A DNA stretch of 34,201 nucleotides from a virus, in the IMG/VR virus record IMGVR_UViG_3300042545_001265, positions 1-34,201 of that record, one strand, 5' to 3'. This document shows, piece after piece, positions 1 through 34,201 of this stretch. Each line of letters starts with the position of its first letter. Position 1 is the stretch's first letter. A model generated the notes under the pieces. The model was given only the letters and a program-made list of their open reading frames with translations. It was not told the origin of the DNA and searched no databases. Made by a program: the position numbers and the translations under genes.

Positions 1-149
1 CTCTATATAAAAAAGTAAAGAAAGTACCTAATCAATCCGTAACCCAAAAGGTAATGGGTAAATGGCAAATTGATAATAAAACCAAAGAGGTAGTTAAATT
101 AGATAAAACAAAAGTCCGTAAAGGAAAGATTAAAGACCTAAAGAAATAA
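1..149 (+). CDS. C-terminal end of an unrecognised lysine-rich protein (partial)
   Basis: The frame is open from the left edge (first whole codon at 3) and stops with TAA at 147-149, leaving 48 residues of a longer protein. About a third of the residues are lysine and the end (KGKIKDLKK) is strongly basic, so a nucleic-acid-binding or virion-internal role is possible, but no family is recognised. The start lies outside the window. The 70 bases that follow, up to the next gene, are non-coding; they hold a C-rich stretch near 195-218 and an AT-rich TAATATATAC sequence at 148-157. Confidence 0.6.
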   Translation, partial: LYKKVKKVPNQSVTQKVMGKWQIDNKTKEVVKLDKTKVRKGKIKDLKK

Positions 150-219
150 TATATACAAATACGATTTACGAAAAAAGCTAAAAACGACTACTCTCACCCC
201 CAACCCCCTCTCTCATCCT

Positions 220-492
220 ATGTTCGGAAATTCAATACCAATCCCGCCACCAATGAGTTCGAATCCTAATATCATCCATAAACCTAAACCAATATTTGTT
301 ATGAGGTTTAGAGCTTCAATGGATGATGCTGAATTTGGATATGTTAAAGATGTAATATACAAATCGGATATGAATAATGAATATCATATCATTTGTTTAA
401 GAAACGATAAGGATAAGGATGAATTTGAAATGTATAACGCGGATAAGATAGATAGACAAGAATTTAATACAATCATTAATAAAATAAAATAA
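220..492 (+). CDS. Hypothetical protein, 90 aa
   Basis: Small protein of unknown function. The first 27 residues are rich in proline and asparagine and look disordered. The rest is mixed and charged, with a lysine/aspartate-rich patch around residues 62-72. No signal peptide, membrane segment or known motif is visible. The start is uncertain: ATG at 220 gives 90 residues, whereas ATG at 301 would begin just at the ordered part. Neither has a Shine-Dalgarno sequence, which is normal for this genome. It ends two bases before the next gene, so the two are probably co-transcribed. Confidence 0.6.
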   Translation: MFGNSIPIPPPMSSNPNIIHKPKPIFVMRFRASMDDAEFGYVKDVIYKSDMNNEYHIICLRNDKDKDEFEMYNADKIDRQEFNTIINKIK

Positions 493-494
493 AA

Positions 495-734
495 ATGGCA
501 AAGAAAGCAGAACAATTAGAGTTGTTTCCACAAGAAGAAACACAAGTACAAGAACCACAACCAACCCCTCAACCTATTAACTGGTATGAGTTTGATTGGG
601 ATAACAAAATTCAAACAATAGATGATTTAAAAGTTATCTTTAAAAGTTTGAGAATGACAGTATCAGAAAAAGCAGAAGAATTCGATACCCTAAAGAAATA
701 CCTTAAAGATGATGTAGCTTATACTACTAATTAA
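495..734 (+). CDS. Hypothetical protein, 79 aa
   Basis: Small acidic protein of unknown function. Residues 1-27 are Gln/Pro/Glu-rich and probably flexible (QEPQPTPQP). Residues 28-75 are likely mostly helical, with a charged amphipathic stretch (EKAEEFDTLKKYLKD). The start follows the stop of the preceding gene by two bases, after an A-rich leader, which suggests translational coupling. No enzyme motif or membrane segment is visible. Confidence 0.65.
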   Translation: MAKKAEQLELFPQEETQVQEPQPTPQPINWYEFDWDNKIQTIDDLKVIFKSLRMTVSEKAEEFDTLKKYLKDDVAYTTN

Positions 735-743
735 TTTTTTCCA

Positions 744-753
744 TATATTTATT
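744..753 (+). promoter_or_regulatory. Putative late promoter element TATATTTATT
   Basis: The TATATTTATT box begins 33 bases before the ATG at 777. There is no TTTG/TTGG element 19 bases upstream, which separates it from the host-type promoters of this window. Related boxes precede the genes at 2093, 3623, 21421, 25114 and 33818. Calling it late is inference from that placement and from the gp55-like gene at 18938. Confidence 0.4.
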
Positions 754-776
754 CCTAAACAAAGGAGTAACAATTT

Positions 777-905
777 ATGGCAAAAGCAAAAGGTTCATTA
801 ACATCAACTAAGGTTTCATTCGGCTCTCGTAAAAGAGGTTCAGCAAAGAAAGCTTATAACAAACACACACCCCGTCCAAAAGATTATCGTGGACAAGGAA
901 GATAA
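777..905 (+). CDS. Small basic protein, 42 aa
   Basis: Forty-two-residue, very basic protein built from short Lys/Arg/Ser/Gly runs (SFGSRKRGSAKKAYNKHTP) and ending in DYRGQGR. The ATG at 777 has one of the few good ribosome binding sites in the window, AAGGAG ten bases upstream, and the putative late promoter box at 744-753 lies just before it. These support a real, well-expressed gene despite its size. Abundant short basic proteins in phages are often virion-internal or nucleic-acid-binding, but the role here is inferred only from composition. It ends one base before the ATG at 907. Confidence 0.7.
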   Translation: MAKAKGSLTSTKVSFGSRKRGSAKKAYNKHTPRPKDYRGQGR

Positions 906-906
906 A

Positions 907-1650
907 ATGTTTAGTAGAGAAGTAACAAATGATTATGGTTCTTATAGTAGAGTAAATGATAGTACAATTTTATTTAAAGGAGTATTTGATAAAAACTTTA
1001 GAGAACTAAAAACGATTGACCCCAATACGGCAACGTACAAAGTATTTAATTGTCCTTCTCAATCTATTAATTTCGCAGTAAAGTTGGGGAGTAGTACATA
1101 TATTCCCCAACATTTATTTGATAGGTTAGTAACAGCCTATAAAGAAAATAATCCATACTACACTATAAACGATTTAGTTATATTAGAAATGGAGTTAACT
1201 AAAATAATTTCATTTATAGAAAACAAATATGGTGGTGAGGTAGAAACAAACACAATCACATATATAGGTAGTACATCAGCATTTTCTAGTTCAGTAGTAG
1301 ATGGTGATACTACTACATCAATTACAAGTTCAACTACAACCGTAACTGCTAATCCTAGAAAAGAGACGAGTAGTAGATTAGAATTAGCAGGTGTAACACA
1401 ATTAGGATTTCAATTTTATAAAGATAATGATCCCGATATACTAAACGAAGAAAATATAATTAAACATATTTTATTTATATTTGAAGAAACTAATATAAGA
1501 ATTAGTGGTACTTATAAAAATGTATTGTATCAGAACGCAGATGAAAGTGTTATCATAGCAAACTTACCAGCTTCAACCGATGTAGTAAAGCCGGTAACAA
1601 CGAGAGTTACAAGTATGGATGATTATTTAAAAGATGTAGTAAGAGAATAA
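907..1650 (+). CDS. Unrecognised protein, 247 aa (possible virion protein)
   Basis: No family is recognised. The frame extends upstream to an ATG at 889, but that would overlap the small basic gene, so ATG 907, which directly follows that gene's stop, is preferred. The N-terminal half (to about residue 105) is mixed alpha/beta. A Ser/Thr-rich low-complexity linker follows at roughly residues 120-147 (SITSSTTTVTA), then a second globular part. A Thr/Ser linker between two ordered parts is common in structural proteins. Its position behind a putative late promoter fits a virion role, but this is inference. Confidence 0.6.
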   Translation: MFSREVTNDYGSYSRVNDSTILFKGVFDKNFRELKTIDPNTATYKVFNCPSQSINFAVKLGSSTYIPQHLFDRLVTAYKENNPYYTINDLVILEMELTKIISFIENKYGGEVETNTITYIGSTSAFSSSVVDGDTTTSITSSTTTVTANPRKETSSRLELAGVTQLGFQFYKDNDPDILNEENIIKHILFIFEETNIRISGTYKNVLYQNADESVIIANLPASTDVVKPVTTRVTSMDDYLKDVVRE

Positions 1651-1663
1651 TAAATAGTTATAT

Positions 1664-2056
1664 ATGGATATTAATAAACTATTAAAGATTACCAATATGT
1701 ACGCAAAAACCAATTGGAGAAAGTATTTTGATGAAGATGCTTCTCCCGCTGTTTCTAACTATATTTCTATGAATGGTGATACATTATATCCCTGGATTCT
1801 ACAAATATTAAAAGGAGCAATTGAAGAAAATTTAGAAGAGGTTGCTATCATTAAGTTCACCGATAGTAAAATGTTCGCTACAATCGATAGGAGTGAGTAT
1901 AAAGACCTTCTAAATAAAATGATGGATTACTTTGTACAAAAAGAACAATACGAACAATGTGGTGCAATAAGGGATTTAATCCTATCAATCGATAATCCAC
2001 CATCACCAAAACCAAAAAGAAAATATACCAAAAGAACTACTAAATTACAAAGTTAG
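1664..2056 (+). CDS. Hypothetical protein with UVR-like helix and basic tail, 130 aa
   Basis: Mostly helical small protein. Around residues 92-108 the sequence EQYEQCGAIRDLI resembles the UVR motif of UvrB/UvrC (a helical hairpin with a conserved Glu...Ala-x-x-Arg-Asp pattern). It is followed by a proline/lysine-rich basic tail (PKPKRKYTKRTTK) that could contact nucleic acid or other proteins. The resemblance rests on one helix only, so no function is assigned. The gene starts 13 bases after its upstream neighbour and probably shares its transcript. Confidence 0.6.
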   Translation: MDINKLLKITNMYAKTNWRKYFDEDASPAVSNYISMNGDTLYPWILQILKGAIEENLEEVAIIKFTDSKMFATIDRSEYKDLLNKMMDYFVQKEQYEQCGAIRDLILSIDNPPSPKPKRKYTKRTTKLQS

Positions 2057-2067
2057 TATATTTATAA
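2057..2067 (+). promoter_or_regulatory. Putative late promoter element TATATTTATAA
   Basis: A TATATTTATAA box ends 25 bases before the ATG at 2093, with no TTGG/TTTG box at the host-type spacing. It is one of the clearest copies of the recurring motif and would drive the Hint-domain gene and perhaps the modification cassette behind it. Confidence 0.45.
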
Positions 2068-2092
2068 GAAATAATAAGGAAAAAATAAATTT

Positions 2093-3592
2093 ATGAGAAC
2101 AGTATTAATAGGTTCGGACTTTATGTACGACAAAGATGGTAATTTAAAACCAATTGAAATCAATACAGCACTAGGCTGGGATGGTCCTGAAAAAATAGAA
2201 GCGGATATAGATTGTTTAGATTTAACATCATTATATGCATTTGTTGAAACCAATGGATTTACATCAATACATTATGTTGGAGATTTGGGAATGCTAAACA
2301 AAGCGTTAGAAGCTCAATATAGTGGTAGTTCAATTGTATATGAATTTCACGGAGTAGGAAAAAATTCCATCACAATACCATTTATAGAGGATAATGCCGA
2401 AACATTAATTATCAGAAGTGCATATGATACAACCGCATTAGTAGATGATACCTATTGTAGAGATAAGGTAGAATTTTTAAAACTGATTCAATCCGAATCA
2501 TTTGGTTCTCAATTTGCATATTTAGATGAAGCAAATCAATTAGTATCAAACATAACAATAATACCAGATAATGGTGAGCACCCTAATTTTATTTTAAAAT
2601 CAAGATATCCTGAATATGATAAGGAATTATTTCCTAAGTTTTATAAAGTATCAACTCAATTGGAATTAGATACAATTTTACAAAATGTCACATCAGATTA
2701 CTTCTTAATGGAAAATTATTGTAACACTACTAATAATTTCGAAGGACATATAAAAGTAATAAGAAGTTTAAATATATTGTATCCACCAACATTAGAATCA
2801 ATTCAAATTGGACAATATACTAAATTGAATCAAAATATATTTTTCAACGAAGTAATATATGATAGTGAAACATATGAGGTAGCTTCTGAATATAGAGATA
2901 GTTATGTGACAACCATAAACAATAGATGGTTACCAAAATTATTAGACACTGATTTAGTTGAAATGGCAGACGGTACATTTAAAACCGCAGTAGAATTACA
3001 GGTAAATGATTTAATTAAAACAATTGATATCCCAAATCCAAATGGTACGGATAATTCATCTTATACTACAAATTTTGCTATAACATACGAAACATTAGTA
3101 AGTGGTACAACTTATTCAACAAACAAAATTACTAATTTAAAAAAGATAAATTTATTAACATATATTCATGAATTAACGTTTGATGATAATAGTACTTGGG
3201 AAGATACGGGAGTTTCTTCTTATTTAATTGAAAGAAATAATGAGATTCAATTTGAAAACTTATTTGATGTTCAAATTGGAGATGTTGTTTTATTATTAAA
3301 TACAACAGAAGGACTGGTTGATTTTGTTAGAAAAACAGTTACTTCAAACATTCAAATTAAAAAAGTATTTTCTGGATGGTTCATTTCAGTAGAAAATGCA
3401 CATTTGTTTTTAACTAAAACATCATCCACAAATAATGAATCATTTGTTTCCATTGAACACAATGGTCCAGCCTGTCCACCATACGCTTGCCCGTGTCCAG
3501 GTACTTGTTCATCTTGTCCAAAAGGTGAACCATATTGTGCATGGCCGGGTCCATATTGTAGAGCAAATGGATACTCTGGATTCTGTCTGTAA
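2093..3592 (+). CDS. ATP-grasp-like / degenerate Hint domain protein with Cys-rich C-terminal tail, 499 aa
   Basis: Multi-part protein not recognised as a whole. Residues 9-31 hold YDKDGNLKPIEINTALGWD, which resembles the terminal metal-binding motif of ATP-grasp ligases (E22, N24). Residues 165-240 also look ATP-grasp-like (FILKS; LMENY; HIKVIRSLNILYP), so the order appears permuted. Residues about 282-457 resemble a Hint (intein/hedgehog) domain. LVEMADGTFK and VNDLI at 288-308 match its opening block, IGDVV at 395-399 a middle block, WFISVENAHLFLT at 429-441 the late block, and H456-N457 the closing His-Asn. The usual first Cys is replaced (Lys282 in the alignment) and the TxxH histidine appears to be Ser375. 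After N457 come 42 residues with eight cysteines, nine prolines and four tyrosines. The domain calls are by eye; function is unknown. Confidence 0.6.
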   Translation: MRTVLIGSDFMYDKDGNLKPIEINTALGWDGPEKIEADIDCLDLTSLYAFVETNGFTSIHYVGDLGMLNKALEAQYSGSSIVYEFHGVGKNSITIPFIEDNAETLIIRSAYDTTALVDDTYCRDKVEFLKLIQSESFGSQFAYLDEANQLVSNITIIPDNGEHPNFILKSRYPEYDKELFPKFYKVSTQLELDTILQNVTSDYFLMENYCNTTNNFEGHIKVIRSLNILYPPTLESIQIGQYTKLNQNIFFNEVIYDSETYEVASEYRDSYVTTINNRWLPKLLDTDLVEMADGTFKTAVELQVNDLIKTIDIPNPNGTDNSSYTTNFAITYETLVSGTTYSTNKITNLKKINLLTYIHELTFDDNSTWEDTGVSSYLIERNNEIQFENLFDVQIGDVVLLLNTTEGLVDFVRKTVTSNIQIKKVFSGWFISVENAHLFLTKTSSTNNESFVSIEHNGPACPPYACPCPGTCSSCPKGEPYCAWPGPYCRANGYSGFCL

Positions 3593-3602
3593 TATTTAAA
3601 TA
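3590..3602 (+). promoter_or_regulatory. Possible late promoter element TAATATTTAAATA
   Basis: A variant of the recurring TATATTTAT box that overlaps the stop codon of the Cys-rich protein and lies 21 bases before the ATG at 3623. The match is looser than at 2057, and AT-rich spacers can produce it by chance. Confidence 0.25.
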
Positions 3603-3622
3603 AAAAAATAAAACCAAATAAA

Positions 3623-3712
3623 ATGGCAAATATAATAACAAATACCGAAATTAACACATTAAATACCACCTTAACAACTATTGGTAATTTAATAGTGGCA
3701 GCAAATTCTTAA
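3623..3712 (+). CDS. Possible 29-aa peptide
   Basis: A complete small frame, ATG at 3623 to TAA at 3710, encodes a 29-residue peptide rich in Asn, Thr and Ile (MANIITNTEINTLNTT...). It begins with the MAN start shared by the structural genes at 25114 and 25533, and has an A-rich leader with a loose late-promoter box upstream. It fills most of the space between the Cys-rich protein and the first oxygenase. It has no motif, and could be a small virion peptide or a chance frame. Confidence 0.35.
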   Translation: MANIITNTEINTLNTTLTTIGNLIVAANS

Positions 3713-3730
3713 TCATAAAAAATAAGTTAC

Positions 3731-4261
3731 ATGATACACCTTATAAAAGGTATATTAACAAAGGAAGAGTGTGAATTTTTATCTAAACAATTTGATATCG
3801 AAAAGGTAAATAATTTTTCCTCAGATATTAAGGCGGATACAAATGAATCGTTTGGTTTTAGACCTTCGCATAATTTTAACAAATACTTGGAAATCCTAAA
3901 ACCAAAAATATTTGAATTTGATAGTCAAATAACACATGTTGAAAATGTAAACACATATGTTAGAGAATACTATAATGCTGCATTTTTAGTAAAGCATATA
4001 GATAGAAAAGATATAAGTGTAACAATGTCTATATGTTTAGAATCAACAATAAATACAGAATGGCCACTATTTGCTAAAATAGATGGAAAAGAATATTCGT
4101 TTAATGCAAATGTAGGAGATGGAATATTATTATTTGGTGCAGATAAAAACGTACATTGGAGAAATACTTTATCTTGTAAAGAAAATCAAAGAGTATTACA
4201 ATTTTTTTTACATTGGTCACCTTCTAATTTTTTTATAAAAAATACAAAATCACTAACATAA
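3731..4261 (+). CDS. 2-oxoglutarate/Fe(II)-dependent oxygenase, 176 aa
   Basis: Predicted non-haem iron oxygenase that couples 2-oxoglutarate decarboxylation to hydroxylation of a substrate. The iron ligands are visible as H89-x-D91 (KHIDRKD) and H142 (NVHWRN), with R154 (NQRVLQF) placed to bind 2-oxoglutarate. The core is the size usual for prolyl-4-hydroxylase-like single-domain enzymes. The N-terminal LTKEECEFL is shared with the oxygenases at 4268 and 7522, so the three are probably paralogues. No signal peptide, so cytoplasmic. It opens a seven-gene run of modifying enzymes. The substrate (protein, glycan, base or small molecule) cannot be read from sequence. Very AT-rich. Confidence 0.75.
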   Translation: MIHLIKGILTKEECEFLSKQFDIEKVNNFSSDIKADTNESFGFRPSHNFNKYLEILKPKIFEFDSQITHVENVNTYVREYYNAAFLVKHIDRKDISVTMSICLESTINTEWPLFAKIDGKEYSFNANVGDGILLFGADKNVHWRNTLSCKENQRVLQFFLHWSPSNFFIKNTKSLT

Positions 4262-4267
4262 AAAATT

Positions 4268-4840
4268 ATGTCATTTAAATACATATCAATACCAAATTTA
4301 TTAACAAAAGAAGAATGTGATTTAATACTAAATTTTTCATTAGAAAATTTAACACTAAAACCCGCGGGTATCGTAGGAGAAGATAAACTCATTTTGGATA
4401 AAAGAAAATCTAATGTTGCATTTTATCCATACTATGAAAAATTTCCATTCATACTTGAAAAAATAACTAAATTACTACAAGAAAATATTAGTATAAAAGG
4501 CTTTGATTTAGATTATAAAAATAGTAATTTTCAATTTACAGAATATAAAGTTGGTGAATATTATGGTTGGCACGTAGATTCAGATGGAGAAGATATTAAA
4601 CAAGATAAGAGATACTGCTCTTTGGTTATACAATTAAATGATGGATATGAAGATGGTGATTTAGAATTAAAATTATCCGATGGTTCAATAATGAAAGTAG
4701 AGAAGGGGATAGGCAATACTATTGTTTTTTTATCAAATATTGAACATAGAGTAACTGGAGTTAAAACGGGTGTTAGATATACATTAGTAAATTGGGTTGG
4801 TATAACAGAAAAAAATAATTACAAAAAAACATTATTATAA
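4268..4840 (+). CDS. 2-oxoglutarate/Fe(II)-dependent oxygenase (prolyl hydroxylase-like), 190 aa
   Basis: The most typical of the three oxygenases. The double-stranded beta-helix core carries H102-V-D104 (YGWHVDSD), H160 (IEHRVTG) and R170 (GVRYTLVNW). The strand LNDGYEDGDLEL before the second histidine matches the PKHD / prolyl-4-hydroxylase pattern. The N-terminus LLTKEECDLIL aligns with its neighbours at 3731 and 7522. The gene lies six bases after the previous stop and ends one base before the next start, so it is within an operon. Family role: hydroxylation with O2 and 2-oxoglutarate. Substrate unknown; a prolyl or lysyl residue of a phage protein is one option, a nucleobase another. Confidence 0.85.
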   Translation: MSFKYISIPNLLTKEECDLILNFSLENLTLKPAGIVGEDKLILDKRKSNVAFYPYYEKFPFILEKITKLLQENISIKGFDLDYKNSNFQFTEYKVGEYYGWHVDSDGEDIKQDKRYCSLVIQLNDGYEDGDLELKLSDGSIMKVEKGIGNTIVFLSNIEHRVTGVKTGVRYTLVNWVGITEKNNYKKTLL

Positions 4841-4841
4841 T

Positions 4842-5147
4842 ATGAAAATAGATTTTAAAGAAATTTCAAGAGCGTGGTATAATAAAATTAGACATTCAGC
4901 CGAATTAAAAGATTTAGCAGATAAACGATTTGATATATGTTTACAATGTCCATCTAAACAAGAAATACTAAATATTAAAGGAACTGAGTGGGCTTTGAAA
5001 TGTGGTGAGTGTGGTTGTCCATTAAAAGGAAAAGTTTATAGTCCAAATACACACATTCACCCAAACGGTTCGTGTCCGTTGGGTAAATGGAAAGAAGTGG
5101 AAGATGAATATTTGAAATTCGTTAAAACAACTAAAACAATTATATAA
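4842..5147 (+). CDS. Zinc-ribbon-like small protein, 101 aa
   Basis: Small protein with six cysteines in a metal-binding layout: C33-x2-C36, C54-x2-C57-x-C59 and C78, with histidines H71 and H73 near the last one. The core reads CLQC then CGECGCPL then CPLGKW. This suggests one or two structural zinc sites. No enzyme residues are apparent. It sits inside the modification run (oxygenases before, sulfotransferase after) with gaps of one and two bases, so it may be an adaptor or substrate-recognition subunit, but this is inferred from position only. Confidence 0.65.
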   Translation: MKIDFKEISRAWYNKIRHSAELKDLADKRFDICLQCPSKQEILNIKGTEWALKCGECGCPLKGKVYSPNTHIHPNGSCPLGKWKEVEDEYLKFVKTTKTII

Positions 5148-5149
5148 AC

Positions 5150-5830
5150 TTGTCTCATTTAATTAACAATCAACTTATTTGGATTTCCAACCCAAAGTGT
5201 GCGAGCTATTCGATAGAAAAGGCACTTAGAAATTCAAAACTAAAATTAGAAATGTATGACCCAAATACTATTGAAGGCCACTATCATGTCCCATTAAATG
5301 CGTGTTTGGAAATGTGGGGAAAAAAAGAAACAATTTGTATAACCAGAGATTGGTTATCTAGATGGTTAAGTGCTCTAAACTACGTTTGGGATACAATAGA
5401 ATATTACAGCAATCACACACCTATTTGCAAATGGGAAGATATTGATAATGAGTTTATATATAAAACATTTGATACCGACTTTTTAAATCATTTACATTTA
5501 CAAGACGAAAGTGGATATGGATATAAAACATGTTTTTTAAAAGTAGTTAAAGAAAAAGATGAACCATTAGCACGTAATACAAATGGAATGTCAACATTAA
5601 TATCGCAGAGATATTACAAATCTAATAAAAATTGCACCTATGAATTTGATATTAAAGACATAGATAAATTTACAGATTTTATTGAAGAAAGGTTTGGTGA
5701 AAGATTGATTCTAGAAATAACCAACAAATCCACAAAAAGAGCAAATAAAATTGTTATTGATGATAAATTAAAATCGTTTATTTGGGAAAATTTTGAAAAA
5801 AGATTTGAAAAAAACAATCATTTAATTTAA
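5150..5830 (+). CDS. Sulfotransferase-like protein, 226 aa (TTG start)
   Basis: Predicted PAPS-dependent sulfotransferase, which would move a sulfuryl group from PAPS to a hydroxyl or amine. Near the N-terminus NPKCASYS (residues 14-21) matches the 5'-phosphosulfate loop. ITRDWLSRWLSA (64-75) matches the 3'-phosphate site, with R66 and S74. The start is TTG: no ATG precedes the loop, the first in-frame ATG is at residue 36, and the frame is closed upstream by a stop at 5132. It begins two bases after the zinc-ribbon gene and abuts the glycosyltransferase. Sulfotransferases are unusual in phages. The acceptor is unknown: a glycan, tyrosine or small molecule. Confidence 0.7.
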   Translation: MSHLINNQLIWISNPKCASYSIEKALRNSKLKLEMYDPNTIEGHYHVPLNACLEMWGKKETICITRDWLSRWLSALNYVWDTIEYYSNHTPICKWEDIDNEFIYKTFDTDFLNHLHLQDESGYGYKTCFLKVVKEKDEPLARNTNGMSTLISQRYYKSNKNCTYEFDIKDIDKFTDFIEERFGERLILEITNKSTKRANKIVIDDKLKSFIWENFEKRFEKNNHLI

Positions 5831-6997
5831 ATGAAAATGGTTTTTTGGTATAGTGATATAATACCAACACCTGGTATTCAATTTGTAAGTGAAAATTTAT
5901 TTGATAATATTTTATTTAAAAATGTAGATACTGACGCAGTGGATTCTACAAAATTAAATTTTTTAGTTTTTAAATTGGAAACTAGTTGGGGATTTCCAAA
6001 TACTTCATATACTCATTCGGATAAGTTTATAGAATTACTAAAAAAGCTACAAACCAAAAACTTTTATTTTATTGCAGATTACACACCGGAGGCACATACC
6101 CGGCCGGATGATTTAAGTTTATCTTTTTTAAATAAATTAAAAGTTAATGGTATTGATATAAATCGTTTAATTGTGGCAAATAATAATTCAGATAAGGTTG
6201 GATTACAATGTGCAAAATATGATAATTTTATATTAAATACTATTTACTTTCCTTATTTTTATTTACACACATACGATGCATTAAAAAATCAAATTGGAAA
6301 TATTGGTATAAATAATACTATAACTACCGATAAGAAATTTTTATGTTTAAATCGTAGAATGTATCACCACAAATATCAAATTATTGAAGAATTGTTTAAT
6401 AGAGGGATATTAGATGATACTAGATTTAGTTGGGTAGATAATAAGAATACAAAAAATTTTCTAAATAAAAAATTGGTTTCACATTTAAACATAGATGTAA
6501 ATAATTTTAAAGCAATTCAATTAGAAGGTGATGTAATGTATGGTACTGAATTATCTACACATGAAGAATATCTTTACACAATAAATGTTAACTGGTATTA
6601 CAAAAGTAAAGTTAATATCATAACGGAAACAAACTTTAATGAAACAGAAATTCACATAACCGAAAAGACTTGGAAGGCAATTTATTTAGGTGTTCCATTT
6701 GTTATATCCGCATCAAATGGACATCTTAAAACATTACGGAATATGGGATTTAAAACATTCAATTCAGTAATCAATGAGGATTATGATGACATGTATGGTA
6801 AAGATAAAATAAAACAAATCATAGATAGTGCAATAGAATTATCCAATATATATGATAGCAAAGAAGTATTAGAAATATGTAAGTTTAATCAACAACTATA
6901 TTTTAATTTAGAACATCGTAAGAAAATATGTAAAGAAGTTTTTTTAGATAAATTATATGATATTAAAAATCCAATAGTACATAAAAGTTTAATTTAA
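5831..6997 (+). CDS. Glycosyltransferase-like protein (GT10/exostosin-type C-terminal domain), 388 aa
   Basis: Predicted GT-B-type glycosyltransferase. The C-terminal half carries the donor-site signature seen in fucosyltransferase (GT10)-like and exostosin-like proteins: ITEKTWKAI at 276-284, GVPFVI at 287-292, and GFKTFNSVINEDYD at 306-319. A basic FLCLNRRMYHHKY at 170-182 may bind the nucleotide-sugar. The N-terminal part (1-160) is less conserved and would set the acceptor. No signal peptide. It sits directly between two sulfotransferase genes, with no gap before it and one base after, consistent with building and then sulfating a glycan. Sugar and acceptor cannot be told. Very AT-rich. 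Confidence 0.7.
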   Translation: MKMVFWYSDIIPTPGIQFVSENLFDNILFKNVDTDAVDSTKLNFLVFKLETSWGFPNTSYTHSDKFIELLKKLQTKNFYFIADYTPEAHTRPDDLSLSFLNKLKVNGIDINRLIVANNNSDKVGLQCAKYDNFILNTIYFPYFYLHTYDALKNQIGNIGINNTITTDKKFLCLNRRMYHHKYQIIEELFNRGILDDTRFSWVDNKNTKNFLNKKLVSHLNIDVNNFKAIQLEGDVMYGTELSTHEEYLYTINVNWYYKSKVNIITETNFNETEIHITEKTWKAIYLGVPFVISASNGHLKTLRNMGFKTFNSVINEDYDDMYGKDKIKQIIDSAIELSNIYDSKEVLEICKFNQQLYFNLEHRKKICKEVFLDKLYDIKNPIVHKSLI

Positions 6998-6998
6998 T

Positions 6999-7550
6999 AT
7001 GATTATAACAATTTTAGCAGAACCAAGAAGTGGTTCAACAAATTTAGCTAATTGGTTTTATTTTAATAAAAATTTTACTACTTTATTTATACCAAGTGAC
7101 CCCAAATCAAAGTGGTATAAAGCTGTATCTCCCAAAGAATATACATATAATACCGAACATTTATTAATAAAAGAAGATTATTATCATTATAAAAATTTTG
7201 ATGAATTAATCAGTATTTCTGATAAAGTAATTTTGTTATATAGAGAAAACATAGAAGAGCAAATAGATTCTTGGACAAATGCAAAATTAACTAATAATTG
7301 GGAAAAACAATGGGTTTCAAAAAATATAAAAAATAATAATGAAACTATTTTTTTTAAAGAATTAAAAAATAGATTTAAAAAAGAATATTTAGATAAAAAC
7401 TATTTTAAAATATCATATGAAGAACTATATCACAATGATGGTTTTCAAAAAATATTAGATTATTTAAATATGGATGAATTAAAAAATAAAAACTTTCCTT
7501 ACGGAACGAAATATAGAATCTATGTTAATAAAACAAACACAGTTATTTAG
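6999..7550 (+). CDS. Sulfotransferase-like protein, 183 aa
   Basis: Second predicted sulfotransferase of the cassette, of a different subtype from the one at 5150. The N-terminal AEPRSGSTNLANW (7-19) is the PAPS-binding loop of the form PRSGST. VILLYRENIEEQIDS (77-91) carries the expected R82 and S91 for the 3'-phosphate. At 183 residues it is short for the family, which often runs 230-300, so only the core fold may be present. It overlaps the next gene by 29 bases. Base composition is extremely AT-rich, with long A and T runs near 7320-7400. Confidence 0.7.
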   Translation: MIITILAEPRSGSTNLANWFYFNKNFTTLFIPSDPKSKWYKAVSPKEYTYNTEHLLIKEDYYHYKNFDELISISDKVILLYRENIEEQIDSWTNAKLTNNWEKQWVSKNIKNNNETIFFKELKNRFKKEYLDKNYFKISYEELYHNDGFQKILDYLNMDELKNKNFPYGTKYRIYVNKTNTVI

Positions 7551-8022
7551 TAAAGAAGAATGTGATATAATTTTAAATTTATATAACGATATTCCACAAA
7601 ACTGGAATTTTAGTGATAGGAATTTTATTTCTAATTCCATCAAATATTCTTCTCAAACAAGTTGGTTATTTGATAAATTAAAAACATTTTTTGAAACGGA
7701 AACCAATATTCAAATTAGAGCAATTAAAAAACAAATACATTTTCATACATTTAAAGAAGGTGATTGGTTTGGAAAACACAACGATATTAGAGAAAATAGA
7801 TTATATGCCATTGGTGTTTTATTAAATGATACGTTTGAAGGTGGTGACTTTAAATTACACAATCCAAATGAAATTATATTAAATAAAGTAGTTGGGAATA
7901 CATATTTATTTGATGTAAAAATTGAACATGAAATAACACCAATTTTAGAAGGTGAACGCTTTTCTTTATTGTGGTTTTTAGAAAACGAACACATAAAAAT
8001 AGAAACAAATAGATTAATATAA
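7522..8022 (+). CDS. 2-oxoglutarate/Fe(II)-dependent oxygenase, 166 aa
   Basis: Third oxygenase of the cassette. Iron ligands are H86-N-D88 (FGKHNDIREN) and H136 (IEHEITP), with R146 (GERFSLLW) for 2-oxoglutarate. The core is close in layout to the oxygenase at 4268 (LLNDTFEGGDFKL against QLNDGYEDGDLEL), indicating duplication. The ATG at 7522 lies inside the end of the sulfotransferase gene. It is preferred because its product begins MLIKQTQLFSKEEC, aligning with the N-termini of both paralogues. It is the last gene before the first host-type promoter, so it probably closes the cassette. Confidence 0.8.
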   Translation: MLIKQTQLFSKEECDIILNLYNDIPQNWNFSDRNFISNSIKYSSQTSWLFDKLKTFFETETNIQIRAIKKQIHFHTFKEGDWFGKHNDIRENRLYAIGVLLNDTFEGGDFKLHNPNEIILNKVVGNTYLFDVKIEHEITPILEGERFSLLWFLENEHIKIETNRLI

Positions 8023-8064
8023 CTGATTGATAATCAACACGTTATAACAAATACCTTAAAATAG

Positions 8065-8095
8065 TTGGTAACGTCATAATAATTTCGTATCTTTA
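8065..8095 (+). promoter_or_regulatory. Bacteroidota-type promoter TTGG-N19-TATCTTTA
   Basis: TTGG at 8065-8068 and TATCTTTA at 8088-8095 are exactly 19 bases apart. This fits the -33 (TTTG) and -7 (TAnnTTTG) elements used by the primary sigma factor of Bacteroidota. Transcription would start near 8099, giving a leader of about 20 bases to the lipoprotein at 8120. The same box pair recurs at 10200-10230. Confidence 0.65.
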
Positions 8096-8119
8096 AGTAT
8101 AAACATTAAACCCTAAGAT

Positions 8120-8743
8120 ATGAAGATTATTTACAAAATTCTATATGTTATAGGATTGATTTTATTAGTAACCGCATGTAAAAAAGAAGTTACTAATCCA
8201 ATTCCACCACAACACACAATTACATTTACAATTGATTCAGCATTAAGTTCAGATGGTAAACGAAGTCTACCAAAAGATAATAATGGATTTTATCATTTAG
8301 TATTATCTACAACAAGAACCCAAACTCTTACAAGAATAACAGGTACATTTTTAGTTGATGGTAAACCTAATAAAATACCATCACCCGTTCATGGAAATAT
8401 AGAATGGGTAGGTTCACATTATTGGTTATTAAGAGCAGGTGAATCGGCTACGGCAATTGTTAAAACATATTTCAATCCATTTACAGGTCAATTACAAATT
8501 TCACAATTACCCAATTTAATTTCACAACAAGACCAGGTTATTCCTATTGTAAATGGAACATCCGGATTAGGATATGATGATGGTAATATTAATACTATGG
8601 CTGCACCTGTATACCCGATGCGAGGTGATACACTTACGATTGTAGCTAAAGCAAGATACACAATTGAGATACCCGTAGATAACTTGTTTTCAAAGACTAA
8701 AGTAGATTCAATACAAAAATCTATTAGAATTATTTGTGATTAG
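8120..8743 (+). CDS. Predicted lipoprotein, 207 aa
   Basis: The N-terminus is a clear type II signal peptide: K2, a hydrophobic core (residues 7-17) and the lipobox VTAC with Cys20, so the mature protein should be lipid-anchored in the host envelope. The mature start CKKE has an acidic residue at +4. Residues 33-207 are beta-rich and not recognised as a known family. The gene has its own host-type promoter and stands between operons. Surface lipoproteins of phages with independent promoters often change the host envelope or block superinfection. That role is inferred from position and localisation only. Confidence 0.75.
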   Translation: MKIIYKILYVIGLILLVTACKKEVTNPIPPQHTITFTIDSALSSDGKRSLPKDNNGFYHLVLSTTRTQTLTRITGTFLVDGKPNKIPSPVHGNIEWVGSHYWLLRAGESATAIVKTYFNPFTGQLQISQLPNLISQQDQVIPIVNGTSGLGYDDGNINTMAAPVYPMRGDTLTIVAKARYTIEIPVDNLFSKTKVDSIQKSIRIICD

Positions 8744-8763
8744 GAAAAAAAGTTGTATATTTG
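8733..8763 (+). promoter_or_regulatory. Bacteroidota-type promoter TTTG-N19-TATATTTG (consensus match)
   Basis: TTTG at 8733-8736, inside the end of the lipoprotein gene, and TATATTTG at 8756-8763 give a perfect match to TTTG-N19-TAnnTTTG. It is the best promoter in the window. The predicted start of transcription (about 8767) falls at the ATG of the next gene. Confidence 0.75.
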
Positions 8764-8767
8764 AGTT

Positions 8768-9070
8768 ATGATAACAATGCCACAAACACCGATTACCGAC
8801 CATTCCTTTAAAAGATGGGGAGCGATACGAATAGAAGAAAGTGATGGTGAAACTGATTTCTATTATTGGATATTACCTTTACCAAAAGAAGATGATGATG
8901 TTAGTGAAAGACCTACACTTATATCAATAGCAAATGATGAGTGGAAAAATATGGAGTTAAATGAAGGTGAGTATTTAGTAACATTATTTGATAATCTACC
9001 TATGTTAGAAACCGAAGAAGAAATTGAACTATTATATAAAATCTTAACAAAAGAAAACTTAACAAAATGA
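8768..9070 (+). CDS. Hypothetical protein, 100 aa
   Basis: Acidic small protein of unknown function, with mixed alpha/beta character and a Glu-rich C-terminal helix (ETEEEIELLYKILTKENL). It is the first gene behind the consensus promoter. With ATG 8768 the mRNA would be essentially leaderless; the second ATG at 8777, three codons later, would leave about ten leader bases and may be the real start. It overlaps the HD-domain gene by four bases (ATGA), so the two are translationally coupled and may act together. No catalytic motif is visible. Confidence 0.65.
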   Translation: MITMPQTPITDHSFKRWGAIRIEESDGETDFYYWILPLPKEDDDVSERPTLISIANDEWKNMELNEGEYLVTLFDNLPMLETEEEIELLYKILTKENLTK

Positions 9071-9750
9071 AAAAAACAGATGCAGAATTAAAAGCAAACT
9101 ACGAAAAGTTTATTGCTATTGTAAAGAAATACATTACAGGAGATAGGTTAGATAAAGTATTATTTATGTATTCCGATGATGAATTAGGTGGAAACTTAAT
9201 GGTATCACCGGCAAGTGGTAATGTAGGTTATCACAATGCATATGAGGGTGGGTATATTGACCATATCTTTAATGTTTGCAAGAATGCTTTAAAAATGAAA
9301 GATTTATTTATTGCACAAGGTGGAACACAAGATTTTACCGATGAAGAATTAATATTTTGTGCGTTACATCATGATTTAGGTAAATTAGGAACTAAGCAGC
9401 ATTTACATTACATTCCAAATGATTCAGACTGGCATATAAAGAATAGAGGTGATGTGTTTATGAAAAATCCATCTAATCAATATATGACACTTACGGATAG
9501 AACATTCTTTACTTTGCAGGATTATGGTATTAAGATAAATGAGAATGAATATTTTGGTATTAAATTGACAGACGGTATGTATGATGAAGATAACCAAAAA
9601 TATCTTAAAACATTCAATAAAGATAATGTTCAAAAATCAGCAATTGCAAGAATAATGCATTGGGCAGACCATATGAGTACGGTTATAGAACAATCACATA
9701 ATAAGTCACAAAAAAATGACAAATTTTCATTAAATGTTGGACAATTCTAA
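9067..9750 (+). CDS. HD-domain phosphohydrolase, 227 aa
   Basis: Predicted metal-dependent phosphohydrolase of the HD superfamily. The signature is complete: a first histidine in GGYIDHIFNV (H66), HHDLGK with H102-D103, and a final aspartate in HWADHMS (D201). Family members cleave phosphoester bonds in nucleotides, cyclic nucleotides or alarmones. The sequence does not show which, and no second domain is present. Coupled by a 4-base overlap to the small protein upstream. In a phage, roles in nucleotide-pool control or in removing a host second messenger are plausible inferences. A 7-bp inverted repeat starts just before its stop. Confidence 0.75.
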   Translation: MKKTDAELKANYEKFIAIVKKYITGDRLDKVLFMYSDDELGGNLMVSPASGNVGYHNAYEGGYIDHIFNVCKNALKMKDLFIAQGGTQDFTDEELIFCALHHDLGKLGTKQHLHYIPNDSDWHIKNRGDVFMKNPSNQYMTLTDRTFFTLQDYGIKINENEYFGIKLTDGMYDEDNQKYLKTFNKDNVQKSAIARIMHWADHMSTVIEQSHNKSQKNDKFSLNVGQF

Positions 9751-9759
9751 CAAATTGTC
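9740..9759. repeat. 7-bp inverted repeat GACAATT / AATTGTC
   Basis: GACAATT at 9740-9746 pairs perfectly with AATTGTC at 9753-9759 around a six-base loop. No T-run follows, so it is not a standard terminator. The right arm covers the candidate -33 box (9755-9758) of the Hsp20 promoter, so it could be an operator. Confidence 0.4.
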
Positions 9760-9786
9760 AGATTAACCTTAGTGGTATAGTATTTG
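9755..9786 (+). promoter_or_regulatory. Possible host-type promoter for the Hsp20 gene
   Basis: TTGT at 9755-9758, 19 bases, then TAGTATTTG at 9778-9786. The second box has one extra base compared with TAnnTTTG and the first box has one mismatch, so this is weaker than the other host-type promoters. A leader of about 37 A-rich bases would follow. Confidence 0.4.
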
Positions 9787-9826
9787 AACTATATAGAATA
9801 TTATTAACAAAACAAAAATTAAAATT

Positions 9827-10207
9827 ATGTATTTAATTGATTACAACAAATTATTTGAAGATTTCTTTGAAACACCGAAAACAAAAACAGCTACATCTAC
9901 TCACAAACAAGTAGTAGTTGATATAAACGATGATATCTTACGAATCGGATTGGCAGTTCCTGGTCAAACAAAAGAAACATTAGAAATTACTATTGAGGAA
10001 AACTTTATTAAAGTAAAATCAATAGAAAAAGAAACAGATGATGCAATTTGGAATGCTATTGCACTTCCCGTTGATGAATCTCTAAACATTGGAACTAATT
10101 GGGATATTAGTGCTACATTGGCATCGGTAAAGGATGGTATATTGTATATCTCTTTACCAAAGATAGAAGAAAAGAAACCAAAAAAAGTATCCATTAAAGT
10201 TGGATAG
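9827..10207 (+). CDS. Hsp20 / alpha-crystallin small heat-shock protein, 126 aa
   Basis: Small heat-shock protein, an ATP-independent chaperone that forms oligomers and holds unfolding proteins. The alpha-crystallin domain spans about residues 27-120. It ends with the typical DGILYISLPKIEEKKPKKVSIKVG region (residues 103-126), matching the usual A-x-x-x-x-G-V-L and C-terminal signature with small changes. Hsp20 genes are common in T4-like phages of aquatic bacteria, where they may help virion assembly or folding during infection. It stands alone between a candidate promoter and a strong terminator, so it is probably a single-gene unit. Confidence 0.85.
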   Translation: MYLIDYNKLFEDFFETPKTKTATSTHKQVVVDINDDILRIGLAVPGQTKETLEITIEENFIKVKSIEKETDDAIWNAIALPVDESLNIGTNWDISATLASVKDGILYISLPKIEEKKPKKVSIKVG

Positions 10208-10230
10208 TTCAGTTATATTTAGTATCTTTA
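10200..10230 (+). promoter_or_regulatory. Bacteroidota-type promoter TTGG-N19-TATCTTTA, overlapping a terminator
   Basis: TTGG at 10200-10203, within the last codons of the Hsp20 gene, and TATCTTTA at 10223-10230 have the same boxes and spacing as the promoter at 8065. The predicted start, about 10234, lies inside the 5' arm of the terminator hairpin. It would serve the methyltransferase operon. Confidence 0.6.
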
Positions 10231-10260
10231 AGGGTAGTCACAAACGACTACCCTTTTTTT
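10230..10260 (+). terminator. Rho-independent terminator
   Basis: A perfect 10-bp stem, AAGGGTAGTC at 10230-10239 with GACTACCCTT at 10246-10255, closes a six-base loop and runs into a T-tract (10254-10260). It would end transcripts from the Hsp20 gene four bases before the methyltransferase ATG. Confidence 0.85.
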
Positions 10261-10263
10261 ATT

Positions 10264-11154
10264 ATGGCAGAATACTCACAAATATTACCACTTAGAACCG
10301 ATATAAAGGTTGTAGACCAATTTGGATTCTTACCTTTATCAATTAATAGACCTACCAAAGAATCGAAGCTAAAGTGGCACGATGCCTATTTAAATGATGG
10401 TTTAGATGAACAAAGGAGAAGTGACACATCCGAGTATTTACCTGGTTATACTTTCTCAGAATTTCACGCAGGATTAGCAGAACAAATATATAAGTTTTGG
10501 AGTATGAAGGGTAGTAAAGTAGTAGACCCTTTTGCAGGTAGAGTTACGAGAGGATTTGTTGCAACCAAGTTGGGTAGAGATTATACTGGATTTGAGATTT
10601 CCCCTAAAACATATGAAAGAATACAAACACACTTTGAAGGACACGGTGTTAAGCCACATGTAATTAATAGTGATGGAACTTTAATGGAGGAAATTTCAGA
10701 TAAGAGTGCAGATTTAGTTTTTACCTGTCCACCTTACTTTAATTTAGAAAGATACGAATCGGTTCCTGGTCAATTGAGTGATGAGAATAGATACGAATCA
10801 TTTATGAGTAAGATTGATGTTTGTATTTCAAATTGTTATAGAGTTCTAAAAAGTGGAGCATTTGCATGTTGGGTTGTTGGTGATTTAAGGACTGGTGGTG
10901 GATTTCAAAACTTTCATGGTGATGTTATCAATTCATTTAAGAAGCATGGATTTAATCAGCACGATATAGTTATACTAGAAAACATTTCACCATTCGCAGC
11001 ATTACAAATTGGTAAAACAGCAGCTAAGCGATATACATCAAAGGTACATGAATACTTATTGGTTTTTAGAAAGCCAGGAGATTACGAAGTACCCAAATAT
11101 TGTTCTCCTGATGAATTAGAACAAGAAAACAAATTAGCAGAATTTTTTAAGTAA
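10264..11154 (+). CDS. DNA methyltransferase (N6-adenine or N4-cytosine type), 296 aa
   Basis: Predicted SAM-dependent DNA amino-methyltransferase. Motif I is DPFAG at 88-92, followed by GFEISP at 109-114. The catalytic motif IV is TCPPY at 154-158, whose xPPY form is that of enzymes modifying exocyclic amines. Motif order I then IV is seen; no separate target-recognition domain is obvious. No restriction endonuclease gene adjoins it, so it is likely an orphan phage methylase protecting phage DNA or marking regulatory sites. It is the first gene behind the promoter/terminator overlap and overlaps the next gene by one base. Confidence 0.8.
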   Translation: MAEYSQILPLRTDIKVVDQFGFLPLSINRPTKESKLKWHDAYLNDGLDEQRRSDTSEYLPGYTFSEFHAGLAEQIYKFWSMKGSKVVDPFAGRVTRGFVATKLGRDYTGFEISPKTYERIQTHFEGHGVKPHVINSDGTLMEEISDKSADLVFTCPPYFNLERYESVPGQLSDENRYESFMSKIDVCISNCYRVLKSGAFACWVVGDLRTGGGFQNFHGDVINSFKKHGFNQHDIVILENISPFAALQIGKTAAKRYTSKVHEYLLVFRKPGDYEVPKYCSPDELEQENKLAEFFK

Positions 11155-12011
11155 TGATACAAGATAAATTTAATCAAATATATTTTAATGGTTGCTCGTT
11201 TACCGAAGGTGGTGGATTTGAAGCAAAGAAAGAACACGTTAGAGCAGCATATAAAGAACAATACGGATTCGAATATGAATCACAAGTAGATGTTTGTTAT
11301 CCTACATTAGTTGGAAAGCAATTGGTGATTAAAATAATAAATGATGCAAAGAGTGGTAGTGGTACGGATAGAATTATTAGAAAAGTATATGATTACATTC
11401 TAAAAAATACATTAGATGAAGTTAAAAAAACCCTATTCATATTAGAATTACCTGATGCGATAAATAGATTAGATGTATTTTCAAACAAGTATAACAAATA
11501 TTTGGTAGCAAATACTAATTATGATAGTAATGGAAAAGTAGAAAGTGTACACACAACATTCAATTGGATTAATGAGGGTTATATAAAAGATGAATTATAT
11601 AAAGATACTATTACTCCTGTAATTAAACAATATTCAAATAGTTTTATAAATCCAATCCAATGGGAGTTAGAAACTGCTAAAAAATATTTAGGATTATGTT
11701 CATTTTTTGAATTACATAATATAGAATATTATATATCCGGCAATTATACTTACTTTATTAACCAAATTGATTTTAATAAATTTATTCCAAATTTTCGTAA
11801 TAATAGAATTTTAAAATTAGAAATTAATGGTCAATTTGAAAATAATATTGTTACATTAAGTGAAAAAACTAAAACAAGAATATTTGATGAAATTGGGGTT
11901 GATATAATAAATGATGGACACCCTGGATTTCAAGCCCACCAACTATGGGCGGATGGCATAGTTACATTTTTAAATAACAAATATTTATATAAAAATAACA
12001 AATTATTATAA
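11154..12011 (+). CDS. SGNH/GDSL hydrolase-like protein, 285 aa
   Basis: Resembles phage-encoded SGNH hydrolases. The opening block is YFNGCSFTEG (residues 10-19), with Ser15 in the nucleophile position. A central SGSGTDR may form part of the oxyanion region. Near the C-terminus DGHPGFQAHQLWAD has the Asp-x-x-His arrangement of block V. Such enzymes remove acyl or acetyl groups from glycans or lipids. In a phage genome with many glycan-related genes, a role in de-acetylating a surface sugar is plausible but inferred. Start overlaps the methyltransferase stop (TAATG). The C-terminal end is very AT-rich. Confidence 0.6.
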   Translation: MIQDKFNQIYFNGCSFTEGGGFEAKKEHVRAAYKEQYGFEYESQVDVCYPTLVGKQLVIKIINDAKSGSGTDRIIRKVYDYILKNTLDEVKKTLFILELPDAINRLDVFSNKYNKYLVANTNYDSNGKVESVHTTFNWINEGYIKDELYKDTITPVIKQYSNSFINPIQWELETAKKYLGLCSFFELHNIEYYISGNYTYFINQIDFNKFIPNFRNNRILKLEINGQFENNIVTLSEKTKTRIFDEIGVDIINDGHPGFQAHQLWADGIVTFLNNKYLYKNNKLL

Positions 12012-12023
12012 AAAATAAAGTAT

Positions 12024-12206
12024 ATGAGATACAAAGAACAAATCAGAAAAAACTTAGAAGCAATTGAAATAAGAACAAACTTCTTAAAGCAAGCAGCAGA
12101 AGGTAGTAAACAACTTTCTAATGCAGATGCAGTAAGGATGTTTGATGAAGTATTATTTGCATTAGGTAAAGTTAATGATTTAATTGACCTAGAAAGAGAG
12201 GGATAA
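12024..12206 (+). CDS. Small helical hypothetical protein, 60 aa
   Basis: Sixty-residue, charged, probably all-helical protein (EQIRKNLEAIEIRTNF; ADAVRMFDEVLFALGKVNDLI). No known family. It starts 12 bases after the SGNH-like gene and its stop overlaps the ATG of the membrane protein by one base, so it is translationally coupled to that gene and may be its partner. An ATATTTATAT sequence at 11981-11990 resembles the putative late motif, but lies within AT-rich coding DNA. Confidence 0.65.
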   Translation: MRYKEQIRKNLEAIEIRTNFLKQAAEGSKQLSNADAVRMFDEVLFALGKVNDLIDLEREG

Positions 12207-13300
12207 TGAATTGGTTAAAATGGTTAGTAGGAATATCAGCATTAATCATAGCCGGTTGTGCTGCATTTTTTTCTATAACTGGATTGGGTGTTCTATTTAG
12301 TGGAGCAGCTGTATCTGTTATGGTAATGGCAGGTTCATTGGAATTTGCCAAACTGGTAGCAGCAACTTATCTAAAACAAAAATGGAATGATATTGGTGGA
12401 TTTAATAAGTGGTATTTAGTGTCAGCAGTGGCACTATTGATGCTAATTACATCTGCTGGTATATTTGGTTACCTTTCAAATGCATTCCAACAACAAAATC
12501 TTAAATTACAACAAGTAGATCGAGAGATTGCAGTATATTCTACAAAGATTACTACCAATGAAACCCAAATCGGACAATTGTCGGCACAATTAGGACAATT
12601 GTCGGCTACTCAATCCCAAATATTAGATAAGGGTAAGGTAAATTCTCGTCTTTTACGTTCAATTGATAGTAAAGATAGGCAAGTTTCACAAATTAATAAG
12701 AAAATTAGTGATTTACAAACTGAAAATGCTAAAAACAATGATGAAATCAATAAAATCAAAGTGACAAACTTAGATTTAGAAAAAGAAGTAGGTGGATTTC
12801 GTTTTGTTGCTGAAGCATTTGGTATGGAATTGAAAAATGTTGTAAAATTCTTCATATTTTTGATTGTAATTGTGTTTGATCCACTTGCAGTAGCTCTAAT
12901 TATCGCTTTCAATGGTTTGATTGATGATAAAAAGAAAAAGCAAAGAGAAATTTTAACCGAAATAATGGAAAATGACGAAAAATTGGGTTTATATGATAAT
13001 TTAGATGATTTAATGGAAGAAAATTATAAAAATTATGAAGTTTATGGTGATAATGGAAAAAATTCACCAAAAAATGAGGTTATAGTGGAAAATATTCCTC
13101 AAAATGAACCCATAGAAACCACATCACTACCATATTATGAAGAACCTAATTTTGATTGGGAAAACAAAAATTTATGGATAAATAACCCATCTGCAGTAAA
13201 ATATTGGATGAATAGTGGTAATTCTATCAATAATTTCAAAAAATTATATAAACAACACTTGGATGAATTAGATAATACTAATTTAACAAAAACATATTAA
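12206..13300 (+). CDS. Membrane protein with long periplasmic or cytoplasmic coiled coil, 364 aa
   Basis: Three hydrophobic segments at about residues 5-28, 32-55 and 70-91 are followed by a long coiled coil (95-195, Gln/Lys/Asn-rich with heptads such as QIGQLSAQLGQLSA). A fourth segment lies at about 212-236, then an acidic Asn-rich tail. The layout places the coiled coil between membrane segments, so it sits on one side of the inner membrane as a unit. No lytic or transport motif is recognised. It could be a phage membrane-remodelling, superinfection-exclusion or holin-associated protein. The overall size is too large for a typical holin. A 14-base direct repeat (GGACAATTGTCGGC, twice) encodes the two QLSA turns. 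Confidence 0.65.
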   Translation: MNWLKWLVGISALIIAGCAAFFSITGLGVLFSGAAVSVMVMAGSLEFAKLVAATYLKQKWNDIGGFNKWYLVSAVALLMLITSAGIFGYLSNAFQQQNLKLQQVDREIAVYSTKITTNETQIGQLSAQLGQLSATQSQILDKGKVNSRLLRSIDSKDRQVSQINKKISDLQTENAKNNDEINKIKVTNLDLEKEVGGFRFVAEAFGMELKNVVKFFIFLIVIVFDPLAVALIIAFNGLIDDKKKKQREILTEIMENDEKLGLYDNLDDLMEENYKNYEVYGDNGKNSPKNEVIVENIPQNEPIETTSLPYYEEPNFDWENKNLWINNPSAVKYWMNSGNSINNFKKLYKQHLDELDNTNLTKTY

Positions 13301-13310
13301 AAAATAAACA

Positions 13311-13721
13311 ATGGCATATTCAGAAAAGGTAATTGACCACTACCAAAACCCCAAAAATGTAGGAACTTTGGACAAATCTAAATCTAATGTAGGTACGGGT
13401 CTAGTAGGTGCACCGGAATGTGGTGATGTGATGAGATTACAAATAGAAGTTAATGATAATATCATAACTGATGCAAAATTTAAAACATTTGGTTGTGGAA
13501 GTGCTATTGCAGCATCTTCATTAGCAACGGAATGGTTGAAAGGTATGACATTAGAAGATGCGGTTAAATTAGATAATATGGAATTGGTAGAGGAATTAAA
13601 CCTGCCACCGGTTAAGATACATTGTTCGGTATTAGCCGAAGATGCTATTAAATCTGCAATAAACGATTATAGACAAAAGCAAGGATTAGAACAACTAATC
13701 TTTGATGAATCACATATATAA
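13311..13721 (+). CDS. iscU: IscU-type Fe-S cluster scaffold, 136 aa
   Basis: Scaffold on which [2Fe-2S] and [4Fe-4S] clusters are built before transfer to target proteins. All ligand residues known from bacterial IscU are present at near-identical positions: C37 and D39 (PECGDV), C62 (FGCGSA), H104 and C105 (KIHCSV). The LPPVK motif recognised by the HscA chaperone is intact at 98-102. Length is close to the usual 128 residues. No IscS cysteine desulfurase is seen in the window, so sulfur would have to come from the host. Directly upstream of a ferredoxin, with an IscA-type carrier 4 kb further on, it points to phage-boosted Fe-S assembly. Confidence 0.9.
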   Translation: MAYSEKVIDHYQNPKNVGTLDKSKSNVGTGLVGAPECGDVMRLQIEVNDNIITDAKFKTFGCGSAIAASSLATEWLKGMTLEDAVKLDNMELVEELNLPPVKIHCSVLAEDAIKSAINDYRQKQGLEQLIFDESHI

Positions 13722-13740
13722 AAAACAAAAAAAACAAATT

Positions 13741-14049
13741 ATGAGTTTTATTATTGGTAAGAGTTGTGTTGATTGTATGGATACTGCATGTGCAAGTGCA
13801 TGTCCGGTAGATTGTATTCACGGACCTATTGATATGGAAGGTTCAGGTGGTGAAATTGAAAGAGATGGTAGAACAGCATTTCCCGGTGGGCAAATGTATA
13901 TCAATCCTGATACTTGTATAAATTGTGGAGCATGTGTACCAGAGTGTCCTGTTTCTGCGATATATGAAGATGAGGATTTGGCTATCAAAGCTGGAGATGA
14001 GGAATCGGTACATAAGAACTATGGTTTCTTTGGTTTAAAGTATAATTAA
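13741..14049 (+). CDS. Dicluster (two [Fe-S]) ferredoxin, 102 aa
   Basis: Electron-transfer protein with two cluster-binding motifs. The first is C9-x2-C12-x4-C17-x3-C21-P-x2-C25, the arrangement of 7Fe/8Fe FdxA-like ferredoxins. The second is the classical C59-x2-C62-x2-C65-x3-C69-P. The frame extends upstream to ATG 13702, but that would overlap the IscU gene; ATG 13741 begins MSFIIGKSC, like related ferredoxins, and has an A-rich leader. It could supply electrons for Fe-S assembly with the upstream IscU or for a reductase. Partners are not visible here. Confidence 0.88.
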   Translation: MSFIIGKSCVDCMDTACASACPVDCIHGPIDMEGSGGEIERDGRTAFPGGQMYINPDTCINCGACVPECPVSAIYEDEDLAIKAGDEESVHKNYGFFGLKYN

Positions 14050-14071
14050 AATAAATTTAATTTAAAGATTA

Positions 14072-15064
14072 ATGAAAGTATTAATTACAGGTGTAGCAGG
14101 ACTATTGGGTAGTAGACTTGCAGATTATATAATTGAAAATGTACCAAATGTAGAAGTAGTTGGGATAGATGATTTATCAGGTGGTTATAAGGAAAATGTG
14201 AATTCAAAAGTTACATTTTGGGAAATGAACTTAGTAGAACATCCAATTGAAAATTGTTTTGAAAATCATAAGTTTGATTATGTATTTCATTTAGCAGCAT
14301 ATGCAGCAGAAGGATTATCTCCATTTATTCGTCAATACAATTACGAAAACAATTTAGTAGCAACTGCAAGAATAGTAAATCAATGTATTAAACATAATGT
14401 TAAAAGATTGGTGTTTACATCTACATTAGCAGTATATGGACATGGTGAAGGTGGAATATTTGATGAGAAGCAACAACAGGCGCCAATTGACCCGTATGGA
14501 GTAGCTAAGTATGGATGTGAGATGGATATTCAAATTGCAGGTGAACAACATGGTTTAGATTGGTGTATTATCCGTCCACACAATGTATATGGTAGAAATC
14601 AAAATATTTGGGATAAGTATCGTAATGTATTGGGTATTTGGATGTATCAACATTTAAACGGATTACCAATGACAATATTTGGTGATGGTGAACAAACACG
14701 TGCATTTAGTTGTATTGATGATATTGTTGAACCATTATGGAAATCTGCTATATTACCTACCGCATCTAAGGAAATTATTAATTTGGGAGGTGTAGAGGAA
14801 TGGACAGTTAATAACGCATGTGAAACATTGAGAAGCGTAATTGGTGGTGGTGAAGTTGTATACAAAGAGGGTAGACATGAAGTTAAACACGCTATTCCAA
14901 CCTGGCAAAAATCTATTGATATATTAGGATTTGAACATAAAACCAATTTTGAAGATGGTTTGAAGGATATGTGGGAATGGGCACAAAAACAACCTAAAAG
15001 AAACCAATTCGTTTGGGATACTTACGAATTAGATAATGGCATTTATTCATTTTGGAAAAAATAA
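14072..15064 (+). CDS. NAD-dependent nucleotide-sugar epimerase/dehydratase, 330 aa
   Basis: Extended short-chain dehydrogenase of the GalE/WbpP type. It has an N-terminal Rossmann motif GVAGLLG (7-13) for NAD, the catalytic region FTSTLAVYG (115-123), and Y142-x3-K146 (PYGVAK). IIRPHNVYGRNQ follows, as usual in UDP-sugar epimerases and decarboxylases. The length is normal. It would convert one NDP-sugar to another in the cytoplasm and feed the glycosyltransferases nearby (16379, perhaps 15640 and 5831). The exact reaction cannot be told from sequence. The next frame could overlap its 3' end slightly. Confidence 0.85.
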   Translation: MKVLITGVAGLLGSRLADYIIENVPNVEVVGIDDLSGGYKENVNSKVTFWEMNLVEHPIENCFENHKFDYVFHLAAYAAEGLSPFIRQYNYENNLVATARIVNQCIKHNVKRLVFTSTLAVYGHGEGGIFDEKQQQAPIDPYGVAKYGCEMDIQIAGEQHGLDWCIIRPHNVYGRNQNIWDKYRNVLGIWMYQHLNGLPMTIFGDGEQTRAFSCIDDIVEPLWKSAILPTASKEIINLGGVEEWTVNNACETLRSVIGGGEVVYKEGRHEVKHAIPTWQKSIDILGFEHKTNFEDGLKDMWEWAQKQPKRNQFVWDTYELDNGIYSFWKK

Positions 15065-15069
15065 AAAAT

Positions 15070-15636
15070 ATGATTACATTTTCAGAGTTCTATAATTCAA
15101 TAGAACCAAAAAGTGACAAAGGAACATTGCATGATTATATCAATGGATATTATTCAACAGAATTTACTGAGGTTAGATTGGATAAACTTAATATAGTAGA
15201 AATTGGTGTTAGAAGAGGAGATTCTCTAAATTTATTGAGTAAGTGGTTTATTAATTCAACTATAACAGGTATTGATAATGGTAGTGAAATGAATAACAAT
15301 GATTTAGAATTTGTAAGTAAAATACCAAATACAACTCTAATATTAGATACCGCATATTCAGATACTACTATTGATAAATTTGAAGATAATTCAATAGATT
15401 ACTTAATAGATGATGGACCACATACGATTCAAACTCAAATAATTTCAATACAAAAATGGTTAGAAAAAGTAAAAAAAGGTGGTACACTTATAATAGAAGA
15501 TATACAAGATTGGGATAACGAAAAACAATTCTTTGATGAAATATGTAATTCATTAGGAATATCTTATGAATGTATTGACTTGAGAAAAAATAAAAATAGA
15601 TATGATGATGTTTTAATAATAATTAAAAAGTTATAA
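15070..15636 (+). CDS. SAM-dependent methyltransferase (class I, likely sugar/small-molecule type), 188 aa
   Basis: Rossmann-like methyltransferase. Motif I VEIGVRRGDS is at 43-52, motif II ITGIDN at 65-70, and a following YLIDDGPHT at 111-119 resembles the Asp-Asp-x-x-His metal site of TylF/rhamnosyl O-methyltransferase-like enzymes. An upstream ATG at 15052 would overlap the epimerase gene by 13 bases. ATG 15070 is preferred because it follows that stop. Placed between an epimerase and glycosyltransferases, it most likely methylates a sugar hydroxyl, though this is inference. It ends three bases before the next gene. Confidence 0.75.
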   Translation: MITFSEFYNSIEPKSDKGTLHDYINGYYSTEFTEVRLDKLNIVEIGVRRGDSLNLLSKWFINSTITGIDNGSEMNNNDLEFVSKIPNTTLILDTAYSDTTIDKFEDNSIDYLIDDGPHTIQTQIISIQKWLEKVKKGGTLIIEDIQDWDNEKQFFDEICNSLGISYECIDLRKNKNRYDDVLIIIKKL

Positions 15637-15639
15637 TAA

Positions 15640-16377
15640 ATGATTAAAAATTTAGTATATTATTGTTATTTTGAAAATTCGGAAATAAACGAATTTGCAA
15701 ATTATAATATCACCTTAATAAATAAATATTTACCACTATTTAATGGACAAAGAATTATTAAAATTGCAGTAGATGATTTATTAAGGGATAATTCACATTT
15801 AATTAATTTATTTCCTAATTGTGAAATTGAATTAGTACAAAATAATTCAGAAACTAGAGAATCTGAATATTTTATACAATCCTTAAAGGAAATTAAAAAC
15901 AAAAATTCACTTACATTTTTTGCACATAATAAAGGAAGTAAAAATGGTGGTGCTGGAAATGATGTAGTAAAGGTTTGGTTATTATCAATGTATTTTTTTA
16001 ATTTAGAAGAACGTTATTTATCTAATATTGAATATAATTTAACAACCGATAAAACATTTAGTGGTATAATGCAAATAACTGTACCATGTCCTCCTTGGGT
16101 TACAACTAATTGGCATTATAGTGGAACATTTTTTTGGTTTAACACAGAAAAATTATTTAGTATAGATGGATGGGATAACTTTGAAAAAGGAAGATTTTCA
16201 GTAGAAGGTTATCCTGGAAAAATGGTAGATGTATCTAATTCACATGTTACATTATGTAGTGAAAATTGTAATTGGAATTCATATCAACCAATGATATGGA
16301 ATAAATATCTAAATAAAACAACATTAGAAGCAATTCAATATACCCAATATTGGGAATTATATAATCAAATATTTTAA
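15640..16377 (+). CDS. Probable glycosyltransferase-like protein, 245 aa
   Basis: Not confidently assigned. The protein has features of GT-A-like glycosyltransferases: an early LVYYCYF strand, FFAHNKGSKNGG (about 93-104) similar to the HNKG nucleotide region of some family-2-type enzymes, and NWHYSGTFFWFNTEKLF (about 157-173), which resembles an acceptor-side motif. No DxD motif is obvious. It lies between a methyltransferase and a clear glycosyltransferase with gaps of one to three bases, which supports a glycan role. Strikingly AT-rich. Alternative: a non-enzymatic member of the same pathway. Confidence 0.5.
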   Translation: MIKNLVYYCYFENSEINEFANYNITLINKYLPLFNGQRIIKIAVDDLLRDNSHLINLFPNCEIELVQNNSETRESEYFIQSLKEIKNKNSLTFFAHNKGSKNGGAGNDVVKVWLLSMYFFNLEERYLSNIEYNLTTDKTFSGIMQITVPCPPWVTTNWHYSGTFFWFNTEKLFSIDGWDNFEKGRFSVEGYPGKMVDVSNSHVTLCSENCNWNSYQPMIWNKYLNKTTLEAIQYTQYWELYNQIF

Positions 16378-16378
16378 A

Positions 16379-17011
16379 ATGTATTCAGTTATTATACCTA
16401 CAATGTGGAAATGTAATAGATTCCAACAAACACTTAGAGAATTAAGTGCACATGAATTAGTTGGGGAAATTATCTTAATAGATAATACACCAAATGATTT
16501 AAAAATAGAATTACCAAAATTAATTCATATATTAGAAGGAAAAAATACATATGTTACGGCCCCTTGGAATAAAGGAGCTAAATTAGCAAAGTATGATAAA
16601 CTTTTAATCCTAAATGATGACATTTGGATGGATTGGCAGATATTGAACACCTTATATGATTTTATTACACCTGAAATAGGATTAATAGGATTAGATGAAA
16701 TACCATACAATACCTACCCTAGTTTAAGTTTTGGATTGCAACCGATTGAACATAGACATGGTGGGTGGGGTTGTGCAATATTTGTTCATAAAGAAAACTA
16801 CACTCCAATACCCGAAGAAATGAAAGTATGGGGACAAGATGATTGGTTATTTGTAAAAGCTAGAAATAGAAGAAAACAAAATTACAAATTGGTAGGATAT
16901 AGAATAGATGGTGAATTATCGGTAACAAATAATATTTTAGATGCAGATAGTGAAATCCATGCAATAAGAGAAAACGATTTACGATTAAAACAACAATATA
17001 ATTTATTTTAG
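16379..17011 (+). CDS. Family 2 (GT-A) glycosyltransferase, 210 aa
   Basis: Inverting glycosyltransferase of the GT2 type. The N-terminus SVIIPTMWK (3-11) and IILIDN (31-36) are the family's first strands. APWNKGAKLA (61-70) precedes LLILNDDI (75-82), where N79-D80-D81 is the DxD-like metal/nucleotide site. GQDDWLF (about 147-153) is a likely acceptor or catalytic-base region. Length is short but complete for the catalytic domain, and no membrane segment is present, so it acts in the cytoplasm. It belongs to the epimerase/methyltransferase/oxygenase run at 14072-17670. Confidence 0.8.
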   Translation: MYSVIIPTMWKCNRFQQTLRELSAHELVGEIILIDNTPNDLKIELPKLIHILEGKNTYVTAPWNKGAKLAKYDKLLILNDDIWMDWQILNTLYDFITPEIGLIGLDEIPYNTYPSLSFGLQPIEHRHGGWGCAIFVHKENYTPIPEEMKVWGQDDWLFVKARNRRKQNYKLVGYRIDGELSVTNNILDADSEIHAIRENDLRLKQQYNLF

Positions 17012-17013
17012 TT

Positions 17014-17670
17014 ATGTACTTACAAACACCTTACAAAATTAGTTACGATACCACAAAGTATCCATTTAGACAAATAGTTTCAGAAATGTTAGAAGTATGG
17101 GAAGGGGATACTACACCATTAGAAGACTTACATACATTGGAACATTATGATTTGTTAGTTAGAGAAAAAGACCAATCTACAATTTGGCATAAAAGATATT
17201 ACGACAAATATAAAACACAATTTTTACCAACTTATTTAGAATTAGTTAAAGAACTTAAAGAAAGGTTTGGTTATGATGAAATTATCTATCAGAATATTCC
17301 AACATTTAGAGTTCAATTAGCAGAAGGTAATTTGGGTGTAGGTGAATGGCATAAAGATAGTACTTACAATCATGGAACTACCGAAGTGAATTTTTGGATG
17401 CCATTTGTAAATACTAATGAACAAAACACTATTTGGATGGAAAGTAAAGCAGATAAAGGTGATTACCAACCATATAAAGTAAACTATGGTGAAATTTTAG
17501 TATTTAGTGGTGCAAATTTATATCATGGTAATAAAAACAATGATAGTACCCAAACTAGAGTATCAGTCGATTTTCGTTTAGTAGACCCGGCTAAATTCAT
17601 TCCAAACGAAGCAGGTTCAATCAATATGAAAGCAAAATTTGATGTTGGTGGATATTTTGAAAAATTATAA
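17014..17670 (+). CDS. StrG-like 2-oxoglutarate/Fe(II)-dependent oxygenase, 218 aa
   Basis: Resembles the StrG/phytanoyl-type oxygenases of aminoglycoside and sugar modification. Metal ligands are H113-K-D115 (EWHKDSTY) and H171 (NLYHGN), with R182 (QTRVSVDFR) as the likely 2-oxoglutarate partner. It is longer than, and not obviously a close copy of, the three oxygenases at 3731-8022. Located at the end of a run with an epimerase, methyltransferase and glycosyltransferases, it probably oxidises a sugar or sugar-bearing intermediate. The reaction is inferred from the family, and the substrate is unknown. Confidence 0.75.
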   Translation: MYLQTPYKISYDTTKYPFRQIVSEMLEVWEGDTTPLEDLHTLEHYDLLVREKDQSTIWHKRYYDKYKTQFLPTYLELVKELKERFGYDEIIYQNIPTFRVQLAEGNLGVGEWHKDSTYNHGTTEVNFWMPFVNTNEQNTIWMESKADKGDYQPYKVNYGEILVFSGANLYHGNKNNDSTQTRVSVDFRLVDPAKFIPNEAGSINMKAKFDVGGYFEKL

Positions 17671-17678
17671 TTATTAAT

Positions 17679-18002
17679 ATGGTAACAGTATCAGAAGGTG
17701 CAGCAAAAAAACTAAATTCACTAATTGAAGAAAGTGGATTTAAAACTCCGTTTGTTAGAGTAGCAGTTAAAGGTGGGGGATGTAGTGGTTTATCATATGA
17801 CCTTTCATTTGATACCGAACAACAACCGGCAGATACTCTTGCAGAAAACAATGGAGTAAAAATTCTTATAGATAACAAATCGTTACTATATCTCTTTGGT
17901 ACTGAATTGGATTTTTCCGATGGATTGAATGGTAAAGGGTTTCAGTTTATTAATCCTAATGCATCCCGTACTTGTGGGTGTGGTGAATCATTTGCATTAT
18001 AA
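17679..18002 (+). CDS. iscA: A-type Fe-S carrier (IscA/ErpA/HesB family), 107 aa
   Basis: Carrier that receives clusters from a scaffold and delivers them to target enzymes. The three invariant cysteines are present: C35 in GGGCSGLSY and C99-G-C101 near the C-terminus (RTCGCGESFAL). Length, 107 residues, is typical for IscA-like proteins. It is close downstream of the iron-dependent oxygenase at 17014 and 4 kb from the IscU and ferredoxin genes. It could load clusters made with the phage IscU or serve as an iron carrier. The gene symbol reflects the family; ErpA and IscA cannot be separated here. Confidence 0.9.
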   Translation: MVTVSEGAAKKLNSLIEESGFKTPFVRVAVKGGGCSGLSYDLSFDTEQQPADTLAENNGVKILIDNKSLLYLFGTELDFSDGLNGKGFQFINPNASRTCGCGESFAL

Positions 18003-18016
18003 ATTCTTATTATTAT

Positions 18017-18047
18017 TTGGAAAGTATAATTATTTAATGTATATTAG
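18017..18047 (+). promoter_or_regulatory. Bacteroidota-type promoter TTGG-N19-TATATTAG
   Basis: TTGG at 18017-18020 and TATATTAG at 18040-18047 are exactly 19 bases apart, and the second box matches TAnnTTTG except for one base. Transcription would start near 18051, giving a leader of about 15 bases to the deformylase gene and then to the late sigma factor gene. Confidence 0.55.
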
Positions 18048-18065
18048 AGTTATAAACAATTACAT

Positions 18066-18683
18066 ATGATAAAAATAGTAACAGACACATCGGCTTTAAA
18101 AAAGTCAATTCCTACTACAACATTTACAAAAGAAGAACAAGATTTAGCAACAGCTGCATTATTAACTGCAGTAACCGAACAAAAAGGTTTAGGTATGAGT
18201 GCAAATCAAATAGGATTAAATAAACGAATTTGTGTAATCAATGTTAGAGAAGAACCTTTGGTATTGGTTAATCCTACAATAGTAGAAGAAACCGAAGAAA
18301 AGATAATGTATTTTGAAGGATGTTTATCTTTACCTAAAACAATGCAAAAACCAATTAAGACAGTTCGTTCTTATGGTGTTAAAGTAAAAGCAGATAACTT
18401 TCCGGAAGTATTAGATTTCAGTACAAAAGAAAGAAAGCACGAAGATATCAATGCATTATTTGGTGATGTAGATTTATTAGAATCAGTTTGTGTTCAACAT
18501 GAAATTGACCATTTGAATGGATTAACAATTAGAGATAGACAATATACTGAAACCGTTAGATTAACTGCATTTGCTAAGTTAGGTAGAAACGAAAGATTTA
18601 TATTAAAGAAAGGTGATGAAACTCTTTCAGTTAAGAAAAAGAATTTATCAACGTATTTAGAACAAGGATGGGAGGTAGCATAA
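18066..18683 (+). CDS. def: Peptide deformylase, 205 aa
   Basis: Metalloenzyme that removes the formyl group from the N-terminal Met of new proteins. All three motifs are present: GLGMSANQIGL (41-51, Q48), EGCLSLP (84-90, metal ligand C86) and QHEIDHLNG (144-152, H145, catalytic E146, H149). The C-terminus is longer than that of many phage deformylases, with a basic stretch around 178-193. Deformylases are found in several marine T4-like phages and may speed maturation of phage proteins. First gene of an operon, with its own host-type promoter, that also includes the late sigma factor. Confidence 0.92.
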   Translation: MIKIVTDTSALKKSIPTTTFTKEEQDLATAALLTAVTEQKGLGMSANQIGLNKRICVINVREEPLVLVNPTIVEETEEKIMYFEGCLSLPKTMQKPIKTVRSYGVKVKADNFPEVLDFSTKERKHEDINALFGDVDLLESVCVQHEIDHLNGLTIRDRQYTETVRLTAFAKLGRNERFILKKGDETLSVKKKNLSTYLEQGWEVA

Positions 18684-18684
18684 T

Positions 18685-18945
18685 ATGGAACTAATAATAA
18701 TAATTTTAACTATATTTTTAGCAGCAGCCGGTTATGCAATATATAATCTTTTGAATAAATTAGAAAGATACGAAGATGTAATTGCAGCTAACACAGAATC
18801 TTATATTCAAATTTTAAATGCTATGAAAGAAATTGACTCAACGGGTGCATTTGAATCCGATGATGAGGTTGGTTCTACGTTTCAAGACTTAAAGAATCTT
18901 ATAGCCAATAACCAAAAAATATTAAACGGAAACGATAATGGGTAG
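18685..18945 (+). CDS. Small membrane-anchored hypothetical protein, 86 aa
   Basis: A single N-terminal membrane segment (residues 2-22, LIIIILTIFLAAAGYAIYNL) is followed by a charged helical domain ending in a flexible Asn-rich tail. No lipobox or cleavable signal is seen, so it is probably a single-pass inner-membrane protein with the acidic domain in the cytoplasm. It starts one base after the deformylase stop and overlaps the late sigma factor gene by eight bases, indicating coupled translation. Function unknown. Confidence 0.65.
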   Translation: MELIIIILTIFLAAAGYAIYNLLNKLERYEDVIAANTESYIQILNAMKEIDSTGAFESDDEVGSTFQDLKNLIANNQKILNGNDNG

Positions 18946-19666
18946 AAAGAAAAAAGATACTAGATACTTTACAGAAATGACAGAAGCAGCTATTATCGCA
19001 TACAACAAATCGGATGATAATAGAGAACGAAATAAATTATACACCGAACACATCCATTATTCATTTTATAAGTTATCCGAAAACGTATTAAACACTTGGG
19101 GATTTACTTATTTTGATGATGATAAAGAAGATATCAAACATGAAGTAGTTTCTTTCTTATTAGAAAAAATACATAAATTTGAAGAAGGTAAAGGTAAAGC
19201 ATTTAGTTACTTTACAATTGCGGCTCGTAACTATCTTATCTTAAATAACAATTCTAACTACAAACGATTTAAAGCAACCTCACAATTAAGTGCAATGCCG
19301 GTTAGTTGGGATTTAGAAAATGATTTCAAACAAACATCACATAACGAAGAATTTAAAACTTTCAATGATAGAATGCTACAATATTGGGATTTAAATCTTA
19401 ATAAAGAATTTTCTAAAAAAAGAGATATACAAATCGCAGATGCTGTTTTAGAATTATTTAGAAGAGCAGAATTTATTGAATCATTTAATAAAAAATCATT
19501 ATACTTATTGGTGAGAGAAATGACGGGTTATAAAACACACTATATAACTAAGGTTGTTTCAAAGATGAAAGAAACCCAAATGAAGTTATACTATCAATTC
19601 TTAGATGAAGGTGATATAACACAAGAATCAAAAGACCCGTTTTGGAAACGAACAATTACAAGATGA
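18938..19666 (+). CDS. T4 gp55-like sigma factor for late transcription, 242 aa
   Basis: Resembles the gp55 family of phage sigma factors that direct host RNA polymerase to late promoters. Recognised by the N-terminal RYFTEMTEAAIIAYN (9-23), RNKLYTEHIHYSFYKLSEN (31-49), the acidic DIKHEVVSFLLEKIHKF (65-81), and GKGKAFSYF (84-92). These correspond to the region-2-like core. The C-terminal half is helical. T4 gp55 is about 185 residues, so this one is longer at the C-terminus. It probably acts on the TATATTTAT-like boxes upstream of the structural genes, which is inference. Its stop overlaps the start of the next gene. Confidence 0.8.
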   Translation: MGRKKKDTRYFTEMTEAAIIAYNKSDDNRERNKLYTEHIHYSFYKLSENVLNTWGFTYFDDDKEDIKHEVVSFLLEKIHKFEEGKGKAFSYFTIAARNYLILNNNSNYKRFKATSQLSAMPVSWDLENDFKQTSHNEEFKTFNDRMLQYWDLNLNKEFSKKRDIQIADAVLELFRRAEFIESFNKKSLYLLVREMTGYKTHYITKVVSKMKETQMKLYYQFLDEGDITQESKDPFWKRTITR

Positions 19667-21357
19667 GAATATTAGGAATATCAGCATTCTACCACGACTC
19701 AGCAGCTGCATTGATTGTAGATGGCAAAGTTGTATCGGCACAAGAAGAAGAACGATTTACAGGTATAAAGCATGACCAACGATTTCCTATCAATTCAATT
19801 AATTGGATTCTAAAACAAAACAAATTAAAGATTAACCAAATAGATAAAATTGTTTGGTACGAAGACCCTAAGAAAAAATACGAAAGATTTAAAGAACAAT
19901 GGTTTAGGTATTTTCCTAAAACAATTGGTTTAACTAAGAAACTTATATTTTGGAGAAAGAATAATAACATTGAAGATATTATTCGTACACAATTAGGATA
20001 TAAAGGTTCAATAGAATATGTAGAACATCACATATCACATTTAGCATATTCATTCTATACATCACCATTTGAAAACGCACATTTATTCTCCGTAGATGGT
20101 GTTGGTGAAAACGAAACAGCAATATTAGGATTAGGCTTAAAAGGTAGATACATACAACCATTAGAGAGAACTTATTTCCCACATTCATTAGGATTATTAT
20201 ATGCAAGTATTACTGCATTCTTAGGATTCAAACCAAATAGTGGTGAATACAAAGTAATGGGATTAGTGGCGTATGGTAATCAAAAAGATTTGTATAGAAA
20301 ACAATTTGAAAAGATTGCTAAACTAAATGGTAATACATTAGAATTAGATATGAAATATTTCTCATATCATTATTCAGAGAAAGGTATGTTTACTTCTAAA
20401 CTAGCAGAACTATTTAATGTAGCACCGAGAACGCCTGAAAGTGAGTTAGAACCTGTTTATATGGATATTGCATTTTCATTACAGGCACATTACGAAAGAT
20501 TGTTTTTCCAAATGTTAAATACTTTTTACAAACATTACCCACAGGACAATTTATGTTTGAGTGGTGGGTGTGCATACAATGGATTAGCAAATGGTAAGAT
20601 AACATTACAAACTCCTTACAAGAACGTATATGTACCGCCGGCACCATCTGATGCAGGTTCTGCTATTGGATGTGCTTTGTATGTATATTATAAATCATCA
20701 AATTATAAAAGAGTGGATAATTCAAATCCATTTTTAGGACCTTCATATGGTGCAGCTGATTTTATATCTGCAATTGCTAATTTAGTTCCACATGATAAAG
20801 TAAAAAGATTTGAAAACTATAATCCATTAATTGAAAAGGTAGCTGGTTTAATTAATGATGGTGCAATTATAGGATGGTTTCAAGATGGTAGTGAATTTGG
20901 ACAAAGAGCATTAGGACATCGTTCTATATTAGCCAATCCAACAATCAAAGATATTAAACCAAAGGTAAATAGAGTAATCAAAAAGAGAGAAGGATTTAGA
21001 CCTTTCGCACCAATGGTTACATCCGATGATGCAAACAAATACTTTGAAATGTTAGGACAAGAAGTTCCTTATATGAATCAAGTATTTAAAGTTAAAGATA
21101 AATTTATTGCGGGATTACCATCTATTACTCACGCCGATGAAACAGCTAGAGTTCAGACAGTTCGTTCTACTTTCAATCCATATATTTTTACACTACTTAA
21201 AAAGTTTGAAAAGTTAAGTGGTTATCCTATCTTACTCAATACCTCATTCAATCTTAGAGGTCAAACAATGGTATTAGATCCTGAAACTGCAATAAAAACC
21301 TTTTACTCATGTGAAATGGATTATTTAGTGTTAGGTAATTATTTAATATCAAAATAA
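19663..21357 (+). CDS. Carbamoyltransferase (NodU/CmcH/TobZ family), 564 aa
   Basis: Uses carbamoyl phosphate and ATP to O-carbamoylate an acceptor. An alternative upstream ATG (19642) exists, but ATG 19663 overlaps the sigma factor stop (ATGA) and begins MRILGISAFYHDSAAAL as in the family. Seen in order: the Kae1-like N-terminal region with HHISH (122-126) and DGVGE (145-149), GEYKVMGLVAYG (194-205), SGGCAYNG (300-307), PSDAGSAIG (328-336), and the C-terminal YrdC-like part with GWFQDGSEFGQRALGHRSI. Length is full for the family. In a phage the acceptor may be a glycan, a nucleotide or DNA; context with sugar-modifying genes favours a glycan, but this is not shown. Confidence 0.88.
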   Translation: MRILGISAFYHDSAAALIVDGKVVSAQEEERFTGIKHDQRFPINSINWILKQNKLKINQIDKIVWYEDPKKKYERFKEQWFRYFPKTIGLTKKLIFWRKNNNIEDIIRTQLGYKGSIEYVEHHISHLAYSFYTSPFENAHLFSVDGVGENETAILGLGLKGRYIQPLERTYFPHSLGLLYASITAFLGFKPNSGEYKVMGLVAYGNQKDLYRKQFEKIAKLNGNTLELDMKYFSYHYSEKGMFTSKLAELFNVAPRTPESELEPVYMDIAFSLQAHYERLFFQMLNTFYKHYPQDNLCLSGGCAYNGLANGKITLQTPYKNVYVPPAPSDAGSAIGCALYVYYKSSNYKRVDNSNPFLGPSYGAADFISAIANLVPHDKVKRFENYNPLIEKVAGLINDGAIIGWFQDGSEFGQRALGHRSILANPTIKDIKPKVNRVIKKREGFRPFAPMVTSDDANKYFEMLGQEVPYMNQVFKVKDKFIAGLPSITHADETARVQTVRSTFNPYIFTLLKKFEKLSGYPILLNTSFNLRGQTMVLDPETAIKTFYSCEMDYLVLGNYLISK

Positions 21358-21388
21358 CTTAATTTTTTTTGAGTTTATTGTTGTTCCT

Positions 21389-21400
21389 TAATATTTATAC
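21389..21400 (+). promoter_or_regulatory. Putative late promoter element TAATATTTATAC
   Basis: The box ends 20 bases before the tail-fibre ATG at 21421. The leader contains AAGGAA near the start, a weak ribosome binding site. A TTTG lies at 21368-21371, but its spacing is off for a host-type promoter. This is the best-placed copy of the motif, since the fibre is a certain late structural gene. Confidence 0.45.
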
Positions 21401-21420
21401 TAAAATAAGGAAACTAAACA

Positions 21421-24400
21421 ATGGCAGGATTAACCGTAGACGAATTATCAGCATCCTTTGATGCTAGATTAGATAACAATTCACAAAATTTATTACTATG
21501 GAGTGGTTCATTTCAAACAAAATTGGATGGACTGGGTATAGCAAGTATCAATGCATTTTCAGGAGCAATCAGCACTTCTCTTACTAATTTAAGTTCAAGT
21601 GTAAGTGCAACTTCAACATCTTTTAATGCAAGAATTAATAGTAGTAATTCAAATCAAACAACACTATCGGCATCAGTAAGTGATGATGTAAGTAATTTAA
21701 ATTCCATTATAGATGGTTTAAATGATTTTAGTGCATCTATAACTTCTTCATTTAATTCTTTAAGTGCATCGGTTAGTTCAACTAGTGCATCTTTTAGTAC
21801 AAGAATTAATACGTTAAGATTGGATGCAGGTGGAGTTAGTACTGCAGATTTTAACGCACTTACACAATCATTAAGTGGTGTTATCAGTAGTAGTGCACAA
21901 TTAAATGGTGCAAGTATTACAAATTTAAGTATTACTAATTTAACAACTATTAATGAAACAAGTTCAGTAATATACTCAAGTGGTTCAAACCAATTTGGTG
22001 ATAGTTTAGCTGATAATCATATTTTAAGTGGTAGTGTAAAAATAGTTGGTAGTGGTAGTTTGAATGGTTATACAATATTAACTTCAAATGATACCGCATC
22101 TTTTTTAACTTCACTTAACGGAGCATTAAGTTCTTCGGCACAAGTATTGAATGGTAGTAATGTATTTAGTAGTTCGGCACAATTACCAACTGGGTTAGTT
22201 AGTGCAAGTTCTCAAATATTAGATGGTAGTGGATTATTTAGTAGTTCAGCACAATTACCAGCAGGTTTAGTATCTGGTTCATCTCAATTACCTGTTGGAT
22301 TAGTTAGTGCATCTTCACAAATTTTGAATGGTAGTAACATATTTAGTAGTTCGGCACAATTACCAGCGGGTTTAGTTAGTGCTAGTTCACAAGTATTAGA
22401 TGGTAGTGGATTATTTAGTTCATCTGCACAATTACCAGAAGGTTTAGTAAGTTCTTCTATTTCTACCGGTTCATTTGCAACAACTGGTTCAAACGCATTT
22501 AATGGTACACAAACAATAACTGGTTCATTAATCGTAAGTGGTAGTGGAGATGCATTATTTGTAAGTGGTGGTCAAACAGTTAGACTTGGTAGAGCTTCAT
22601 TATATACAGGAACCGGTGCATATGATGGTAATGTATTTTTACAAGGTTTACAAACTAAATTATATGCAGATAAAGTTGTGTTAGAAGCAGCAAGTGCATT
22701 GGGTGTAGAAGTAATCGGTAATACTAAATTAACCGGTTCGTTGACAGTTAGTTCATCAGCCGCAGTTGATTTAAATGTAATAGGTGCAGTAAATATAACT
22801 GGTTCATTAGAAGTATCTTCATCTAATACTTTAACTTGGTATACTCCAAAACTTGATATATACAATCCAGATCCAAGTGGAGCTTCTTCATTCCAATTAA
22901 ATAAATATAGTACTGCATTAGGTGGGTATTATAACTTTACTATTAGAAACAATGGTGATGCGAGTAATGGTGTGTGGCTTAGTAATGGTAGTCAGCCTAT
23001 TAAAATAATGACAGATGATGTTATTACGTTAAGTGGAACTAATGGTGATGCAGGCAATGTAAAAGTAATCGGTAAATTAAATGTAACCGGTTCAATTGGT
23101 ATAAGTGGTTCAATTATACCAGCAGTTGGTACAGGTACATCAACATCTTCATTCTCATTAGGTTCTGCAACAAATGCATGGAAAGACCTTTGGGTATCAA
23201 ATGGTACTATCAATTTCTTAGGTGGAGATGGTACACCACAAGGTACACTATCATCAACCGCAACAGGACTTCAATTAGGTAGTTCTACAATATCCGGTTC
23301 ATTAATGATAAGTGGTTCATTGACAACAAGTGGTAGTGTTAATATGGGAGAGGGTAATACTATTGGTAATTTTGGAAATCTTATAGTAGGTTCGTATAAT
23401 GTGGCAACAGGTTCTGCCGGTGTTGTATTTGGTAATGGTTCAAAAGCTAATGGAGAGTTTGCAGTATCACTGGGTTCTTCACTAATATCCGATGGACAAT
23501 CATCATTAGCACAAGGTGCAAATAATAAAGCATTAGCAAATTACACACACGCAGAAGGACAAACTACAAGAGCAACGGAATTAGGAGCACACTCAGAAGG
23601 TTCGGCAACTTTAGCAAATGGTCAGTTTGCACACTCAGAAGGAAGATTAACATCTGCATCCGCTGATTACGCACATGCTGAGGGGCAAGATACAAAAGCA
23701 ACTGCTGAAACTTCGCACGCAGAGGGAAGGGGTACAGTTGCATCTGGGATTAATTCTCACGCCGAAGGATATAACACTCTTGCATCTGGATTAAATGCCC
23801 ACGCAGAAGGAAGTAATACAACTGCATCTGCAGCCGTAGCACACTCCGAGGGAATTGATACGAAAGCGGTTGGACAAGGTTCGCACGCAGAAGGTACTGG
23901 TTCTTGGGCAGGTGGTAATTACTCTCACGCAGAAGGATACGGAACAAGAGCTAACGAAGATTATGAATTAGCTATCGGTAAATTTAATGCGGAAACGTAT
24001 AATGGTTCTGTATTTGTAATTGGTAATGGTACAAGTGATGCTAATAGAAGTAATATTGTTAGTGTTAATACTGGTAGTGTTGCATTTGGTGGTTCACTTT
24101 TAATGAGTGGTTCAATTATACCAGCAGTTGGTGTAGGGCAATATACTTCATCATTTAGTTTAGGTTCACCGACAGCAGCTTGGAAAGATATTTATGTATC
24201 AGATGGTACTATTAATTTCTTAGGTTCTACTGGTAATACCATTGGAAGATTAAGTGCAACCGCAGATGGATTGAGTGCACTTTCATTATTACTTGGAACA
24301 TCATCTTTTGGTGGAAATGAAGTTGGACAATTATATATTGGACAAGGTGCAACTAATAATCCAAACAACGTAGCAATTGGTAGAAATGCATTAAATTCAA

Positions 24401-25032
24401 TAGATACTTCTGGTGGTGGTGCAGATGGTATGTTTAACGTTGCAGTAGGTTCAGATGCGTTAACTCAAGTAACTAACGGTCAAGGAAATACAGCAATAGG
24501 GCATGATGCAATGGGTGGTGCCAATGGGTTTTATAATACCTCTATTGGACACTACGCTGGATATGCGGGTGGTGGAAATGGTAGTGTTTATGTAGGTTAT
24601 AACGCCGGAAGACAAATAACTAATACGGGTGCCGGAGGTGGAAACGTTGCATTAGGATATGAAGCGTTAATGAGTAATGGTACTGATGTGTTTTTTGCAG
24701 CTAACGTTGCAATTGGTAACAGGGCCGGATATTATTTAAGTGGTAGTTCACATAATAATATTATATTGGGAGATAGAACAGGTCCACAATCTTATAAAGA
24801 AGAAAATTATAAATTATATGTAGGTGATGGTGCAACTCCATTATTAACAGGTAGTTTAGAAGCGGGTAATCTTTCATTGGGAATAAATGGTGCAACTACA
24901 ATTGCAACTACATTAAATTTAAAACCACAAAATCCATTACCTACTGGAACATTGGGTACTATGGCTGTATCTGGTTCTAGTTTATATTTCCATAACGGAA
25001 CTAGTTGGAAGGCTGTATTATTAGATGCATAA
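21421..25032 (+). CDS. Long tail-fibre protein with YadA-like repeats, 1203 aa
   Basis: Very likely a trimeric tail fibre that contacts the host. The N-terminal 130 residues are Ser/Asn-rich with coiled-coil-like turns (SASVSSTSASF). Residues about 237-345 contain imperfect repeats of SSSAQLPAGLVSASSQ. Residues 710-849 are ten repeats of 14 residues starting HAEG or HSEG, as in the left-handed beta-roll head of YadA-type adhesins. Residues about 983-1120 carry NVAIG/NTAIG-type repeats. A 58-residue module occurs twice (563-620 and 897-954). The C-terminus ends with SGSSLYFHNGTSWKAVLLDA, a typical distal tip. No intramolecular chaperone or enzyme motif is seen. Transcribed from a putative late promoter and ended by a strong terminator. 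Confidence 0.85.
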   Translation: MAGLTVDELSASFDARLDNNSQNLLLWSGSFQTKLDGLGIASINAFSGAISTSLTNLSSSVSATSTSFNARINSSNSNQTTLSASVSDDVSNLNSIIDGLNDFSASITSSFNSLSASVSSTSASFSTRINTLRLDAGGVSTADFNALTQSLSGVISSSAQLNGASITNLSITNLTTINETSSVIYSSGSNQFGDSLADNHILSGSVKIVGSGSLNGYTILTSNDTASFLTSLNGALSSSAQVLNGSNVFSSSAQLPTGLVSASSQILDGSGLFSSSAQLPAGLVSGSSQLPVGLVSASSQILNGSNIFSSSAQLPAGLVSASSQVLDGSGLFSSSAQLPEGLVSSSISTGSFATTGSNAFNGTQTITGSLIVSGSGDALFVSGGQTVRLGRASLYTGTGAYDGNVFLQGLQTKLYADKVVLEAASALGVEVIGNTKLTGSLTVSSSAAVDLNVIGAVNITGSLEVSSSNTLTWYTPKLDIYNPDPSGASSFQLNKYSTALGGYYNFTIRNNGDASNGVWLSNGSQPIKIMTDDVITLSGTNGDAGNVKVIGKLNVTGSIGISGSIIPAVGTGTSTSSFSLGSATNAWKDLWVSNGTINFLGGDGTPQGTLSSTATGLQLGSSTISGSLMISGSLTTSGSVNMGEGNTIGNFGNLIVGSYNVATGSAGVVFGNGSKANGEFAVSLGSSLISDGQSSLAQGANNKALANYTHAEGQTTRATELGAHSEGSATLANGQFAHSEGRLTSASADYAHAEGQDTKATAETSHAEGRGTVASGINSHAEGYNTLASGLNAHAEGSNTTASAAVAHSEGIDTKAVGQGSHAEGTGSWAGGNYSHAEGYGTRANEDYELAIGKFNAETYNGSVFVIGNGTSDANRSNIVSVNTGSVAFGGSLLMSGSIIPAVGVGQYTSSFSLGSPTAAWKDIYVSDGTINFLGSTGNTIGRLSATADGLSALSLLLGTSSFGGNEVGQLYIGQGATNNPNNVAIGRNALNSIDTSGGGADGMFNVAVGSDALTQVTNGQGNTAIGHDAMGGANGFYNTSIGHYAGYAGGGNGSVYVGYNAGRQITNTGAGGGNVALGYEALMSNGTDVFFAANVAIGNRAGYYLSGSSHNNIILGDRTGPQSYKEENYKLYVGDGATPLLTGSLEAGNLSLGINGATTIATTLNLKPQNPLPTGTLGTMAVSGSSLYFHNGTSWKAVLLDA
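22130..22457 (+). repeat. Imperfect in-frame repeats in the tail-fibre gene
   Basis: Several near-copies of a segment encoding SSSAQLPAGLVSASSQ plus an ILNGSN or VLDGSG linker, each roughly 60-90 bases. They form the rod-like part of the fibre and are prone to recombination. Confidence 0.7.
23548..23967 (+). repeat. Ten 42-base repeats encoding HAEG/HSEG units
   Basis: Ten consecutive 14-codon units, each starting CAC or equivalent for H-A/S-E-G followed by a variable position and Thr, with no spacers. The regularity is at the protein level, with third-base changes between copies. This is the adhesin-type beta-roll. Confidence 0.85.
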
Positions 25033-25054
25033 TTTTAATATAACATAAAAAATT

Positions 25055-25086
25055 AAAGGTGGTAAGTAAAATTACCACCTTTTTTT
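25055..25086 (+). terminator. Rho-independent terminator after the tail-fibre gene
   Basis: An 11-bp perfect stem, AAAGGTGGTAA at 25055-25065 with TTACCACCTTT at 25072-25082, closes a six-base loop and continues into a T-run to 25086. It separates the fibre transcript from the baseplate genes. Confidence 0.85.
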
Positions 25087-25092
25087 ATTGTA

Positions 25093-25102
25093 TATATTTA
25101 TT
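25093..25102 (+). promoter_or_regulatory. Putative late promoter element TATATTTATT
   Basis: Located directly after the fibre terminator and 11 bases before the ATG at 25114. No -33 box is present. A new transcript is expected here, since the upstream one is terminated, which supports a promoter at this place. Confidence 0.5.
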
Positions 25103-25113
25103 AAAAAGTATTT

Positions 25114-25533
25114 ATGGCAAATGTAGACATGAATTTCCCACTATTTAAGGGAAAAACATTTAGTGATATCCTAAGTGATATTTACGATAATCAACAAAGC
25201 AAAAAGAAAAATATTTCATCTTTAATTGAAGAAATGAGAAAGTTAGTTACTAAACCAACCGATGTAATTACTATCGGTCCTATCATTACACAATTAATTG
25301 AAGCAAGTATAACCAACGATGACCACCTAATTAAGATTGCAAATATAGCACAAAAGTTAGTATTAGCAAACACTAAAAAAACAGGAGATGAAGGTTGGTT
25401 AAGTGAAGATGATAAGAAACAATTATTAGATGAGTTAGATGTGGTAGCTAAGGAAATTACACAAAGTACCGATGATAAGATTGAAGATTTAGAATTTGAA
25501 ATTGAATCATTAAAAGAAAGTATAAATAAATAA
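25114..25533 (+). CDS. Conserved-looking phage protein of unknown function, 139 aa
   Basis: Opens with FPLFKGKTFSDILSDIY and is then mostly helical, ending in an acidic coiled-coil-like region (DDKIEDLEFEIESLKESINK). No enzyme motif. First gene after the fibre terminator and coupled by a one-base overlap to the baseplate hub-like gene, so it is probably a structural or assembly component of the baseplate. Exact role unknown. Start ATG is close to the promoter box, leaving a very short leader. Confidence 0.65.
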   Translation: MANVDMNFPLFKGKTFSDILSDIYDNQQSKKKNISSLIEEMRKLVTKPTDVITIGPIITQLIEASITNDDHLIKIANIAQKLVLANTKKTGDEGWLSEDDKKQLLDELDVVAKEITQSTDDKIEDLEFEIESLKESINK

Positions 25534-26831
25534 TGGCTAATTTTTATTCATCACAACACCAATCAACCGCAGCCGCTTCTAACAAAGCTGGGATGTCAAC
25601 TGATGTTGCAATTGTACATAGTGTTGTATTAAGTATTGATGATATTAAACCACCGATATCAGAATTTGATAAATTATTTATTGAACATGAAGCCGGCGAT
25701 TATATTACGCAAGATGGATTATACTATGGTTCTATTAAATATAGAAAACCAGGTGGAGCAACTGAAACAAACGAAGACCTGTTACCTGTTGCATATCCAT
25801 TAAAGAGAGAATGTTTTCAATTACCGGTTGTAAATGAAATTGTAAAAATATACAATATTTCGGGTAAGGATTATTATGAAAAAATAACACCTGAGAATTT
25901 ACCGAATTTTAGTACAAACCCACAATTAATATTAGTTTCAACAAAACAAACAGATGAAGGAGCGGGTGCTGGTAGTACGTTGGGTAATTATCAAGAAACC
26001 TCAAACACCGGTATAGCAAGTACAACTGGTAAAAGTGGTGGTGGGGAAACTATTAAAAATGGTTTTGCAGGTAAATATTTTAAACGTAACCTAAAAACGC
26101 ATCAGTTAGCATTAAACGAAGGTGATACGATATTGCAAGGTAGGTTTGGGCAATCAATTCGTTTTAGTGGTTACATTCATGATGATAAAGATAACGGAAC
26201 AGCATTTCCAGCTTTATTGATTCGTAATGGTGAGAGTGCAGATAATCAAAAGAAAAAAATATATGATGTTGTTAGTGAAGATGTAAATAAAGATGGTACT
26301 TCAATTCAAATAACATCGGGTCAATATAAAACACTTTACGATTCAACTACTATAAAAGTTACTAAGGAAGCAAATTCAAAATACCCATCATCTGACCAAT
26401 TAATAGGTGACCAGATTGTAGTTAATAGTGGTAGAGTAATTATATCTTCAAAAAATGCAGAAACATTTTTGTTTAGTAAGAAAACATTTAGTATCTTTAC
26501 CGATGATGTTGTTACAATTGATAGTGAAAAAGGATTAAAATTTATTTCTCATAATGGTAATGTTGATATTATTGCAAAGCGTAATAAAAATATTATATTA
26601 GGAGTAAATACAGGTGGTAAAGTGTTTCATGGTAAAGATGGTGCAGACCAACAAGCTATCTTAGGTAATAAGTTAGTGGCTTTATTAGGACAATTAATCG
26701 ATGCTATAAATCTAATGCAATTTCAAACATATATCGGGCCCACAATGCCTGGACCAATAGATAAAGCAAGTTTCAATAAAATTAAAAATGAATTGAAAAA
26801 TACATTATCTAAAAATAATTACTTAGTATAA
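25533..26831 (+). CDS. Baseplate/hub-like structural protein, 432 aa
   Basis: Resembles baseplate proteins of T4-like phages from aquatic bacteria. The central GDTILQGRFGQSIRFSG (about 197-213) is the conserved segment, followed by ALLIRNG (about 226-232). Towards the C-terminus, repeated strands (VVNSGRVIISSKNAETFLFSKKTFSIFT and on) suggest a beta-helix or needle-like part. An N-terminal low-complexity region and a Gly/Thr-rich linker (TGKSGGGETIKNG) are seen. It could match the gp5 spike or a hub cap, but no lysozyme domain is present. One-base overlaps on both sides place it in the baseplate operon. Confidence 0.65.
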   Translation: MANFYSSQHQSTAAASNKAGMSTDVAIVHSVVLSIDDIKPPISEFDKLFIEHEAGDYITQDGLYYGSIKYRKPGGATETNEDLLPVAYPLKRECFQLPVVNEIVKIYNISGKDYYEKITPENLPNFSTNPQLILVSTKQTDEGAGAGSTLGNYQETSNTGIASTTGKSGGGETIKNGFAGKYFKRNLKTHQLALNEGDTILQGRFGQSIRFSGYIHDDKDNGTAFPALLIRNGESADNQKKKIYDVVSEDVNKDGTSIQITSGQYKTLYDSTTIKVTKEANSKYPSSDQLIGDQIVVNSGRVIISSKNAETFLFSKKTFSIFTDDVVTIDSEKGLKFISHNGNVDIIAKRNKNIILGVNTGGKVFHGKDGADQQAILGNKLVALLGQLIDAINLMQFQTYIGPTMPGPIDKASFNKIKNELKNTLSKNNYLV

Positions 26832-27583
26832 TGTCTTGGAAACAATTTGAAAAAGAAGTAGTAGAAAAATTAGAAACGGAGGGATTTAAAAACCCGGATG
26901 ATTTTGCTAAATTTTTTACAAATAAATACGATGAATGTGTTAAGAGAGGAGTAGATTTAGTTACCTTTAATACTGTTTTAAAAGGTAATAAAGATTTTAT
27001 GTATTCTATGATTCAAATTGCAAATTTAGTATCAATAGCAGCTACAACTCCGGCATTATACGATTTATATTTTAATATGTTAGGAGATGCGGTAGTAGGT
27101 TATTGGAGTGGTGCTAAATTAACAACATTCTTTACACCCATCATTCCTGCACCTGGAACAATTATGAATATAGGTGTAACTGATAATAGTGTTATTAATC
27201 CTGGAATTTGGGTTAAAGCAAAAGTTCCACCGATGAAAAGTGTTAGAGTATTTGTTAAAACATTTGTATCATATGCAAAAATACATTTGGCGACAGTACA
27301 AGGATTATGTAGTACAATATCATTATATCCTCCACTTTCTACACCTGGTCCCGCAATGTTACAATGGCAAGGTTTTAAAGTAGTTGAACCAAAAACAAAA
27401 TATACAAACAATCCCGCCGATAGTTATGAAGCACCAATTGATGGCGCTAAAGTAAATTTCACATTTGATAAAGGAATAGAAATATCTGTTACAAAGGTAA
27501 ATGATAATTGGTCTTTCGTAAAAGATACAAATAGTAAAAGTGGTTTTATCAAAAAAGAATTTATAACAGATAAGAAACCATAA
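26831..27583 (+). CDS. Virion/baseplate protein with C-terminal SH3-like domain, 250 aa
   Basis: The N-terminal 60 residues are helical. The middle (80-190) includes hydrophobic and Pro/Gly-rich stretches (FFTPIIPAPGTIMNIG; YPPLSTPGPAML). The last ~45 residues resemble a bacterial SH3 domain (KVNFTFDKGIEISVTKVNDNW...GFIKKEF), which usually binds cell wall or peptide. No lytic catalytic residues are recognised. Overlaps the previous gene by one base. Its place between a hub-like protein and the wedge genes suggests a tail or baseplate part that may touch peptidoglycan; this is inference. Confidence 0.55.
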   Translation: MSWKQFEKEVVEKLETEGFKNPDDFAKFFTNKYDECVKRGVDLVTFNTVLKGNKDFMYSMIQIANLVSIAATTPALYDLYFNMLGDAVVGYWSGAKLTTFFTPIIPAPGTIMNIGVTDNSVINPGIWVKAKVPPMKSVRVFVKTFVSYAKIHLATVQGLCSTISLYPPLSTPGPAMLQWQGFKVVEPKTKYTNNPADSYEAPIDGAKVNFTFDKGIEISVTKVNDNWSFVKDTNSKSGFIKKEFITDKKP

Positions 27584-27623
27584 TTAGAAAAAAACAATAA
27601 TTATATATAGAAAAAACAATTTT

Positions 27624-28085
27624 ATGGACCAAACACAATTAATCAAAGCAATAGTAAAAGTTTTAAGAGAGGATATTAGAAAAACTCTTAAAGAAGAAAT
27701 ACGAAATGCTGTTCACGAAGTGTTAAACGAACAAATTGAAACACCGAAAAAACAAGTGAACGAGAGTTACGAATTTAAATCAAAAGATGATGGTAGCTAT
27801 GGTACAATCCAATATGGACAAAGACCACAGGCAGCAAGACCTATGATATCTCCGGCTGATTTGGGATATGGTGATAATTTTAGAGAATACTCACAACCTG
27901 AACCTGCGATGGGTGGAACTCAATCAGAGTATGGTTCTTATTTACAAGGACAAGAAGAAGGTGGTATTCCATTAGAACATAAGATGGCTATGGCAGCGAG
28001 GCGAAATCCAGAAGCAGCACAATCAGTTATGAAAGCAATGACTAGAGATTATTCTCAATTAGTAAAAAAATTCAATAAGGGGTAA
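27624..28085 (+). CDS. Hypothetical structural-region protein, 153 aa
   Basis: The N-terminal 40 residues form a charged helix (LREDIRKTLKEEIRNAVHEV), followed by a Gly/Gln/Tyr-rich flexible middle (about 55-110). A C-terminal helix with an AARRNPEAAQSVMKAM core completes it. No family recognised. Preceded by an AT-rich TTATATATAG stretch at 27601-27610 that might be a promoter. It ends five bases before the gp25-like gene. Possibly a scaffolding or capsid-associated protein, but function unknown. Confidence 0.55.
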   Translation: MDQTQLIKAIVKVLREDIRKTLKEEIRNAVHEVLNEQIETPKKQVNESYEFKSKDDGSYGTIQYGQRPQAARPMISPADLGYGDNFREYSQPEPAMGGTQSEYGSYLQGQEEGGIPLEHKMAMAARRNPEAAQSVMKAMTRDYSQLVKKFNKG

Positions 28086-28090
28086 TTAAA

Positions 28091-28516
28091 TTGGCATTTG
28101 AATTAGAAAAATCGTTTGTAATTGATACACAAGATAAAAGTGTTGGAGTGTCATTGCCTATTGGTGGTGGCAACAATGGCTATTTTGGTGTAAACTATAC
28201 TACGAAAAATCAAATCAAAAGTAATTTAAAAAATTTAATATTAACAGAACCCGGTGAGAGGTTAAGTAATCCTAAATTTGGAACTCCATTAAGACAATTC
28301 ATATTTGAACCATACGAAGATGGTGATTTTGAAAGTAGAATTGAAGATGTTATAACAACAGCAATATCAACGTATTTACCATATGTTAGTATTGAATCTA
28401 TTATATTTGAAAATAACAATGATTCAAAAGATAAACATTTGGTAAATTTAGAAGTAAATTATTCAATAAACTTTTCAGCAATACCCACAACTGATACATT
28501 AACAATTTCATTATAA
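28091..28516 (+). CDS. Baseplate wedge protein, gp25-like, 141 aa (TTG start)
   Basis: Sheath-initiator/wedge protein of the gp25-W family, which nucleates the tail sheath at the baseplate. The family core is seen in LKNLILTEPGERLSNPKFGTP (about 47-67), then the RQFIFEP segment. The start is TTG: there is no other methionine codon in the frame, and AAGGGG lies just upstream. It ends one base before the gp6-like gene, the usual gene order for contractile tails. Together these firmly indicate a myovirus. Confidence 0.85.
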   Translation: MAFELEKSFVIDTQDKSVGVSLPIGGGNNGYFGVNYTTKNQIKSNLKNLILTEPGERLSNPKFGTPLRQFIFEPYEDGDFESRIEDVITTAISTYLPYVSIESIIFENNNDSKDKHLVNLEVNYSINFSAIPTTDTLTISL

Positions 28517-28517
28517 A

Positions 28518-30386
28518 ATGGCACTTAATCCAATAGATAAAAGCTGGTCTACAAACAAAAAAGACGTTAAATATGTGAATAGAGATTTCACATCTTTAAA
28601 GCAAGCATTGGTTGAATTTACTAAAACATATTTTCCAAATACCAATTCCGATTTTAGTGATGCATCTCCTGGTATGATGTTTATGGAACAGGCCGCATAT
28701 GTGGGTGATGTTCTTTCATATTATACCGATGCTCAATTAAAAGAATCATTTATTAACGTAGCAAGTAATTATTCAAATATTCTTATACACGCTCAAAACT
28801 TTGGCTATGTTCCTAAAATAAGTAGACCTGCGGTAACAACATTGACGGTATATCAAACCGTTCCATCTATATTAAATGCAACAGGAACAGGTACATCTGA
28901 GCCTGATTTTAATTATTGTGTAAAAATAAAAGAAGGAATGGAAGTTAAATCAGAATCCAATTCTAATATAATATTTACTACATTAGATATGGTAGATTTT
29001 ACCAATCCTATCAATAGAACGGTATCGGTATTAACTCAAGCTAACGGAGCACCACAATTGTATTTATTAACAAAAACAGTTCAGGCTATTAGTGCAGCGG
29101 TAGTAACGATAACAAATGATTTAGGAAGTTCATTTAAACCAAATCCTACAATTAATATTACAGATTCTAATTTTATAAAAATTATATCAGTAGTAGATGA
29201 ATCAAATAATTCATATTACGAAGTTCCATATTTGGCACAAGAAATGATTTATATAAAAGAAGCGAATGCTTCGATATATGACCAAACATTGGCATCGGGT
29301 AGTGTTGATACACCGTATAATTTAAAATTAGTTAAAACAAATAAAAGGTTTACAACTAGAATAACAGATGTAGATAATGTTCAATTAAGATTCGGCGCGG
29401 CAAGTGAAACTACTGCAGATGAAATGATTGTACCAAATACTAAAAACGTAGGATTAGGATTAAATAATTCAATTAGTAGATTAGAACAATCATTTGACCC
29501 TTCTAATTTTTTAAAAACATCTACATATGGAATTGCACCTACCGGTGAAGTTACCATTAAATATTTAGCGGGTGGTGGTATTAGTTCAAATGTTGTTTCA
29601 AATGATTTAAGAAAAATTGTTTCAATGGAATTTGATGAAGATTTATTAACATTTAATTCAACTACATCACCATTATATCAATCATCCAAAGCATCAATTG
29701 CAGTGGATAATTTAATACCTGCTACTGGTGGTAGAGGTATTGAAACATTAGATGAAATAAGAGAAAATTCAATTGCAAACTACGCATCGCAAAATAGAGC
29801 AGTAACTAAACAAGATTACGAAATTAGAGCATTATCAATGGATGCTTCATTTGGTAGTATTGCCAAAGTATATGTGGAGCAGGATTCCCAAAATAACCCA
29901 TTTGCAATCAATATGTACACACTTGGATATAATTCTAATGGAAACCTTACCCAACTAAATACAGCAACTAAAAACAACCTTAAAACCTATTTAAATGAGT
30001 ATAGGTTAATTACAGATGCTATAAATTTATTAGATGGTTATATTATTAACATTGGGGTAAATTTTGAAATAACAACATTTTCAAATTATAATAAAAGAGA
30101 AGTTGTATTAAATTGTATTCAATCAATAACAAACTATTTTAATATCTACAATAGAAAAATTAATCAACCAATTAATTTGGGTGAGTTAGAATTAGAATTA
30201 GCAAATGTAAATGGTGTAGCAACAGTTCCAAAATTAGAAATTTACAATATATGTGATGATACACATTCTCACAATGAATATGATATTAAAGCAGCAACAA
30301 AGAATAAAATTGTTTATCCATCATTAGACCCTTCTATTTTTGAATTGAAGTTTCCTAATACTGATATTAAAGGGAGAGCATTATAA
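28518..30386 (+). CDS. Baseplate wedge protein, gp6-like, 622 aa
   Basis: Large wedge subunit, equivalent in role to T4 gp6 or phage P2 gpJ, which links wedges into the baseplate ring. Recognised by the N-terminal VNRDFTSLKQALVEFTKTYF and by the adjacent DASPGMMFMEQAAYVGDVL and YYTDAQLKESFI helices. Further on, ENSIANYASQNRAVTKQDYE (about 416-435) is the usual C-terminal family block. Length close to T4 gp6 (660). It follows gp25 and overlaps the next gene by one base. Confidence 0.88.
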   Translation: MALNPIDKSWSTNKKDVKYVNRDFTSLKQALVEFTKTYFPNTNSDFSDASPGMMFMEQAAYVGDVLSYYTDAQLKESFINVASNYSNILIHAQNFGYVPKISRPAVTTLTVYQTVPSILNATGTGTSEPDFNYCVKIKEGMEVKSESNSNIIFTTLDMVDFTNPINRTVSVLTQANGAPQLYLLTKTVQAISAAVVTITNDLGSSFKPNPTINITDSNFIKIISVVDESNNSYYEVPYLAQEMIYIKEANASIYDQTLASGSVDTPYNLKLVKTNKRFTTRITDVDNVQLRFGAASETTADEMIVPNTKNVGLGLNNSISRLEQSFDPSNFLKTSTYGIAPTGEVTIKYLAGGGISSNVVSNDLRKIVSMEFDEDLLTFNSTTSPLYQSSKASIAVDNLIPATGGRGIETLDEIRENSIANYASQNRAVTKQDYEIRALSMDASFGSIAKVYVEQDSQNNPFAINMYTLGYNSNGNLTQLNTATKNNLKTYLNEYRLITDAINLLDGYIINIGVNFEITTFSNYNKREVVLNCIQSITNYFNIYNRKINQPINLGELELELANVNGVATVPKLEIYNICDDTHSHNEYDIKAATKNKIVYPSLDPSIFELKFPNTDIKGRAL

Positions 30387-31498
30387 TGATATTATTTTAT
30401 ACAGCATCACAAGATGCAACTATATACTTACAACAACCTTACCAAAATACCGGTATAGATGAAATGTTGGAATTATCAAAAGTATACTATGGTGATACGC
30501 AGGATATGAGTAGAGTCTTAATTCAATTCGATACTACGGAAATATCTAAAAGTATAGCAAATGGTACAATACCAAGTGGTTCATTTACTGCATCATTACA
30601 ATTAAAGATAACTAAGGCGGATGAGATTGCCGCTAGATTTAATATAGAAGCATATCCAATTTCTCAAAGTTGGGAGAATGGTACTGGTACTCGTTTTGAT
30701 AATATTACAACCAATGGTGCAACTTGGTATTATAAAAATGGTGATGATACATCTACTATTTGGAATAATACATATGTAGCAGGACAAGGTGCAAGTTTTA
30801 ATCCTTTCACAACCGGCTCTCAGACAGGACTTGGTGGTACTTGGTTTACATCATCGGTAGCATCACAATCATTTCAATACACAATAGAAGATATTAATTT
30901 AGATGTTACTTCATTTGTTAAAAGATGGAATAGTGGTAGTATAACAAATAATGGCATCATACTTAAATTTCCTACCGATAAAGAAAATGATTCGGTTGAT
31001 TATGGTAGTATTAAAATGTTCTCAAAAGAAACTAATACAATTTATCAACCTAAATTAGTTATAACTTATTTAGAAACTGATGCAGTTAGTGGAAGTTTAA
31101 TAAACATTACCGATTTTATTAATAGTAGTAGTTATGATGTTTCGTATAGATGCTATTCACCAAATTTAAAAACCTCATATCAAGAAGGTCAAAAAGTAAC
31201 TCTTAAAATTGATGCAAGAGAATTATATCCAATCAAACAATTTAATTCTACATTTGTATATCAAGTTAAATACTACTTACCATCAACCGCATATTATAGT
31301 GTAATTGATACTTTAACAAAAGAAACAATCATAGGATATTCGGAAGCAAGTAAAGTTATAAAAGGTGAATTTAATAGTTTAATAAAATTAAATTTCCAAA
31401 ATTGGTCGGTTGGTAGAAATTATACATTATTAGTAAAATCAATTACTAATGATAATGAAGAAATTTTTGAAATAGGTACATTTGATATTTACAAATAA
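30386..31498 (+). CDS. Baseplate-region protein with DNRLRE-like domain, 370 aa
   Basis: Beta-rich structural protein. The first 230 residues resemble a DNRLRE carbohydrate-binding-like domain: DATIYLQQPYQNTGIDEMLEL at 10-30, SRVLIQFDTTEI at 42-53, and ITYLE at 226-230. The rest contains Ig-like strands. The domain is found in phage and bacterial surface proteins, where it may mediate binding. No enzyme residues. Tight operon spacing on both sides suggests a wedge or peripheral baseplate part. Assignment rests on the N-terminal pattern. Confidence 0.6.
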   Translation: MILFYTASQDATIYLQQPYQNTGIDEMLELSKVYYGDTQDMSRVLIQFDTTEISKSIANGTIPSGSFTASLQLKITKADEIAARFNIEAYPISQSWENGTGTRFDNITTNGATWYYKNGDDTSTIWNNTYVAGQGASFNPFTTGSQTGLGGTWFTSSVASQSFQYTIEDINLDVTSFVKRWNSGSITNNGIILKFPTDKENDSVDYGSIKMFSKETNTIYQPKLVITYLETDAVSGSLINITDFINSSSYDVSYRCYSPNLKTSYQEGQKVTLKIDARELYPIKQFNSTFVYQVKYYLPSTAYYSVIDTLTKETIIGYSEASKVIKGEFNSLIKLNFQNWSVGRNYTLLVKSITNDNEEIFEIGTFDIYK

Positions 31499-32523
31499 TG
31501 GCAATAGAAAAAAAATATATTACGTTAAGTGATTTAGATGATAATCAAAGTGTATCAACTAAATTATATGTAGACCAATATAATCAAACTGAATTAGAAA
31601 AAGCAGTAGATATAACGGTTACGGAATTAATAAATGCATTGCCTGATGTTAATTTGGATTTAGTACCTAAACCTGTGTACGATGCAGAAGTATCACATTC
31701 TCAACAATTAGAATTAGATATAACTAAATTAGAATTACAAATTGCAGATTTAACAGCAAGAGTACAGGCATTAACATCAGATAGTAGTTCTTTGTATATA
31801 TCAAATGATAATTTAAGAGTTACTAATGCAAAATTAGAAAATACAGTTGCATCCGTTCAACAAACAACATTAGAGTTAAGAACTAATTTAACAACATCAT
31901 TAACAAAAGCATTAAATGAAGCAACCGAAAGAACTGCATTAGAAGCTGAGAATAATGGATTGAATGCACAAAAGAATGCATTGATTAAACAAATCGATAC
32001 ATTGAATAATTTATTAGCACAAGCAAATGCAAGTTTACAAGTTGCCGCTCAACAATTAAGTGCAAAGGCACAGGCAGTAGCTGCGGGTGGTGTTTCAACG
32101 GGTCAATTATCCACAATTGTTTGGGAAAAAGGTGACCCTTCAAAAAATGGAAGTTTGGGATATGCACTTGATTTAAATTTAGTTGCAAAGGGTGCTAAGG
32201 TAGAAGGACCACCACAATACGCAGCCGCGTGGAGTAGTAATTATGTTGATATAGTAGCTGGGCCTAAGGATATCACAGCAACAATATCTCAAACCTTTTT
32301 TACAATAGAATCTCCACTTAGTTTAAAAGCAAACGAAACAAAACGAATTACATTTGATAAACCCATTCAAAGCAGAGTACCTAGTGGAACAAGAGGTTGG
32401 ACGGGGTTAGGGAGGTCACAGAGAGATTATGAAGAAGTATTAAAAATTACAGTAAAGGATATTGACCCGGCCGGTAAAAGTGAAGATAAAAATTGGAAAA
32501 TAAAAGTACACTCATACGAATAA
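31498..32523 (+). CDS. Coiled-coil virion protein, 341 aa
   Basis: The N-terminal 60 residues are short helices. Residues about 65-195 form a long coiled coil (LELDITKLELQIADLTARVQ; TERTALEAENNGLNAQKN), and the last ~135 residues look like an Ig/beta-sandwich domain (DIVAGPKDITATISQTFF...TKRITF). This is typical of fibre-like or whisker-like baseplate attachments. Overlaps the previous gene by one base. Exact role unknown. Confidence 0.65.
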   Translation: MAIEKKYITLSDLDDNQSVSTKLYVDQYNQTELEKAVDITVTELINALPDVNLDLVPKPVYDAEVSHSQQLELDITKLELQIADLTARVQALTSDSSSLYISNDNLRVTNAKLENTVASVQQTTLELRTNLTTSLTKALNEATERTALEAENNGLNAQKNALIKQIDTLNNLLAQANASLQVAAQQLSAKAQAVAAGGVSTGQLSTIVWEKGDPSKNGSLGYALDLNLVAKGAKVEGPPQYAAAWSSNYVDIVAGPKDITATISQTFFTIESPLSLKANETKRITFDKPIQSRVPSGTRGWTGLGRSQRDYEEVLKITVKDIDPAGKSEDKNWKIKVHSYE

Positions 32524-32529
32524 TAAACT

Positions 32530-33783
32530 ATGGCAATAAAAGATTTTAAAAATATTGAAAACATTAATCTTAATTTAGATTCAACTGCACAATTGGTTGA
32601 CTCAAAAGATTTAACGATATTCAAAACAGGTGCAAAAAACATTACTGATTTTGGAATGTCTAAAAATGATGTTATCGAATTTAGAGTATATGATATTTCA
32701 AATAATTTATTACAGCAAACAAATGGTATTAGTGTAAGGTATATTCATAAGGATGATTTACCAAAATATCTTAAAAGTGATATCGATACAATAACACAAG
32801 AAAAAATATTTGAAATTGATGTTGAAAAATTAGTGAGAGAAGCGGGTTATGGTAATGGTGAATTTAAAGTTTCATTTAATTTCTTAAAAAATTATGTAGG
32901 AAACGAAGATAAAAAACAAAGAGTTTGGATACATGAAGTATCACCATCTCGTTCGGAAATAAGAGTGATGCCATTATTGGGTACAGATACGTTTTTAAAT
33001 AATAAAATATCAAATAGATACAACGGATTTTTAAATAAAGCAAATGAATTACGTGGAGTTATTTCTATTATAGAAAGAGCATTAGATTCAATTGAAAATA
33101 ATATTAGTGATTTAATTGATAAATATTTTATTGAAAAGCATGGACAAAATTGGTTCAATATAGTTATGAAAGATTACCAATTTAATGATACTACATATAC
33201 TGCATTTAAACAAAAAATATTTTCAAATTTTAAAAAATCTGTTCATTATCAATTTAGTGGTAAAGAGTTTGATATAAATTCAAGTAACTATGGTAATGTA
33301 GCAAATATACCATTTGATTTAGATGAGTTTTATTCAACAAATCAAATTTATGGTATATTAGGAAATAGATTAAGTGAATCAATTAATTATTCTTCAAGAA
33401 CAATTATACAAAAATCTGAACCACTTGTTACACAAGAAGCAATTAAACAAGATACAAGTTCTCAATTATTGCAATCTTTATTAAATACAAATTATAATAG
33501 AGTAAGTAACTTAACACAAAATAATAGATTAGGTGAAATATCAAAAGAACCAATTATAATAGATATAAAACCAGAAGTAACATCATCTGTTATTTTACCT
33601 CCACCTCCTCCGGTAGACCCACCACCTCCTCCGATAGATAAACCAATACCAATTGATTACGCACCAGGCGGTGGAAGTGGTGATGGTGGTGGCATGAGAG
33701 ATTATATGCCACCTGGAAATGATGCTGGTATTTGGGGTACTAGTAGTGAGTTCGGTAGAGCACAATCAGAAAGATATAAGTAA
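32530..33783 (+). CDS. Baseplate structural protein with polyproline tail, 417 aa
   Basis: The N-terminal 150 residues are mainly beta, with WIHEVSPSRSEIRVMPL (about 133-149), a segment typical of baseplate proteins of aquatic T4-like phages. A helical middle (165-215) follows. The end is low complexity: a polyproline run PPPPPPVDPPPPPIDKP (about 357-373), then a Gly-rich linker and DAGIWGTSSEFG. The proline-rich tail may connect to a partner or be a substrate for hydroxylation. Its neighbours are all structural. Confidence 0.65.
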   Translation: MAIKDFKNIENINLNLDSTAQLVDSKDLTIFKTGAKNITDFGMSKNDVIEFRVYDISNNLLQQTNGISVRYIHKDDLPKYLKSDIDTITQEKIFEIDVEKLVREAGYGNGEFKVSFNFLKNYVGNEDKKQRVWIHEVSPSRSEIRVMPLLGTDTFLNNKISNRYNGFLNKANELRGVISIIERALDSIENNISDLIDKYFIEKHGQNWFNIVMKDYQFNDTTYTAFKQKIFSNFKKSVHYQFSGKEFDINSSNYGNVANIPFDLDEFYSTNQIYGILGNRLSESINYSSRTIIQKSEPLVTQEAIKQDTSSQLLQSLLNTNYNRVSNLTQNNRLGEISKEPIIIDIKPEVTSSVILPPPPPVDPPPPPIDKPIPIDYAPGGGSGDGGGMRDYMPPGNDAGIWGTSSEFGRAQSERYK

Positions 33784-33804
33784 TAACAACAATTTTATAA
33801 TAGG

Positions 33805-33813
33805 ATATTTATA
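33805..33813 (+). promoter_or_regulatory. Putative late promoter element ATATTTATA
   Basis: The recurring box, but only four bases before the ATG at 33818. If real, it would give a nearly leaderless transcript, so either the true start codon lies downstream or this copy is fortuitous. Confidence 0.25.
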
Positions 33814-33817
33814 ATCA

Positions 33818-34201
33818 ATGGCAATACGACACAATAGACAATATATGAAGCCGGTGGATAACTGGGATTATTTATATAATCCAATGGGAGAGTTATTGAA
33901 TGATGGTAGCCTTTCAGGTGGAGGTGCGTTCGGTGGTGGTGGAAATAGTGGTGGTGGCGGTACCGGTGGCGGCGGTGGTGGTACAAATATTCCACCTACT
34001 CCTCCAGGAAATAATATTAAACTTACACTTAAAAATGTAAGTAAATATCCTAATCAGATGAGTTTTGGTGTACAGAATAGTACATATAATGAAAATACAC
34101 AAGTTGTTATTGATTCAAACACAATAAATGATTCATTGGTAATTAAACCAACTGTATCCGATACTTATATAACACAAAATTATTATCAACTAAATAAAAC
34201 A
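33818..34201 (+). CDS. N-terminal part of a Gly-rich structural protein (partial)
   Basis: Open for 128 codons with no stop before the window ends. The N-terminus has a short ordered part (QYMKPVDNWDYLYNPMGELL) and then a long glycine-rich linker (GGGGNSGGGGTGGGGGG) and a PPTPP turn. A beta-rich domain follows from about residue 70. The arrangement, together with the proline-rich protein upstream, suggests a tail appendage or fibre-attachment protein. The rest is outside the window. Confidence 0.6.
   Translation, partial: MAIRHNRQYMKPVDNWDYLYNPMGELLNDGSLSGGGAFGGGGNSGGGGTGGGGGGTNIPPTPPGNNIKLTLKNVSKYPNQMSFGVQNSTYNENTQVVIDSNTINDSLVIKPTVSDTYITQNYYQLNKT

What the first reader, a model, noticed from the sequence alone, without database searches (positions are those of the whole stretch)
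2936..3592. Degenerate Hint domain placed to release a 42-residue Cys-rich peptide
Seen: Hint-like blocks in the 2093-3592 protein end with H456-N457, followed by exactly 42 residues carrying eight Cys, nine Pro and four Tyr. The first catalytic residue is replaced (Lys282) and the TxxH histidine appears lost, so splicing is unlikely. The closing His-Asn, which drives Asn cyclisation and C-terminal cleavage in bacterial intein-like (BIL) domains, is intact. Inference: this phage protein could free a disulfide-rich peptide. I know of no described phage system of this form.
Basis: partly seen in the sequence, partly recalled or inferred. Interest (0 to 1): 0.85.

Follow-up and report, generated by a model that had tools for sequence, protein, structure and literature searches.

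The report
Phage Hint-domain carrier of Cys-rich peptides
A family of uncultured phages makes a protein in which a ligase-like enzyme is joined, through a self-cutting (intein-type) domain that seems able to cut only at its far end, to a short, fast-changing cysteine-rich peptide, so the phage could make and release a different small stable peptide in each lineage.

Summary
ORF 2093-3592 (499 aa) ends with His456-Asn457 followed by 42 residues with 8 Cys, 9 Pro and 4 Tyr. Residues 278-459 are predicted to adopt a true Hint fold: the top 50 PDB matches are inteins, BIL domains or hedgehog, best Z 15.3. Lys282 falls on intein residue 1 and Asn457 on the last intein residue. The profile also matches a canonical phage Hint domain (E 6.6e-9). 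In relatives found through the N-domain, not through HN, all 71 that reach the C-terminus keep HN followed by a Cys-rich tail. Across 55 distinct tails the Cys number is always even (6, 8 or 10), nearly all carry a lysine at one fixed core position, and the sequence is otherwise hypervariable. The Hint domain is under strong purifying selection, so it is not decaying. Best reading: a single-end-cutting Hint domain frees a variable, disulfide-rich peptide by Asn cyclisation. Cleavage itself is not shown. The family was not found in cultured phages or in 84,980 prokaryote genomes. I rate it a new variant of a known kind.

The parts
2093..3592 (+). Carrier gene: ATP-grasp-like domain, Hint domain and hypervariable Cys-rich tail (499 aa)
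2093..2932 (+). Residues 1-280: circularly permuted ATP-grasp domain of glutathione-synthetase / YgiC-YjfC type; Mg/acyl-phosphate motif D9..E22-x-N24 invariant, the family Arg replaced by invariant Gly7
   Evidence: AF2 pLDDT 90.3; PDB matches 1m0w Z 9.1, 2hgs 8.9, 7uk8 8.9; motif register with YgiC
2936..3463 (+). Residues 282-457: Hint (intein/BIL-type) domain
   Evidence: fold; alignment; profile match to a canonical phage Hint, E 6.6e-9
2936..2938 (+). Lys282 in place of intein Cys1 (52/52 Lys)
3215..3217 (+). Ser375 in place of block-B histidine (50/52 Ser, 2 Val)
3401..3403 (+). His437, block-F histidine (41/52; otherwise Arg, Met, Lys)
3458..3463 (+). His456-Asn457: predicted cleavage residues, invariant
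3464..3589 (+). Predicted released 42-residue peptide, 8 Cys, hypervariable
3521..3523 (+). Lys477, the only well-conserved non-Cys residue of the tail (C-x-K)
4842..5147 (+). Companion gene: ~100-aa protein with CxxC..CxxCxC..C (Zn-ribbon-like), relative of phrog_13558
   Evidence: 73 of 73 loci, same strand, within 5 kb in 69/69 measured, usually the next gene
3731..4840 (+). Two 2OG-Fe(II)-oxygenase-like genes inserted between carrier and companion; present only in the nearer relatives, so not core

Best explanation
The protein is a carrier for a small disulfide-rich peptide. Its Hint domain has lost the residues for the N-terminal reaction (Cys1 to Lys, block-B His to Ser, block-F Asp lost) but keeps the C-terminal His-Asn. 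It is therefore predicted to do one reaction only: Asn457 cyclises, cuts the peptide bond after itself, and frees the 31-62-residue C-terminal peptide, while the ATP-grasp and Hint parts stay together. The tail probably folds with three to five disulfides once it leaves the reducing cytoplasm, for example at lysis. Shown here: the gene structure, the predicted Hint and ATP-grasp folds, invariance of HN, even Cys number, hypervariability, and linkage to the Zn-ribbon gene. Inferred: that cleavage happens, that the disulfides form, and that the free peptide is the functional product, most likely a secreted-type effector or recognition peptide given how fast it changes.
For: Hint fold with Lys282 on intein residue 1 and Asn457 on the last intein residue. 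Sequence-profile match to a canonical phage Hint with Cys, TYEH and HN. HN invariant in 52/52 and found in 71/71 relatives that were picked by N-domain patterns, so this is not an effect of the search. The +1 residue is almost anything and never Cys, as in BIL domains, so no splicing. The conservation boundary is abrupt at Asn457: mean entropy 0.62 for residues 450-457 and 2.44 for 458-462. 55/55 tails have even Cys and almost no His (6 of 2245 residues). Tail pN/pS is usually higher than the body's and reaches 0.9, against mostly 0.1-0.3 for the Hint and ATP-grasp parts. [quoted passage not shown] A C1A intein cuts its C-terminus efficiently with the penultimate His (PMC4339811). Asp F:4 restrains Asn cyclisation in the Pho RadA intein (PMC4031507), so its loss here fits uncoupled cutting.
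Against: No cleavage, transcript or peptide has been observed. Block-F His, thought to activate Asn, is replaced in 11 of 52 relatives. Replacing residue 1 slows C-terminal cleavage in known inteins (PMC4339811). There is no signal peptide by eye, so how the peptide leaves the cell other than by lysis is unknown. The tail itself is poorly modelled (pLDDT about 45-60), so the disulfide fold is inferred from Cys parity only.
Confidence: 0.6

Rival explanations
1. The Hint domain is catalytically dead and serves as a rigid holder that displays the Cys-rich tail, with no cutting; the whole protein acts as a binding or structural protein.
For: Cys1, block-B His and block-F Asp are all lost. The Hint domain is conserved as a whole, which a structural role would also give.
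Against: A dead holder does not need exactly His-Asn at the fold's last two positions in every relative, just where conservation stops. No relative keeps the tail while losing HN.
Confidence: 0.22
2. The Hint domain has been turned to conjugation or cross-linking: the invariant Lys282 at the old nucleophile site, with Glu455 and Asn457, makes an isopeptide link, or the domain transfers its flanking peptide to an amine, as BIL2 of Tetrahymena does for ubiquitin-like domains.
For: Lys282 is 52/52 and Glu455 51/52. BIL2 is among the closest folds and is reported to form isopeptide bonds (PMC8616854). The tail carries a conserved lysine.
Against: BIL2 uses Cys1, which is absent here. In splicing it is the N-flank that is transferred, which is the ATP-grasp domain here. 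No coordinates were available to measure the Lys282-Asn457 distance.
Confidence: 0.12
3. The tail is a small zinc- or iron-binding module, not a disulfide-rich extracellular peptide (this concerns the tail and could be true with or without cleavage).
For: Even Cys numbers and many CxxC spacings (54) would also fit metal sites. The companion gene looks like a Zn ribbon.
Against: His is almost absent (0.27% against 1.5% in the body). Cys positions and spacings drift freely, with pairs gained and lost, and there is no fixed pair of CxxC knuckles.
Confidence: 0.1
4. A decaying intein remnant of no function.
For: Three of the usual catalytic residues are gone.
Against: Intact frame in every relative, Hint pN/pS mostly 0.1-0.3, fixed architecture across identities down to about 41%.
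Confidence: 0.02

Closest known systems
Bacterial intein-like (BIL) domains
   Same: Hint fold, His-Asn at the end, no nucleophile needed at +1, cleavage rather than splicing expected
   Different: Cys1 and the block-B His are lost, so only the C-terminal cut is expected; sits in a phage protein with an ATP-grasp partner
HINT autopeptidases of bacterial polymorphic toxins (PMC3482391)
   Same: Constant N-part, Hint just before the end, variable C-terminal module predicted to be freed by the Hint
   Different: No evident secretion signal or repeat stalk, no known toxin domain, no immunity gene identified; the module is a 31-62-residue Cys-rich peptide, in phages
Tetrahymena BUBL BIL2 domain (6y75, 6tmm)
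   Same: Best Foldseek match of the Hint part
   Different: BIL2 has Cys1 and the catalytic His69 and makes isopeptide bonds (PMC8616854)
Glutathione synthetase / glutathionylspermidine synthetase / YgiC-YjfC peptide-spermidine ligases
   Same: N-domain fold over residues 1-278 and the D..E-x-N motif
   Different: Only about 280 residues, no Pfam GSP_synth match, catalytic Arg replaced by Gly7, substrate unknown
Graspetides and other RiPPs matured by ATP-grasp ligases
   Same: ATP-grasp ligase paired with a ribosomal peptide
   Different: Here ligase and peptide are one chain joined by a Hint domain; Cys-rich tails; a different ATP-grasp type; no modification shown

Membership tests
Hint superfamily (fold) | Horseshoe beta fold of intein/hedgehog domains | tested here: met
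   Top 50 Foldseek hits all intein/BIL/hedgehog; VIA Z up to 15.3, 139 residues at 2.5 A; profile match E 6.6e-9 to a canonical phage Hint
BIL domain | C-terminal His-Asn | tested here: met
   52/52, 71/71
BIL domain | No nucleophilic Cys/Ser/Thr required at +1 | tested here: met
   V, G, A, Y, F and others; 5 of 53 Ser/Thr, none Cys
BIL domain | Cys at position 1 and TxxH in block B | tested here: not met
   Lys282 52/52, Ser375 50/52. So it is not filed as a BIL domain; it may still work like the C-terminal half-reaction of one
BIL domain | Observed autocatalytic cleavage | not testable with these tools
   Needs expression and mass spectrometry
Class 1 intein | Cys/Ser1, Cys/Ser/Thr+1, splicing into a host protein | tested here: not met
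Polymorphic toxin | Constant carrier with Hint next to a variable C-terminal module | tested here: met
Polymorphic toxin | Known toxin domain at the C-terminus | tested here: not met
   No Pfam match for ten tails above the curated cut-offs
Polymorphic toxin | Adjacent immunity gene that varies with the toxin | tested here: inconclusive
   The companion is linked in 73/73 loci but its covariation with the tail was not measured
GSP_synth / ATP-grasp ligase | Permuted ATP-grasp fold | tested here: met
   Z 9.1 to 1m0w_B, 228 residues, 5.2 A, full length; the leading rows are nearly all glutathione-synthetase/GspS type
GSP_synth / ATP-grasp ligase | R-x-D...E-x-N catalytic motif (as in Cp1B R139, D141, E163, N165; PMC12568646) | tested here: inconclusive
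   D9, E22, N24 invariant, Arg position is Gly7; short, weak alignment
GSP_synth / ATP-grasp ligase | Sequence match to Pfam PF03738 | tested here: not met
   None in 7 phage records at E <= 1; none among the 44 members
Graspetide | Ester/amide cross-links between side chains of the core peptide made by the ATP-grasp enzyme | not testable with these tools
   Needs mass spectrometry of the expressed product

The most novel reading that the evidence does not exclude
A one-gene phage peptide factory: an ATP-grasp ligase carries its own substrate peptide, modifies it (perhaps at the fixed tail lysine or at the carboxyl end), and a single-end-cutting Hint domain then frees it, with the Zn-ribbon companion helping. 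At lysis each phage lineage sheds its own disulfide-rich peptide, which acts on neighbouring cells or competing phages.
Probability: 0.17. Interest if true: 0.93.

Novelty: new variant of a known kind. Interest (0 to 1): 0.8.

Why it matters
If true, phages have a self-processing carrier that releases a lineage-specific, stable peptide without a protease. That would add a peptide effector, signal or recognition device to phage biology. It would also be a natural example of a Hint domain stripped to the C-terminal cut, which biotechnologists build by hand (C1A inteins). The even-Cys, hypervariable tails form a set of more than 50 natural candidate disulfide-rich scaffolds. A single expression experiment with N457A as control would decide the main point.

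Tried and rejected
Pfam, PHROGs and PDB searches by sequence gave no family for the protein; only fold and profile comparison did. INPHARED tblastn with three members found nothing, nor with two members of the companion family. The scan of 84,980 prokaryote genomes found no relative. A diversity-generating retroelement as the source of tail variation is unlikely: no template copy of the tail in the window or in the overlapping locus L077, and tails differ by length and indels; no reverse transcriptase was recognised by eye among the window ORFs. Pfam on ten tails gave only weak hits under the cut-offs for one tail. A weak second Hint-profile hit in a 209-kb phage (G005) did not show Hint blocks when the stretch was read, so it was dropped. 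Search for viral relatives of the ATP-grasp domain in BFVD gave nothing at E <= 0.001. No Rfam match in the window. Papers on phage Hint domains found only ordinary inteins in terminase or reductase.

Full report
Observation. ORF 2093-3592 was translated. It has 499 residues, HN at 456-457 (3458-3463), and a 42-residue end with 8 Cys, 9 Pro and 4 Tyr. The neighbourhood is that of a contractile-tail phage: gp25-like and gp6-like baseplate wedge genes lie at 28091-30386.

Relatives. A scan of IMG/VR with the protein gave 44 loci, with an alignment 73, and with the N-domain alone 78. The patterns of these three scans did not contain HN. Every relative of the last scan that was read to its C-terminus, 71 of 71, has HN followed by a Cys-rich tail. 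Identity to the window protein runs down to about 41%. In an alignment of 52 full-length proteins H456 and N457 never vary. P281, K282 and D371 do not vary either; S375 is Ser in 50 and H437 is His in 41. The mean entropy is 0.62 for residues 450-457 and 2.44 for 458-462, so conservation stops at the predicted cut.

Fold of the middle part. AlphaFold2 on 29 sequences gave pLDDT 73 overall, mostly 77-92 for residues 281-440. Foldseek against the PDB returned only inteins, BIL domains and hedgehog domains in its top 50 (best E 3.7e-7, 6y75). VIA-align gave Z 15.3 for NpuDnaB (139 residues, 2.5 A) and many chains at Z 12-15. In many of these rows the aligned range starts at model residue 282 with intein residue 1 and ends at residue 457 with the intein's last residue. 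Independent of any model, the profile of 44 Hint domains matches a phage Hint domain that keeps Cys, TYEH and HN (L146), with E 6.6e-9. So this is a Hint domain, and its active site has been changed in a fixed way: Cys1 to Lys, block-B His to Ser, block-F Asp to anything, C-terminal His-Asn kept.

Selection. In 18 close pairs pN/pS is 0.10-0.33 for the N-domain and mostly 0.09-0.32 for the Hint domain (0.45 in one pair), but 0.15-0.9 for the tail. The Hint domain is maintained, the tail usually evolves faster, and the frame is never broken.

The tail. Across 55 distinct tails the Cys count is 6 (18), 8 (35) or 10 (2), never odd. A parsimony count on the body tree needs at least 6 changes of Cys number, and the tips show only even values. 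The sequences are related, so 55 is not the number of independent trials. His is nearly absent (6 of 2245). All tails match C-x(1,2)-K-x(2,6)-C, against 18 of 55 on average and at most 31 in 2000 shuffles of the non-Cys residues; in three tails the match is at the first Cys and may be chance. In the alignment, column 477 is Lys in 49 of 52. This points to disulfide-rich peptides with one needed lysine.

Residues 1-280 alone gave pLDDT 90.3. The PDB matches are yeast and human glutathione synthetase (Z 9.1, 8.9), E. coli YgiC (8.9) and YjfC (8.1), and glutathionylspermidine synthetase (about 7.9), over nearly the full length. These are ATP-grasp ligases that join a carboxylate to an amine. The first 25 residues align with the YgiC motif (D9, E22, N24 with D102, E115, N117), though the hhalign match is short and weak (E 0.12). 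In Cp1B of the same fold the residues R139, D141, E163 and N165 are needed (PMC12568646); here the Arg position is an invariant Gly7. Whether the domain is active is open.

The companion. A family of about 100-residue proteins with the Cys pattern of a Zn ribbon (window 4842-5147; relative of phrog_13558) is present in 73 of 73 loci. Where measured it is on the same strand and within 5 kb in 69 of 69, and often the next gene about 100 nt away. In near relatives one or two 2OG-oxygenase-like genes lie in between.

Distribution. Fifteen large contigs (88-336 kb) each hold the gene, one of them in two copies; four have a T4-type prohead protease. No relative was found in 50,697 phage records nor in 84,980 prokaryote genomes. 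Absence there is at tblastn or pattern sensitivity.

Mechanism. C-terminal cleavage by Asn cyclisation without the earlier splicing steps is a known reaction (PMC3922620). [quoted passage not shown] Asp F:4 holds back Asn cyclisation in one intein (PMC4031507); it is lost here. So the simplest reading of the kept and lost residues is a Hint domain that does only the last cut. Steps shown: architecture, predicted folds, conservation, Cys parity, selection. Steps inferred: cleavage, disulfide formation, release, function. The peptide probably acts outside the cytoplasm, because stable disulfides are not expected inside it; the chain has no evident signal peptide, so release at lysis is the plain route (inference).

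Comparison. Polymorphic toxins also place a Hint domain before a variable C-terminus and are thought to release it that way (PMC3482391). The present family works like that but lacks their stalks, secretion signals and known toxin domains. It fails the BIL definition on Cys1 and TxxH, so it is not filed as a BIL domain. It fails the intein definition. It is best called a Hint-domain carrier with C-terminal cutting only, of a new architecture.

Limits. All sequences are metagenomic; no host is known. The model of the tail is poor.

Noticed in passing
L146:4380-8456: A 1358-residue tail-like protein of another phage ends in a canonical Hint domain (Cys, TYEH, HN-FSEKT) after a Thr/Ile/Asn/Asp-rich repeat; a possible intact counterpart of the domain studied here, with a 2OG-oxygenase-like gene directly downstream.
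   Followed up: partly
L050 and L062 (same 211-kb contig, G004): Two copies of the carrier gene 38 kb apart with quite different tails (8 and 6 Cys).
   Followed up: no
window 13311-13721, 13702-14049 and 17679-18002: Iron-sulfur assembly-like genes (IscU/NifU-like, ferredoxin-like and IscA-like by eye) in the phage, near 2OG-oxygenases that need iron.
   Followed up: no
window 19642-21357: Carbamoyltransferase (Pfam PF02543/PF16861) among genes that look like glycan or virion decoration (sulfotransferase-like and glycosyltransferase-like by eye).
   Followed up: no
window 21421-25032: 1203-residue tail-fibre-like protein with SSSAQLPxGLVS repeats and a long run of HAEG-type repeats.
   Followed up: no
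window 8120-8743: Lipoprotein-like gene (signal peptide with LVTAC) in the phage, conserved in several relatives.
   Followed up: no
intergenic stretch after the carrier gene in many loci (e.g. window 3593-3730): A gap of about 100 nt between carrier and next gene recurs across distant relatives; no Rfam match.
   Followed up: partly
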